Part shown: positions 1 through 54,017 of the stretch, piece after piece
Numbering within the stretch: position 1 is the first letter of the stretch
Layout: each line of letters starts with the position of its first letter
From: Promethearchaeia archaeon
Lineage (GTDB): Archaea; Asgardarchaeota; Lokiarchaeia; Sigyniarchaeales; SOKP01
DNA: 54,017 bases
Reading direction: 5' to 3'
Assembly: GCA_029856045.1 (NCBI GenBank)
Contig: JAHQWG010000009.1
Location: 1 to 54,017 of the forward strand
The notes under the pieces: model-generated
The model's input: the letters and a program-made list of their open reading frames with translations, nothing else
Told to the model about the DNA's origin: nothing
Database searches by the model: none
Made by a program: the position numbers and the translations under genes

Positions 1-1
1 T

Positions 2-301
2 GGCGGAGTTATTAAACCAACAACAATCTTATTTGGAGAACAGCTTCCTTCAAAAGTTTTATCTGGTGCTCTTAATGCTTGTAGTAATTGTGATTGTTTT
101 TTAATGATTGGAAGTTCCCTACTTGTTACTCCCGCAAACCAAATGCCTTATTTAGCTAAAAAAAATGGAGCAAATCTTATTTTTATTAATAAAGAAGAAA
201 CTTTTATGAATTATATAGCAGATATATTTTTAAAAGGAAAGGTTGGTGATATCTTGCCATTAATAATTTCCTATTTAGATAAAAGAAAAAGCAATTTTTA
301 A
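2..301 (+). CDS. Sir2-family NAD-dependent protein deacylase (sirtuin), C-terminal part
   Basis: This is the C-terminal ~100 residues of a sirtuin; the gene begins before the window. Sirtuins remove acetyl or longer acyl groups from lysines, using NAD and releasing nicotinamide and O-acyl-ADP-ribose. What is visible: the segment GGVIKPTTILFGEQLP, equivalent to the family's 'G-G-x-x-[RK]-P-x-[VI]-V-x-F-G-E' stretch after the zinc module, then a CSNCD stretch at the usual 'a-x-x-a-D' position, then MIGSSLLVTPANQMP, matching the 'G-T-S-L-x-V-x-P-A' NAD-binding strand, and NLIFIN, matching the ribose-contacting 'hhxIN' strand. The reading frame is open from base 2. The catalytic His and most of the NAD pocket lie outside the window, so activity cannot be judged. 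Family assignment is firm; substrate is unknown. Confidence 0.88.
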   Translation, partial: GGVIKPTTILFGEQLPSKVLSGALNACSNCDCFLMIGSSLLVTPANQMPYLAKKNGANLIFINKEETFMNYIADIFLKGKVGDILPLIISYLDKRKSNF

Positions 302-483
302 TTAATTTTTATACAATTTGGTAAATATAATTAATAATTAGACATAATTGATTATTACCCCAATAATAATAAGATTTTTTTAAATAGTATTAATGATATA
401 ATTTACTATAAAGTTGATCCAATAAATTTGATCAATTTTTTATATAATAATCTAAATAAGAAGAGCAAAATCTAATTAAAAAA
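302..483. other. Intergenic promoter region with an inverted repeat
   Basis: This AT-rich gap separates the sirtuin from the first surface-protein gene. It has TATA-like stretches (for example around 436-445). It also has an inverted repeat, TTGATC (414-419) and GATCAA (430-435), separated by 10 bases, 49 bases before the GTG start of the next gene. The repeat could be an operator or a short hairpin in the leader. In sequence this AT-rich a 6-base arm could also arise by chance. Confidence 0.3.
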
Positions 484-3400
484 GTGAAAAAAATGGTAAG
501 AAAAATTAAAATTCTTGCTTTTAGCGCTTTCTTAGCAATACTGATACTCTCTACACTTAACACGACCTTTCTGATGGCAGTAGTCTCGCAACAGGGAGGA
601 AGTACTACGATACAACTAAAAAAAGAAGATCCACGACAATATGGAGTACTTATACCGACGCCAAATATGTATATCACCACTAGCTTAGCAGGATCATATC
701 AGGCGAATCTTGATATCATTGATTGGAATAGAACATTATATGGAAATATTAACACTGAATATATTCCAGGGAAAAATATTTCGGATTATGGTCCCTGGTA
801 TTCTGAAGGATACTCCATCAAGACCCCTACGAGCAATGGATACATCGATCCATGGGATATTCGATGGTTAAACCTTACTGCATTAAATGCTGAAAATAAT
901 ACATTAACTAATCCATTCAATATAAATACTGTATGGAACACTTATACTTTAGTCGAAGGTGGTTCCTTAACCATCGATGTTAATTATTCGATTCCTATTG
1001 AAGTTGATATAACAATTAATTCCGCTGGTCCCAAGATGATGAAAGTTGATTTTTTAACAAATATTAAAGATTGGGGTTATGTCTTTGGAGGTAATAATCC
1101 ATTTACTAATGGTTTATATACGATGATTTCACCTTCTGGACATGTTCTAACACCAAATATAAATATATTTTGTGAATATATTGAAAACGAAATTTCATCT
1201 GATAAAGAATATAATATATTTCAATTTGTCGCCCATGAGGTCGGCGTCTACAAACTATTAGTGGAGCCAGTACATACACTACCGATAAGTATAAGCCTTG
1301 AGTTTGTTCCAACATCGATTGCTGCATTACCTGTTGACACTATGACATATACTGGAACCGGTGATATCGATCCAACATATTTAGAACGAATATCAGGAGG
1401 ATTTTGGAACCAATGGTATAGTATAAGCGCAATCAAAGGTGAAAAATTCAGACTCGATTATGCTTCAGATTATGTAGACAATAACCAATTCAGTGTTTAT
1501 ATTTGGTATCCGTGCACTTATGGATATCGTGGTCAATTCATAACATCAGGGTCACCATACCCAACATATTATGATTTAATTGCCCCAATAACGGGAAATA
1601 TCTACGTGAGTATTATACCTTGGGACATATATACTTGGTGTAGATTTGGTCTATATCTACAAAAGATTCAATCACAAACACTTGCAATCAATGGAACTGA
1701 AACAGTCCACGTCTCGAGAGACGAGAGAAAAGCACTTGATTTCACATTAGAAGAAGATAGTTTTCTTAGAGTTAATTGGACAGAATATGGTAATGGAAAT
1801 GCTGGAATGTATGGTTTTGATGGAGGATCGTTAAGTTGGACAATGGACTCAATCACTTTCTTAGATTCCAAAAAACAATATTGCGCTCAAGCTATCGATC
1901 CACTCGATACCAAGACAGAATGGGGTTGGGATTTCCATTATTATTATTTACCAAAAGGATCATACGAAATCCTTATTAAAAATACAGATATTACAAGAGA
2001 TAGTGTTTTTATGATCACTACTCTACCTATCACCTTTGAGAATATATCAATTGCAATGAGTGAACTTGTTTATCCAGAAACTATCCAAAAAGTTTTCTCT
2101 AAAATAACATTTGAAGCTGATCCATTCCTTTCCGGAATAAAGCAGGCCAAATGGATTGAAATTAACATCACAAAACCAGATATATATTCATTAAACACAA
2201 CGATCTGGGAAGCTGACAATTTGGGTGCGCTTCATTCGTTTGTAAATCCATCTTATGTTATTGTGTATAACGATACTGATAGCTCTTACACAGATTGGAC
2301 GGCAGTAGCACTTAATAGTAGTGAATATTTCCCCGTAGTTTCCGATGATGATACTGATAGTACCGTACTTGATGAATGTTATATCGCTTATCCACAAAAA
2401 TGGCATAATATTGAGTTTAACTTCACACAAGTGGGTTCTGTTGGAGGTTCGATGGATATTGATCTCTATACTGGAAGTAATTGGGATGATATAACACTCT
2501 CACTGGAATCAACGAGCGATTTCACGTCAAACGGAACAATCGAATTAGATTTTACCGATTTACAAGGTGATTATGACGATTGGACAAGAGGTGCCCCTTT
2601 CGACTTACCTAACGTTGAAGAAAATCTATATTATTGGCTTCGAATCGATTGCGATTCAGATTGGGCAACACCAGCAGATATTCCTTACATTAACCATATT
2701 AGACTTTCAAACACGACTTTAATAGGTGATTTCAACTTGATTTGGGTAAGAGATAGTCCTTATCAATACTGTGATTTCGTTTTAAATGATATTAATGATA
2801 TTACGGATTTAGAGGTCATCTCCCTCCTGGATGGATACGACAATTCTTCTCAACAAGTAGATTTATGGAATATAATTGGAGATGAGACGGGAATCTTGAA
2901 ATTATTGATTATACCAGAGTATTGGTCTTATTCTGGAGCTGTCACGGCTGGTTTCGGTATCAATAGTTGGAGTGGTTATATAACACAAAGTCAATATAAT
3001 TGCACATCTAATCCGCTATACGCTCCATGGAATATAATTGATGGCGTTGTTGATGATTTACCGGGATATACCAATTATACAATTTATCCTGGTTATGGAA
3101 CTGACATCAATCTTAACTCCACTGTATGCAAGATACCAGGATTTTACGGATCTTGTTTCCATTTAGTTAAAGTCTATTGCAGTCCACTCAATTGGACACA
3201 ACTAGTTATTTCCGTATCAAACATAACAGGGTATGGCATTTATATTATACAAGATCTACCATGGGTTAGCAACAGTGGACCAAATAACGAATTACAAATA
3301 CTCGATTTAGTCCTCCCTGCAGCGAACAAAACACTTGAATTTGGAATTTTAAGTAATAATTTTACATTAATGCTTGTATATATACCAAAAACATTTGTAG

Positions 3401-3624
3401 TACCTGATCCGGACTGGGGGATGGTTCAGATTAAGCTAGGAATAACCCAATATAATACCACAAAGGTCTTAGTGGTTCCGCCTGGAGTCGTAGTTCCACC
3501 AATTATTCCAGGATTTGATATATTTATCGTATTAGGAATCTCATTTACCGCAGTAGTGGTAATTGCCTACACGGTGAAAAAAGAAAATGGGTTAATTAAA
3601 CGTACAAGAGGTGAAAATGTATGA
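484..3624 (+). CDS. Large secreted, membrane-anchored surface protein (paralogue 1)
   Basis: A 1046-residue predicted surface protein. It begins with a basic stretch and a hydrophobic signal segment (ILAFSAFLAILILSTLN, residues ~10-26). It ends with VVPPIIPGF, one hydrophobic transmembrane segment (~residues 1005-1027) and a Lys/Arg-rich tail. The body is rich in Tyr, Trp, Asp, Asn and Ser, has many N-x-S/T sequons and reads as a series of beta-sandwich-like segments; no enzyme motif is visible. It aligns along its whole length with the next gene, with identical blocks such as SYQANLDIIDWN, YSIPIEVDITINS and WVRDSPYQYCD, and overlaps it by ATGA, so the pair is a tandem duplication in one operon. 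The start may be GTG at 484 or ATG at 493; the paralogue has the same MK-x-M pattern. The role (S-layer, adhesin or stalk) is unknown. Confidence 0.82.
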   Translation: MKKMVRKIKILAFSAFLAILILSTLNTTFLMAVVSQQGGSTTIQLKKEDPRQYGVLIPTPNMYITTSLAGSYQANLDIIDWNRTLYGNINTEYIPGKNISDYGPWYSEGYSIKTPTSNGYIDPWDIRWLNLTALNAENNTLTNPFNINTVWNTYTLVEGGSLTIDVNYSIPIEVDITINSAGPKMMKVDFLTNIKDWGYVFGGNNPFTNGLYTMISPSGHVLTPNINIFCEYIENEISSDKEYNIFQFVAHEVGVYKLLVEPVHTLPISISLEFVPTSIAALPVDTMTYTGTGDIDPTYLERISGGFWNQWYSISAIKGEKFRLDYASDYVDNNQFSVYIWYPCTYGYRGQFITSGSPYPTYYDLIAPITGNIYVSIIPWDIYTWCRFGLYLQKIQSQTLAINGTETVHVSRDERKALDFTLEEDSFLRVNWTEYGNGNAGMYGFDGGSLSWTMDSITFLDSKKQYCAQAIDPLDTKTEWGWDFHYYYLPKGSYEILIKNTDITRDSVFMITTLPITFENISIAMSELVYPETIQKVFSKITFEADPFLSGIKQAKWIEINITKPDIYSLNTTIWEADNLGALHSFVNPSYVIVYNDTDSSYTDWTAVALNSSEYFPVVSDDDTDSTVLDECYIAYPQKWHNIEFNFTQVGSVGGSMDIDLYTGSNWDDITLSLESTSDFTSNGTIELDFTDLQGDYDDWTRGAPFDLPNVEENLYYWLRIDCDSDWATPADIPYINHIRLSNTTLIGDFNLIWVRDSPYQYCDFVLNDINDITDLEVISLLDGYDNSSQQVDLWNIIGDETGILKLLIIPEYWSYSGAVTAGFGINSWSGYITQSQYNCTSNPLYAPWNIIDGVVDDLPGYTNYTIYPGYGTDINLNSTVCKIPGFYGSCFHLVKVYCSPLNWTQLVISVSNITGYGIYIIQDLPWVSNSGPNNELQILDLVLPAANKTLEFGILSNNFTLMLVYIPKTFVVPDPDWGMVQIKLGITQYNTTKVLVVPPGVVVPPIIPGFDIFIVLGISFTAVVVIAYTVKKENGLIKRTRGENV

Positions 3625-6600
3625 AAATCATGATAAGAAAATATAAAATTCTTGCTTTTAGTGCCTTCTTAGCGATACTTGTACTCTCTACATTCAACGC
3701 GACATTTTCGGTAGCAGCGGTCTCACAACAAGGTACGTGTGCTTCAATACAATTAAATAAGGATAATCCACGAGCCTACGGTGTTATAGTGCCACCACCC
3801 AATATGTACGTTACCACCAGATTACAGGGATCCTATCAAGCAAACCTCGATATCATTGATTGGAATGGTGGTACACCTGATTATACCATAAATACCGAGA
3901 ATTATCCAGGTAATAACATCTCATGGGGCGGTCCGTGGTATTCTGAAGGAAAGGAATTCTTCACACCTACACTCAATGGCTATACCGATCCGGGGGATAT
4001 TCGATGGTTTAACCTTACCGCTTTAGAAGCTAAAAACGACACGCTTGCAGATCCTTTCGAATTTAATATGGTATGGAATTCGTATTCTTTTACCGAAGGT
4101 GGTTCTTTACTCATTCCTATCAATTATTCGATTCCTATAGAAGTTGACATCACGATAAATTCTCTTGGACCTAAGTTATTAAAAGTTGATTGGTTAACAA
4201 ACAATCCTGATGGAAATTATCTTGGTACATGGAGAATTATTTCACCTTCAGGACACGTATTATCCGAAAATGTACATATTAGTCGTATAGATGTCGAAAT
4301 ATCTACTGCATCAGAAGAACAATACGATGTGCTTCAATTTATCTCCCATGAGACGGGTACATATAAATTATTAATGCTAACATCGACAAATACAGTACCT
4401 ATGCAATTACTACTTGAATTTATAAACCCAACGATTAAAACATTATCTCTCAGTACCAACTCATATGGTGGACCTGGCGATGCCGATCCAACATATTATG
4501 AGAGATTGGATAATGCTTTTTTTGCTGAGTGGTGGAGAATAAGTGCAATAAAGGGTGATAAATTCGTTCTTGATTATAATCCGGTTTATTGGGAAGACAC
4601 GAATGACCATGTAGTCAATATCTGGTATCCGTGCAGTACAGGATACCGTACTGAGGCTTCAGTTAATGCTGGTTACGGTCGTTTTGATATAATTGCACCT
4701 ATAACGGGTGATATCTATGTCTCTTGCATTTCGAGAGATTATTGGTCAAATTATAGAAATCGGCTATATTGTGAAAAGATCGAGGCAAATACGCTTACTT
4801 TAAATACGACAGAAGCAATTCATATCTCAAGAGGCGAAAGAAAAGTGTTTGATTTCACACTGGAAGAAGAATCATTCCTTAGGGTGAATAAAACAGTCAT
4901 AGGAACCGCAGGAACTATGATGTACGGCTGGGATGGTTCGTCAACTAGTTGGTCATCTAATAGATTCTCTTTTTTAGATACTAAGAAAGGCTATTGCGTC
5001 CAACCAATAAGTTCGATCGAAACAAAAATTGCTAATTATACATATGACTACTATTATTTACCAAATGGGTCGTACGAAATACTCGTTAGAAACACAGATA
5101 TTAAAAAGGATGGCGTTTTTATGATTACTACGAGTTTTGTAGAATACGCAAATTTAACTATTGTGCCGGAAGTGTTAAGTTATCCATCAGATGACCCTTC
5201 AATAGGAGGTTTTACAAAACTAACCTTTAAAGCTGACGATTACGAGAAATCTCTTAAAAAAGCGCAATGGGTAGAAATCAATATAACGGAAGCTTCTAAT
5301 TGGTTGCTCAACGGAACAATCTGGAGAAGCGATAATTTAGGAGCGTTTCAACCTTATGTTAATCCTTCGAAAGTTATAGTGTTCAATGATTCTGACAATA
5401 GCTTCACAGATTGGACGGGTGAAGCATTAGATCCCAATAAATATTTCCCAGCATTTTCTGATGATGGTGGAGATGAAACTGGTGATCGATTGTTAATAGC
5501 ATATCCGCAAAAGTGGCATGATTTGGAATTTAACTTTACCACATTCCAATCTGGAGGATCTTGGGTGATTGAAACTTGGACAGCAGGCGGGTGGGATCAA
5601 CTCACAACACCTGCTGATTATACGGATAATACAGGAGGCTTTACCTCAAACGATACTATAGACCTTGTATTAACATCAGAGGAATATGAGGATTGGATAA
5701 TGGGAGCACAGTTTAATATCCCAGGTGTTGAAAAAAGGTTATATTATTGGCTCAGTATTAGAGTAGATTCGGATATAACAACAGTTCCAGAAATAAATCA
5801 CCTTCGAATCTCGAATACGACATTATCTGGAGAATTAAATTGGATATGGGTACGAGATAGTCCATATCAATATTGTGATTATGTTCAGAGCAGTACAGAT
5901 ACGCTTTACTTTATTAACGTATTATCTCTATTGGATGGCTACGAGAATGATAGTGATTCAACTTCTCTTTGGGCATTTCAAGGAGAAGAGAGTGGAGTTC
6001 TTAAGTTGTTATTGGTCCCCGAACATTGGTCTTATAGTGGAGATGTCGTAATTGGAATCAATGCCTATTCTTTTGATGGATATAATCGAGGTGGTGTCTA
6101 TAATATCACATCGAATCCATTAGTTTATCCATGGCAGATAAAAGACGGCGTAAATGCACCCGAAGGAAATGTTGTTTATAACTATACAACCTATCCTTAC
6201 GTATATATTGACAGGTGGAATTGCTCTACAAATAAAGTCGGATCTTGGGTACATTACTATCTTGACATTTTAGGTAATACATTAAATTGGACTCAATTAG
6301 TACTTGCATTAGAGAATGTAACAGGTAGTTACTATGTGCAGCTTTACCAAGACCTCCCATGGGTCGATAATACAGGACCTAAAAACGAGTTATTAGTGGT
6401 GCAAAGTTCTATTGGTGCAGCAAATAAAACTTACGAGTTCGGAGTTCTTAATGGTAATTTCACCTTACATATAGCATTCTCAACAACCGAAGATCTTGTA
6501 GGACTTAAATTACACGTGACACAATACAATACCACAAAAATAGATATCATCCCGCCCGAAGTCGTAGTGCCCCCAATTATTCCAGGATATCCATTATTAA

Positions 6601-6674
6601 TTACCCTAGGAGTTTCCATAATTGCTGTAGTGATAATCACATACACGATCAAGAAGAAAAAACTGCGAAAATAG
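3621..6674 (+). CDS. Large secreted, membrane-anchored surface protein (paralogue 2)
   Basis: A 1017-residue tandem paralogue of the preceding gene, with the same architecture: signal segment ILAFSAFLAILVLSTFN, a long beta-rich and sequon-rich ectodomain, then VVPPIIPGYP, one transmembrane helix (~residues 990-1010) and a KKKKLRK tail. ATG at 3621 overlaps the previous stop as ATGA, implying translational coupling. Long blocks are conserved between the copies (AYPQKWH, YEILV/IKNTDI, EHWSYSG). Spacers and several loops differ, so the duplication is not recent. Cysteines are few. No catalytic motif, cohesin or dockerin, or other named domain is recognised. The shared C-terminus looks like a sorting or anchoring signal of the kind described for archaeal CTERM proteins; this is inference from its shape. 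Confidence 0.82.
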   Translation: MKIMIRKYKILAFSAFLAILVLSTFNATFSVAAVSQQGTCASIQLNKDNPRAYGVIVPPPNMYVTTRLQGSYQANLDIIDWNGGTPDYTINTENYPGNNISWGGPWYSEGKEFFTPTLNGYTDPGDIRWFNLTALEAKNDTLADPFEFNMVWNSYSFTEGGSLLIPINYSIPIEVDITINSLGPKLLKVDWLTNNPDGNYLGTWRIISPSGHVLSENVHISRIDVEISTASEEQYDVLQFISHETGTYKLLMLTSTNTVPMQLLLEFINPTIKTLSLSTNSYGGPGDADPTYYERLDNAFFAEWWRISAIKGDKFVLDYNPVYWEDTNDHVVNIWYPCSTGYRTEASVNAGYGRFDIIAPITGDIYVSCISRDYWSNYRNRLYCEKIEANTLTLNTTEAIHISRGERKVFDFTLEEESFLRVNKTVIGTAGTMMYGWDGSSTSWSSNRFSFLDTKKGYCVQPISSIETKIANYTYDYYYLPNGSYEILVRNTDIKKDGVFMITTSFVEYANLTIVPEVLSYPSDDPSIGGFTKLTFKADDYEKSLKKAQWVEINITEASNWLLNGTIWRSDNLGAFQPYVNPSKVIVFNDSDNSFTDWTGEALDPNKYFPAFSDDGGDETGDRLLIAYPQKWHDLEFNFTTFQSGGSWVIETWTAGGWDQLTTPADYTDNTGGFTSNDTIDLVLTSEEYEDWIMGAQFNIPGVEKRLYYWLSIRVDSDITTVPEINHLRISNTTLSGELNWIWVRDSPYQYCDYVQSSTDTLYFINVLSLLDGYENDSDSTSLWAFQGEESGVLKLLLVPEHWSYSGDVVIGINAYSFDGYNRGGVYNITSNPLVYPWQIKDGVNAPEGNVVYNYTTYPYVYIDRWNCSTNKVGSWVHYYLDILGNTLNWTQLVLALENVTGSYYVQLYQDLPWVDNTGPKNELLVVQSSIGAANKTYEFGVLNGNFTLHIAFSTTEDLVGLKLHVTQYNTTKIDIIPPEVVVPPIIPGYPLLITLGVSIIAVVIITYTIKKKKLRK

Positions 6675-6713
6675 AAGATATTAGTTGAAGTTTTGAAATT
6701 TTATATATATTTC

Positions 6714-6721
6714 TTTTTTTT
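6714..6721 (+). terminator. T-run terminator after the surface-protein pair
   Basis: A run of eight T residues, followed by further T-rich sequence, lies 40 bases after the stop of the second surface-protein gene and before a convergent gene. Archaeal RNA polymerase commonly terminates on such T-runs without a hairpin, so this probably ends the 484-6674 transcript. Confidence 0.5.
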
Positions 6722-6810
6722 ATTTCTCTTATTCTGTTAATTCAAATACCTATTTTGACATGAAATTTTTATATAAAAAATTTATGATAAAAAAATAATA
6801 TAACATAAAC

Positions 6811-6828
6811 AAAAAAAAAGAAAAAAAA
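6811..6828 (-). terminator. T-run terminator (minus strand) for the convergent surface protein
   Basis: On the minus strand this reads as two T-runs of eight and nine bases broken by one C, about 33 bases beyond the stop of the convergent 724-residue surface-protein gene. With the T-run at 6714 on the other strand it makes a bidirectional termination region between two convergent units. Confidence 0.45.
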
Positions 6829-6861
6829 TTGAATTTAAACTTTGATGGTTTTCAGTAGATT

Positions 6862-9036
6862 TTACTTTAATTCTCTCTTTTTATAGAGTTTTAAGGCTAC
6901 GACGACAATTGCAACAAACGAGAAGCTTAGAATTATGAATATTGGATAACCAGGAATCATTGGGGTGGCGACTACAGCTAAGCAAGTTACAGTTGCTTTA
7001 AAGGTTCCAATATTACTATAACCATCATCAGTAGGACTGCTTAATACCACATAATATTCGGCGTTTTTACAAGCATATGCTATAACTCCAGTTGATCCGT
7101 AAGGGAATGTCATACTGAAACATGTTTGGTCTATTGATCTAACGGTTGCTGAACTAGTAGCAAGATAATCGAGATTTACCATCCCTGTAATCGCTTCAAT
7201 ATCAATATAACAACAGCAATCTAATGTACCTTTGAATAAAGTTAAGTCTTCACCTCTATTACGGTCATATTGAGTATCAAACTCAATCGGATCCTTCCAA
7301 TCATATGACATAGTAAATGAAGTCGTATTTTGAAATGGATATCCGTCGTGTAAACCATTTTCAGCTAAAACGACCCATGTTTCTTCGAAAATTGCCCATT
7401 CGGTGGGATATTTATCAAGATTAAGAGTTTCATACGTAGAATTATCATACGCTATACTGGAACCAAGTAGGAAAGGTTCTGGGATTATACCTGAACTCGT
7501 AGCATTAGCTAATCTAAGAGTTGCCGTCGCGTTATTACCCATCGAGGTCATTAAAAATCCAGTGACAGTATTAGTTGTATTTTCCATTAATTTATAAATA
7601 CCCTCATCATCATTATCGGAAATAGCACTGAAATTATAGGTTTTCGTTGTTGGAAGATCACCGGGTTGTTTTGAAGATTCTTGAACGCTAAAAGTTAAGG
7701 ATGTATCCGTAAAAGGGACAGAATAATTCATAATTAATATACCCATAGTCAAGTCAATCGTATCATTTGATCCAATTATAAAATCACAGCTTTTAGTAAT
7801 TGGATTACCAGGGCTATAATAACGTTCAAGAGAATCACCCACATCACCATCAAACCCACCAAGCATCAATGAATTGAGATCTGGTATTGCTACACCATTA
7901 TATTTACACTCTGTAGGCATTTCGGATGGAATAAAAAACATTGCACCAGATTCAGTTTTATTTTCTACTCTATAATCCTGAAAAGCGTAAGAGTAAAGAA
8001 AGGGAAATTGAAGTTGAACATTATAACCTAGAGGACAAGTAACAGAATAGTCATATAAAACACGATATTTAAGACCCGAAACTCTTACTCCTTGAAATGC
8101 AAAGTAAGTAATCCCTCCAGCATAAGACATATTAGAGCTATAAAGTTGTATATTAGTTGAAGTAACCGTAGGTGGTGAAACAACTGGTAATAAAGCCTCT
8201 TTAATATCGAGACGGAACGAGCAGCCTTCCGTAGAAGTCGTTGCTTTAAGATAATAAGTTCCTTGGCACAAGTATAATTGCCATGTAAAGGGGTCATCAG
8301 TAGAATTAGAATCAGAAATTGGAAAAGAGCGAGAAATAAGCGTTTCTCCAAATGGATCAGGTTCCCATATTTCGATTTGCGTAGAATTTGCAGTTGAATT
8401 TAAACTAAATTGATATAATCCAGCAGAAGTGATTTCCAATTTTTTGTACTTAAAATCTTTAGAGGTTGTCAATGATGTACTCCAGTTCATTGCGCTAACT
8501 GTATCTAAATAAGCTGCAGTAGTGTTCGATACTGTAATACTACCACCTAAATCTTCCCATGCGATCAAAGTCGAAGCATTTCTATCACTATTAGTACTAT
8601 AACAGTTAATCATTAAGTTAAAATCACGAATAGCAAAATAAAAAAAGTCTTCAGAGGTTGCATTCCAATGTGTACACCCATCAACACCCATGCTATAAGA
8701 TGCTAAACTCATTCCTTTTTGTCTTGGTATGCCAATTCCACATCCCTCACATTCAAAAAGATAATCTGGCCAATAAAGATTCGCTAAAATATTGCAACCT
8801 TTTTTATTTGTTAAGGTTATTTTATATAAATTATCTTTTGTAAAATTGATTGCATATGTAGCAATATGGGTATCATTAGTATAAGAAAATGATTGTGTAG
8901 CTCCTAAAGTCAAGGCAGTTGGTGTGGTAGCGTTTGCAGGAGTTATAAAGAAAATTGAGCTAAAACCTGTAAATATTGAAGCACAAAGTATAAATGTTAT
9001 TATTAAAATTTTTAGATTTTTTTTCATTTCATTCAC
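6862..9036 (-). CDS. Secreted, membrane-anchored surface protein
   Basis: A 724-residue predicted surface protein on the opposite strand to the tandem pair. It has a hydrophobic signal (ILIITFILCASIFTGFSSIF) followed by an A-x-A-like region (PANATTP), a long beta-rich ectodomain, and a C-terminus of ATPMIPGYP, one transmembrane helix and KLYKKRELK. That C-terminus matches the two neighbouring surface proteins although the ectodomains do not obviously align. Residues ~40-290 contain two stretches resembling bacterial pre-peptidase C-terminal-type beta-sandwiches, in which a hydrophobic strand pair alternates with 'G-x-Y-x-L/F' (for example GTYYLKA); this is tentative. The start is GTG at 9036 or ATG at 9027. 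No catalytic motif is visible. It probably contributes to the cell surface. Confidence 0.75.
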   Translation of the reverse strand: MNEMKKNLKILIITFILCASIFTGFSSIFFITPANATTPTALTLGATQSFSYTNDTHIATYAINFTKDNLYKITLTNKKGCNILANLYWPDYLFECEGCGIGIPRQKGMSLASYSMGVDGCTHWNATSEDFFYFAIRDFNLMINCYSTNSDRNASTLIAWEDLGGSITVSNTTAAYLDTVSAMNWSTSLTTSKDFKYKKLEITSAGLYQFSLNSTANSTQIEIWEPDPFGETLISRSFPISDSNSTDDPFTWQLYLCQGTYYLKATTSTEGCSFRLDIKEALLPVVSPPTVTSTNIQLYSSNMSYAGGITYFAFQGVRVSGLKYRVLYDYSVTCPLGYNVQLQFPFLYSYAFQDYRVENKTESGAMFFIPSEMPTECKYNGVAIPDLNSLMLGGFDGDVGDSLERYYSPGNPITKSCDFIIGSNDTIDLTMGILIMNYSVPFTDTSLTFSVQESSKQPGDLPTTKTYNFSAISDNDDEGIYKLMENTTNTVTGFLMTSMGNNATATLRLANATSSGIIPEPFLLGSSIAYDNSTYETLNLDKYPTEWAIFEETWVVLAENGLHDGYPFQNTTSFTMSYDWKDPIEFDTQYDRNRGEDLTLFKGTLDCCCYIDIEAITGMVNLDYLATSSATVRSIDQTCFSMTFPYGSTGVIAYACKNAEYYVVLSSPTDDGYSNIGTFKATVTCLAVVATPMIPGYPIFIILSFSFVAIVVVALKLYKKRELK

Positions 9037-9179
9037 TTTTTAATTAAATTTTTAATTTTGGATACTAAAAAAATGTATTAATAATACTGATTCATAATTA
9101 CTTTTAATAATTACTCTTAAATTGCCTTTTATTTAATTATGTGAATATTAAATGTGTTCAAGTTAAAAAAAGAAATAAA

Positions 9180-9935
9180 TTATCTCGGTAAATAAAATTT
9201 ACACAAACCACACTGATAAACCATCATTCTACGTTGGGGACCTAATATCACAAACGCTTGTTTCATTTCTCCTCCACATTTTGGGCAGTGTCTTTCAAAG
9301 GATTCCTTTAAACGCACTAATGCTTGAGAGATTGTATCTTCTAATAAACTAGTCTTAATAGCACTAGGTTGTTTGGCTTCTGGTGTGTCCAACCCTATTT
9401 CAGGCGTCAATTCTAAATCGAAGATATCATCGAATTCTGACACGTATTCAAATTCTGGAATTTCCTCAAATTCGATGACATCTTGTGCTTTCTTTTTACT
9501 TAAATCTGGGGAAATAATAGTTGGTTCAACAAAAATTTGTTTAACTTTTTTAAGACCTTTGGAAATTTTAGAACTTTCAGGTTTGAATTTAGCAGGTTTT
9601 TCTTTTAGAGTTATGATTTTTTGTCTATTTTTCCATTGGAGATAGATTTTTGTTATTTTTCCTCTCCAAATTGCATGACGCCCAGTTGAATCTTCAAAAA
9701 CCTTCATTAATTTTGCTTCTTCTAATTCACTAAGTTTTTCAGTTAGTTCTTTTTCTACTTTTTGAATTTTAGTAAGAGATTTTTTAGGAATTGAAGGTTT
9801 TACTTTTGATATTAACAAATTATGTCTTTTTTTCCATCGGAGGTATATTTTTGTTATTTGGCCTCTCCATATAGCATTTTTACCTGTAGTATCTTCAAAA
9901 TATTTCATAAGTTCAGCTTCATTTAACTGACTCAA
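9180..9935 (-). CDS. Zinc-ribbon protein with a duplicated 34-residue motif
   Basis: A 251-residue protein not recognised from a named family. Two copies of one motif occur near residues 3-37 and 70-105; the first reads LNEAELMKYFEDTTGKNAIW, followed by RGQ-I-TKIYL-RW. A charged linker follows, rich in Lys and then Glu/Asp, and the protein ends in a zinc ribbon (CPKCGGEM ... YQCGLCKFYLPR, two C-x2-C knuckles). The pattern suggests a small helical module used twice plus a nucleic-acid- or protein-binding ribbon; function is unknown. The start is uncertain. TTG at 9935 is the first standard start codon in frame, but the motif homology continues upstream (AEKLSQL matches TEKLSEL before the second copy). 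An ATG at 9961 would join this frame if one A were missing from a homopolymer. Confidence 0.6.
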   Translation of the reverse strand: MSQLNEAELMKYFEDTTGKNAIWRGQITKIYLRWKKRHNLLISKVKPSIPKKSLTKIQKVEKELTEKLSELEEAKLMKVFEDSTGRHAIWRGKITKIYLQWKNRQKIITLKEKPAKFKPESSKISKGLKKVKQIFVEPTIISPDLSKKKAQDVIEFEEIPEFEYVSEFDDIFDLELTPEIGLDTPEAKQPSAIKTSLLEDTISQALVRLKESFERHCPKCGGEMKQAFVILGPQRRMMVYQCGLCKFYLPR

Positions 9936-10186
9936 TTTCTCTGCCGGAATTTTCCTTCCATTTACTTCTTTAGTATGAGTTTTTATTTGTGAATTTGATT
10001 TAGTTTTTTGATTTGGAATTTTTTATCCCGCCAGACTTATAATGATTCTATCTTAATAAAATTCTAATTTAAAGATATAACCTATTTATTTTTAAAAAAA
10101 TAGGATATATACATAATATAATCTACTAGGATTGGAATAAAAAATTTTTTCTAATAATTTAAAAAAATAAAAATAATTTTGATAAT
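9936..10186. other. Intergenic region upstream of the zinc-ribbon gene
   Basis: On the minus strand the 80 bases before 9935 are open in the frame of the zinc-ribbon gene but contain no ATG, GTG or TTG in that frame; they begin after a TAA near 10024. The rest is AT-rich, with T/A runs between 10080 and 10186 that may end the 7-TM gene transcript. No RNA gene or repeat was found. Confidence 0.35.
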
Positions 10187-10906
10187 TTAAACTTGTTTTC
10201 CAACCCCGTAATATACCAGATAAGCACCGACAACAATCACTATTCCAGTTAAACCAAAAACGAGTCTAAAAGTTTCATTATCTAAAAAATTATTAATACA
10301 TGTTCCTATAGCAACGTACCAGAAAAAACACATACCAAGTGTGAAAAATCTCCATTTTTTTTGTAAGCTTTTATCTTCAAATTTAAAAAAAACTACTACA
10401 CATAACCGATATGTTATTCCGATAGTTATTCCAATTATTGTAAGTGTATAAATTACAAAACCAAGGCCCCAAACAGGGGCTAATTGAGTTCCATCAGGTA
10501 GAATTTCCACTTTTGCACCATAAGGTGGTGGTATAAAAAATAGAACAGATAATATTGCTGCATAGATTAATATGATAAGGATTTGCTTTCGAGTATTAAT
10601 AATTTTCTCGGATTTATTGACAATCATAATAAAAATAAGTAGAAAAGCCATAGATAAGACGATAAAATAGATTGTAAAGATATTCAAAATTCTTGCCAAC
10701 TCTTGTAGATTTGGATCTTCAATCGGTGCATAAAAAAAATTTATAACTAGACTCGCTGCTACAATTAGAAAATATAATGCGAATATCTGATTTAACCTTT
10801 TTTTGCGATTTCTTTTAATTATTTTATACCCAATAAAAAAAAAGAAAAGACAGACTGCTCCTTGGATTATATATACTTGCAGAATCCGGGTAAGGGACAT
10901 TACCAT
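10187..10906 (-). CDS. Seven-transmembrane protein of unknown function
   Basis: A 239-residue integral membrane protein with seven clear hydrophobic helices, at about residues 10-30, 42-60, 72-98, 110-125, 145-168, 188-208 and 214-235. Lys/Arg-rich loops, such as KIIKRNRKKRLNQ after helix 1 and KSEKIINTRKQ after helix 3, give an outside N-terminus by the positive-inside rule. The pattern resembles the 7TM sensor-type N-terminal modules found in front of signalling domains, but here nothing follows the last helix. No catalytic or binding motif can be named. The start may be ATG at 10906 or ATG at 10900. It lies between soluble zinc-ribbon proteins on the same strand with gaps of about 250 bases, so it is probably its own transcript. 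Confidence 0.65.
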   Translation of the reverse strand: MVMSLTRILQVYIIQGAVCLFFFFIGYKIIKRNRKKRLNQIFALYFLIVAASLVINFFYAPIEDPNLQELARILNIFTIYFIVLSMAFLLIFIMIVNKSEKIINTRKQILIILIYAAILSVLFFIPPPYGAKVEILPDGTQLAPVWGLGFVIYTLTIIGITIGITYRLCVVVFFKFEDKSLQKKWRFFTLGMCFFWYVAIGTCINNFLDNETFRLVFGLTGIVIVVGAYLVYYGVGKQV

Positions 10907-11153
10907 AATATTTCACTCGTATAAAATCAATTTTACATTTGTTATATAATATTTTGAAATTAGATTATATAAGCTTATTTATCATAGGATTAAAAATAAT
11001 AATTAGCACATTATTTCGCTTTTCACATTATTTTAAATTATTTTCTATTAGATATTTTAAAATCAAAATGATAAGGTTTAATGAAAAAAGGAATAAAATC
11101 GAATAATAAAAAACTTATTTCATAAAAAAAAATCCATTAATTTTTAAAACGTT

Positions 11154-12134
11154 TTAATATTCTTCTCTCCATTTTGCTTTACAGAAGCCACATCTCCATT
11201 TACGTCCATAAATCCTTGGATAAGCTAATAAAATTTTATCTCTATCTTCAGATTCATGGATCATGGCTTTATTTGCATTATCACAGATAGGGCATCTTCT
11301 CCTACCTTCTGGTTTTTTGATTACTAAAATTTCCATTGGTTCTTTAATTATTTTATTGATAATCTTTTCTTCTTTTATTTGCTCTGTAAGTTCAATTATT
11401 TCTTCTCTAATTTTCAAATCATTTTTAATCTCTATTTGCATTTCACTATAAGCATTCTCTAAATTTAATACTCTGGAAGTTCCAGATCCGTGAGTCAGGG
11501 TTATGATTGGTTCAATTGGTTTTTCTTTTGATTTTTTAAAATCAACTAAATTTTTGTGTGTTATTGTTTTTTCAAATAATTTAGGACTTGTAAGTTTCAT
11601 TTTAAAAACATAATCTTTAATGATTTTATTAAAAATCTCATTTAAGTCATCAAAATTTTTCAAATCTGCTTCGAAACAATATAAAATGTTTAAATCTAAC
11701 GACTTTTTGATAATTTGGTCTCTATCGATTTGTATACCTGTTGAATTTCCATAATTTATCCCAACCATTATTATTGATTCAGAAAATTCAAATACGTTTA
11801 TAATTTTATCAAAATCTTCCTTTTTCAGAAATTTAAATGAATCAATATCATGAATATCAAAAATTAAAAGTAAAGAATTGATTTCTTGAATGATATCACG
11901 CATTTCTAAGATGTTTAAAAATGTATTGATTATCCAAATCTTAATTATTAGAGAAATATTATTATACATTAAGGATTTTTCATATTCAAGAAAATTTTTT
12001 GTATCTCCATTATCAAACTCTCCCTCAGTCAATTTAAAACCATAAGTGCGAAGAAATTGTATGGATTTTTCGTAATTTGAACCAATGAGTAAAACTTTTA
12101 TTGTTGAGGGATTCTTTTTCAAATATTGACTCAA
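11154..12134 (-). CDS. Degenerate Ras-superfamily G domain with C-terminal zinc ribbon
   Basis: A 326-residue protein whose first ~180 residues follow the strand-helix order of Ras/Rab-type GTPases with the nucleotide-binding motifs eroded. The G1 loop reads LIGSNYEKS (residues 16-24), missing the glycine before KS. The switch-II 'W-D-T-A-G' is IWIIN (66-70). The G3-beta4 strand IFDIHDIDSF (91-100) matches 'vyDitdxxSF'. The NKxD position is MVGINYG (123-129), and the SAK position is FEADL (154-158). Residues ~180-280 are a charged linker. The end is a zinc ribbon (RRCPICDNA ... RKWRCGFCKAKW), a type often attached to archaeal regulatory proteins. It probably does not bind or hydrolyse GTP in the usual way and may be a scaffold or partner of true GTPases. 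The start is TTG at 12134, with no strong ribosome-binding site. Confidence 0.65.
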   Translation of the reverse strand: MSQYLKKNPSTIKVLLIGSNYEKSIQFLRTYGFKLTEGEFDNGDTKNFLEYEKSLMYNNISLIIKIWIINTFLNILEMRDIIQEINSLLLIFDIHDIDSFKFLKKEDFDKIINVFEFSESIIMVGINYGNSTGIQIDRDQIIKKSLDLNILYCFEADLKNFDDLNEIFNKIIKDYVFKMKLTSPKLFEKTITHKNLVDFKKSKEKPIEPIITLTHGSGTSRVLNLENAYSEMQIEIKNDLKIREEIIELTEQIKEEKIINKIIKEPMEILVIKKPEGRRRCPICDNANKAMIHESEDRDKILLAYPRIYGRKWRCGFCKAKWREEY

Positions 12135-12289
12135 CCAAAAATTAAAGAAATCTACTTAACATTATTTTTAGTAAATAATTGCTTTTAATTTTTTCTTCAA
12201 AAAATAATAATTTATAATGAGTAATCTTAACATTTTTTAGTCTATCTTTATTTAATTTTATTATATAATAGTTAGATGTATCAAATTAA

Positions 12290-13207
12290 ATGAAAATACT
12301 TCCTCCTGAAGTTATAGTTATACGTCCGCCAGTTGAAGCATATTCCTTATTAATCGCTGTAACTGGGGGCTGTTCTTGGAATTCCCAAACTGGTGGTTGT
12401 AAATTTTGTGGGACATATAAAGGAATTTATGGAGGAATACAGCCATATGCTATAAGACCATTGGAGGATGTTCTGCAGAATATTGATAAATATGGTAAAT
12501 TGCATTATGACGGGTTTCCAGTCTTTTTAGCTGGAGGTAATCCTACTTCACTTCCTACTGAACACCTAGCTACAATTATAAAATATATAAGAGAAAGAAT
12601 CAAAAATGTTCCTAGAGTGAGCTGTTATGCAAGAGGATTAGATATTTTAAGAAAATCTGATGAAGAATTAAAAATATTAAGTGAAGCTGGACTTGACATT
12701 GTTTATATGGGATTAGAGAGTGGATCTGACATAATATTGCGGATGATGAGAAAGGGTATAAATTCAAAAGGATTTATTAAAGCAGGAAAAAAAGTAATGA
12801 AATCGGGAATAAAATTGTCTCTATATGTAATTTTAGGATTAGGTGGTTATAAATATACTGAAGAACATGCAATAGAAACAGCGAGAGTTCTTACCGAAAT
12901 AAATCCAACAATATTTAGATTTCGAACCCTAAATGTTTTACCAAATACAGAGTTATATAAAGAAGTACAAGAGGGAAAATTCAAAATATTGAAACCTGTT
13001 GATGCATTAAAGGAAGAATATAAGGTTGTTGATAATTTAGGACCCAACGTCACATCAGCATTTAGAAATGATCACATATCCAATTATTGCGATGTAGAAT
13101 CAGAGAATATAAAAGAAGATCGTGAAGTTGTTTTAAAGATATTAGATTCATTTATTAATGATCCGAGAATTAAAAATATGGAACCTAAAAATCTAATTTA
13201 CATGTAA
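12290..13207 (+). CDS. Radical SAM protein with C-x8-C-x2-C cluster motif
   Basis: A 305-residue radical SAM enzyme. The [4Fe-4S] cluster motif is in GCSWNSQTGGCKFC (residues ~29-42), spaced C-x8-C-x2-C instead of the classic C-x3-C-x2-C. Later elements fit the SAM barrel: LAGGNPTS (the GGE-like strand, here GGN), a YARG strand, IVYMGLESGSDIIL (the 'G-x-E-S-G' strand of Elp3/MiaB-type members) and YVILGLGG. Single-domain proteins with this spacing are known in archaea and anaerobic bacteria without an established substrate. No second cluster, B12-binding or TRAM domain is present. It stands alone before the purine genes. ATG at 12290 is the natural start. Family is secure; the reaction cannot be assigned. 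Confidence 0.78.
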   Translation: MKILPPEVIVIRPPVEAYSLLIAVTGGCSWNSQTGGCKFCGTYKGIYGGIQPYAIRPLEDVLQNIDKYGKLHYDGFPVFLAGGNPTSLPTEHLATIIKYIRERIKNVPRVSCYARGLDILRKSDEELKILSEAGLDIVYMGLESGSDIILRMMRKGINSKGFIKAGKKVMKSGIKLSLYVILGLGGYKYTEEHAIETARVLTEINPTIFRFRTLNVLPNTELYKEVQEGKFKILKPVDALKEEYKVVDNLGPNVTSAFRNDHISNYCDVESENIKEDREVVLKILDSFINDPRIKNMEPKNLIYM

Positions 13208-13319
13208 TTTCTCCTTTTTTAAAAAAATTTTTAGAGTGTAAACAGTTATATTTTTAACAGTTTATTTATTTTTAATAATTTATTTAAGAAAAGAAAAGAA
13301 ATTTAATTGGTTTTTTCGA

Positions 13320-14798
13320 ATGGCTGGAAATTATAGAAAAAAAATATTAGCCGATCAAGGCTATATGCATGCCTTTGATGATGTGTTAATAAAGCCCGGA
13401 TTTACAAATTTTGATCCTAATGAAGTAGATATATCGAGTAGTTTAGGTCCATATAAATTTAATATTCCAATAATGTCAGCGGCAATGGATACAGTTACAG
13501 GAGTAAAAATGGCAATTCAAATGGCATTATTAGGTGGTCTTGGAGTACTTCATAGAAATTGTTCTTGCGAAAAGAGACTTGAAATGGTTAAAAAAGTTAA
13601 AAGAGCCCGCTCCTATATAGTTGATGATGTAGCAACTATTTTTCCAAATTCTCCATTACATGAAGCAATATCTAAAATGGAGCAATTAGGAATCAGTGGT
13701 TTAGTGGTTGTTGATGACAATAATAAAGTTGAGGGGATCCTTACTTCGAGAGATATACCTTTCGACGCAAAGCTGAAAGAAGACGGCTTAGTAAAAGATG
13801 TTATGACAAAAGAAGTAATCACCGGAAATATTGGTATTTCAAGAATAGAAGCTGCTAAAATGTTATATAAGTTTCGGAAGGAGAAATTACCAATAACAGA
13901 TGAGGAAGGAAGGTTAGTTGGGTTAATTACAAATAAGGATCTTAAACCAGATTTTCCAAAAGCTTCTCTTGATAAGAGAGGTCGGCTATTATGTGCTTTA
14001 GCAGTTTCTCCCGTTATGCCTCTTAATGTTAAAGAAAGAAAGATATTTGAAGAAATTGTTGAATATACGGATATATTCTTTATTGATGTTGCAGATTTTT
14101 ATAAAAAACAAGATATTGAGAATACTAAAGAAATAATGGAAACTTTTGACGTTCATTTTATATTGGGGAATATTGGGACTTTTGAAGCAGCTGAATATAT
14201 TTTAACAAAAGTTGATTATGACAGAGATAAATTTATTGCATTAAAAGCAGGAATGGGGTCTGGTTCTATATGTTCAACATCAATTCAAACTGGTGTTGGT
14301 GCTCCAACTTTATTTGCTACAGCTCAAATTGCAGATGCAATAGAAAAATATGATCCAAAAATGGGTTTAATTGCAGATGGTGGCTTTAAAAATTTAGGTG
14401 ATTTACCTAAGGCATTTACCGTTGGAGCAAATATGGTAATGACTGGGCATTTTTTTGCTGGGTGTGTTGAGAGTCCAGGGTTTGTGGATACAATTCAAGG
14501 TCGTAAGGTTAAAGTTTATCGAGGTATGGGAAGTAAAGAAGCAAGATATGTAGCGGGAGATTATATTGTTGATCGCTATTCTGAAGAAACAAAAACATTA
14601 CCAGAAGGTGTGAGTGATTATGTACCTTTTGTTGGGCCCGTAGAAGGGGTTATTGAACAAATGAAAACAGGAATCAAAAATGGGATGATTTATGCTGGGG
14701 CAAAAAATATTAAAGAGATGAAAAATGTTGAAATTGGAATTATTACAATGAGTGGTAAATTAGAAAGCGAGCCTCACGATTTAATTGGTAAAAGGTAA
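13320..14798 (+). CDS. guaB: IMP dehydrogenase family enzyme with CBS pair
   Basis: A 492-residue member of the IMPDH/GMP reductase family, which oxidises IMP to XMP (IMPDH) or reduces GMP to IMP (GMPR). Visible elements: FDDVLIKPG and PIMSAAMDTVT at the N-terminus; a CBS pair at ~residues 95-215; GSICST with the catalytic Cys at ~318; ADGGFKNLGDLPKAF (IMP phosphate site); YRGMGS; and DRYSEE with the Arg-Tyr flap pair typical of IMPDH. One oddity: the NAD-ribose strand, normally IDSSHG, reads FFIDVADFYKK, closer to the LDVANGY of GMP reductases. The CBS pair and the Arg-Tyr flap favour IMPDH; CBS-containing GMP reductases exist, so GMPR is the alternative. It lies 101 bases before purH, in the same pathway. 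Confidence 0.85.
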   Translation: MAGNYRKKILADQGYMHAFDDVLIKPGFTNFDPNEVDISSSLGPYKFNIPIMSAAMDTVTGVKMAIQMALLGGLGVLHRNCSCEKRLEMVKKVKRARSYIVDDVATIFPNSPLHEAISKMEQLGISGLVVVDDNNKVEGILTSRDIPFDAKLKEDGLVKDVMTKEVITGNIGISRIEAAKMLYKFRKEKLPITDEEGRLVGLITNKDLKPDFPKASLDKRGRLLCALAVSPVMPLNVKERKIFEEIVEYTDIFFIDVADFYKKQDIENTKEIMETFDVHFILGNIGTFEAAEYILTKVDYDRDKFIALKAGMGSGSICSTSIQTGVGAPTLFATAQIADAIEKYDPKMGLIADGGFKNLGDLPKAFTVGANMVMTGHFFAGCVESPGFVDTIQGRKVKVYRGMGSKEARYVAGDYIVDRYSEETKTLPEGVSDYVPFVGPVEGVIEQMKTGIKNGMIYAGAKNIKEMKNVEIGIITMSGKLESEPHDLIGKR

Positions 14799-14899
14799 TG
14801 GTATTATTTAATTCAATTTTAATTATTTTTCTGATTTTTTGAATTTAGGATTAAGATTTTTAAATTATTTTAATAATAAAAGATGAAATTGGTATAAAT

Positions 14900-16498
14900 A
14901 TGCAAAAAATTCAAAGAGCATTGATTAGTGTATATGATAAAACCAGTATTGTAGAATTCGTTAGGATATTAGTGGATGAATTTGGAATAGAAATATTATC
15001 TACAGGTGGAACGGGAAATCTATTAGAAAAAAATGGGATCGTTTTTAAAAAAATCTCAGAATATACACAAACAGATGAAATGTTTAATGGTAGAGTTAAA
15101 ACCTTACATCCAAAAATCCAGGGGGGCATTTTATTTCGACGAAATATTGTTAATGATATTAAAGATGCTGAAAAATATAATATTCCTTCAATTGATTTAA
15201 TAGTTAGTAACTTGTATCCGTTTAAAGCCGTAATTTCTAAGCCTAAATCTACTTTAACAGAAGCTTTAGAAATGATCGATATTGGAGGCCCAACAATGAT
15301 AAGGGCAGCCGCAAAAAATTATCCAGATGTAGCCGTTATTACTAATTCTAAAGATTATCCACTCATTATAAAAGAGCTAAGGGAAAATGAAGGAGCAATC
15401 AGTGAAAAAACCAGGGCTCTCCTAGCTCAAAAAGTTTTTACTATTATGGCAGAATATAACGCAAATATTGCAAATTATTTACAAAAAATTAATTTCCCTG
15501 ATGAAAAATTTGGAGATAATGTAATAAAAATATATAAAAAAGTGCTTGATGTTAGATATGGAGAAAATTGGGATCAAGATGCTGCATTGTATAAGGATCT
15601 CTCAGCAGACTTAGGACTTCAAAATATTAGACAGATATCAGGAAAAGAAATCTCGTTCAATAATTATTTAGATATTGATGCATGCATGCAAGTTCTTTTA
15701 GAGCTTAGAACAAAAGATTACGTTTGTTCAATTTTCAAACATACAACTCCAAATGGAGTTGCAATAGATAGAAAAAGTCAATTGAATGCAGTAAAAAGAG
15801 CTTTTAACACTGATCCTTTATCTGCTTTTGGAGGAATTTGGGGATTAAATAAGGAATTAACAGTTGAGATTGCAGATTTTATTGTGAATCAAAAGAAAAT
15901 TTTTGTAGAAGTCCTACTTGCACCAACGTATGAAGAAGGTGCTTTAAAAATTCTTAAATCTAAAAAAAATATGAGAATTCTTGAATTTGGAGATCTATTG
16001 AATAAAAGAGTAAAAATATATAAAAATCCAGAAATAAGGAGTGTGCTTGGGGGAGTTTTATTTCAAGATTATGATTTTGGTCCTATAATAAAAGAATGGA
16101 AAGTTGTTAGTAAAAGGAAAATCTCTAAAGATGAAAAAGATGCATTGATTTTCGCCTATGAAATATGTAAATATGCAAAATCAAATTCTGCTGTATTTGC
16201 GAAATGGGACCATGATGGAATCTATACTGTTGGGATAGGAGCAGGGCAACAAAGCCGAGTTCATGTTGTTAATTTGGCACATCAAAAAGCCTTAGAATTT
16301 GGGCATGACCTTTCAAGTAGTGTAATGGGTACAGATTCTTTTTTTCCTTTTCCGGATGGATTAGAAGCTGCAGTAAAAGCTGGTGCTATTGCAATAATTA
16401 ATCCAGGAGGATCCATTCGGGATAATGAAGTTATAAAAAAAGCAGATGAATTTAATTGCGGATTAGTATTTTGTGGCAAACGGGTGTTTCGACATTAA
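14900..16498 (+). CDS. purH: Bifunctional AICAR transformylase/IMP cyclohydrolase
   Basis: This 532-residue enzyme catalyses the last two steps of IMP synthesis: formylation of AICAR with 10-formyl-tetrahydrofolate, then ring closure. The N-terminal MGS-fold cyclohydrolase shows ALISVYDKTSI, STGGTGNLL, RVKTLHPKIQGGIL and IGGPTMIRAAAKN, all signature blocks. The C-terminal transformylase shows FKHTTPNGVAI (the catalytic Lys-His pair, normally KHxNPCG), DPLSAFGGIWG, GIGAGQQSRV and SFFPFPDGLEAAVKAG. Length is as expected (~520). Many archaea instead use the unrelated PurP and PurO for these steps, so a full bacterial/eukaryotic-type PurH implies folate-dependent formylation here. ATG at 14900 gives the expected N-terminus. 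Confidence 0.95.
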   Translation: MQKIQRALISVYDKTSIVEFVRILVDEFGIEILSTGGTGNLLEKNGIVFKKISEYTQTDEMFNGRVKTLHPKIQGGILFRRNIVNDIKDAEKYNIPSIDLIVSNLYPFKAVISKPKSTLTEALEMIDIGGPTMIRAAAKNYPDVAVITNSKDYPLIIKELRENEGAISEKTRALLAQKVFTIMAEYNANIANYLQKINFPDEKFGDNVIKIYKKVLDVRYGENWDQDAALYKDLSADLGLQNIRQISGKEISFNNYLDIDACMQVLLELRTKDYVCSIFKHTTPNGVAIDRKSQLNAVKRAFNTDPLSAFGGIWGLNKELTVEIADFIVNQKKIFVEVLLAPTYEEGALKILKSKKNMRILEFGDLLNKRVKIYKNPEIRSVLGGVLFQDYDFGPIIKEWKVVSKRKISKDEKDALIFAYEICKYAKSNSAVFAKWDHDGIYTVGIGAGQQSRVHVVNLAHQKALEFGHDLSSSVMGTDSFFPFPDGLEAAVKAGAIAIINPGGSIRDNEVIKKADEFNCGLVFCGKRVFRH

Positions 16499-16689
16499 AT
16501 AATATTTCTCACTTTTTCAATAATAACGCAATTAATTCATTCTTTTTTAACTAACTCTTAAAATCAGCATAAATGATTCTTAGATTAACTTGAAATAAAA
16601 GTTTAAATAATTTACGGTGTAAATTAATAATGTTAAATAATTTATTATATAATATTAGGTAATTACATTTTCTTGAGGGTTTTTTCTCC

Positions 16690-16986
16690 ATGGACTTCTT
16701 TATCGAAAATTTAAGAGAAACTATTGATGCCATAAATAAAATAATTGACCGAAAGATTAGTTACGTCGATGTTAAGAGAATTAGAAAAACAATTAATGTT
16801 AAATCCTCAAATAGGTCAAAAATTAATTTTATTTGGCGTTCCTTGAAAGTTCTTGAAAATGATGGAATCCTTAGATGCAATGGAAGTAATAGCCCTAAAA
16901 CTTATAAAATTGTAAAATTGCAAAAAATAGATATTGACAGTCTATTAAATAAAGTTAAAGGAAAGAAAAAAGTTATTAAAGTTTAA
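16690..16986 (+). CDS. Small winged-helix-like protein
   Basis: A 98-residue basic protein, not assigned to a named family. It reads as a winged helix-turn-helix: helices at residues 5-20 and 24-35 (RKISYVDVKRIRKTINV), a probable recognition helix at 41-55 (SKINFIWRSLKVLENDGI) and a wing LRCNGSNSPKTYKIVK. The stretch 'W-x-S-L-K-V-L-E-x-D-G-I' is common in archaeal transcription regulators and in the winged-helix parts of RNA polymerase or ESCRT-associated proteins. The C-terminus is Lys-rich. It lies about 190 bases before a large protein that also seems to contain winged helices. DNA binding is an inference from the fold pattern. Confidence 0.55.
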   Translation: MDFFIENLRETIDAINKIIDRKISYVDVKRIRKTINVKSSNRSKINFIWRSLKVLENDGILRCNGSNSPKTYKIVKLQKIDIDSLLNKVKGKKKVIKV

Positions 16987-17182
16987 TCCTACTTATTTGT
17001 ATCTGATTTCTAAATAATTATTACTTTATATTAAAAATTTAATCAAAATACTTTATGTTTTTAGGTATAAATTCCATTCCCGAGAGGTTTTTGTTTTTCA
17101 ATAGAGAATGATATTGTTCAAGATTTAAAATTTCGAGTGAATAAAAAATAAAAGATTTAAAAATTTAAAGATAAATATAGTT

Positions 17183-19894
17183 ATGGATATTAATCCTAAT
17201 GACTTTATCGATAAAAATTTAATCAAAACTATTAATAAACTAAATAAATTTATAGATAAGGACAAAAAAGAGAAAATTAAGGAAATTATTGAAGAGTTAG
17301 AGCAATTTACAAAAGTCGATCATCTTAATATTCAAGCCTTATATATTTTAAGTATTCTTGCGGAGAAATTTCCACAACTTTTCAATAGAAACAACATAGA
17401 ATCCATTAAAGAAAATCTGGATTCCAATAATGTAAAAGCAAAAATAAATACGTTGATAATTATTGGATTTTATTTACGTGAAAACCTTAAAAAAGAAAAA
17501 GTATTAGTTAAAAAATTTTTAGATTATCTAAAAGAAGACAATAAAGAAATTGTTGAAAATATACTATTTTTTTTAAATTATTTTGCTGAAAATGAACCAG
17601 ATATTATTGAAAATAATAGTGATTTAATTTTCGATTTACTCCATAAAGAGAAGGATATTAATAAAATAAATATATTTTTAGAAATTCTTGATACATTTAA
17701 ACTAAGAAATCTTTCAGTAATATTGAGAGTTAGAGAGACATTAAAATATTTAATTCAAACCTATAACAATGAACATATATTAAAGAGAGCAATTGAAATA
17801 CTCTCAAAATTTATTCCTGAAGTTAAAAACATTGAATATTCCAAAATGAAAAAAAATGATTTATTAGAAAGAATTACAAACAAAATTTTACTGAAAAGAC
17901 ATAATTTGACCGTTAAAAATGGAAATCTAAAAAAAATTATTAATGATTTTAAAAAAAAAATAAAAAATACAATAAAAAATGAAGATATTTATTATTTCTA
18001 TATAAAGGACAAAGAGATACTATTTTTTATCGAATTTGAGAAATCTAATCTTTTACACTTTTTAGAAAATAAACGGATTTCCCTTGAGGAATTGCGAGAA
18101 ATTTTATCTGAAGTAATCGAAAACATTTCACAAATAAAGTTATTTTTGTTAAACTTAATTCAATTTAAATTTATAAAAGGATATGTTTCTGAGTTTTATT
18201 TTTACTCTTATGGTTATTTAAAAAAAGAGATATTTACAGAAATTGTGGATCGAGGTTTTATAGATTTAACTAAATATAGGCATATTGAGACTAATTTTAT
18301 AGAATTAATTCTTGGGGATATAAAGTCTGAATTAAATTACACATTATTATATAATAATTCTAAGAATGGTGTTTACTCTCTCAAAAAAATTATCGAAGAT
18401 ATTTCCCATTTAGCCTCAAAAGAAAGTATTATAGATATGAAACAGTATCACGGATTATTTGATGATAATAATTTCTTAAAAATTATAAAGAAACTTCCCA
18501 AAGGTTATTTGACAGATTATCATATAAGAACAATTTGGTTAACTAACGTTGGAAAAACAAAAATAGTAAATGAATTTGAGAACTCTAAAAAAATTGGTTT
18601 TTTTGATAAGAAGAAGATTAGTGAAAAATTGAGTGTGCCTGAAATTCTTCTTGATTCATTTATCCATTCAATCCTAAAGTCACAATTAGGTTTTTGGGAT
18701 AAATTTCAAGAAATTTTCTATTATTCTAAATATATCCAAGACCAAATAGACAAATTTAAAAACATTGCAGATGAGACGATAAAAAACCAGAAAATTAATT
18801 CTTTGGCACATAAATTAAATATAGAGCAGGACCAAATTCAATTAAAAATTGATGAGGAAATTCAAAAATTTGGTGAAATAATTAAAAATAAAGGAGAGAT
18901 AAGTATTATGGAATACATGGATAAAATGGGGATGAATTCTAAAAGATTTTTTAATTTCATTAACAGTCTAAATATTACTTATTTCAAAAAAGGTGATATG
19001 CTTTACTTAAATGAGGATAGAATATTAGATATAAAAAGTGAAGTTAGAAAACAGATAAAGCTTCAATCGAAATCTCAATCTCAAATAATTTTAGGGAATT
19101 TTAATATAGAAATGTCCATCGTCAAAGAAATTATTGAAGATTTAGAACAATCGGAGAATTTAAAAGGTATTTTTTATGAAGAAGAGAATCAATTAATCTT
19201 TTATACTAAGAAAGGAATTAATGACAAAATTCTGGATTCTTCTGATATTTTCTCTATAGATGAATTATTTCCTGGGAAAAAATTGAGTAAAGATGAGTAT
19301 TTATTGATTGAGGATATTATACAATCTCTGATTAAAAATAAAACTCTTATTGGAACATATGATATATCGAATCGCAATTTTGTAAGTTCTGATATTGAAT
19401 TTTCAACAAATTATAATGATTCTATTAACCAATTTGTAAATTTAATTGATTATTATTGCTCAATATTCAAAAAAACGTTTGAATCCATAAGAAAAATATT
19501 AACAAAAGATAATGAGATCATTCGACCAGCTGAAGTTACTTTTATCCAAAAATCTTTTGATGAAATAATAAAATCTTATGTACGTTGGCGCTCCCAAATA
19601 AACATAATGAAATTTAAACAAACATCCTTTTTTTTAAGACAACAAGGTATAAGCTCTAAAAAAGAATTTGAATTATTATCTGAAGATGCTAGAAAAGAAA
19701 TAAAAGATTTTAAAGAAGAACAACTAATTAGAGAAGCAGAAGATATGTTTAATGTGTGGGTTAAATTATTTAAAGAATTGGAATTAAATTATGGAAAATT
19801 GATTTTCTATCAAAAACAAATATTAATTAAGCCAGATGATAAGGAAATCAAAAAAAAATTAGAGGAACTCTATGATTTACTTGATTTAAAATAA
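17183..19894 (+). CDS. Large helical protein with tandem winged-helix-like segments, resembling UFL1
   Basis: A 903-residue Lys-, Ile- and Asn-rich protein with no signal peptide or membrane helix. Residues ~1-230 read as paired amphipathic helices of the HEAT/ARM kind. From ~350 several segments resemble the tandem winged helices of UFL1, the E3-like factor of UFM1 conjugation. RGFIDLTKYRHIETN is followed by LILGDIKSE, compared with UFL1's strand and 'ENRIGDIIKSE'. Near 571, KNKGEISIMEYMDKMGM is followed by GDMLYLNEDRILDIKSEVR. Near 655, EDLEQSENLKGIF precedes a beta hairpin. These are comparisons from memory of the human protein, not an alignment score. The C-terminus (~720-903) is helical and probably coiled coil. 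Alternatives are another winged-helix scaffold such as a PCI or ESCRT-type protein. Confidence 0.5.
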   Translation: MDINPNDFIDKNLIKTINKLNKFIDKDKKEKIKEIIEELEQFTKVDHLNIQALYILSILAEKFPQLFNRNNIESIKENLDSNNVKAKINTLIIIGFYLRENLKKEKVLVKKFLDYLKEDNKEIVENILFFLNYFAENEPDIIENNSDLIFDLLHKEKDINKINIFLEILDTFKLRNLSVILRVRETLKYLIQTYNNEHILKRAIEILSKFIPEVKNIEYSKMKKNDLLERITNKILLKRHNLTVKNGNLKKIINDFKKKIKNTIKNEDIYYFYIKDKEILFFIEFEKSNLLHFLENKRISLEELREILSEVIENISQIKLFLLNLIQFKFIKGYVSEFYFYSYGYLKKEIFTEIVDRGFIDLTKYRHIETNFIELILGDIKSELNYTLLYNNSKNGVYSLKKIIEDISHLASKESIIDMKQYHGLFDDNNFLKIIKKLPKGYLTDYHIRTIWLTNVGKTKIVNEFENSKKIGFFDKKKISEKLSVPEILLDSFIHSILKSQLGFWDKFQEIFYYSKYIQDQIDKFKNIADETIKNQKINSLAHKLNIEQDQIQLKIDEEIQKFGEIIKNKGEISIMEYMDKMGMNSKRFFNFINSLNITYFKKGDMLYLNEDRILDIKSEVRKQIKLQSKSQSQIILGNFNIEMSIVKEIIEDLEQSENLKGIFYEEENQLIFYTKKGINDKILDSSDIFSIDELFPGKKLSKDEYLLIEDIIQSLIKNKTLIGTYDISNRNFVSSDIEFSTNYNDSINQFVNLIDYYCSIFKKTFESIRKILTKDNEIIRPAEVTFIQKSFDEIIKSYVRWRSQINIMKFKQTSFFLRQQGISSKKEFELLSEDARKEIKDFKEEQLIREAEDMFNVWVKLFKELELNYGKLIFYQKQILIKPDDKEIKKKLEELYDLLDLK

Positions 19895-19916
19895 ATATAT
19901 ATATGAAAATTAAGTG

Positions 19917-20726
19917 TTATTTTAAGATTTTAATTAAATCAGTAGCTTTATTTAAGACAATATCTGGTTTAATTTCTGATTTTTCAATCATTTCTCGAGA
20001 TGTCTCACCCGAGAATACACAAATAGTAGTTACCCCTGCTTCTTTTCCCATTCTTATGTCAGTATACAATCGATCTCCAACAATTACGGCATCTTTTGGA
20101 GATATTTTTAATTCTCTTAATTTAAATAGAAGCATTTCTTTATTTGGCTTACCGAAAATTTTCGGTTTTTTGCCCGTTGCCTCATATAATAAAGAAATTA
20201 TTGCTCCTGCATCGGGGATATATCCTTTTCTTGTAGGACATACTTTATCAGGATGAGTGGCAATGTAAGGCAAGTTATCCTGTAAAAAATATGAAACTTT
20301 AACAAGTTTCTCATATGTAAGTTCTTTATCAAAACCTAAAACAACAATTTCTGGATCCTTATCTGTAATTTCAAATCCTTCTTCGATAAATTCAGATTGC
20401 AAAGATTTCGTTCCAAGAAGATAGATTTTTTTAACTTTTTTTTTTTTTAAATATTGTATCGTTGGGTGCGTTGATAAAATAATATTTTCAATATTAATAT
20501 CTAATCCTAACTTCTCCAATTTAAGGAGATATTCTTTAGTAGAAATACTTGAATTATTTGATAAAAAGAAGATTTTTTTATCAAGAGATTTCAATTTATT
20601 AATTAGATTTAGAATTCCTTCAAATAGTAAATCTTCTAAATAGAGAGTACCATCTAAATCAAAAAAATAAACTTTTTTATTTTTTAAAAGTTCAAAGATT
20701 TCATTAAAAGTCGTTTTTGTTTCCAT
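19917..20726 (-). CDS. HAD-superfamily phosphatase, NagD/4-nitrophenylphosphatase type
   Basis: A 269-residue haloacid dehalogenase-type phosphohydrolase. Motif I is FFDLDGTLYL (residues ~20-29, nucleophile Asp in D-x-D-G-T), motif II LSNNSS (~55-60), motif III includes FGKPNKEML (Lys), and motif IV GDRLYTDIRMGKEAG with the metal-binding Asp. The cap inserted between motifs II and III (class IIA, as in NagD, PGP and chronophin) is present, with STHPTIQYL and VLGFDKELTYEKL. Such enzymes remove phosphate from small molecules such as phosphoglycolate, nucleotides, glycerol phosphate or pyridoxal phosphate; the substrate cannot be read from sequence. It is encoded convergently to the UFL1-like gene with a 22-base gap. 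Confidence 0.88.
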   Translation of the reverse strand: METKTTFNEIFELLKNKKVYFFDLDGTLYLEDLLFEGILNLINKLKSLDKKIFFLSNNSSISTKEYLLKLEKLGLDINIENIILSTHPTIQYLKKKKVKKIYLLGTKSLQSEFIEEGFEITDKDPEIVVLGFDKELTYEKLVKVSYFLQDNLPYIATHPDKVCPTRKGYIPDAGAIISLLYEATGKKPKIFGKPNKEMLLFKLRELKISPKDAVIVGDRLYTDIRMGKEAGVTTICVFSGETSREMIEKSEIKPDIVLNKATDLIKILK

Positions 20727-20879
20727 TTAAGTTTACTAAACTATAATTATTTATATAACATATAAAAAAAGGATAAAAATTTGATATTGAATTAATATTG
20801 AAAAATTAATATAATTTAATTAAATTCATTTCTTTAGATTTAAATAGAAATAACATATAAATTATTTTTTCTAATCACA
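20727..20879. promoter_or_regulatory. Divergent promoter region of the phosphonate operon and the HAD gene
   Basis: This 153-base AT-rich gap lies between two divergent start codons. It contains TATA-like stretches in both directions: TTTATATAACATAT at 20750-20763 and AACATATAAATTAT at 20852-20865. The second lies only ~20-25 bases before the ATG at 20880, so the PEP mutase mRNA could be nearly leaderless; no Shine-Dalgarno sequence precedes that ATG. Confidence 0.4.
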
Positions 20880-22574
20880 ATGACCCTAACAAATAGAATT
20901 TCACCCGAAGATAGAAGAAAATCCTTAAAACAATTACTTAACAAGAAAAATTTAATAAGAATTATAGAAGCTCATAATGGGCTTAGTGCAATAATTGTGA
21001 ATAATATAAAAGAAAAAGTTGGAGATGAAATTCTTGAATTTGATGGAATTTGGGTTAGTAGTTTAACAGAAAGCGCAGCTAAAGGATACCCTGATGCAGA
21101 TATAATTGGAATTGAATCAAGATATGAAACTATTAGGCAAATATTAAATAGCTCAAATAAACCATTAATTGTAGATGGTGATACTGGAGGAGAGGCAACA
21201 AATTTTGAATATTTTGTAAGATCTTTAGAAGATATGGGAGTTTCAATGGTTATCATAGAGGATAAGAAATTTCCAAAAAGAAATAGTTTGGATCCTGGTG
21301 CTAAACAAACACAAGAAGATCCCGATATATTTGCATTGAAAATTAAAAGAGGGAAAAATATTCAAATAACCTCTGATTTTATGATTGTTGCAAGGATTGA
21401 AAGCTTAATATCGGGTTCGGGACTAAGAGACGCATTGTATAGAGCTAAGAAATATCTACAAGTTGGAGCAGATGGGATAATGATACATTCCAAGGACACT
21501 AATCCTAAAGAAATATTTGATTTCGCAATAGAGTATAATAAATTATCTAGGGAGTTAGGAATCAATAAACCATTAGTTTGTGTTCCAACAACCTATAATA
21601 CTGTAACAGAACATGAATTGAAAGATAAAGGTTTTAATATTGTTATATATGCAAATCATATATTGCGTTCAGCTCATAAAGCAATGAAAAAAGCCGCATC
21701 AATTATTCTAAAGAATCAAAGGGGCTTAGAAGTTGAATCTGTATGTAGTCCAGTTAATAATATTTTTAAAGATGTTGGATTCTTAGAAGTAAAAGAAAAA
21801 GATTTGAAATATGATATCGGTAAGATAAGAGTTATTATTCCTGCGGCAGGTAAAGATCCCAATTTTAACATTCCAAAATCGATGATAAATATAAAAGGAA
21901 AATCAATCCTTCAAAGACAAATAAACATTTTAAACCGTTGTGGAATTAAAGATATCAATGTAATTAGAGGTTATAAAAAAGATCTTATCAATGTAGAAGG
22001 AGTTCAATATATTGATAATAATAAATATTTAACAACCTTCATATTACATTCATTATTTAAAGCCGAAGATAATATGAAAAACGGCTTTATCTATATAAAC
22101 TCTGATATAATATTTAATGACCAAATTATAAACAATTTATTGAATTCTAAAGGAGATATTGTTTTAGTAGTAGATAATTCCTATTTTTATCATAAACATG
22201 AAGTTGATAAGAAACTCGATTTAGTTTTGACTAAAAATAAACCCAACAAAGAGTTCAGGAGATTATACCAAAAAGAAAATGAAATAATAAGAATTGGTAA
22301 AACATTAGATAAAAATATGGCAGATTATGAATTTGTGGGGCTTACTTATTTTTCTGAATACAGTGTGGATATTATTAGAAAAATATATCATGATTGTAAA
22401 ATAAATCATGAAGGTCCATTTCATGAAGCTGTTTCATTTGAAATGGCATCATTTACTGATTTTATTCAAGAAGTAATTGACAGAGACTTTAAAGTGAACG
22501 TATTAGAGGTATATAAGGGATGGATTGAAATTCACAATAAAAAGGATATTGAGATTGCTGAGAGGATAATATGA
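20880..22574 (+). CDS. pepM: Phosphoenolpyruvate mutase fused to a nucleotidyltransferase domain
   Basis: This 564-residue fusion catalyses the entry step of phosphonate synthesis, the isomerisation of phosphoenolpyruvate to phosphonopyruvate, which forms the C-P bond. Residues ~15-300 are the PEP mutase barrel: DGDTGG (metal site, ~99-104) and EDKKFPKRNS (127-136), which fits the diagnostic EDKxxxKxNS that separates true mutases from isocitrate-lyase-type relatives. Residues ~315-564 form an NTP-transferase fold: IRVIIPAAGKDPNFNIPKSM, then NVIRGY, YLTTFILHSLFKAED and FIYINSDIIF. Fusions of this kind make CMP-phosphonates (PntC-like domain). Here the nucleotide loop lacks the usual G-x-R, so the domain may be inactive or altered. 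The stop overlaps the next start as ATGA, the first gene of a coupled operon. Confidence 0.92.
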   Translation: MTLTNRISPEDRRKSLKQLLNKKNLIRIIEAHNGLSAIIVNNIKEKVGDEILEFDGIWVSSLTESAAKGYPDADIIGIESRYETIRQILNSSNKPLIVDGDTGGEATNFEYFVRSLEDMGVSMVIIEDKKFPKRNSLDPGAKQTQEDPDIFALKIKRGKNIQITSDFMIVARIESLISGSGLRDALYRAKKYLQVGADGIMIHSKDTNPKEIFDFAIEYNKLSRELGINKPLVCVPTTYNTVTEHELKDKGFNIVIYANHILRSAHKAMKKAASIILKNQRGLEVESVCSPVNNIFKDVGFLEVKEKDLKYDIGKIRVIIPAAGKDPNFNIPKSMINIKGKSILQRQINILNRCGIKDINVIRGYKKDLINVEGVQYIDNNKYLTTFILHSLFKAEDNMKNGFIYINSDIIFNDQIINNLLNSKGDIVLVVDNSYFYHKHEVDKKLDLVLTKNKPNKEFRRLYQKENEIIRIGKTLDKNMADYEFVGLTYFSEYSVDIIRKIYHDCKINHEGPFHEAVSFEMASFTDFIQEVIDRDFKVNVLEVYKGWIEIHNKKDIEIAERII

Positions 22575-23707
22575 TTACTTCTTTTGAATTATATAATATA
22601 TTTAAAAAATACGAATTGACCTTCTTTACGGGGATTCCAGATTCTACATTTGCAGATTGGATGTTTTTTTTAGCAGACCATGATGAAAAATTATTAATAA
22701 ATATTATTGCTTGTAATGAATGTGAATCTATTGCAATATGTGTAGGATATTATTTAGCAAGTGGTAAAATTGGGGTTGCTTATATGCAAAATGCTGGTTT
22801 TGGAAAAACAATAAATCCATTGACATCGCTTTGTAACCCAGAACTCTATTCAATTCCTGTTTTATTAATGATTGGATGGAGAGGAGAGCCTGGAAAGTTA
22901 GATGAACCCCAACATAAAAAGATGGGAAGAATTATGAATTTATTATTAAAAGATTTAGAAATTCCTTATGTAATTTTGCCTTCTGATATTGGAGGTATTG
23001 AGAGGGAAATAAAAAAAGCAAAAAATTACTTGGAAACAAATAAAGCTCCTTATGCACTAATAATTAAAAAAGGGATTATTAAAAATAAAAAATCGAAGGA
23101 AAATTTATTATTAAATTATGAAATGACAAGGGAAATGGCTTTAAAATTAATTATTGATAAATTCGATCAAAATGAAATAATTATTAGTACAACAGGTAAA
23201 ACTTCAAGAGAACTTTATGAATATAGAGAAGGCTATAATAAAATTCACAAAAAGGATTTTTATATGGTTGGATCTATGGGTTGTGCAGCATCGATAGGAC
23301 TTGGTATTGCACTTCAAAAAAAAGGTAGAAGAGTGATTGTTATAGATGGTGATGGGGCTCTTATTATGCAGATGGGAGCGTTAGCAACAATTGGAAATAA
23401 ATCTCCCCCTAATTTGATTCATATTGTTTTTGATAATGAAGCACATGATTCAACAGGAGGACAACCAACAGTTTCCCCATCCTTAAATTTAAAAGAAATT
23501 GCTTTAAATTGTAATTATAAATATTCTACATTAATAAAATCAAAAAGTCAATTAATATTTGAATTGGATAAGGTTAAAAAATTAGATGGTCCTTCAATGT
23601 TAGTTATTAAAGTAAAAAAAGGGTCTCGAAAAGATTTGGGAAGACCAAAAACCTCTTTTATCAAACTTAAAAATAATTTTATCAGATATTTAGAAGATAA
23701 TGATTGA
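22571..23707 (+). CDS. ppd: Phosphonopyruvate decarboxylase
   Basis: This 378-residue thiamine-diphosphate enzyme decarboxylates phosphonopyruvate to phosphonoacetaldehyde, the irreversible step that pulls the unfavourable PEP mutase reaction forward. The N-terminal pyrimidine-binding half has FFTGIPDSTFADW, an ACNECESIAICVGY stretch with the conserved Glu that activates the cofactor, and YMQNAGFGKTINPL. The C-terminal half has the diphosphate motif GDGALIMQMGALATIG followed by LIHIVFDNEAHDSTGGQPT; the STGGQ ending is typical of phosphonopyruvate and sulfopyruvate decarboxylases. Phosphonopyruvate is preferred because of the coupled PEP mutase upstream (4-base overlap) and the reductase downstream (8-base overlap). 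Length matches the family. Confidence 0.93.
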   Translation: MITSFELYNIFKKYELTFFTGIPDSTFADWMFFLADHDEKLLINIIACNECESIAICVGYYLASGKIGVAYMQNAGFGKTINPLTSLCNPELYSIPVLLMIGWRGEPGKLDEPQHKKMGRIMNLLLKDLEIPYVILPSDIGGIEREIKKAKNYLETNKAPYALIIKKGIIKNKKSKENLLLNYEMTREMALKLIIDKFDQNEIIISTTGKTSRELYEYREGYNKIHKKDFYMVGSMGCAASIGLGIALQKKGRRVIVIDGDGALIMQMGALATIGNKSPPNLIHIVFDNEAHDSTGGQPTVSPSLNLKEIALNCNYKYSTLIKSKSQLIFELDKVKKLDGPSMLVIKVKKGSRKDLGRPKTSFIKLKNNFIRYLEDND

Positions 23708-24836
23708 ATATATTGGAAAAAATTCTATTAAACATTTGCAATCAATAATAAAAAAATATTCTTTTAAAAATATATTTCTTGTAACGGGTAAAAAATCGTT
23801 TGAAATATCTAAAGCAAAAAAAATAGTAATGAATGTTCTGAAAGATTGCAATATCATGCGGTTTTTTAATTTTTCACCCAATCCCAAGATTGAAGATATA
23901 AAAAAAGGATTAGAACTTTTTAAAAAGGATAGATATAATGTAATTATAGCGGTTGGTGGAGGTTCTGTAATAGATATTGCTAAAAGTATTGCAATTTTTT
24001 CTACAAATAATGGAATGATTGAAAAATATATTAAAAAAGAAATAAATGTTGAAAAAAATGGACCTCCACTAATTTGCATCCCAACTACTGCTGGTTCTGG
24101 AAGTCAAGCAACTCATTTCGCAGTTATATATATAAACAAAAAAAAATATTCTTTAGGACATCCCACCTTTATGCTTCCAGATTATAGTATTGTTGATCCA
24201 CAATTTACTTATAGCTTACCTCCAAAAATTACTGCCTCAACAGGTATGGATGCTTTATCTCAAGCGATTGAATCATATTGGAATATAAATTCTACCAAAG
24301 AATCAAAAAAATATGCAGAAAAAGCAATAAAATTAGTTGTGAATAATCTAGTTAAGGCGGTTAATAATCTAAATAAAGAATCAAGACGAAATATGTCTAT
24401 AGCAGCACATTATGCAGGTAAGGCAATAAATATTACTAAAACTACGGCTTGTCATGCAATATCATATCCTATTACTTCATATTTTAATGTTCCACATGGT
24501 CATGCAGTTGCATTAACTCTTCCAAATATGTTTATCTATAATTCAGAAGTAAATGAAATTGACATTCTAGACCCTCGAGGATTAGATTATGTCAAAAAAA
24601 CAATGAAAAAATTAGAAACAATTATTGGAGTATCTACATCTTTCGAAGCTAAACTAAAAATTGAACAGATAATGCTAAAAATTGGATTGGAAATTAAGTT
24701 AAATAAATTGGGAATCAAAACACAAGAAGATATAGAATTAATTATAAAAAATGGATTCAATCCTGAACGTGTAAAAAATAACCCAAGAAAACTAACAGAA
24801 GAGAATTTAAGAAATATTTTAGAAGAAATTAAATGA
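23700..24836 (+). CDS. phpC: Iron-containing alcohol dehydrogenase, probable phosphonoacetaldehyde reductase
   Basis: A 378-residue group III metal-dependent alcohol dehydrogenase. The NAD(P)-binding region has IAVGGGSVIDIAKSI, followed by CIPTTAGSGSQATHFAVIY, a stretch resembling that of the phosphonoacetaldehyde reductases PhpC and FrbD. Metal ligands are supplied by GMDALSQAIES (Asp), ACHAISYPIT (His) and VPHGHAVALTLP (His). In this operon it should reduce phosphonoacetaldehyde to 2-hydroxyethylphosphonate. The usual alternative, a transaminase giving 2-aminoethylphosphonate, is absent from the window. It starts inside the last codons of the decarboxylase (8-base overlap) and its own stop overlaps the next ATG. 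The symbol is assigned by function and context; the specific substrate is inferred. Confidence 0.82.
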   Translation: MIEYIGKNSIKHLQSIIKKYSFKNIFLVTGKKSFEISKAKKIVMNVLKDCNIMRFFNFSPNPKIEDIKKGLELFKKDRYNVIIAVGGGSVIDIAKSIAIFSTNNGMIEKYIKKEINVEKNGPPLICIPTTAGSGSQATHFAVIYINKKKYSLGHPTFMLPDYSIVDPQFTYSLPPKITASTGMDALSQAIESYWNINSTKESKKYAEKAIKLVVNNLVKAVNNLNKESRRNMSIAAHYAGKAINITKTTACHAISYPITSYFNVPHGHAVALTLPNMFIYNSEVNEIDILDPRGLDYVKKTMKKLETIIGVSTSFEAKLKIEQIMLKIGLEIKLNKLGIKTQEDIELIIKNGFNPERVKNNPRKLTEENLRNILEEIK

Positions 24837-25564
24837 AGGTAATAATTTTAAACGCAGGCATTGGAAAACGATTACAACCAATAACAAACAAGATACCAAA
24901 ATGTCTCATTGAAATATCTAAAAATTTAACAATTCTTGATTATCAACTTAAGAACGTTATAGAGTGTAAATTAAATGATCTAATTATTCTCACAGGAGCA
25001 TTTGAAGATAAAATAAAAGCACATATTAAAAAAAATTACAATTCGTTAAAAGTTAAATATGTTTATAATCCAAAATACGAAAAAACAAATTACATCTATT
25101 CGATGTATCTTACTAAAGAGATAATTGACGAAGATGTAATATTATTTCACGGAGATTTGATATTTTCAAATTTATTATTAAAAAAAATTATAAAATCAAA
25201 ATTATCGAATTGTGTTTTAATAAATAAAAAACTACATCCTAAAAAAGATTTTAAGGCATATATTGTTTCTGATAGAGTTTTAAAAATTGGTGTTAATATT
25301 TTCGGTCCTAATTCGGCCTTTTTAGCGCCATTATATAAATTAACAAAAAATTTTTTTAAAAAATGGTTAAATCAAATTGAAAAATTTGTACTGGCTAATA
25401 GATTAAATGTTTATGCTGAAGATGCTTTAAATAAAATTTTAGAACAAGTGATTTTGAACCCATTATATTTTAATGAAAGAAATTGTATGGAAATTGATGA
25501 TTTTGAAGATTTAAATTTAATTCGAAATCTTATGAAAAATGTAGATTTCCGTAATAATCACTAA
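24833..25564 (+). CDS. LicC/PntC-like sugar- or phosphonate nucleotidyltransferase
   Basis: A 243-residue single-domain nucleotidyltransferase. It has an intact nucleotide loop, ILNAGIGKRLQPITNKIPKC (G-x-G-x-R-L and the P-K lysine), and the stretch NPKYEKTNYIYSMYLTKE, which resembles the 'N-P-x-[YF]-x-x-T-N-N-I-Y-S-L' signature of choline-phosphate cytidylyltransferase LicC and phosphonate cytidylyltransferase PntC. LFHGDLIF supplies the metal-binding Asp and MEIDDFEDL the C-terminal acidic motif. It is the last gene of the phosphonate operon, overlapping the reductase by ATGA. It most likely makes CMP-2-hydroxyethylphosphonate, perhaps in place of the degenerate domain fused to PEP mutase. 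CTP specificity is inferred from family resemblance. Confidence 0.78.
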   Translation: MKVIILNAGIGKRLQPITNKIPKCLIEISKNLTILDYQLKNVIECKLNDLIILTGAFEDKIKAHIKKNYNSLKVKYVYNPKYEKTNYIYSMYLTKEIIDEDVILFHGDLIFSNLLLKKIIKSKLSNCVLINKKLHPKKDFKAYIVSDRVLKIGVNIFGPNSAFLAPLYKLTKNFFKKWLNQIEKFVLANRLNVYAEDALNKILEQVILNPLYFNERNCMEIDDFEDLNLIRNLMKNVDFRNNH

Positions 25565-25590
25565 ATTCAATATCTATTTAATTTTATTAA

Positions 25591-26796
25591 TTATTTTATT
25601 CTTAGATTCAATAACTTGGCAACACGCTCACATGATTTGTCATCGATATATTTATTAAAAAGATCTCTAATTTTATTTCTTTTAGATTCATATTTGTGTG
25701 CCAATTCGGATATATTTTTTAAATAGTAAATCAATTCTCGACCATTTTTAGCAATTGGACCGGGGGCAATTTTCTCATAGTCTTTATAATACATCCCCCG
25801 TTGCTTCTGATATAATTCTAAATCATAGGCAAAAACAATAATAGGTTTTTGAAGAATTGAAAAATCGTGCATAATAGAAGAATAATCAGAGATTAATATA
25901 TCTGTTATTAACAATAATTCTTGTGTGTCAGAATATTTATCTGGTATAATCAATCCTCTTAAATCTTTTAAGTCAAAAGCTTCAATAAAAATATGAGCTT
26001 TATAAATTAAGATTGAATTAGATTCTTCCAAAAAGTTTTCTAATTCTAGTAATTCTTCTTTTGAAAAAGGCATTTTACCAACAAAGTCTTCTCGGAAAGT
26101 TGGAGCATACGTTATGATGTTTTTAATCCCTTCTGGAACTCTAAATTTTTGTTTTAATTTTTTTATTTCTTCTTTCTTTTTATTAAGAAGAAAATCATTT
26201 TGAGGTAAGCCAGTTATTTTGATTTTTTTTTGAGGAATTTTAAATGCCGATTTGAAATTTTTTTTGATTTCTTCCGATGGAGACAATAAATAGGTCAAAT
26301 CTTTTACGAGTTTTTTTAATACTATATAATTATATCGATTACCAAGGAATTTAAGAGCATCAAAACCAATTTTCTTCATTGGATTTCCATGCCAAGTAAG
26401 TATTATTTGAGTTTGAGGAGAAAATTCTATAGGTAATATATCACCCTCACCATGAGTAATAAAAATACAGCGAGCAGAACGTAATTTAAAAAATGCTTTG
26501 AGTGAAAATGCATAGAGAGAATTAAAACCCTGTTCTTGAAGATGTTTTACAATTTCTTTAGATCTTGAGATCCAGAGACATTTATAATTAGAATATTTAT
26601 TAAAATAGAGAAAAAGATATTTTGTATTACCCAAAAATGCTTTACCAAGATTCCCACCAAAAATCAATAAATCTTTGTCAATTTTAGGTCTTATAAAGAT
26701 TGATATGATTTTTAATATTTTTAAAAATGAAATCTTTACTCTAGATAAATTAATATTAGTAATATTAAAAATATCAATTAGCCTTTTTGAAATCAT
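25591..26796 (-). CDS. CDP-glycerol glycerophosphotransferase family protein (TagF/TagB-like)
   Basis: This 401-residue member of the family that transfers glycerol- or ribitol-phosphate from CDP-activated donors onto cell-surface acceptors. Hallmarks in order: FITHGEGD, LTWHGNPMKKIG (catalytic-loop His, ~residue 131), ITGLPQNDFL (equivalent to tGyPRnD), TYAPTFREDF, IYKAHIF (second conserved His), LISDYSSIMHDF and FAYDLELYQKQRGMYYKDYE, ending in PGPI. Those are essentially all the family's conserved blocks. It converges on the phosphonate operon with a 26-base gap and precedes the rhamnose genes. The donor here may be the CMP-phosphonate made next door instead of CDP-glycerol, which would put a phosphonate on a glycan or lipid. 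No transmembrane helix is obvious; the N-terminus is basic and hydrophobic. Confidence 0.87.
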   Translation of the reverse strand: MISKRLIDIFNITNINLSRVKISFLKILKIISIFIRPKIDKDLLIFGGNLGKAFLGNTKYLFLYFNKYSNYKCLWISRSKEIVKHLQEQGFNSLYAFSLKAFFKLRSARCIFITHGEGDILPIEFSPQTQIILTWHGNPMKKIGFDALKFLGNRYNYIVLKKLVKDLTYLLSPSEEIKKNFKSAFKIPQKKIKITGLPQNDFLLNKKKEEIKKLKQKFRVPEGIKNIITYAPTFREDFVGKMPFSKEELLELENFLEESNSILIYKAHIFIEAFDLKDLRGLIIPDKYSDTQELLLITDILISDYSSIMHDFSILQKPIIVFAYDLELYQKQRGMYYKDYEKIAPGPIAKNGRELIYYLKNISELAHKYESKRNKIRDLFNKYIDDKSCERVAKLLNLRIK

Positions 26797-26954
26797 ATAA
26801 TAGTTTTAAAATTTTTTCTAATGTTTATTTTTCTTATTTATTTTAAGAATATTAAAATTAATTATAACTTATTTTTTCTAAAAGTTAATTTCCAATATTC
26901 AATAAAAAGTTCTATCATTTTAATATAGTTTTTTATAAAATAATGATTTTCATC

Positions 26955-28610
26955 TTACGGTATCATATTTGGAGGTGGGGTTTTTAGACAAAATCCACAT
27001 TTACCAAATGAAGAAATTGTTTGATCCCAACAATGTTTATGATATAATCTTTCACAGTACGGACATTCCGTTCGACATTGATTACCATCAGCAGACGCAA
27101 TAGGTAATTTACATGCACCGTCTGGACATTGAATCTGATGACAAATTACACACGAAATAACCGAAACTTCAAAAATCTTTTTAGATATTGCATTAAATAA
27201 ATCAATCAGATATGTAAAAGGCGTCCAGTCATTAAAAAATTGCTGAATAGATGCTTCAAGTTTCTTTTTTATTGGCTCGTGGGTCTCATCTTCAAATTCA
27301 TTTAATACTTTAAGTTCGGGAGGATTCATAGGATAATTTGTGGGTAAAATTGCTTGAAATTCAAAAATTACATTCTCGGTTTTCATTTTACCTTTCATTT
27401 TAAGATTAATTGTATTTGTGAAAGCGTCAAATTGAAGCTCATCAATGCCACCTTTTAACAAATTAATCTCAAAATTTACTCTCGAATTTTTATCGACTAA
27501 CCAAGATATTTCTCGTAAAATGTCCACTACTTCTGATTGTTTAGATATCCAACTCTTGATTGAGTCTAACTGAGAAGGAGAAATTTGTATTAAACTATTT
27601 AATTCTGGGCTATATTGCAAAACGGGTGGGTTTGGATATTTGCTAATATCTATCTCTAAATCATATTCTTTAAATCCATAGGTAAGTAAATGAACGTTCA
27701 ACTTTGAAATATTTCCCTCTATTGGCTCAGCTTGATATTCTCCTGATATTTTTTTGAATTGCATTTCAATATCTTTTACGAAAAATAATTTACTTTCGAT
27801 TTCTCGTATTAACTCTACAATATGTGGAGGTGATTTTGAGTTCCATTTTTTAAGCAAATCAAGTTCTTTCTTTGGTTCTACTAAAAGATTTATTATTTCT
27901 TCTGGAAATGTAATGATGGGTTTTTCAGGGTAGTTATTGAAATTAATCTCGATGATAAATGTTTTTTCTAAGGTAATTGTGAGATATACGTTGATATCTG
28001 CTTTATTTTTTTCTATTTGATCAATTGGGTATTCCATTTGGATTAATCCTAATTCTGTAGTGACTTTTAAAGGCATAGTTAATGATTCTTCAGTAAAAGA
28101 TTGCATTTCTGGTTTTGGGGGTTGAAGAGATTCTTCCTTCGTTTTTTCTTCTTCATAATAGTCAGGAGTAATGAACGAGTCTTTTTGAAGAGATATTTCT
28201 TCTGCAGGATATTTGGAATAATCTGGAGTAATAAAATCTTCTGATTTCTGGGATTCTTCAACAAGAGGTTGAATATGACCTAAATCTTCTTCAATTTTTG
28301 CCGTTCCACTTAAAGCACTTTGAATTTTTCCTTTTAATTCTTTTATTATATCAACAACTCTTGAATCAGGAGTCCAATTTTTCTCTTTATCAAGATTTAT
28401 ATCTCCTAATAAATCTTTTATCTCTTGATGAGGTATTATTTGAGGAGGGGCATGAGGAAAAGTTTCATCAAATTTCACTTCTATAATGAATTTTTGTTTT
28501 GAGCTTTCATATACAGCTCCATATAAATGAGCAATATTTCCAGATACCATCCAAAAAGAAAATTGTGATGCGATAATTTGAGCTTCTTTTAAAATTCTCT
28601 GTTTTTCCAT
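26955..28610 (-). CDS. Protein with four UBC/RWD-like domains and a C-terminal RING-like finger
   Basis: A 551-residue cytosolic protein. Four segments repeat the core of the UBC/RWD fold, a strand pair followed by a 'Y/F-P-x-x-P-P' turn and a helix. They have FDETFPHAPPQI (~residue 50), INFNNYPEKPIITF, ISKYPNPPVLQYSPEL and LPTNYPMNPPELKVL, and several are followed by 'W-x(n)-[VI]-[VI]-[DE]-[IL]-[IL]-[RK]-E-[IL]'. No active-site Cys of ubiquitin-conjugating enzymes is visible at the expected place. The last 65 residues hold a RING-like zinc finger: CVIC, then CPYC, YHKHC and CGFC (residues 487-541). In eukaryotes RWD-RING combinations occur in E3 ligases (RNF14 and RNF25 types). It may be an E3 or scaffold of an Asgard ubiquitin-like pathway. 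It lies between surface-glycan genes but is probably transcribed separately. Confidence 0.72.
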   Translation of the reverse strand: MEKQRILKEAQIIASQFSFWMVSGNIAHLYGAVYESSKQKFIIEVKFDETFPHAPPQIIPHQEIKDLLGDINLDKEKNWTPDSRVVDIIKELKGKIQSALSGTAKIEEDLGHIQPLVEESQKSEDFITPDYSKYPAEEISLQKDSFITPDYYEEEKTKEESLQPPKPEMQSFTEESLTMPLKVTTELGLIQMEYPIDQIEKNKADINVYLTITLEKTFIIEINFNNYPEKPIITFPEEIINLLVEPKKELDLLKKWNSKSPPHIVELIREIESKLFFVKDIEMQFKKISGEYQAEPIEGNISKLNVHLLTYGFKEYDLEIDISKYPNPPVLQYSPELNSLIQISPSQLDSIKSWISKQSEVVDILREISWLVDKNSRVNFEINLLKGGIDELQFDAFTNTINLKMKGKMKTENVIFEFQAILPTNYPMNPPELKVLNEFEDETHEPIKKKLEASIQQFFNDWTPFTYLIDLFNAISKKIFEVSVISCVICHQIQCPDGACKLPIASADGNQCRTECPYCERLYHKHCWDQTISSFGKCGFCLKTPPPNMIP

Positions 28611-28690
28611 AATTAATCAAAAAATTTTCTTTAAATTCACTAATTATGTATTAAAATCGAACTTCTGGAATAAAAATATATGTGAAATGG

Positions 28691-29590
28691 CTATAAATTT
28701 TTATGCTCTTTCATAAAATTTAGACCTTCATCTAAATTTAAGATTTTCAATTTATTTCCTAATATTTTTTTGAGCTTAGATATGTTTAATGAACCATTTT
28801 TCGGTCTAATGGCTTTTTGTTTAAAAAAATCAATTGGGTGGATTAATTCTTTTGAAAAATTAAAAATTTCAGCACATTTTACTGCAATTTCATATCGACT
28901 TAGTGCACAATCTCCAGCAGTATGAATAATCCCTGATTTATTATAATCAATTAAATGGAGTAAAATTTCCGCCAAGTTATTTGCTAAGGTTGGTGAATTT
29001 ATTTGTTCAGTAACAATATCTATTTTATTTCCATTTTCTAGATTATTTAATATCCAAGTTATGAAATTTTGCCTATACAGATACCAACCATACAAAACAG
29101 CAGTTCTACAAATCAAATAATCAACTCCTGTTTTTATTATGTGTTTTTCACCTTCAAGTTTTGTATTTGCATAATGGCTTAATGGCTTCGGTTCATCTAT
29201 TTCTGAATAATCTCCTTTTTTCCCGTCAAATACAAAATCTGTTGAGAGGTACATCATTTTTGAATTAATTTTTTTACATCCCAAAGCCACATTTTCAGGA
29301 CCAAGAATATTTAAATTATAAGCAAGTTTCTTCTCATCTTCACATTTATCGACATCAGTGTAGGCTGCAGTTAAAATAACAGTGTCTGGGTTTATTTCTT
29401 TTATAGTCTCGATAGTTTTTTCTCTTTTTGTTATGTCAATTCTATTAAAGTTAATTTCTTTTGGGATTGTATTATTTTGAATGTCTGCAGCAATTGGAAT
29501 AAATTTATGGCTGTAGAGTTCATTTAGAATATAGTAAATTAATTTACTCCCTAAAAACCCATTTGCTCCTATTATTAGTACTTTCTGCAA
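28691..29590 (-). CDS. rmlD: dTDP-4-dehydrorhamnose reductase
   Basis: A 299-residue short-chain dehydrogenase-type enzyme carrying out the last step of dTDP-L-rhamnose synthesis with NAD(P)H. The N-terminal Rossmann motif is LIIGANGFLGSKLI (G-x-x-G-x-x-G). AAYTDVDKCEDE is a family signature. STDFVFDGKKGDYSE carries the catalytic Ser/Thr, and HYANTKLEGEKHI has the Y-x3-K pair. RTAVLYGW and GIIHTAGDCALSRYEIA complete the pattern. It is the last gene of an rmlA-C-B-D cluster on the minus strand, 31 bases after rmlB. The only standard start is TTG at 29590; GAA-ATC precede it after a stop codon and no ribosome-binding site is clear. Confidence 0.92.
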   Translation of the reverse strand: MQKVLIIGANGFLGSKLIYYILNELYSHKFIPIAADIQNNTIPKEINFNRIDITKREKTIETIKEINPDTVILTAAYTDVDKCEDEKKLAYNLNILGPENVALGCKKINSKMMYLSTDFVFDGKKGDYSEIDEPKPLSHYANTKLEGEKHIIKTGVDYLICRTAVLYGWYLYRQNFITWILNNLENGNKIDIVTEQINSPTLANNLAEILLHLIDYNKSGIIHTAGDCALSRYEIAVKCAEIFNFSKELIHPIDFFKQKAIRPKNGSLNISKLKKILGNKLKILNLDEGLNFMKEHKNL

Positions 29591-29621
29591 GATTTCTTAA
29601 AACCAATTTTTTGTAAAATAT

Positions 29622-30644
29622 TTAACGCTCCTTATACATTTTTTCATAATATTTGAGGTATTCTTCATTGATTATATGTTCTAACCAATCCTGATTTTGT
29701 AAATACCATTGCACTGTATATTTTAATCCATCTTCAATATTGGTTTTTGGTTCCCAAGATAACTCACTTTTGATTTTATTAAAATTAATAGCATATCTTA
29801 AATCATGTCCAGGTCGGTCTTTTACAAATTTTATTAGAGTTTCTGGTTTATTTAAAACGGATAAAAGCTCTTTAACTAAACTTAAATTTGAAATTTCAGA
29901 ATTCCCTCCAATATTATAGATCTCTCCAGGAATTCCATGCTTTAAAACTAAATATATTGCTTCGCAATGGTCTTCTACAAAAATCCAATCTCTAATATTT
30001 TGTCCAGTTCCATAAATTGGCAATTCTTGATTATTCATCGCGTTGTTGATTATTAAAGGAATTAATTTTTCCGGAAATTGATAAGGACCATAATTATTTG
30101 AACAACGGGTGATATTAATCGGCAAATTGAAAGTTTTAAAATATGATCGGACGATTAAATCCGCCGATGCTTTACTTGCAGAATAAGGACTATTTGGTTT
30201 TAATAGTAAGTCTTCAGTAAAGGCAGGGTCTTTAAAATTTAACGATCCATAGACTTCATCGGTCGAAATTTGGATAAATTTTTTAATTTTTAATTTTTTT
30301 GCAATATTCAATAATGATTGAGTTCCTAAGATATTTGTTTTTATGAAAATATCTGGATTGTCAATAGATCTGTCTACATGTGATTCTGCCGCAAAATTTA
30401 TAATATAATCGACCTTTTCATTCTTTGCGACTTCTAGGATATGATCAAAATCGCAAATATCATATTTATAAAATTTATATAAATTTTCATCAAATCGTTC
30501 TAATTCTCTCAAATTTTCGGGATTTCCTGCATAAGTTAAATAATCTATATTAATTACTTTATACTCTTTTTTATTTTTTAATAAATAATGAACAAAATTG
30601 CTTCCGATAAATCCCATGCCCCCAGTAATTAAAATAGATTCCAT
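29622..30644 (-). CDS. rmlB: dTDP-glucose 4,6-dehydratase
   Basis: A 340-residue extended short-chain dehydrogenase that converts dTDP-glucose to dTDP-4-keto-6-deoxyglucose. Visible motifs are ILITGGMGFIGSNFVHYLL (NAD site), NFAAESHVDRSI, QISTDEVYGSL (catalytic Thr-Asp-Glu), SPYSASKASADL (Y-x3-K), RCSNNYGPYQFPEKLIP and RDWIFVEDHC, as in canonical RmlB. The start used is ATG at 30644, because GGAG sits nine bases upstream; the longer frame would begin at a TTG at 30659. It lies 26 bases after the rmlC-like gene, on the same transcript. Confidence 0.95.
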   Translation of the reverse strand: MESILITGGMGFIGSNFVHYLLKNKKEYKVINIDYLTYAGNPENLRELERFDENLYKFYKYDICDFDHILEVAKNEKVDYIINFAAESHVDRSIDNPDIFIKTNILGTQSLLNIAKKLKIKKFIQISTDEVYGSLNFKDPAFTEDLLLKPNSPYSASKASADLIVRSYFKTFNLPINITRCSNNYGPYQFPEKLIPLIINNAMNNQELPIYGTGQNIRDWIFVEDHCEAIYLVLKHGIPGEIYNIGGNSEISNLSLVKELLSVLNKPETLIKFVKDRPGHDLRYAINFNKIKSELSWEPKTNIEDGLKYTVQWYLQNQDWLEHIINEEYLKYYEKMYKER

Positions 30645-30670
30645 TTTTTCATACTCCAAATATTAAATTT

Positions 30671-31135
30671 CTAACCCATTTTAATTTCCCAATCATAATC
30701 TATTTCGTTAGTATCGTATGGTAGTCTATATTCATCTGGATTATCATAATTGTAAAGTTCCGTTGGACAATTTAGAATTAATGTTTCTTTTCCCCCAATA
30801 GCTTTAAATCCATGCCAAACATGATTGGGAATAGTTAATAATATCAGATTTTTCTCCCCCATAAAAAATTCATTTATTTTCTTATATGTGGAAGAATCTT
30901 TTCGGTTATCACATAAAACAACTTTTGCATTACCTTTAATACAAACAAAGTAATCAGTTTGAATTTTATGATAATGCCACGCTTTAACTACATTCGGATA
31001 GGCTACCGTAATATAGGCTTGTCCAAATTTTTTAAAAATTGACCAATCTGACCTAAAACATTCCATTAAATAGCCTCTTTCATCTAAAATGGAGTTTAAC
31101 TTTTTTACTTCTACTCCTTCTATTAAATCGACCAT
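30671..31135 (-). CDS. rmlC: dTDP-4-dehydrorhamnose 3,5-epimerase-like cupin
   Basis: A 154-residue RmlC-family cupin, shorter than the ~180 residues of bacterial RmlC. It has DERGYLMECFRSD near the N-terminus (equivalent to 'D-x-R-G-x-F-x-E'), the core AYPNVVKAWHYHKIQTDYF with the catalytic-type His pair, GNAKVVLCDNR, LTIPNHVWHGFKAIG (second His region) and NCPTELYNYDNPDEYRLP, where Tyr-Asn-x-x-x-P-D-E is typical. The position between rmlA and rmlB supports 3,5-epimerisation of the keto-deoxy sugar. Short versions of this kind occur in archaea, and an isomerase acting at only one carbon is the alternative. Confidence 0.87.
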   Translation of the reverse strand: MVDLIEGVEVKKLNSILDERGYLMECFRSDWSIFKKFGQAYITVAYPNVVKAWHYHKIQTDYFVCIKGNAKVVLCDNRKDSSTYKKINEFFMGEKNLILLTIPNHVWHGFKAIGGKETLILNCPTELYNYDNPDEYRLPYDTNEIDYDWEIKMG

Positions 31136-31169
31136 AAATATTTTCCCTTTCTTTTTAATATTACTTAAT

Positions 31170-31919
31170 TTATTCTTTTTTTAATTGATTTTTTATAAAA
31201 TTGCTACATTTCAATAAAGTCTTAAAAGTTCCTGCATCAGACCAAAATCCTTTAAAAATTTTAGATTTTGTATTTCGCTTTTTAATATAATAATTATTAA
31301 CATCGGTTATTTCTAATTCTCCTCTTGATGAATAGCCAATCTCCTTAATTACATTTTGAATAATATTAAAAATTTTCTCATCATAAAAATATAACCCAGT
31401 AACGCATAAGTTTGATTTTGGTTCTTTGGGTTTCTCTTCAATATTAAGAATTTTCCCATCTTCATCGATTTCTGCAACACCAAATCGTTCAGGGTCAGGT
31501 ACTTCCTTTAAAAATAGCATACATTCCCAATCATTGGATTTTTCAAATTTTTGAACTTCTTCTTTAAAATTATCTTCAAAGATATTATCACCTAATATAA
31601 CAGCGATTTTATGACCCTTTACAATATTTTTTGTTAAATTTAATGCCTCAGCAATTCCACCAGCACCTTCTTGGTAAACATAACTAAATTTTGCCCCAAA
31701 TTCTTTTCCATCACCTAGTAATCTAATGAAATCTCCAACGCTTTCTCCACCTAAGACAATTACGATATCATATATTCCTGAATTAGTTAAAGTTTTTATT
31801 GCTTTATATATCATAGGTTCATTATATACCGCTAATAGATGCTTATTGGTAACTTTTGTTAATGGAGACAGACGAGATCCAGTTCCACCAGCTAATATTA
31901 CTCCTTTAATTTTTCTCAC
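31170..31919 (-). CDS. rmlA: Glucose-1-phosphate thymidylyltransferase
   Basis: The enzyme joins dTTP and glucose-1-phosphate to dTDP-glucose, the first step toward dTDP-rhamnose. Signatures are GVILAGGTGSRLSPLTKVTN, then KHLLAVYNEPMIYKAI (the K-Q/H-L-L-P/A-V-Y signature), LGDNIFEDNF (metal Asp), AEIDEDGKI and VEEKP-like NIEEKPKEPKS, and GLYFYDEKIF. The frame continues to a TTG at 31943, but GTG at 31919 gives MRKIKGVILAGG, closer to the usual N-terminus; no ribosome-binding site decides this. It is first in the four-gene rhamnose unit (A-C-B-D), as in many archaeal surface-glycan loci. Confidence 0.92.
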   Translation of the reverse strand: MRKIKGVILAGGTGSRLSPLTKVTNKHLLAVYNEPMIYKAIKTLTNSGIYDIVIVLGGESVGDFIRLLGDGKEFGAKFSYVYQEGAGGIAEALNLTKNIVKGHKIAVILGDNIFEDNFKEEVQKFEKSNDWECMLFLKEVPDPERFGVAEIDEDGKILNIEEKPKEPKSNLCVTGLYFYDEKIFNIIQNVIKEIGYSSRGELEITDVNNYYIKKRNTKSKIFKGFWSDAGTFKTLLKCSNFIKNQLKKE

Positions 31920-32043
31920 TATTTTTACTTTATCTTTTAACAATTACTAATTATTTATAAATAATATATACGGATTTTTATTTAAAAATTAGATAGAAAC
32001 AGATTAATTATAGAGTTATGGAAAATAATGTATTATTATTAAA

Positions 32044-32274
32044 CTATAAGTTGAGGATTTTGAGTATTCTACTATTCAATTCATTATAATAAATTTTTAA
32101 TTTACTAATTTTGCTTAAACTTAATGTATCTTTTTTATTTTTAATTAATGTAATCACTTTTACAATTGATACGTCTTGCAGTTTATTTTCATTTTCGATA
32201 ATATTTTCTTGAAATAAGGCAGGAAAAAAATTAGGAAATTGATTGAAAAGCAATTTTAATTCATTTACTCCCAA
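32044..32274 (-). CDS. Small protein of unknown function, with a probable frameshifted start
   Basis: From TTG at 32274 this reads as 76 residues ending in NSRILKILNL, helical, with no recognised family. The frame stays open for 26 more codons upstream, to 32352 (LENILNLKIVQDFLENAENP and on), with good coding character but no ATG, GTG or TTG. Just beyond lies GTG (32362-32360) followed by seven A residues; with six A residues the reading would be GTG AAA AAA CTG GAA, giving a natural protein of ~105 residues. A homopolymer error or a slip site is therefore likely. It lies 142 bases beyond the RNase PH stop on the same strand. Confidence 0.45.
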   Translation of the reverse strand: MGVNELKLLFNQFPNFFPALFQENIIENENKLQDVSIVKVITLIKNKKDTLSLSKISKLKIYYNELNSRILKILNL

Positions 32275-32416
32275 ATCTTTTATTAAAATATTCGGATTCT
32301 CTGCATTTTCTAAAAAATCTTGAACTATTTTTAGATTAAGTATATTTTCCAGTTTTTTTCACAAATAAATTCTTATTTAATATAATAAAAAGGAAAAGAA
32401 TATTTTAAAATAATTT

Positions 32417-33151
32417 TTATTTTAAGTTTAAAGCTTTTCGTAGGAGTTCGATTATTTCCTTTATCCCCTTTTTCCCTAGATTTAAAAGATCTAGTAATTG
32501 TTGATGATCAAATGGATTTTTTTCTGCTGTTCCTTGAACCTCAATAAACTTTTCTTGTTCATTCATTATAATATTCATATCTACATCTACTCTTGAATCT
32601 TCTTCGTAATTTAGATCTAAGATTGGATTTCCATCTCTCATTCCTACAGATATCGCAGCAGTAATTATATAATCGGGAAATTTCTGAATTAGACCTTCGT
32701 TATATAAATATCTTATTGCATCAAACACTGCAACAAATCCTCCAGTTATAGATGCACATCTTGTCCCTCCATCTGCTTGGATTACATCACAATCCACTTT
32801 TATTGTTCTTTCTCCTAATTGTCTTAAATTAAAAGCCGCTCTTATACTTCTTCCTATTATTCTTTGGATTTCAATAGTTCTCCCTTTTAAAAACCCTCTT
32901 CTACTTTCTCGATTATTTCTGATTTGTGTTGCTCTCGGAAGCATATTATACTCAGCGGTTATCCAGCCAGAACCTGAATCTTGTAAAAATCTTGGAACAG
33001 ATTCATCAATTGAAGCAGTTATGACTACTTTAGTATTTCCTTGGGAGATCAAAACCGATCCTTCTGGATACATTAGATAATTACGCTCTATTTGTAATTT
33101 ACGTAGGTCATCATTTTTTCTTCCATCAATTCGTTTATCAAATAGTGACAT
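32417..33151 (-). CDS. rph: RNase PH, bacterial type (tRNA 3'-trimming phosphorolytic exonuclease)
   Basis: A 244-residue RNase PH-fold protein. Archaea normally carry the exosome subunits Rrp41 and Rrp42, but this copy has the bacterial Rph signatures: RKNDDLRKLQIERNYL, GRTIEIQRIIGRSIRAAF, LGERTIKVDCDVIQADGGTR, LDLNYEEDSRVDVDMNIIM and KFIEVQGTAE. Archaeal Rrp41 instead has forms such as 'R-T-V-I-D-V-x-x-x-V-L-Q-A-D-A-G-T-R' and 'L-N-E-x-E-D-x-x-G-E-A-D-M'. RNase PH removes nucleotides from tRNA 3' ends using phosphate. RRGFLKGRTIEIQR places the tRNA-contacting Arg residues as in Rph. It starts with ATG at 33151. Lateral acquisition from bacteria is the simplest reading; a paralogue next to a true exosome elsewhere in the genome is likely. 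Confidence 0.85.
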   Translation of the reverse strand: MSLFDKRIDGRKNDDLRKLQIERNYLMYPEGSVLISQGNTKVVITASIDESVPRFLQDSGSGWITAEYNMLPRATQIRNNRESRRGFLKGRTIEIQRIIGRSIRAAFNLRQLGERTIKVDCDVIQADGGTRCASITGGFVAVFDAIRYLYNEGLIQKFPDYIITAAISVGMRDGNPILDLNYEEDSRVDVDMNIIMNEQEKFIEVQGTAEKNPFDHQQLLDLLNLGKKGIKEIIELLRKALNLK

Positions 33152-33295
33152 TTAATATTACCAGAAATGTTCAATTATTTCTTATAAATAACCCTAATCT
33201 TATAATTTTTTACATATTAACAAGTGTATAAAAGGTAGTAAGGTACCAATTAATTAGAAAATTTGATTGAGTGTATATTTTATATGTATAATTAA

Positions 33296-34387
33296 TTATT
33301 TATTTTCAAAAGATTTTGGAACAAAAGATCCTAAAATTTTATACCAGACAGTGATATCTTTCATTTTATTAAGAACTGATTTTATCTTTCTGTCATTTCT
33401 ATGACCTTCAAAATCCAATAAAAAAATGTATTCCCAAAGTCCTTGCCGTCTTGGTCTCGATTCTATTTTCAACAGATTTATATTTTCTTCAGCAAATATT
33501 TTTAAAACTCCATATAATGCACCTGGAATATGTTTTGTAACAAAAATAATAGATGTTTTATAGATATCTGCTAATTCCTTACTTTCTTCCTTGGAAATGA
33601 CTAAAAATCTTGTATAATTAGATGGATTATCTTCTATTCCTCTAGCAACTATTTCTAAATTATTAAGATTTGCTGCGATATCGCTTCCAATTGCAACATT
33701 TTTATTATCACCTAAATTCGTAATTTTTTTTACAGCTTGTGCTGTGGAATTTGTTTTAATAATTTCTGCATTAGGAATATTACTTCTAAGCCAATTTTTA
33801 GTTTGAAATATTGCTTGTGGGTGTGAATATACAGCATTGATTTTATTTATTTGAGTATCTTCAAAGCCTATTAAATTTTGAATTATTCTAATCTCGAATT
33901 CACTATAAATCTTTAAATTTTTTTCAATTAACAAATCTAAAGTTTCTCTTACAGTCCCTTGAAGACTATTTTCAATTGGAAGGACTCCATAATCCACTTT
34001 TTCAGTTTCTATTTGTTTAAAAATATCAACAATAGCATTAGTTTCAATAAATTCAGTTCCAGATTTAGGAAAAAATGTTAAAGCTGCTTTATGAGAATGA
34101 GTTCCTTCTGGACCTAAATAGCCTACTTTTATTATTTTTCCTTGAACTTCCTTACAAGCACTGATGATTTCTTTCCAAATTACTTTAATATTTTTCCTTA
34201 AAAGGAAAGATTTTTTTTGAACGTTCTTAATTACTGTTTTTTCTCTTTCAGGTTGATAAATATTTTTACCTAATTTTTCCTTTTTTTCTCCGATTAATTT
34301 TGAAATTTCAGCCCTTTTTTCTAATAATTCAACGACTTTATCGTCCAATTCGTCAATTAAGGCTCTTAATTTTTTTAAATCTTCCAT
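33296..34387 (-). CDS. pheA: Bifunctional chorismate mutase/prephenate dehydratase (P-protein)
   Basis: A 363-residue phenylalanine-biosynthesis enzyme in three parts. Residues ~1-90 are an AroQ chorismate mutase (LRALIDELDDKVVELLEKRA, GEKKEKLGK, YQPEREKTVI). Residues ~95-275 are prephenate dehydratase (GYLGPEGTHSHKAAL, YGVLPIENSLQGTVRETLD, VYSHPQAIFQTKNWL, NSTAQAVK, DNPSNYTRFLVI, with the Thr-Arg-Phe catalytic motif). The rest is an ACT domain (KHIPGALYGVLKIFAEENIN, then LLKIESRPRRQGLWEYIFLLDFEG), where GALY and ESRP bind phenylalanine for feedback inhibition. It follows pheT by 15 bases, so phenylalanine synthesis and phenylalanyl-tRNA charging share one transcript. Confidence 0.95.
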   Translation of the reverse strand: MEDLKKLRALIDELDDKVVELLEKRAEISKLIGEKKEKLGKNIYQPEREKTVIKNVQKKSFLLRKNIKVIWKEIISACKEVQGKIIKVGYLGPEGTHSHKAALTFFPKSGTEFIETNAIVDIFKQIETEKVDYGVLPIENSLQGTVRETLDLLIEKNLKIYSEFEIRIIQNLIGFEDTQINKINAVYSHPQAIFQTKNWLRSNIPNAEIIKTNSTAQAVKKITNLGDNKNVAIGSDIAANLNNLEIVARGIEDNPSNYTRFLVISKEESKELADIYKTSIIFVTKHIPGALYGVLKIFAEENINLLKIESRPRRQGLWEYIFLLDFEGHRNDRKIKSVLNKMKDITVWYKILGSFVPKSFENK

Positions 34388-34402
34388 AATTCTTCCCTTA
34401 TA

Positions 34403-36097
34403 TTATATTAATTGCTTTCCTGGAAATTTATTTATATTCACTTCTAAAGCTGCAACAGGAAATTCTAAATTGAAGTTTAAAATAACTTCTGGGTTAATTT
34501 CCCCAATTATACCAATGGATTCATCATTATATAAAATCTTTCCGACTCTTCCTTCAATATAAGTTGGACTATTTGTTGGTATCACCTTAATTTTTTCATT
34601 AATTCCTAGTGAAATCGTTAAATGATCTAATAAACTCCTAATCTCTGTGAAATTGGAGTTCTCATGGTATGAAGCAGCCGCCAGATGTAGTTCTTGTCTT
34701 GCACCAGTTTCTGTAGATAAATCAAGTTCAATTATTTCTCCTACTTCAAATATTTTAATTGGTTTTTCCTCAGATCTATTAAAGAGTAAATTTTCCATAA
34801 GTACAGGAAGTAAATGTGTCCGAGTAGTATCAAGTTCTTTAGATTTTGGATTTAAAATTTGTATATGGTCTTTTAAGTTATATTCTCTTTTCATAAAATT
34901 ATAATGTCTTTCAGAATTTGTAAGCATAAAATTAACAACTTCTAAATATTGTGCCCCAATCATTATTTTTCTAATCTTATTGCAATAATCTTGAAATGGA
35001 TGAAATTCTCCAATACAACCTTCTCGAATAGTTGTTGGTAGATTAAAATAACCATATCCTATAGCACACTCCTCTACAAAATCTACTTCATGCATAATAT
35101 CCACTCTAAATGCTGGAACCCAGATATCAATCTTACCCTTTTCTCCAGAAGGTTTAGCGTTGAATCGGACTTTTTGAAAACATTTAATCATTTCAGTTTC
35201 ACTTAGATTAACTCCTATATAATCATTAATGTATTTTTTTGATACTGTCCACTTCATTAACTTTAAATCGGGTGTTATAATTTGCCTTCCATCTTCATTA
35301 TAATTTACTTTAACACTTTCTATTTTTGCGCCCATATCTGACAATGTTGTAGAAAGAATGTTTAGAGTATAATTAATCGCTCTAAAATCAGTTCCCGTTA
35401 TATCAATAAATAAATTTTTAGTATCATCAGTTACCATTGTAAGAATCCCATTAATTATTGGAGGAAAGGATATAACTTCATTATTCTTATCGAATATTAT
35501 TGGATATACTTCTTTACCTTCTAAGATATGTGCATATTTGATTCCTTTTGGATGTTCCTCTAAAATTTCAGCTGGAGTTAATTCAAAGTGTTCCAGTTGT
35601 AATGCACGAAATTTACAACTATCCGGTTTAACTGCTGTGTAAAGGTATGGAGGAACAATTTTATCTAAATCATGCACACCTATTGCAACTTTTTTCCTAT
35701 CTCTACCAAGAGCCCAATGCAAGTCTTCTTGAATATTCATTAAAGTTGCAACTTCATCCTCATCTAAATCAATATTCCTAATGACACCCCCAACTATAAA
35801 GGGTCTAACTTTATTAACTACGGGATCTACATTGATTTCTAATGATCCCGGATTAACTTTATATATTGGAGCTCCCAATTCTAATTCATAATATCCCTTT
35901 AAAGTTCTGGCGATACCTTCAGGACTGGAAAAATCAGGTCTATTTGGGCTATATTCCACTTTTATTTTATTTTCTTTCTCATTTATGGATTCTAGATCTA
36001 AGCCAATCCATTGAAGATCATACTCAAGATCTTTTATGTTTAATTTTTTTCCTAGTAATCTTTCCAATCTTTCTACTTTCAATTCAAGTGTTGGCAT
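34403..36097 (-). CDS. pheT: Phenylalanyl-tRNA synthetase beta subunit, archaeal type
   Basis: The ~564-residue beta subunit of the (alpha-beta)2 enzyme that charges tRNA-Phe. Archaeal/eukaryotic features are the short N-terminus without the bacterial OB-fold EMAP-like part, and blocks such as VEYSPNRPDFSSPEGIAR, AIGVHDLDKIVPPYLY, WVPAFRVDIMHEVDFVEECA and the editing-domain B3/B4 region (~residues 100-250). The start is placed at ATG 36097 and not at the GTG/ATG 39 bases earlier, because AGGAGGG lies six bases before it and the protein then begins MPTLELKVERL. It follows pheS with a 14-base gap. Confidence 0.95.
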   Translation of the reverse strand: MPTLELKVERLERLLGKKLNIKDLEYDLQWIGLDLESINEKENKIKVEYSPNRPDFSSPEGIARTLKGYYELELGAPIYKVNPGSLEINVDPVVNKVRPFIVGGVIRNIDLDEDEVATLMNIQEDLHWALGRDRKKVAIGVHDLDKIVPPYLYTAVKPDSCKFRALQLEHFELTPAEILEEHPKGIKYAHILEGKEVYPIIFDKNNEVISFPPIINGILTMVTDDTKNLFIDITGTDFRAINYTLNILSTTLSDMGAKIESVKVNYNEDGRQIITPDLKLMKWTVSKKYINDYIGVNLSETEMIKCFQKVRFNAKPSGEKGKIDIWVPAFRVDIMHEVDFVEECAIGYGYFNLPTTIREGCIGEFHPFQDYCNKIRKIMIGAQYLEVVNFMLTNSERHYNFMKREYNLKDHIQILNPKSKELDTTRTHLLPVLMENLLFNRSEEKPIKIFEVGEIIELDLSTETGARQELHLAAASYHENSNFTEIRSLLDHLTISLGINEKIKVIPTNSPTYIEGRVGKILYNDESIGIIGEINPEVILNFNLEFPVAALEVNINKFPGKQLI

Positions 36098-36111
36098 TTT
36101 GATCCCTCCTT

Positions 36112-37647
36112 TTAATAGGATACCTCCCTTAACCATTTTAATGGATTTCTATATAGATCTCTAATATCTCCCCGCCTATATTTTAACATCGCTAATCTTT
36201 CTAATCCTAACCCCCAAGCCAAAACTCTTGTTGGATCTTTAATTCCCCACGGATAAGTGACTTCTGGCCTGAATATACCTGAACCTCCCATTTCAAGCCA
36301 TTCACCAAATTTTTCAGAATATACTGCAATTTCTAAACTAGGTTCAGTATAAGGGAAGAAACTAGGACGTGTGATTATTTTAGGAAAACCCATTTTTCGA
36401 TAAAACTCCGTTAATAATCCTCTTAAATCACATAAAGTTACGTTCTCATCAATTACAATCCCTTCAATTTGCATAAATTCAGCAAGATGAGAATGATCTA
36501 ATCTTTCATTTCTGAAAACCTTATCAATCGAAAATACTTTTACTGGTGGTTTTTCATTTTCTCGATAAAATTGAGCTAGTCTTCTACAAGTTGTTGCTGT
36601 TGTGTGTGTTCTTAGAACAACTTTTTTTGCAATATCATAACTCCAATCATACCCCCATCCTATTGAACCACAATCTCCTCCATTTTCATGTGTTGCTTTT
36701 ACCGCCTCAACTCGCTCTCTTTCAGGCAATTTAGATTGTTTAGGGTTATTAAGATAAAATGTATCTTGCATTTCTCTTGCTGGATGATCTTGAGGTTGAA
36801 ATAATGCATCAAAATTGAAAAAAGCAGATTCAACAATAGGTCCTTTTATTTCGGTAAATCCCATAGAAAGAAAAATTTCTCTAATTTCATTGATTATATT
36901 AATTAACGGGTGAATCTTTCCCGCATGAATTCTTGGACCTGAAATCGAAACATTGAAAGGTTTTAAATCAATATTTTTCCATTCTCCTGAAGTAAGCATC
37001 TGCGAAGTAATCTTGCTAAATTCTTTTAATATTTCAATTTTCCGCACATCTATTTTTTTACCTTCTGGAGTTAAGAAAATTAATCTTTGAGTCCTTTTTT
37101 CTCGACGGATTAAATTTCTTTTATTCAAAGTCCCAATTAATTCTACTTCTTTCTTAGATAATTTACTTTTATCATTAAAAGGTTTTTTTTCAAATGTTTT
37201 AAGAAAAATCTCCAATTCTGTAGTTGGGAAATCATCTGCAATTATATACACTTTATTTTCACCTGTTGCTTTGCTAGTAGCAATCCATTTATTATGTCTT
37301 AAATTTTGAATTGCTCTATAAAAAGATTTATCATTTAATTCCGATTTGTCTTTTAATTCTGCTATAGATATTTCCTTAATTTTATTTTTAACTAAGTAAT
37401 TTATTAGTTGTCTACTTGGAAGTCCTTTTTTAAGATAATTAAGTCCTTCATCAGTTAAATATAGATAATCGATAGATTTCTCTTTAAAACCTCCCAATTT
37501 AACCTTATCTAAATCATTTACGGCGGACATTAGAATAATATAGTCTATTTTAAGTTCTTTTGCTAATTCTGATGCATCACATTCTATATTTTTTTCTTGA
37601 AGTGTTTTTAAAATTTCTAAGACATTTTGTCTTAATTTAATTCCCAA
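36112..37647 (-). CDS. pheS: Phenylalanyl-tRNA synthetase alpha subunit, archaeal type
   Basis: The 511-residue catalytic alpha subunit. Residues 1-~200 hold winged-helix-like modules (DASELAKELKIDY, SIAELKDKSELNDKSFYRAI) typical of archaeal and eukaryotic PheS and absent in bacteria. The class II core follows: GKIHPLINIINEIREIFLSM, FNFDALFQPQDHPAREMQDT (motif 2 region), THTTATTCRRLAQF, FSIDKVFRNERLDHSHLAEF, MGGSGIFRPEVTYPWGI and GLGLERLAMLKYRRGDIRDL (motif 3). It is first in the pheS-pheT-pheA unit. Its leader, between 37648 and 38037, contains two alternative hairpins. The start is ATG at 37647. Confidence 0.96.
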   Translation of the reverse strand: MGIKLRQNVLEILKTLQEKNIECDASELAKELKIDYIILMSAVNDLDKVKLGGFKEKSIDYLYLTDEGLNYLKKGLPSRQLINYLVKNKIKEISIAELKDKSELNDKSFYRAIQNLRHNKWIATSKATGENKVYIIADDFPTTELEIFLKTFEKKPFNDKSKLSKKEVELIGTLNKRNLIRREKRTQRLIFLTPEGKKIDVRKIEILKEFSKITSQMLTSGEWKNIDLKPFNVSISGPRIHAGKIHPLINIINEIREIFLSMGFTEIKGPIVESAFFNFDALFQPQDHPAREMQDTFYLNNPKQSKLPERERVEAVKATHENGGDCGSIGWGYDWSYDIAKKVVLRTHTTATTCRRLAQFYRENEKPPVKVFSIDKVFRNERLDHSHLAEFMQIEGIVIDENVTLCDLRGLLTEFYRKMGFPKIITRPSFFPYTEPSLEIAVYSEKFGEWLEMGGSGIFRPEVTYPWGIKDPTRVLAWGLGLERLAMLKYRRGDIRDLYRNPLKWLREVSY

Positions 37648-38037
37648 TTATAAAACCTTATTTTATTTATTTTTTTTCCTATATTTTTTTTAAATCTTTG
37701 ATTTATTTAAATCTTTTGGTGAATATCTCTAAAATATTTAACTAAAATGCCATAAACTTAAATTAGATTATAAAATCACCTCTTTACGTTAAAATTTTTC
37801 ATTATAGAAAATTTTATCCAAAAACTTTCATTTCAAAACTCCCAAGAGAACCTATCAAAGCATGCCTCTTGGGCTAAATAAAGAATAAAGAGGCTAGACT
37901 AAAAATTACTCCAATTATATCGATTCTTAAAAAATTATAACCCTTCTGACTAATCTTTTTCCAACTATTAATTTTTTTAATATTTTAAATCTAGCTAATT
38001 TAAAATTTAAAATAAGATATTATTTTTAAAATTACTT
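37648..38037 (-). promoter_or_regulatory. pheS leader region with two mutually exclusive hairpins and an orphan Shine-Dalgarno
   Basis: This 390-base gap between coaD and pheS has no gene. It contains three complementary arms: CCCAAGAG (37841-37848), GCCTCTTGGG (37864-37873) and AAGAGGC (37888-37894). The middle arm can pair perfectly with the first (8 bp, 17-base loop) or with the third (7 bp, 17-base loop), but not with both, as in attenuators and riboswitches. The segment is clearly richer in G+C than its surroundings. Read on the minus strand, 60 bases further downstream, lies GAGGTGAT (complement at 37775-37782), a full-strength Shine-Dalgarno with no ordinary ORF behind it. The pheS start lies ~130 bases beyond. 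No known RNA family is recognised. Confidence 0.45.
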
Positions 38038-38478
38038 TTATTTAAGATTCTTTCTGATATTTGTAGAACTAATTTTTTTACCATTTTTATCTTTGAGTAG
38101 TGATATGATTATAAATATTAGAGGATTCATACCCTTTTCTTCTCTAATTTCATTTATTTTAATTGCATTGGGAAGTGTCTCTAAACTAAATACTAATGCT
38201 TCATAATTTTCATCTTCAATTGGAGGACCATAAGAATCATTTAATTCTATAATTTCAAGCCGGCTTAATTCAGTGAACGATTGAACAAAATTTTCAATAT
38301 TTTGTTTTCTAATTGAATAATCTTGAATTATCTCTTTGTATTGCTTCTTTTGATTCATTTTTTCGGTAGTTAAACCAATTACCAGCTTTTCGGAAACCTT
38401 AAGTGCGGTTTCTATTAAATATTTGTGCCCTTCATGTAAATGATCAAAACATCCACCCATACCTACTCTGGAAAACAT
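38038..38478 (-). CDS. coaD: Phosphopantetheine adenylyltransferase, archaeal/eukaryotic type
   Basis: This 146-residue enzyme adenylates 4'-phosphopantetheine to dephospho-CoA, the penultimate CoA step. MGGCFDHLHEGHKYLIETAL holds the H-x-G-H nucleotidyltransferase motif in the 'G-G-T-F-D-x-L-H-x-G-H' context of the archaeal/eukaryotic enzyme (Cys replaces Thr). VIGLTTEKM follows, and the C-terminal KKISSTNIRK is the 'K-I-S-S-T-x-I-R' ATP-loop motif. It is not related in detail to bacterial CoaD. Twelve bases separate it from the small membrane protein upstream, so the two are probably co-transcribed. Confidence 0.92.
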   Translation of the reverse strand: MFSRVGMGGCFDHLHEGHKYLIETALKVSEKLVIGLTTEKMNQKKQYKEIIQDYSIRKQNIENFVQSFTELSRLEIIELNDSYGPPIEDENYEALVFSLETLPNAIKINEIREEKGMNPLIFIIISLLKDKNGKKISSTNIRKNLK

Positions 38479-38490
38479 ACTTCTTCAAAA

Positions 38491-38874
38491 CTAAGATTTT
38501 TCTTTTTTTATTTTTACTGTGTAAATATCATTAATTTTCATAGAACCATCACATTTTGAACATTTTCCCGCTACTTTAAAAACAAAATCCCCTTCTTCAT
38601 AATCTTGAACTTTTGTATAATCACAAAGATCACATCGAAGTACACATAGAGTTTGAGTTAATGGTTCTTTGGGCCTTTTCTTTACATTTAGAAAAAAAGA
38701 TGCTATACACATTATAGAAACACCTACCCAGAATAGATAAGTCACCCCAAAGACATTTCCAAGGACAAGTATTATAACTCCTATAATTATAAGAATAAAT
38801 ATTAAAATACTCTTTATAATGGATTTTTTGCTTTTTTTCTTGTTTAAAAAATCTTCATCTTCTTCTTCAATCAA
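38491..38874 (-). CDS. Small membrane protein with a C-terminal zinc ribbon
   Basis: A 127-residue protein not assigned to a named family. After an acidic and then Lys-rich N-terminus come two hydrophobic helices (SILIFILIIIGVIILVLG, residues ~22-39; YLFWVGVSIMCIASFFL, ~47-63), forming a hairpin with both ends inside. A cytosolic domain follows with CVLRCDLC and CSKCDGS, four cysteines spaced like a treble-clef or zinc ribbon, then a beta-rich tail (DIYTVKIKKE). Similar TM-plus-ribbon proteins are common in archaea, with unknown roles. It is encoded just upstream of coaD. Confidence 0.65.
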   Translation of the reverse strand: MIEEEDEDFLNKKKSKKSIIKSILIFILIIIGVIILVLGNVFGVTYLFWVGVSIMCIASFFLNVKKRPKEPLTQTLCVLRCDLCDYTKVQDYEEGDFVFKVAGKCSKCDGSMKINDIYTVKIKKEKS

Positions 38875-39061
38875 TGAGTTCCACTTATGTTCTATATAAA
38901 TTTATCAAAAAACCAAATTTTCTCTTCAAATAATAATTAATAATGAAAAAAAATAAATCTTTAGATTATTTCTTCTTAAATTAAATGAAATATCAAAGTT
39001 TTTATTTTTGATTTTTTTTAAAAATATAATTCTTAAGAGAAAAAATAAAGTCTGATTTATT

Positions 39062-40204
39062 ATGATTTACCAGTTTGGTCAAACTCAAGGAACTGATCCG
39101 ATTTCACTACTATTAAGTATTTTCTTTTATGTTATCTTCATTGTTTTTATGTTTTATGGAACCAAAATTCAGGGGTGGCGTGCTTCAAAGGAAATTGAAG
39201 TAGCTTTAGGTGAACTAAAAACGTGGAATAATGAGGGAAAGAGTCTTGTTATGAAAAAGATGCAAGAATTTAAAGACAAGAATTTATCTTCACAAGATTT
39301 AAAAGTAAAAATTGAAGATATTATGACGTTTGTAACGATCTCACCGACTAATTTGGATCCAGCTGGAATTATACCAAAATTGGACCATTTAATAAATGTT
39401 AGAGATGACCGATTCAAAGAAGAGATCAAGATCTTAGCCCCTAGCGCCGACTCTGTGACCTCTAGTAATCTTGAGAATCTTTTAGAGGCATCAATGGCTT
39501 TGGATTTCATTTATCGTCTTATTAGGCATTATTTGATCTTAGGAAAAAAAAGTAAAAGTATGTTGTTATTGATGCAGATTCAAATGCAATTATCATTAAT
39601 TATGACAATGGCCAAGTCTTATTTACATGCAACTAGAGCATTTAAGGAAGGTAGTCCCATCGGGGATGCACTGGGACCATTAGTTGTAGCTAGTATGATT
39701 CGAGATATTTCAAATAGAGATGATGTTGAAGCTATTGAGATAGCTAAGGATACAATCTATCAACAAGTAGATTTTGAGGATAGAACAATTTTTTTAGTAA
39801 GAGCTAAAGGCCCAGGTGGAACTGTCGGAAAACCCGGAGAAGCTATTAAAATATTAGTAGAAAAGCATAAAAATGAGATATCAAGGATTATTATGATTGA
39901 CGCAGGTTTAAAATTAGAAGGTGATCGAACGGGTTCAGTTGCAATAGGTGTTGGCGCAGCAATTGGTGGGATTGGAGTTGAAAAATTTAAAATTGAAGAA
40001 TCAACTTCCGGAGTGAAAATACCTATTGATGCAGTAATTTGTAGAGAAAGCTTAGAAGACGCAATAACAACAATGAAACGACCTATTACCCGTTCTGTTC
40101 CCAAAATAATTGAGAGAATTAAGCAAGCCATCAGAACACGAACAGAAAAAGGCACAAAAATAATTATTGCGGGAATAGGAAATACAATTGGAATAGGAGT
40201 TTAA
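39062..40204 (+). CDS. Archaeal membrane-anchored protein resembling DUF1512
   Basis: A 380-residue protein with one N-terminal transmembrane helix (LLLSIFFYVIFIVFMFYG, ~residues 17-34) followed by a long cytosolic part. Its start, with the helix followed by GTKIQGWRASKEIEVALGEL, and the later Gly-rich, Rossmann-like blocks (RAKGPGGTVGKPGEAI, MIDAGLKLEGDRTGSVAIGV, GAAIGGIGVEKFKIEE) match my recollection of the archaeal DUF1512 family, which has no established function. Helical residues ~130-200 contain conserved hydrophobic and Asp/Arg patterns. The C-terminal glycines (IIIAGIGNTIGIGV) may bind a nucleotide or metal, but no known motif fits exactly. It is preceded by a long AT-rich promoter region and stands alone. 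Confidence 0.68.
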   Translation: MIYQFGQTQGTDPISLLLSIFFYVIFIVFMFYGTKIQGWRASKEIEVALGELKTWNNEGKSLVMKKMQEFKDKNLSSQDLKVKIEDIMTFVTISPTNLDPAGIIPKLDHLINVRDDRFKEEIKILAPSADSVTSSNLENLLEASMALDFIYRLIRHYLILGKKSKSMLLLMQIQMQLSLIMTMAKSYLHATRAFKEGSPIGDALGPLVVASMIRDISNRDDVEAIEIAKDTIYQQVDFEDRTIFLVRAKGPGGTVGKPGEAIKILVEKHKNEISRIIMIDAGLKLEGDRTGSVAIGVGAAIGGIGVEKFKIEESTSGVKIPIDAVICRESLEDAITTMKRPITRSVPKIIERIKQAIRTRTEKGTKIIIAGIGNTIGIGV

Positions 40205-40296
40205 CTATTTTTTTCAAAATTTTCTAATAATTCATTTCAAATATCATTTAATCAAATAAAATAAAAAAAAATATTAAAATAAGAGAATTTTTAATT

Positions 40297-40701
40297 TTAA
40301 TAGAGTTGTGTATCTGTAGCAACAACACTATTTACCATTTCTTGTGCAGCCTTCGTTGCACGCATTATTTTTGCCATATTACCTACTAATTTAAATTTCC
40401 CAGCCATTAATCCTTGGATCGGATCAACTTTTTTAGTTAAAAGTAATATCCAATTATCCCATGTACCTGACCATATAAATTCAGCTTCTTGCTCTTCTCC
40501 AGGTTCTAAGACCCTCCCACCACGACATTTTCCGTGCCAAAGATCCACATATAACTTTAGTTCATGATCAAGGTTTCCAGCAGGTTCAGCTATGAAGACG
40601 AAATCACCTTCCCACCAGCTAGCTGCCTCTTCATAGGCTTTGTTATTATTTAATTCTTCAACATATTTTTCAACCCATTCTTTAGTTCCAAATAAAGGCA
40701 T
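40297..40701 (-). CDS. SCP2-like lipid/sterol-carrier domain protein
   Basis: A 134-residue protein with the SCP2 fold pattern: an N-terminal helix containing W-V-E-K-Y-V, five strands, and the C-terminal MAGKFKLVGNMAKIMRAT, equivalent to the 'i-x-G-K-l-k-v-x-G-d-x-x-x-a-x-x-l' end of the family. In between are LKLYVDLWHGKC and an 'A-E-F-I-W-S-G-T-W-D-N-W' stretch. SCP2 domains bind acyl-CoA, fatty acids or isoprenoids in a hydrophobic tunnel; in archaea the ligand is unknown. GAGGAAT precedes ATG at 40701. A second, divergent SCP2-like gene lies at 44393. Confidence 0.75.
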   Translation of the reverse strand: MPLFGTKEWVEKYVEELNNNKAYEEAASWWEGDFVFIAEPAGNLDHELKLYVDLWHGKCRGGRVLEPGEEQEAEFIWSGTWDNWILLLTKKVDPIQGLMAGKFKLVGNMAKIMRATKAAQEMVNSVVATDTQLY

Positions 40702-40964
40702 TTTACTTATTCCTCTAATTTTTTTTAATTAATATATTTAGTATTAGATACAAAAAAATGTTTTGTCTTTTAAATTTAAAAAAATCTTTCTTTCATATAT
40801 TGAATACAATGTTGAAAAAATAGAACTAGAAATTACGTAATATATTCTTTAATTAGATTTTTTCTTTAGTCTCATAATAGATTAAAAAAAAATATTAAGC
40901 TTGTTTTATTACAATTATATGATTAAGAGAAAATATCAATTTAAATTATGGATTTGTTTTAATA
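40702..40964. other. Intergenic region before ppdK
   Basis: A 263-base AT-rich divergent gap. It should contain the promoters of the SCP2-like gene and of ppdK. TATA-like stretches are visible (for example ATTAATATATTTAG at 40729-40742 and TTACAATTATATGA at 40909-40922). No Shine-Dalgarno precedes the ATG at 40965, and no small gene or repeat was found. Confidence 0.3.
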
Positions 40965-43661
40965 ATGGTGACCTCTAATAATAAAAAACAAATATATACT
41001 TTTAAAGAAGGTTCTAAAGAATTAAAGCTTCTTTTAGGAGGGAAAGGAGCAAACCTCGCTGAAATGACTAACTTAGGATTAAATATACCTCCAGGCTTCA
41101 CTATCTCAACTGAAGCGTGTTTAGAATATTTTGAGAATCCAAAAATTATTGATGCTCTACGAGATGATATTTTAAAAAATATCAAGTTGTTAGAAGAACA
41201 AACAGGAAAGAGTTTTGGAAGTAATAAAAATCCTTTATTACTTAGTATAAGGAGCGGTGCACCTATGTCGATGCCGGGAATGATGGATACTGTATTAAAT
41301 CTTGGATTAAATGATATTTCCGTGGCAGGTCTTGCAGCTACTACAGATAATCAGAGATTTGCATATGATTCATACAGGAGATTTATACAAATGTTTGGAG
41401 ATGTTGTTATGGGAATTCATGCTGATAAATTCGAGAGAATTTTAGAGGGTTATAAAAGAAGAATAGGAAGACACGCACAAGATACTGATATCACTGTAGT
41501 TGATCTTCAAAAACTTATAAATGATTATAAACAACTTTATAAAACTGAAATTGAGAAAGATTTTCCTCAAAACCCTAAAGAACAGTTGTTTCTGGCAATA
41601 GAAGCAGTATTTAAATCTTGGAATAATAAACGTGCAATTACATACAGAAGAATTAATGATATACCGAATTATGGAACTGCTGTTAATGTACAAGCAATGG
41701 TTTTTGGAAATAAAGGTTTTAATTCAGCTACTGGAGTAGCATTTTCAAGAGATCCAGGAAATGGTGAAAAAATTAAATTTGGAGAGTATTTAACTAACGC
41801 ACAGGGAGAAGATGTTGTAGCAGGAATAAGAACTCCAAAAAAATTAGAAAATATGAAAGAAGAATTTCCTGAGATATATAAAAATCTGATTAAAACGATG
41901 GAGAATCTTGAAAAGCATTATAGAGATATGCAAGATATCGAATTTACTATCGAAGATAAAATTTTATTCATTCTACAAACAAGAAATGGAAAAAGAACAC
42001 CACTTGCAGCTGTAAAAATCGCAGTTGATTTATTCAAAGAAGGATTGATTTCAAAAGAAGAAGCAATAGAAAGAATTGATCCAAAAGGTTTATCAAATTT
42101 ACTCTTTAAAAGTATTGATGAAAATTCTTATTTTCAGGTCTTAGCACATGGCATTGCTGCATCACCTGGAGCTGTATTCGGATTGGCAATTTTTGATGCA
42201 GATACTGCAGAAAAATTAGTACATGAAAGTAATAAAGATGTTATTTTGGTAAGACCTCAAACTAAACCTGAGGATATTCATGGTCTTTATGCGTCAAAAG
42301 GTGTTTTAACTCAATTTGGTGGTAAAACATCTCATGCTGCTGTTGTGGCTCGTGGAATGGGAAAACCTGCCATTGTAGGTGCTTCTGAAATCCATATTGA
42401 TGTTGATAATCGAGAATTTACTGTTGGAGATGTTGTTATTAGAGAAGGTGAAGTGATTACAATTGATGGTACAAAAGGATTAGTGATAGCAGGAAAAGTT
42501 CCTTTAGTGGAACCAGAGATTAGGGGAGAATTTAAAGAATTATTAGAAATGGTAAATGAAATAAAATTTCTTGGTGTTAAAGCAAATGCAGATACTCCTA
42601 CTGACGCTCAAAAAGCTATAGAATTTGGTGCGGAGGGAATTGGTCTCTGTCGTACAGAACATATGTTTATGGCACAAGATAGATTACCTGTAGTCCAAAA
42701 GATGATTTTAGCTAGAAACCAAGAAGATAGACAAGATGCATTAAATAAATTACTTCCAATGCAAAGATCTGATTTCTATGAAATTTTTAAAGTTATGGAA
42801 GGAAAACCTGTTACGATAAGATTACTTGATCCACCATTACATGAATTTCTTCCGGATTTAAATGAAATTCTACTAGAAAATATGACGCTTAAGATTACAA
42901 ATAATTTAACACGTCAATTACTCAACCTCACTCCATTAGATGAGGAAATTACAGAAAGAAATAAAATGGTTTCCTTAATTCGTTCAATTTCTGAAGTAAA
43001 TCCAATGATGGGTTTAAGAGGTTGTCGTTTAGGAATTACTTGGCCAGAAATTAATGAGATGCAAGTTAAAGCAATATTTCAAGCGGCATGCCAATTAAAG
43101 AAAGAAGGAGTCGACGTTAGACCAGAAGTTATGATTCCTTTAGTAGGAGTTGTGGAGGAATTGCTTGAGGTTAAAACTCAGCTTCAAAAAGTTGCTGAAA
43201 AAATTTTAAAAGAAAATGAATGTGATCTTAAATATAAATTCGGAACAATGATTGAAGTACCTCGAGCTGCATTAATTGCCGGAGAAATTGCAAAACATGC
43301 TGATTTTTTTTCATTTGGCACAAATGATATGACTCAAATGACTTTTGGTTATTCTCGGGATGATGCAGAAGGTAAATTTATTCCAGTCTACTTAAGTAAA
43401 GGAATATTAAAAAAGAATCCATTTGAAGTCTTAGATAGAGAAGGTGTAGGAAAACTCTTAAAAATGGCAGTAAAAGATGGAAAAACAGCAAATCCTGATT
43501 TAGAATGCGGAATTTGTGGAGAACATGGTGGAGAACCATCATCTATAGAATTCTCTCACGAAATTGGGTTAGATTATGTTTCTTGTTCACCTTATAGAAT
43601 TCCCATTGCACGTGTCGCAGCTGCACAAGCTGAATTAAAATATCAAAGGAAAAAATCTTAG
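40965..43661 (+). CDS. ppdK: Pyruvate, phosphate dikinase
   Basis: An 898-residue enzyme interconverting pyruvate + ATP + phosphate and PEP + AMP + diphosphate. The N-terminal ATP-grasp half has GGKGANLAEMTNLGLNIPPG, SIRSGAPMSMPGMMDTVLNL, GTAVNVQAMVFGN and TGVAFSRDPGNGE. The swivelling domain has GGKTSHAAVVARGMGKPAIV, with the phosphorylated His in T-S-H-A. The C-terminal PEP-binding barrel has GIGLCRTEHMF, MMGLRGCRLGI, MIEVPRAALIA, FFSFGTNDMTQMTF and CGICGEHGG with the catalytic Cys. Length matches the bacterial/archaeal enzyme (~880). It may work as a glycolytic pyruvate kinase substitute or in gluconeogenesis, and could supply PEP to the phosphonate pathway. Confidence 0.96.
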   Translation: MVTSNNKKQIYTFKEGSKELKLLLGGKGANLAEMTNLGLNIPPGFTISTEACLEYFENPKIIDALRDDILKNIKLLEEQTGKSFGSNKNPLLLSIRSGAPMSMPGMMDTVLNLGLNDISVAGLAATTDNQRFAYDSYRRFIQMFGDVVMGIHADKFERILEGYKRRIGRHAQDTDITVVDLQKLINDYKQLYKTEIEKDFPQNPKEQLFLAIEAVFKSWNNKRAITYRRINDIPNYGTAVNVQAMVFGNKGFNSATGVAFSRDPGNGEKIKFGEYLTNAQGEDVVAGIRTPKKLENMKEEFPEIYKNLIKTMENLEKHYRDMQDIEFTIEDKILFILQTRNGKRTPLAAVKIAVDLFKEGLISKEEAIERIDPKGLSNLLFKSIDENSYFQVLAHGIAASPGAVFGLAIFDADTAEKLVHESNKDVILVRPQTKPEDIHGLYASKGVLTQFGGKTSHAAVVARGMGKPAIVGASEIHIDVDNREFTVGDVVIREGEVITIDGTKGLVIAGKVPLVEPEIRGEFKELLEMVNEIKFLGVKANADTPTDAQKAIEFGAEGIGLCRTEHMFMAQDRLPVVQKMILARNQEDRQDALNKLLPMQRSDFYEIFKVMEGKPVTIRLLDPPLHEFLPDLNEILLENMTLKITNNLTRQLLNLTPLDEEITERNKMVSLIRSISEVNPMMGLRGCRLGITWPEINEMQVKAIFQAACQLKKEGVDVRPEVMIPLVGVVEELLEVKTQLQKVAEKILKENECDLKYKFGTMIEVPRAALIAGEIAKHADFFSFGTNDMTQMTFGYSRDDAEGKFIPVYLSKGILKKNPFEVLDREGVGKLLKMAVKDGKTANPDLECGICGEHGGEPSSIEFSHEIGLDYVSCSPYRIPIARVAAAQAELKYQRKKS

Positions 43662-43718
43662 AAATTTTTCCTTCTTCCTTTTAAATATCTAATTTCTATT
43701 AATGCTGGTGAGACTTTT

Positions 43719-44339
43719 TTGATTGATATCCTAGTAATTGGAGATACACACATTCCTAAAAGAGCCGTGAGCTTACATCCATTATTGATTAAAGAACTAA
43801 ATAATCTATCTACAGAAAAACTATTTGATTTTGTAGTATTTACGGGAGATGTAGTTAAATCACCAGAAACTATAAGATATTTTAAAAATCTAGCCGAAGA
43901 AAAATTCTTGATAGTTCAGGGCAATATGGACTATTATTATGGAAATATTGAAGCTCCTTTATATGATTCTTTCTCTATTAGATTAAAAAACGACTCTTAT
44001 TTAAATATAGGAATAACACATGGGGCAGAAATTCATCCACGTGGAGATAAAGATGAATTATTAAAAATTGCTAAAGAAAATGACGTTAACCTTCTAATTT
44101 TTGCACATACACATTTTGCAGAAATTTTTCTTTCTTCAGATGGTATTCTATTACTTAATCCTGGGAGCTTTACGGGTGCTTGGAGTTTCGTAGCATCTAG
44201 AACTCCATCCTTTGTAATTATTAAAGTATATATTGAAGAAAATGAAATTAAGGTTATTTTGTATGAACTAAAAAATGATCGAATAATTACAACGATTGAG
44301 AGTTTTTATTTTAAACATCAACAATTTTTAAAATCTTAA
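43719..44339 (+). CDS. Metallophosphoesterase, YfcE/MJ0936/Vps29 type
   Basis: A 206-residue calcineurin-like phosphodiesterase. The metal-binding motifs appear in order: VIGDTHIPK (D-x-H), FTGDVV (GD), VQGNMDYYYG (G-N-x-D; the family usually has N-C/H-D), ITHGAEIHPRGD (H-G) and FAHTHFAEIF (G/A-H-T-H), then LNPGS. This set places it with the small archaeal/bacterial phosphodiesterases YfcE and MJ0936, the group from which the retromer subunit Vps29 is derived. Metal ligands are intact, so enzyme activity is expected. The start is TTG at 43719, supported by GGTGAG six bases upstream. It begins 57 bases after ppdK. Confidence 0.85.
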   Translation: MIDILVIGDTHIPKRAVSLHPLLIKELNNLSTEKLFDFVVFTGDVVKSPETIRYFKNLAEEKFLIVQGNMDYYYGNIEAPLYDSFSIRLKNDSYLNIGITHGAEIHPRGDKDELLKIAKENDVNLLIFAHTHFAEIFLSSDGILLLNPGSFTGAWSFVASRTPSFVIIKVYIEENEIKVILYELKNDRIITTIESFYFKHQQFLKS

Positions 44340-44392
44340 ATATTTACTTTTACTAATTTTTTTACAGAATTAATACTAAAAGAAAAATAAAA

Positions 44393-44809
44393 TTAATTTT
44401 CTACTGGGATTTTATCTAAAACTAATATTTTTGAAATTTTTAATAATTTTCTAAGATTTCTGCCACCTTTCTTAACTTTTAGCTTCCGTTTGCCAAATCT
44501 ATTTTTTTTAGTCACCATATGCACAGTTGAGTAAGTCCCATTTGAAAAATACATTAAATCTTCAGGATCTGCCATTAATTCTAAATCAAAATTTTCTAAT
44601 CTACCTCTATTTAATTTATAATCTCCATCTTTTGCTGTTAAATTTAACCAAAAGTAGTATTCTTCTTCTATTTGAAGTCCCAAATTAACGTTTCCTTCAA
44701 AAGAATTAAGTACTTTAATATTTTTAGGATTTTTTCTTTTGTCTTCTATTATTGCGTTGATAACTCCACTAAATGTTATAAATAAATTTTTTTTTTCAAA
44801 TTCTTCCAT
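44393..44809 (-). CDS. Second SCP2-like domain protein
   Basis: A 138-residue protein. Its order of strands fits SCP2: FEGNVNLGLQIEEEYYFWL, AKDGDYKLNRG, FDLELMADPEDLMYFSNG (matching the 'a-D-v-x-i-x-x-s-x-e-D-x-x-x-l-x-x-G' segment) and a closing Lys-rich helix GGRNLRKLLKISKILVL. Unlike the copy at 40297 it is strongly basic at the C-terminus, which might direct it to membranes or nucleic acid. Binding of a lipid is expected from the family; the ligand is unknown. It converges on the phosphodiesterase gene. Confidence 0.65.
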   Translation of the reverse strand: MEEFEKKNLFITFSGVINAIIEDKRKNPKNIKVLNSFEGNVNLGLQIEEEYYFWLNLTAKDGDYKLNRGRLENFDLELMADPEDLMYFSNGTYSTVHMVTKKNRFGKRKLKVKKGGRNLRKLLKISKILVLDKIPVEN

Positions 44810-44946
44810 TTTTTTTTACCTTAAATTTCTGCATTTTTTAGAATTTTCTAATTACAATATAAAATCTATTAATCCATAATTATCATAAATAATTAAATAT
44901 TATTTGTTTTAAAATTAAATAAAATAAATTAAGAGGTAAATTAAAA

Positions 44947-46146
44947 ATGTGGTATTTTTTCAGTCCAAATATTGTCTACGGAGAAGATGCTCTTGATTTC
45001 TTAGAAAAGATTCCTGGAAATAAATGTTTTATTGTAACTGATGAAGTTCTTGTCAACCTAGGGTATTTAGATATATTAACTGAAAAGCTAACTAAATTTG
45101 GAAAGGAATTTAAAGTATTTAGCGAAGTAGAATCAGATCCTCATGAAGAAACCGTTTTAAAAGCGAGAGAACATTGTATATTTTACAAACCAGACATCGT
45201 AATTGGATTTGGAGGTGGCTCTCCAATGGATACGGCAAAAGCTGTCAGAGCATTATATGAATTTCAAAACATGGTTGTTGATGATCTGCATCCATTTAAT
45301 GACGAGTTATTTAAATTAGGTCAAAAAACAAAAATGGTTGCAATCCCAACAACAAGTGGAACTGGTGCAGAAACTACATGGTCTGTGATTATTAATCGTT
45401 TTGAAGATAACTATTGGAGAAAATTAGAACAAGCTCATAAGGCATTAGCTCCCGATATTGCTATTGTGGATCCAATATTTACGGTTGGAATGCCCCCAAA
45501 ATTAACTGCAGGAACTGGTTTTGACGCTGTTGCTCATTCACTTGAAGGTCTATTTTCTGTATGGCGTAATGATTTCAGTGACGCAATGAGTTATAAAGCA
45601 TTAGAACTTGCTTTTGAATATCTCCCTAAAGCATATAAAAATCCAAATGATATGGAAGCAAGAGATAAAATGCATCAAGCAGCTACGATGGCTGGCTTAG
45701 CATTTGGAAATTCTCAAGCCAATCTAGGTCATAGCATGGGTCATGCATGGGGTGCAGTATTTCATACTCATCATGGTTTAGCAGTTGGACTTTTCTTGCC
45801 TTATATCATGCAATATTGTATAAATAATCCAGATGAAAATGATAAAACAGCGGCAATCTTAGGAAAAAACGCAAAATTATTGAATTTTGCAAAATGGGAT
45901 ACCAATGATAAAGAAGCTGCAAATGTTCTTGTCAAGAAAGTTAAAGAATTACAGAAATTGGTTGATTTTCCTCAATCTTTAAAAGAGTTAGATATTCCAA
46001 AAGAAGATTTTGATAAAAACTTAGATCATCTTGTAAGTTTATGTTTTCAGTCAAGTAGTTCCGTAATGTCTCCTAGATCAGCGGATGGAGAAGCATTTCG
46101 AAATTTATATAGATATGCTTATGAAGGTAAAGATATTGATTTTTAA
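44947..46146 (+). CDS. Iron-containing alcohol dehydrogenase
   Basis: A 399-residue group III alcohol dehydrogenase. The N-terminus YFFSPNIVYGEDAL is typical. The NAD(P) site shows IGFGGGSPMDTAKAV and AIPTTSGTGAETTWSVII. Metal ligands come from GFDAVAHSLEG (Asp, His), HSMGHAWGAVFH and THHGLAVGLFLP (His residues). It should interconvert an alcohol and an aldehyde. The neighbouring aldehyde:ferredoxin oxidoreductase, 22 bases downstream, suggests a pair that oxidises alcohols to acids via aldehyde, or makes alcohol in reverse. AGAGGT precedes ATG at 44947. Cofactor preference and substrate cannot be read. Confidence 0.9.
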   Translation: MWYFFSPNIVYGEDALDFLEKIPGNKCFIVTDEVLVNLGYLDILTEKLTKFGKEFKVFSEVESDPHEETVLKAREHCIFYKPDIVIGFGGGSPMDTAKAVRALYEFQNMVVDDLHPFNDELFKLGQKTKMVAIPTTSGTGAETTWSVIINRFEDNYWRKLEQAHKALAPDIAIVDPIFTVGMPPKLTAGTGFDAVAHSLEGLFSVWRNDFSDAMSYKALELAFEYLPKAYKNPNDMEARDKMHQAATMAGLAFGNSQANLGHSMGHAWGAVFHTHHGLAVGLFLPYIMQYCINNPDENDKTAAILGKNAKLLNFAKWDTNDKEAANVLVKKVKELQKLVDFPQSLKELDIPKEDFDKNLDHLVSLCFQSSSSVMSPRSADGEAFRNLYRYAYEGKDIDF

Positions 46147-46168
46147 ATAAATATTAAGGTGTATTAAA

Positions 46169-47998
46169 ATAAAAGGATTTAGAGGTAAGTTATTAAAGGT
46201 TAATCTTACAACAAAAGAAATTACTACTGAACCATTAAATGAAGAAATCGCGAAAAATTTTTTAGGAGGTTCTGGCTATGCGTGTCGTTATTTATATGAT
46301 TTAGTTGAAAAGGATACAGACGCACTTTCACCTGAAAGCATTTTGATGATAATGACAGGTCCTCTTTTGGGGACATTTGCTCCTAATACTGGAAGATGGG
46401 TAGTTTGTGCGAAATCACCTTATACAGGAATTTGGGGTGAAGCAAATTGTGGTAGCTTTTTTGGAGCTGAGGTTAAAAAAGCGGGGTATGACGGCTTAAT
46501 AATTGCAGGCGCCTCAGATAAGCCTGTTTATCTTGAAATTATTGACGATAAGGTCGAAATTAAGGATGCAGACTTTTTATGGGGAAAGGGTACATATGAA
46601 ACAACTGAAAAACTCAAAGAAATTTTGGGAGATAAAAAAGCCTATGTTGCATGTATAGGACAAGCCGGTGAAAATCTCGTAAAATTTGCAAATATCATAT
46701 CTGAAGAAAGAGCAGCTGGAAGAACAGGAATGGGTACAATAATGGGTTCCAAGAAATTAAAAGCAATTATTGTCAAAGGAAGTAATATAAAAGTTGATGT
46801 AGCGAATCCTGATAAATTAAAAGAAGCAATAAATATTACGAAAGAAAGTGTAAAAAATGCATTTTTTTCAACTTTAATGAATGATTTAGGAACATCCAGT
46901 GGTGTAGATATGTATAATGCAACAGGTGAATTGCCCATTAAATATTGGACTCAATCAAATTGGGATGGTGCATTTAACATATCTGGATCAACCATGGCTG
47001 AAAAGATGTTAGTGGGTCAAAGATTTTGTCATTCATGTGTTATTGGGTGTGGAAGGAAAATTGCTATTAAAGAAGGGAAATATCAAACAGAGGAATGTGA
47101 AGGTCCCGAGTATGAAACGATTGCCGGATATGGATCAATGCTTTTGAATGATAATATAGAGTCAATTGCTCATTTAAATAAAAAATGCACTGATTATGGG
47201 ATTGATACTATTAGTTCAAGTAGTGTGATTGCTTGTCTATTTTATCATTATGATCTTGGTAATATTAAAGTAGAAAATCTTGACGGATTAAAACCAGAAT
47301 GGGGAAATATTGATGTTGCTGAAGAATTATTAGATAAAATAGTATATAGACAAGGAATTGGTGATCTTTTAGCTGAGGGTTCAGATGCAATTGCAAAAAA
47401 ATTTAATATCTCACAAGATGAAATCGCTACAGTTAATGGATTAGAAGTTACATATCATGATCTTCGTTCTTGTTATGGAATGGCAATAGCATATGGAATT
47501 GGACCAAGAGGTCCCTCCCACAATGCGTGCGACACCTATATGGTTTTAATGGGTCTTCCATTTCAAGAAATTGGCATTCAAAATATTGACAAATTCTTGG
47601 ATAATAAAGAAATGGCTGAAGTATGTGCTTTAAATCAAGATTATCGCGCACTCTATAGTTCAATGATAATGTGCTCTTTTGCTAACCCCCCACCATCCCA
47701 AAACGCTGCTTTAATTGAAAATACAACTGGATTAACATTTGGAATTAAAGAAGTTAAATTATATGGTGAAAGAATTCTCAATATGAAAAGAATGTTCAAT
47801 ATTAAAATGGGTTTAACATCAACGGATGATAGATTGCCTGATATATTGTTAAGACCATTTAATGATGGTGGTGCGGCAGGTAAAACGCCAAATTTTAAAC
47901 AATTGAAGAATTTATTTTATGATTATCGTGACTGGGATCCTAATACTGGAAAACCCAATGAATCTAAATTAAAATCATTAGGCTTGGATAAACTGTAA
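46169..47998 (+). CDS. aor: Aldehyde:ferredoxin oxidoreductase (tungsten enzyme)
   Basis: A ~609-residue tungstopterin enzyme oxidising aldehydes to acids and reducing ferredoxin. The N-terminal region IKGFRGKLLKVNLTTKEIT and FLGGSGYACRYLYDL is unmistakable AOR but lies upstream of the first ATG (46343). The frame from the preceding stop has no ATG, GTG or TTG; ATA at 46169 lies five bases after GGTGTA and gives the usual length, so it is proposed as the start. Other signatures are GPLLGTFAPNTGRW, GSFFGAEVKKAGYDGLII, EERAAGRTGMGTIMGSKKLK, CHSCVIGC (C-x2-C-x3-C, three cluster ligands) and a fourth Cys in MIMCSFA. It follows the alcohol dehydrogenase in one operon and ends before an 11-base T-run. 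Confidence 0.93.
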   Translation: MKGFRGKLLKVNLTTKEITTEPLNEEIAKNFLGGSGYACRYLYDLVEKDTDALSPESILMIMTGPLLGTFAPNTGRWVVCAKSPYTGIWGEANCGSFFGAEVKKAGYDGLIIAGASDKPVYLEIIDDKVEIKDADFLWGKGTYETTEKLKEILGDKKAYVACIGQAGENLVKFANIISEERAAGRTGMGTIMGSKKLKAIIVKGSNIKVDVANPDKLKEAINITKESVKNAFFSTLMNDLGTSSGVDMYNATGELPIKYWTQSNWDGAFNISGSTMAEKMLVGQRFCHSCVIGCGRKIAIKEGKYQTEECEGPEYETIAGYGSMLLNDNIESIAHLNKKCTDYGIDTISSSSVIACLFYHYDLGNIKVENLDGLKPEWGNIDVAEELLDKIVYRQGIGDLLAEGSDAIAKKFNISQDEIATVNGLEVTYHDLRSCYGMAIAYGIGPRGPSHNACDTYMVLMGLPFQEIGIQNIDKFLDNKEMAEVCALNQDYRALYSSMIMCSFANPPPSQNAALIENTTGLTFGIKEVKLYGERILNMKRMFNIKMGLTSTDDRLPDILLRPFNDGGAAGKTPNFKQLKNLFYDYRDWDPNTGKPNESKLKSLGLDKL

Positions 47999-48012
47999 TT
48001 TATAATAATTTC

Positions 48013-48023
48013 TTTTTTTTTTT
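48013..48023 (+). terminator. T-run terminator after the aldehyde oxidoreductase
   Basis: Eleven consecutive T residues begin 14 bases after the stop of the aldehyde:ferredoxin oxidoreductase gene, ahead of a 580-base region without a + strand gene. This is a strong candidate for intrinsic archaeal termination. Confidence 0.55.
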
Positions 48024-48121
48024 ATATCTCAAAAATAAAGTAATTGATTCAGAATTTATTAAGTGATTTTGAGAAGATTACAATCGAAAATACTTAAAAT
48101 GGAAGTTAAAGTTACATGAAA

Positions 48122-48280
48122 TTACTCATTTTTTTGAATTTCTCGATATTCCTTAGTTATCAAAAATCTAATAATTTCAGTGTTATTTTTTATTCCATGA
48201 TACTCTTTAATGTCTTCTAACTTTTGAAATATTTCACTTTCGATTGGAACATGTAATTCTTTATTTTTCTCAACAACCAT
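48122..48280 (-). CDS. Ribbon-helix-helix (CopG/Arc-like) DNA-binding protein
   Basis: A 52-residue protein with the pattern of ribbon-helix-helix repressors: a short strand ELHVPIESEIF (the beta ribbon, residues 8-18), helix 1 QKLEDIKEYHGI and helix 2 KNNTEIIRFLITKEYREI, where 'N-x-T-E-I-I-R-x-[LF]-[LI]' is typical. Such proteins dimerise and insert the ribbon into the DNA major groove, often repressing their own and adjacent genes. The gene is divergent from the complex I-like operon, and 36 bases before its start codon two direct repeats begin that overlap the operon's likely promoter. The start is ATG at 48280. Regulation of the operon by this protein is an inference from position. Confidence 0.7.
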   Translation of the reverse strand: MVVEKNKELHVPIESEIFQKLEDIKEYHGIKNNTEIIRFLITKEYREIQKNE

Positions 48281-48315
48281 TAGGTATATTTTAATAATAT
48301 TATTTAATAATTTTT

Positions 48316-48368
48316 TTGATTATCCATATAAAATCCACAAATTGGAAATTAAATTGATAACTTTATAT
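48316..48368 (+). repeat. Direct repeat unit 1, operator-like
   Basis: The first of two 53-base direct repeats with a 63-base period; 45 of 53 positions agree by hand alignment. It contains TTGATTATCCATAT, an imperfect ATCC...TTGGA inverted element, and ends with AACTTTATAT. Located between the divergent ribbon-helix-helix gene and the complex I-like operon, it looks like a tandem binding site. Confidence 0.6.
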
Positions 48369-48378
48369 CAAAAAGTTA

Positions 48379-48431
48379 TTGATTATCCATATCTTATCCA
48401 AAAATTGGATAATAAATGAATAACTTTATAT
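48379..48431 (+). repeat. Direct repeat unit 2, with internal inverted repeat
   Basis: The second copy of the 53-base repeat. It contains a perfect inverted repeat TTATCC-AAAAATT-GGATAA (48394-48412) and ends in AACTTTATAT, which forms the start of the TTTATATA promoter element. Binding of a regulator here would cover the promoter. Copy 1 has the inverted repeat in weaker form. Confidence 0.6.
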
Positions 48432-48432
48432 A
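48425..48432 (+). promoter_or_regulatory. TATA box of the complex I-like operon
   Basis: TTTATATA at this position matches the archaeal TATA-box consensus. Transcription would begin about 25 bases downstream (~48455), giving a leader of ~130 bases before the GTG at 48585. The element overlaps the end of repeat unit 2, so a protein bound to the repeat could block TBP/TFB. The leader also contains the perfect 14-base palindrome TGAATAATTATTCA at 48442-48455. Confidence 0.5.
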
Positions 48433-48584
48433 ACCTTAAATTGAATAATTATTCATAAAGCAGATAAATATCATTCAGATTAATTAAGTTTCATCACAAA
48501 AACTTTTGATGGAACAAAAAAAATGATACAACAGGGAGAATTTCCGTTTATTCATATTTTTTAATAAATAAGTGGAGAAAGAAT

Positions 48585-48890
48585 GTGATCATAATTGACG
48601 TTCTAGTATCAATATTTATTGTATATCTGGTAGTATTTATTATATATTTACTTGGAAATAAAAAAAAAAGGAATAGTGATACTTATCTATGCGGCGAAAG
48701 AACAACTGCAATTAAGGTGAAATATAAAGTCCGATGGATTTTTTATGCTAGTCTCTTTATTGCATTTGATGCAACAATAGTTCTTGTCGCTATTACCTCC
48801 CTTTCGCTTAATATTGTTACTATAATTTTTTTAGTTTTAATCACACTCTCTTTACTCTTTATCCCAAAGGAGGAAGAGAGAGATGAATAA
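48585..48890 (+). CDS. Complex I subunit A-like (NuoA/NdhC-like) membrane subunit
   Basis: A 101-residue protein with three hydrophobic helices (~residues 3-22, 48-70, 74-91). It retains the NuoA hallmarks in degenerate form: the loop after helix 1 reads TYLCGERT (canonical 'k-Y-E-C-G') and helix 2 reads IFYASLFIAFDATIVL (canonical 'ALLFILFDVE', with the Glu lost). In complex I this subunit sits next to NuoH at the quinone end and does not occur in simple group 4 hydrogenases. The start is GTG at 48585 after GGAG. It overlaps the NuoH-like gene by eight bases. Confidence 0.65.
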   Translation: MIIIDVLVSIFIVYLVVFIIYLLGNKKKRNSDTYLCGERTTAIKVKYKVRWIFYASLFIAFDATIVLVAITSLSLNIVTIIFLVLITLSLLFIPKEEERDE

Positions 48891-49854
48891 AATCGCAATG
48901 ATATTGATATGGGTTCTATTATCTTTTATATTCGCCCTTTTCTATGAATGGTTTGACAGGAAGGTATATGCACGTTTTCAAAATAGGGTTGGACCACAAA
49001 TAACAGGTTATAAAGGAATATTGCAACCTTTGGCTGATTTTATTAAATTATTGAAGAAAGAGAGCATATTTCCAGTAGGAAGTAATACTTTTTTGATAAT
49101 ATTCTCTGCAATATCATCAGTTGCACTTATATTTTTTATATTGCTTTTTATTCCTCTTTATGATTTTAATGCTCCACTTTCGTTTAATGGAGATTTGATA
49201 TTACTATTCGGGATCGGAGTACTCATCGATATTTTAATTATCATAACTGGTTATTCCGTTGCTTGTCCCTATTCAAATGCAGGTGCAGCGCGAGAGGCTG
49301 AAATGATAATTTCCATTGAAATACCTTTCGGGGTATCATTAGCAACAATAATTGCTATATCCAAATCAATAAGTATAAAAGAAAATTTAATATTTCAATC
49401 CTTAGGCGTTCCTCTGATAATATTCGCCCCTTTGGGTTTTATTGCATACATACTCAGTAGCATGGCAAAAGTAGAGAAAGTCCCTTTTGATGCTCCAAAT
49501 GCTGAGTCAGAAATTGTAGCAGGATGGTCAACTGAAATCAGTGGGAGAACTTTAGCATTGTTCAGACTTTCCTCAGACCTTGATCTGTTTTTCTTGGCTT
49601 CTTTTGGAGCAGTCATTTTCCTAGGTGGTCCAACACTCCCTTATTTTAATCTTCCCGAATTATTGTTTTTTAATCAGATTTTGAATTTCATAATATTATT
49701 TATTAAAACATTAGGAATAATTTTTCTAATTACGATGATAAGAAGCCTTACGGCAAGATATCGTATTGATCAAGTAATTAAATTCTTTTGGAAAATTATT
49801 ATTCCATTAGCGATGCTGAACTTAATTGCAATCATTATGTTTGGTTTGGGGTGA
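48883..49854 (+). CDS. Complex I/group 4 hydrogenase membrane subunit H (NuoH/EchB-like)
   Basis: A 323-residue membrane protein with about eight helices. Family signatures are DRKVYARFQNRVGPQITG, GILQPLADFIKLLKKESIFP (canonical 'G-x-x-Q-P-x-a-D-x-x-K-L-x-x-K-E'), AAREAEMIISIEIPFGVSLA with the conserved Glu residues, and PFDAPNAESEIVAGWSTEIS, matching 'P-F-D-x-x-E-A-E-x-E-x-V-x-G-x-x-x-E-Y/I-S-G'. It links the peripheral arm to the ion-pumping arm. GGAGG precedes ATG at 48883. Confidence 0.9.
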   Translation: MNKIAMILIWVLLSFIFALFYEWFDRKVYARFQNRVGPQITGYKGILQPLADFIKLLKKESIFPVGSNTFLIIFSAISSVALIFFILLFIPLYDFNAPLSFNGDLILLFGIGVLIDILIIITGYSVACPYSNAGAAREAEMIISIEIPFGVSLATIIAISKSISIKENLIFQSLGVPLIIFAPLGFIAYILSSMAKVEKVPFDAPNAESEIVAGWSTEISGRTLALFRLSSDLDLFFLASFGAVIFLGGPTLPYFNLPELLFFNQILNFIILFIKTLGIIFLITMIRSLTARYRIDQVIKFFWKIIIPLAMLNLIAIIMFGLG

Positions 49855-49860
49855 TACAAT

Positions 49861-50115
49861 ATGGAAATTTATATCATGTCACTAATCTTTTTTATTTTGA
49901 TAATAATAATCACATTAGCAATCTATTATGTAGATAAATTAATGGATGCCGTTATTTTTTTTACACTATTCAATATACTAATAGGAATATTTTACATATT
50001 GTTGGGTTATACTCTCTTGGGTATATTTCAGATAACAGTATATTCTGTTTCAATGGCAACTTTATTGTTTTATGTTATAAGTTTAATGGGAGGGGAAAAT
50101 AATAAAGAAGAGTAA
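49861..50115 (+). CDS. Small membrane subunit, NuoJ N-half/MbhD-like
   Basis: An 84-residue, three-helix protein (residues ~4-21, 26-45, 53-75). The pattern DKLMDAVIFFTLFNILIG followed by LLGIFQITVYSVSMATLLFY matches the first half of NuoJ or the MbhD/MnhB-type subunit of membrane hydrogenases and antiporters, where 'h-x-A-x-x-Q-i-x-v-Y-x-G/S' is conserved. NuoJ appears split here, as in Mbh and Mrp complexes, with the second half in the next gene. GGTGAT lies five bases before ATG at 49861. The last bases carry the GGGAGGGG that serves the next gene. Confidence 0.68.
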   Translation: MEIYIMSLIFFILIIIITLAIYYVDKLMDAVIFFTLFNILIGIFYILLGYTLLGIFQITVYSVSMATLLFYVISLMGGENNKEE

Positions 50116-50374
50116 AATCTTTTTATGTGTATTTTTGTTCTTATCAGTGGTAATTGCTATTCTTTATGCCGTCGAATTTGGGAATATTCAAAGCAATTAT
50201 GTTAATAACGCTAGTGATATATTAATAGGAGACAATGATGAATCATTTAATGTAATGATAAGTAAATTTGTTTGGGAATATAGAGGGCTGGAGATTATCA
50301 TAATAGCATTTATATTACTTGGTATATATGCGGGTATTTCAGCACAAATAAGGAAAGTCAATAATAAGGGGTGA
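50102..50374 (+). CDS. Small membrane subunit, NuoJ C-half/MbhE-like
   Basis: A ~90-residue protein with an N-terminal helix (IFLCVFLFLSVVIAILYAV), a polar loop, and a C-terminal helix in VWEYRGLEIIIIAFILLGIY, which fits the conserved '[YF]-R-x-x-[DE]-x-x-x-E/I' helix of MbhE/MnhB-type subunits. The frame has no ATG, GTG or TTG between a TAA at 50084 and a TTG at 50135, and that TTG would remove half of the first helix. ATA at 50102 sits eight bases after GGAGG and is proposed as the start. It overlaps the preceding gene by 14 bases. Confidence 0.62.
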   Translation: MKKSKIFLCVFLFLSVVIAILYAVEFGNIQSNYVNNASDILIGDNDESFNVMISKFVWEYRGLEIIIIAFILLGIYAGISAQIRKVNNKG

Positions 50375-50381
50375 TATAAAA

Positions 50382-50696
50382 ATCGATATAATAGTGCTTA
50401 TGTTCTTTTTAATAATTATTGAGTTTTTCATAGGTTTAGTAATTGCTGCTAGTAGTAAAAATGTAATTAAGATAATAATTGGGGTGGAAATTTTAATAAA
50501 TATAGCAAATGCATTTTTAGTCTTTTTTTCTGTTTATTTTTCGGGGGGCAGTTTAAACCCTCTCGTTGTAACTATCGTTATGATCTCAACAATAATTGCA
50601 GCAATCGTTGCTGCATTTCTTCTAATTATTATTTATATGATGCAAGAAAAATTTGATACACTTGATGCTGAAAAAATTAGTGAGCTTCGGTGGTGA
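50382..50696 (+). CDS. Complex I subunit K-like (NuoK/MrpC/MbhG family)
   Basis: A ~105-residue, three-helix protein. EFFIGLVIAASSKNVIKIII, then GVEILINIANAFLVFFSV, fits the NuoK/MrpC signature 'i-G-l-x-x-x-l-x-x-x-n-x-i-k-i-l-i-G-i-E-i-l-x-n-a-x-n', including the membrane Glu needed for proton transfer. PLVVTIVMISTIIAAIVAAF is the third helix ('A-L-V-L-T-x-I-V-I-x-x-a-x-x-A'; Met-Ile here). By spacing from AAGGGGTGAT the start would be ATC at 50382 (six bases after the site); GTG at 50394 is the first standard start, without a site. It precedes the truncated antiporter gene by three bases. Confidence 0.75.
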   Translation: MDIIVLMFFLIIIEFFIGLVIAASSKNVIKIIIGVEILINIANAFLVFFSVYFSGGSLNPLVVTIVMISTIIAAIVAAFLLIIIYMMQEKFDTLDAEKISELRW

Positions 50697-50699
50697 GAT

Positions 50700-51809
50700 A
50701 TGTATAAAGACGCGTGGCTAATATGTTTAACTCCAATAATCGGTTCATTCATTGTATATGGAATCGCAAAGTGGAAGAAATCATATACCGGCTATTTCTC
50801 GTTAGGTATATCGATAATTAATTTATTTTTATCGTTGAAAATTTTATATGATATAACAATATCTACTCCATCGCTTCCCTACCAAGATGTATTCAGAATT
50901 TATTTGATAATTATTATTGCCTTTATTTCAATTTTGTTTTTTTTCTATAGTTTGGAACATATACATGAAGATATCAACTTAGGTCAATATTGGTTCTGGA
51001 TAAATTTCTACTTAGGTTCTATTTTTATTTTATTGCTATCAAATATCGGTATTGAAATGGTATTAGCAATTTTAATGGTCTATTTCTCTAATTTGGGATT
51101 AATTTCGTTTCAGTATAAAAAAAGTGATGCAATTCCAGTTATTAGAATTGATATTGAAGACAAATATAATCGCCACTGCGGAATTAAAGCTATAATAACT
51201 ACTATAATCGCTATTAGTTTTATGGAGGTTATAATAATTTTACTTGAATTTGCAACAAAGAATTCTTTATTTCGTTTTACTTTTGAGTCATTCTATTTTC
51301 AATTACTTATAGGGGGTTTTATGATAGCTTACCCTTTTTATTTTGCAATAGAAATTTTTCCTTATGTCATATCATCGAAATCTCTTATGAAAGATATATA
51401 TAAGATTTTAGAAAATCAAGTGATCCTAAATCCTTTTTATCGTTTTTTTCTCCAAAGTATTAACAAATTAGGTAATTTAATGGAAAGCTTTCATTTATCA
51501 ATTGATAAGCTTTATCATAGTATTCCCCATGGGATTAACAAGTTAGGAAGTGCAATGAAAAGTTTTCATCAATATATCGATAAATTTTATCATCTCATCC
51601 CCCGTGGGATTAACAAGTTGGGTACCATCATGAGAAAATTCCATACATCACTTGATAAGCTTTACAGCATATTTGGATGTAGTGTTGGAAAGTTTGGTGG
51701 TATTATAAGGAAATTTCACTCTGGAAAAATTAATTTAAATTTAGTTTATTTTGTTGTTTGTATGTTTTTATCCCTTTTTTTTATATATATAATAATAATG
51801 GTGAGGTAA
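50700..51809 (+). CDS. Truncated antiporter-like (NuoL/MrpA-like) subunit with a 25-residue tandem repeat
   Basis: A 369-residue membrane protein that keeps only the two ends of an antiporter-like subunit. Residues ~1-240 have about seven helices and fit the NuoL start: IISILFFFYSLEHIHED (canonical 'YS-x-x-Y-M-x-x-d'), a ring-like INFYLGSIFILLLSN, then GIKAIITTIIAISF (canonical 'A-x-K-A-f-i-x-t-r-i-g-D'). The central helices carrying the proton-channel Lys and His are missing. Residues 254-353 consist of four copies of a 25-residue unit resembling the amphipathic C-terminal tail of NuoL. The final IIRKFHSGKINLNLVYFVVC matches the 'lqtGxlxxYllym' end. It probably no longer pumps ions and may be structural. 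Start ATG 50700 with GGTGAG. Confidence 0.6.
   Translation: MYKDAWLICLTPIIGSFIVYGIAKWKKSYTGYFSLGISIINLFLSLKILYDITISTPSLPYQDVFRIYLIIIIAFISILFFFYSLEHIHEDINLGQYWFWINFYLGSIFILLLSNIGIEMVLAILMVYFSNLGLISFQYKKSDAIPVIRIDIEDKYNRHCGIKAIITTIIAISFMEVIIILLEFATKNSLFRFTFESFYFQLLIGGFMIAYPFYFAIEIFPYVISSKSLMKDIYKILENQVILNPFYRFFLQSINKLGNLMESFHLSIDKLYHSIPHGINKLGSAMKSFHQYIDKFYHLIPRGINKLGTIMRKFHTSLDKLYSIFGCSVGKFGGIIRKFHSGKINLNLVYFVVCMFLSLFFIYIIIMVR
51459..51758 (+). repeat. Four tandem copies of a 75-base coding repeat
   Basis: Within the truncated antiporter gene, 75-base units start at 51459, 51534, 51609 and 51684. The encoded units begin INKLGNLMESFHLSIDKLYH, INKLGSAMKSFHQYIDKFYH, INKLGTIMRKFHTSLDKLYS and VGKFGGIIRKFHSGKINLNL. 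Conserved positions (I-N-K-L-G, M, F-H, I/L-D-K-L/F-Y) fit an amphipathic helix. Copies 2 and 3 also share DNA stretches such as GGGATTAACAAGTT, so part of the expansion is recent. Confidence 0.85.
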
Positions 51810-51815
51810 AAAAAA

Positions 51816-53324
51816 ATGTCAGAATTAATGTTAGAATTAAATATCTATCTATTTCCTATAACTCTACCGCTAATCGCAGCTGTAATAGTTTTAATTACTG
51901 GAAAGTGCCAAGAAAGTAAAAAGATATTGGGAGGAATCAGTACAGTTAGTTCTCTTATAGTTATATATTTTTCTTTCTTAAATTTAATCAAGTCTCAAAC
52001 CGCTCCTATTCTTCTCAACTTTAATACTGGAGGAACAATTATTGCAATTGATAGTCTTTCTGCGTTGATATCGCTTATCTCATCCATTCTTGGAATGATA
52101 GTAGCTCTTTATAGCATTGGCTACCTAGAGGAGGAAAGAATAACCGAATTCTATTTTCTACTCTTATTAATGATTTCAGCGTTAAATGGTGTTGCTTACT
52201 CCGGTGATCTCGTAACTCTTTACGTATTCTCTGAATTTCTTGCAATAACCGCTTATGTTCTGGTTGCATTTTATAGAAATAAGGAGGCTATTGAAGCGTC
52301 ATTTAAGTATATAATAATGGGTTCAATCGGTGCAGCCTTTGCATTGTTTGGAATAGCATATGTCTACATCATTTCAGGCACTACTGACTTAGCACAATTA
52401 CATGGTGTATTAAATAATCAACCCTCTGCGATTTATTATTTCCTTCTTATCATGTTCGTGTTTGGATTTGGTGTGAAGTCAGCAATCTTTCCGCTCCATA
52501 CATGGTTACCAGATGCACATTCAGCAGCTCCATCGGGAGTAAGTGCGATGCTTTCAGGAATTGTTATTGAAGTAGAATTGTACGCATTACTAAAGATATT
52601 AGCTTCTCTCTTTTACAATGGAACTACTTTACCTTTTGATGATATAACAATAGTTTTTTTGTTTATAATAGCTGCTTTAACTATTACAATACCAAATCTA
52701 ACGGCATTAGTACAAGAAGATATCAAAAGAATGTTAGCTTATTCCAGTGTCTATAATGTGGGTTTGATGTTAGTAGGTATAGCAGTGGGTACTCAAATGG
52801 CTTTATCAGCAACAATATTTCATATTCTAAATCATGAAATAGCAAAAGCATCTATGTTTATCTGTGCTGGAGCATTTATCAAAGAGGCAAAAACAAGGGA
52901 AATAGACAAAATGAGGGGGATAGGAACTATAATGAAAATTACAGGAACGATATTTACCATAACTGCATTCTATATAGCATGTTTTCCACCATTAGGAATG
53001 TTTTGGAGTAAATTATTTCTAATAGAGGTTACAATTGAATCTTCACAACAGGTTGGTTGGTTGGGAATTGTGCTTGCTGTTTTAATTGTGTTGAACAGTG
53101 TAATTTCTATAGGCTACTACTATGGTGTTCTCGTAAAAAAAATAGTATTTATTCCTAAAAATGAAATCTTAAAAGATATTCGTGAAGTTTCAGAAAAAAG
53201 TAAGATCATATTAACATCTGAGATAATACTTCTTGCAATTATGCTACTGATAAGCATCTTTTCAATTTTTATATTTGATATAATTAAAGCTTGTGTAATT
53301 TCTTTCTTATCAATTTATAGTTGA
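51816..53324 (+). CDS. Antiporter-like proton-translocating subunit (NuoM/N/MrpD-like)
   Basis: A 502-residue protein with about 14 transmembrane helices. The hallmarks are intact: YVFSEFLAITAYVLVAFYR with the TM5 Glu ('l-F-E-x-x-s-l-x-s-Y-x-L'), FKYIIMGSIGAAFALFGIAY, FGFGVKSAIFPLHTWLPDAH with the TM7 Lys and the P-L-H-x-W-L-P-D-A-H block, APSGVSAMLSGIVIEVELYA, VQEDIKRMLAYSSVYNVGLM (TM8-9 loop 'q-x-D-i-K-r-x-l-A-Y-S-S-v') and FHILNHEIAKASMFICAGA. It is the only complete ion-pumping antiporter subunit in this part of the operon. GAGGT precedes ATG at 51816. Confidence 0.92.
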   Translation: MSELMLELNIYLFPITLPLIAAVIVLITGKCQESKKILGGISTVSSLIVIYFSFLNLIKSQTAPILLNFNTGGTIIAIDSLSALISLISSILGMIVALYSIGYLEEERITEFYFLLLLMISALNGVAYSGDLVTLYVFSEFLAITAYVLVAFYRNKEAIEASFKYIIMGSIGAAFALFGIAYVYIISGTTDLAQLHGVLNNQPSAIYYFLLIMFVFGFGVKSAIFPLHTWLPDAHSAAPSGVSAMLSGIVIEVELYALLKILASLFYNGTTLPFDDITIVFLFIIAALTITIPNLTALVQEDIKRMLAYSSVYNVGLMLVGIAVGTQMALSATIFHILNHEIAKASMFICAGAFIKEAKTREIDKMRGIGTIMKITGTIFTITAFYIACFPPLGMFWSKLFLIEVTIESSQQVGWLGIVLAVLIVLNSVISIGYYYGVLVKKIVFIPKNEILKDIREVSEKSKIILTSEIILLAIMLLISIFSIFIFDIIKACVISFLSIYS

Positions 53325-53338
53325 GGTGTTATATTCAT

Positions 53339-53833
53339 ATGTCTGAAGGAATTGATTCTTTAAAACAACTTGAGGAGGTTTCTTTAGAGCATAAGGCAGA
53401 TAAAAATATCTATTTTTTCAAAATTGATAAAAAAAAATATCTCAATACCGCAAGATACCTAAGGGAACATGAATTCAGAAGGTTATTAACTGTAGGTGCG
53501 GTGGACTGGATAAAAGATAATTTATTTGAGGTATATTTTATCTTACATAATATGAACAAGAATGTTTATGTTAAAATTTCTACGTGCTTACCACGAATAA
53601 ATAAAGTTAAAATTGAAAGTATATCAAAAATATGGTTTAATGCTGCGTTGCACGAAAGGGAAATATGGGAAATGTTCGGTATAATCTTTGATGGGAATAA
53701 AATGTTAAAACCATTGTTTTTAGAAAATTGGATAGGACCACCTCCATTTAGAAAGGATTTTGATTGGAGGAAATACGTAAAAGAAAATTTCAATATAACA
53801 ATGCCAGAATTTAGAAGAGATAAAGCAAAATGA
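53339..53833 (+). CDS. Complex I/hydrogenase subunit C (30-kDa, NuoC-like)
   Basis: A ~164-residue peripheral-arm protein. The signature near the C-terminus is FNAALHEREIWEMFGIIFDG (canonical 'w-x-e-R-E-x-y-D-x-f-G-i-x-F-x-g'), followed by NWIGPPPFRKDFDWRKYVK (canonical 'd-W-x-g-x-P-l-R-K-D-y'). The N-terminal half has a short alpha-beta region typical of the family. The start is ATG at 53339, with GAGGTG ten bases upstream; the reading frame also extends back to a TTG at 53321. It overlaps the next gene by ATGA. NuoC docks with NuoD in complex I or with the hydrogenase large subunit. Confidence 0.85.
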   Translation: MSEGIDSLKQLEEVSLEHKADKNIYFFKIDKKKYLNTARYLREHEFRRLLTVGAVDWIKDNLFEVYFILHNMNKNVYVKISTCLPRINKVKIESISKIWFNAALHEREIWEMFGIIFDGNKMLKPLFLENWIGPPPFRKDFDWRKYVKENFNITMPEFRRDKAK

Positions 53834-54017
53834 TCAAGAATACACTTAATATTATAAAAACAGGATTAAAACTATTAATAAGAAAACCCATTACATATAA
53901 ATTTCCTCCTGAGATGCCAGTCTCAAAAAAATTTAGGGGACGGCATAAATTTCATCCAAAAAAGTGTATATCTTGTGGAATATGTTCCAAAATATGCCCT
54001 AATGGAGCGCTTGAGAT
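53830..54017 (+). CDS. Ferredoxin-like subunit (NuoI/EchF-like), N-terminal part
   Basis: The first 62 residues of a polyferredoxin-type subunit; the gene runs off the window. After a basic start (MIKNTLNIIKTGLKLLIRKP), the stretch PPEMPVSKKFRGRHKFHP leads into KCISCGICSKICPNGALE, a [4Fe-4S] cluster-binding C-x2-C-x2-C-x3-C-P motif as in NuoI. The segment 'P-x-x-f-R-G-x-h-x-f' before the first cluster is typical of NuoI. A second cluster motif is expected beyond the end. It starts at ATG 53830, overlapping the NuoC-like stop. Confidence 0.88.
   Translation, partial: MIKNTLNIIKTGLKLLIRKPITYKFPPEMPVSKKFRGRHKFHPKKCISCGICSKICPNGALE

Follow-up and report, generated by a model that had tools for sequence, protein, structure and literature searches.

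Five neighboring genes in a 54,017-nucleotide stretch of Lokiarchaeal DNA (the window) very probably direct the formation of a phosphonate. On balance, they appear to constitute a phosphonyl-tailoring cassette in which 2-hydroxyethylphosphonate (HEP) would be synthesized, activated as CMP-HEP, and placed on the cell surface by a TagF-like transferase. At 95% identity, 'Candidatus Lokiarchaeota archaeon isolate 6H3_1' is the closest record, and 13 further Lokiarchaeal loci match the window locus at 70–75% identity, in agreement with an original prediction that the host is Asgard-like. Asgard archaea, including the Lokiarchaea, are the archaeal group nearest eukaryotes, and their envelopes are little known. 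Genes 1–4 lie on the + strand and overlap by 4, 8, and 4 bases, and the tagF-like open reading frame on the - strand faces gene 4 across an end-to-end gap of 26 bases; these coordinates and overlaps were all found again. Conserved clustering, which the prediction had proposed to look for in Asgard genomes, was also found: where a Lokiarchaeal locus covers the cluster, the four genes in most cases occur side by side, which excludes a chance grouping. The Pnt-type arrangement of pepM, ppd, and a nucleotidyltransferase with a surface transferase is represented by the operon plus the TagF-like gene, and it recurs in relatives.

Gene 1 (20880–22574, + strand) encodes a 564-residue fusion of a PEP mutase with a nucleotidyltransferase (NTase)-like domain. 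The PEP mutase domain (pepM, residues 1–300; 20880–21779, + strand) scored 343.1 bits in a profile search with TIGR02320 (cut-off 319.55), contains the motif EDKKFPKRNS, which fits EDKxxxxxNS, and keeps the catalytic Asp, His, and Arg positions across the Lokiarchaeal fusions. It reached only 150 bits as a phosphonopyruvate hydrolase and 105 bits as a methylisocitrate lyase. These scores together with the motif rule out an isocitrate lyase or phosphonopyruvate hydrolase, the identity that had been named at the outset as fatal to the prediction. Gene 2 (22571–23707, + strand) encodes phosphonopyruvate decarboxylase (Ppd, aepY; TIGR03297, 431 bits, cut-off 312.5). It is therefore extremely improbable that the cassette is an annotation artefact, with an isocitrate-lyase-family hydrolase next to unrelated genes; such superfamily relatives are present in Asgards (106 to 145 bits), but the PEP mutase score above cut-off, the EDKxxxxxNS motif, and a coupled decarboxylase over its own cut-off all argue against it. 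PEP mutase would convert PEP to phosphonopyruvate, from which Ppd would generate phosphonoacetaldehyde. Curated family models underlie these two steps, whereas we infer HEP formation, CMP activation, and transfer. The C-P lyase protein PhnJ was not found in 11 genomes, and phosphonate degradation by C-P lyase was rejected on this basis.

The third gene (23700–24836, + strand; PF00465/PF25137) encodes an iron-containing alcohol dehydrogenase, a probable PhpC-like phosphonoacetaldehyde reductase that would convert phosphonoacetaldehyde to HEP. The copies linked to pepM in Lokiarchaea group in a single clade, separate from five paralogs of their own genome, and the protein shares a HAxSYxxT-like signature with the majority of pepM-linked copies from other Asgards and from bacteria. 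The protein reaches no phosphonate equivalog cut-off (192 bits against 423.7 for the PsrA model TIGR03405) and gave no hit to a curated PhpC model. Because this dehydrogenase belongs to a dedicated clade, HEP rather than AEP is quite likely the product. No AEP transaminase scored over cut-off in the window genome (best 131 bits; PhnW cut-off 400.8), and AEP was rejected as its product for this reason. In G108, a relative, the place of the dehydrogenase is taken by a true AEP aminotransferase (TIGR03301, 437 bits, cut-off 360.8).

Gene 4 (24833–25564, + strand; PF00483) encodes a LicC/PntC-like protein, probably a CTP:HEP cytidylyltransferase. Its loop GIGKRLQPITNKIPK conforms to the GXG(T/S)RX4-8PK consensus with Lys in place of T/S (GIGKR...PK), and the metal-binding acidic residues are present (Asp108 and EIDDFED, corresponding to EIDxxxD). 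The best PDB fold match of the AF2 model (pLDDT 87.8) is PntC (6pd2) followed by LicC (1jyk), a match that is generic to NTases; gene 4 is only ∼20% identical to either protein. His106 aligns with Glu104 of Tde-PntC, which contacts the amine (PMC6697681). This position is His in dehydrogenase-paired Lokiarchaeal and other Asgard copies and Glu in G108, and through it gene 4 tracks the predicted HEP/AEP swap. Gene 4 is probably the working cytidylyltransferase because both motifs that are lost in the domain fused to PEP mutase are intact, and it is fairly probable that HEP and CTP would be its substrates and CMP-HEP its product.

Profile scores confirmed all five gene families as originally named; the NTase domain in gene 1 had been overlooked. 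This C-terminal domain (residues ∼305–564; 21795–22574, + strand) scores 26.6 bits with PF12804, just under the cut-off of 27, and weakly matches LicC (1jyk). In the window genome its loop is IIPAAGKDPNFNIPK, which is without GxGxR, and EIH replaces EID, leaving the domain without the GxGxR...PK loop and metal-binding EID of an active NTase. A five-residue deletion takes out GxGxR in every Lokiarchaeal fusion examined, and those with a complete C-terminus have EIH or EIN where EID is expected. In Tde-PntC, an alanine mutant of the GxGxR arginine keeps <10% activity (PMC6697681). The fused domain is probably degenerate, being catalytically dead or altered and retained for binding or scaffolding. 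A different division of labor, in which CMP-HEP comes from the fused domain, active with a loop of an unusual kind, and gene 4 activates another small phosphate for the same glycan, appears improbable. The domain is present in all of the Lokiarchaeal fusions, which are 69–95% identical over their whole length, it retains the PK lysine as well as the first Asp, and clusters with two NTases are seen again in other Asgards (a fused CyTase together with LicC) and in bacteria that carry triple fusions. However, the GxGxR Arg is deleted throughout, the metal-binding Asp of EID is His or Asn, and it is gene 4 that follows the HEP/AEP swap; at pLDDT 58, the fusion's AF2 model is too poor to judge the NTase domain.

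The 401-residue TagF/TarF-like protein (25591–26796, - strand) is a candidate phosphonyl transferase. It scores 271 bits with PF04464 (Glyphos_transf) and matches structure 3l7i at 6e-38; its best NCBIfam score is TarF (189 bits, under the 550 cut-off). The histidines of WHGNPMK and IYKAH align with His444 and His584 of TagF, indicating that the catalytic His pair is conserved, and no membrane helix is predicted. TagF-family enzymes release CMP from CDP-glycerol; their known substrates are CDP-glycerol or CDP-ribitol and not CMP-phosphonates. Glycerol-3-phosphate cytidylyltransferase (TIGR01518) was never above cut-off in 11 genomes (the control search scored over cut-off in two genomes), and the best score in the window genome was 32.7 bits against 165.4, which does not indicate a TagD-type supply. 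CDP-ribitol supply by IspD/TarI was likewise rejected, with weak sub-cut-off matches only in the window genome. LicD is missing from the window genome, which led to its rejection as the transferase, and was found in 2 of 228 Asgards.

Association with the phosphonate genes extends to other Asgards. tagF adjoins pepM in G000, G094, G108, G139, G141, G149, and the distant G036, and on the Asgard TagF tree the label adjacent or non-adjacent to pepM must change five times. TagF is present in 11 of 17 pepM carriers and 6 of ∼48 non-carriers (Fisher p ∼1e-4, phylogeny ignored). G110 and G120 are pepM carriers of good completeness that are without TagF, and TagF is therefore not universal to the pathway. 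The TagF-like protein is the best transferase candidate, and its link to the cassette is supported; the chances that it is itself the phosphonate transferase seem evenly balanced. In this role it would release CMP from CMP-HEP and load the HEP onto a hydroxyl group, carried by either a surface glycan or a lipid-linked precursor.

Same-genus relatives G095 and G097 are without the cassette. Empty-site alignments place the absent stretch at approximately 20786–26731 and reveal a remaining tagF scar, indicating that the cassette was lost whole, by deletion. The joint loss of the pepM genes and tagF is one deletion of neighbors, and thus is weak evidence for a functional link. The rmlABCD genes do lie downstream as originally described (rmlD begins at position 28691 and is followed by rmlB, C, and A), but their proposed connection to the trait did not hold. 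They are kept at the same site in the cassette-less G095 and G097 and are not beside the cassette in G094, its closest carrier, and we therefore place them outside the cassette and reject them as a component of the system.

An alternative for the final step is that CMP-HEP serves a surface glycan or lipid through another transferase while TagF builds a polymer of its own, of a glycerol-phosphate-like or sugar-phosphate kind, both being encoded in surface-glycan islands. Consistent with this, 17 Asgard genomes that lack PEP mutase have strong PF04464 matches, and TagF-less carriers have glycosyltransferase, sulfatase-like, and transporter genes near pepM, several of them also a CDP-alcohol-phosphotransferase-like gene. 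Nevertheless, this alternative is rather unlikely given that tagF-pepM adjacency recurs in different parts of the TagF tree, that the window genome has no over-cut-off glycerol-3-phosphate or ribitol cytidylyltransferase to feed TagF, and that it contains no second PF04464 gene. Very unlikely, in our estimation, is a free secreted small-molecule phosphonate for which cytidylylation is a mere intermediate step, as in the fosfomycin and phosphinothricin pathways. CMP-HEP is a true intermediate of fosfomycin synthesis (Fom1, PMC6697681), but the cassette is without fosfomycin- or antibiotic-type tailoring genes, and in relatives it lies among glycan and transferase genes.

The surface-phosphonate reading is thus supported for the synthesis of a phosphonate, for its HEP branch and its activation by cytidylylation, and for the choice of TagF as best transferase candidate; it is amended by the degenerate NTase in gene 1. 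HEP, like glycerol phosphate, bears a distal hydroxyl, which makes its chaining by TagF conceivable. We tentatively propose, as a possibility more doubtful than simple transfer, that Asgard PF04464 proteins are CMP-phosphonate:acceptor transferases that could chain HEP into a teichoic-acid-like polymer, with the fused NTase as this lineage's retained pseudo-enzyme; no such activity is known for PF04464. Phosphonate tailoring still poses the question of which enzyme places an activated phosphonate on a surface polymer, and for this the five-gene set offers one defined candidate enzyme and donor. If correct, the model would put C-P chemistry on the cell surface of Asgard archaea and add a possible source of environmental HEP-type phosphonates. 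We found no earlier account of phosphonate synthesis in Asgard archaea or Lokiarchaeota in the literature, within which subscription journals were incompletely covered.

The bacterial Pnt pathway (Rice et al., 2019, PMC6697681) shares PEP mutase, Ppd, a LicC/PntC-type cytidylyltransferase, and a proposed last step in which a CMP-phosphonate is the donor for a surface polymer. The Lokiarchaeal set differs in its archaeal host, in a reductase for the AEP transaminase and HEP for AEP, in a TagF-like for a LicD-like transferase, and in the degenerate C-terminal NTase on PEP mutase. TagF/TarF teichoic acid enzymes belong to the same PF04464 family and share both catalytic His positions, whereas here the gene lies beside a phosphonate operon and no CDP-glycerol synthesis enzyme scores over cut-off. 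The thaumarchaeal HEP/methylphosphonate producers such as Nitrosopumilus maritimus are also archaea with pepM-based phosphonate synthesis and have glycan-type neighbor genes (PMC9381506); in contrast, the Lokiarchaeal cassette has no methylphosphonate synthase-like gene and contains the NTase fusion, LicC-like gene, and TagF. Covalent joining to an NTase is common to other PEP mutase fusions (PF12804 or PF01467, including Fom1), but the NTase is N-terminal in those fusions examined from bacteria and other Asgards and C-terminal, with the GxGxR loop deleted, in the Lokiarchaeal clade. The PEP mutase-cytidylyltransferase fusion of Borg elements (PMC12660748) is likewise archaea-associated and lies in a glycoconjugate region, but it is carried on extrachromosomal elements of methane-oxidizing archaea.

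Genes 1–4 are coupled ORFs on the forward strand (20880–25564) with consecutive overlaps of 4, 8 and 4 bases, and a 401-residue TagF-like ORF on the reverse strand (25591–26796) faces gene 4 across 26 bases, as originally predicted. The assigned PEP mutase and phosphonopyruvate decarboxylase identities also held, genes 1 and 2 exceeding the curated cut-offs of TIGR02320 (343.1 versus 319.55 bits) and TIGR03297 (431 versus 312.5 bits); Pfam classifies gene 3 as an iron-containing alcohol dehydrogenase, gene 4 as NTP_transferase and the converging gene as Glyphos_transf. The window assembly (3.34 Mb, 100% complete, 3.53% contamination) contains one PEP mutase copy; all compared genomes are metagenome assemblies. 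The nearest public record to gene 1 is from Candidatus Lokiarchaeota 6H3_1 (95% identity), with 13 more Lokiarchaeal loci at 70–75%.

Gene 1 encodes the predicted PEP mutase (residues 1–300) but is not single-domain, as residues ∼305–564 form a nucleotidyltransferase (NTase) domain that falls just short of the Pfam cut-off (26.6 versus 27) and matches LicC weakly. Bacterial relatives and most other Asgard PEP mutases carry the fused NTase at the N-terminus, where it belongs to PF01467 (PF12804 plus PF01467 in a Eubacterium example); within the sample examined, the C-terminal arrangement is confined to the Lokiarchaeal clade. In the PEP mutase tree that clade (17 rows) is recovered as a single group with full support and a long stem branch, and the remaining Asgard sequences are placed with bacteria, so at least two pepM lineages appear to exist in Asgards. 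In all Lokiarchaeal fusions examined, the loop GxGxRLxPxTxxxPK is replaced by GxDxxFxxPK, five residues shorter, and fusions with a complete C-terminus have EIH instead of the metal motif EID (EIN in G108, a relative with an AEP-type cluster). According to Rice et al. (PMC6697681), this loop defines the pyrophosphate site, and the Arg15 alanine mutant of Tde-PntC has <10% activity. The fused domain looks degenerate and has probably lost its activity, a reading drawn from sequence because AF2 modelled the fusion with low confidence (pLDDT 58). The nearest relatives of the fused domain (∼33% identical) are separate NTases with intact motifs (L007:7681–8445, L009:7539–8462 and homologues), located upstream of pepM beside a GlpT/PgtP-like transporter.

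Gene 4, predicted to be LicC/PntC-like, retains both the GxGxR...PK loop and the EID motif and is 54–90% identical among 14 Lokiarchaeal copies. Its confidently predicted fold (pLDDT 87.8) best matches PntC (6pd2) and LicC (1jyk), though every NTase of this fold scores well. From its motifs and model, gene 4, rather than the fused domain, is taken as the working cytidylyltransferase.

On whether the phosphonate would be 2-hydroxyethylphosphonate (HEP) or AEP, no aminotransferase exceeded the PhnW cut-off in the window genome. The window dehydrogenase groups with the other Lokiarchaeal dehydrogenases linked to pepM in one clade (support 93/94), which excludes five paralogs from its own genome (28–33% identical). 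It has a HAxSYxxT-like signature that is missing from these paralogs but recurs in most dehydrogenases linked to pepM in bacteria and in other Asgards. At one of the metal-ligand positions, where the closest solved structures have His, Asgard, Pelagibacteraceae and Fretibacterium copies have Gln and Firmicutes copies have His. In G108 an AEP aminotransferase (TIGR03301, 437 versus 360.8 bits) occupies the dehydrogenase slot. Glu104 of Tde-PntC contacts the AEP amine (PMC6697681); the aligned gene 4 position is His in dehydrogenase-type clusters and Glu in G108. Because this residue switches together with the dehydrogenase/aminotransferase exchange, the correlation provides sequence evidence, from one AEP-type cluster, that gene 4 acts on the phosphonate.

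The TagF-like protein aligns with staphylococcal TagF (3l7i) at 6e-38, and the histidines of WHGNPMK and IYKAH align with His444 and His584, which are mutated in 3l7j and 3l7m and which we take to be catalytic. It is the sole PF04464 gene in the window genome, which has no LicD. Among 228 Asgard genomes, 22 have a PEP mutase above cut-off, 29 a strong PF04464 match (>100 bits) and 12 both. Within the window's family, TagF occurs in 11 of 17 fusion carriers versus 6 of ∼48 others (Fisher p ∼1e-4, with family size estimated from genome numbering and phylogeny ignored). On the TagF tree the adjacent/non-adjacent label must change five times. TagF directly adjoins and converges on the cluster in G000 and G094 (the closest carrier), lies directly upstream on the same strand in G139, G141 and G149, flanks it on both sides in G108, and converges on the dehydrogenase in the distant G036. 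G108 also encodes an 815-residue tandem double-TagF protein (L107:1684–4131), with two further TagF genes and radical SAM/SPASM and polysaccharide deacetylase genes around its AEP-type cluster. Glycerol-3-phosphate cytidylyltransferase exceeded the cut-off in none of 11 carrier genomes, which leaves no evident source of the usual CDP-glycerol donor.

The search for conserved Asgard clustering proposed as a check thus places TagF beside the cluster in these genomes. Carriers G110 and G120, which are 95% complete, lack TagF and so must contain a different transferase. Beside pepM, their clade has a glycosyltransferase, a sulfatase-like gene, a GlpT/PgtP-like MFS gene and an uncharacterised 760-residue membrane protein. 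The last (L009:14815–17097; equal-sized ORFs in L006, L007, L011, L014 and L015) has ∼12 predicted spans, and its L009 copy matched nothing in Pfam, NCBIfam or PDB. CDP-alcohol-phosphotransferase-like proteins near the cluster (L007:3916–4722, L009:3623–4432, L014:3885–4760) are a possible alternative; in their D..DG..AR.{8}G...D...D motif the last Asp is replaced by His (DEVDGEVARYKKKTSLRGIYYDEIGH), and the L009 copy has no Pfam family. LicD occurs in two of 228 Asgard genomes, including the distant G025, where it lies ∼2 kb upstream of a CyTase–PEP mutase fusion (L093:5063–5839); different transferases may therefore fill one slot across Asgards.

In the same-genus genomes G095 and G097, which lack the cassette (genes 1–4 plus tagF), the upstream HAD-family gene is followed directly by the RWD-like and rml genes, and sequence corresponding to approximately 20786–26731 is absent. 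A remnant at this empty site translates as MIIKRLIEIFNSTNIDLSKVKI-ISILIRP, versus MISKRLIDIFNITNINLSRVKI(SFLKILKI)ISIFIRP at the TagF start; its local DNA score of 79 exceeds the maxima for 1000 shuffles (47) and 267 control segments (29). The ancestor therefore carried the cassette, which was deleted in G095 and G097. As the cassette genes are neighbours, a single deletion is weak evidence for common function. The deletion left rmlABCD in place, and TagF is not followed by these genes in G094, which rules them out as cassette members. Also kept at the empty site is the reverse-strand gene at 26955–28610 beside the cassette; its product has matches of the ubiquitin-conjugating-enzyme/RWD-like type, and its tail is rich in cysteines.

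Phosphonate synthesis is known for archaea from Thaumarchaeota (PMC9381506), and a PEP mutase–cytidylyltransferase fusion has been noted in a Borg element (PMC12660748); our literature search found no earlier report of phosphonate synthesis in Asgard archaea. The Lokiarchaeal cassette shares the logic of bacterial phosphonyl tailoring (PMC6697681) and differs from it, as judged from the genes, in what is its novelty: a C-terminal, apparently degenerate NTase fusion, a reductase/aminotransferase exchange, and TagF as the candidate enzyme in the transferase slot.
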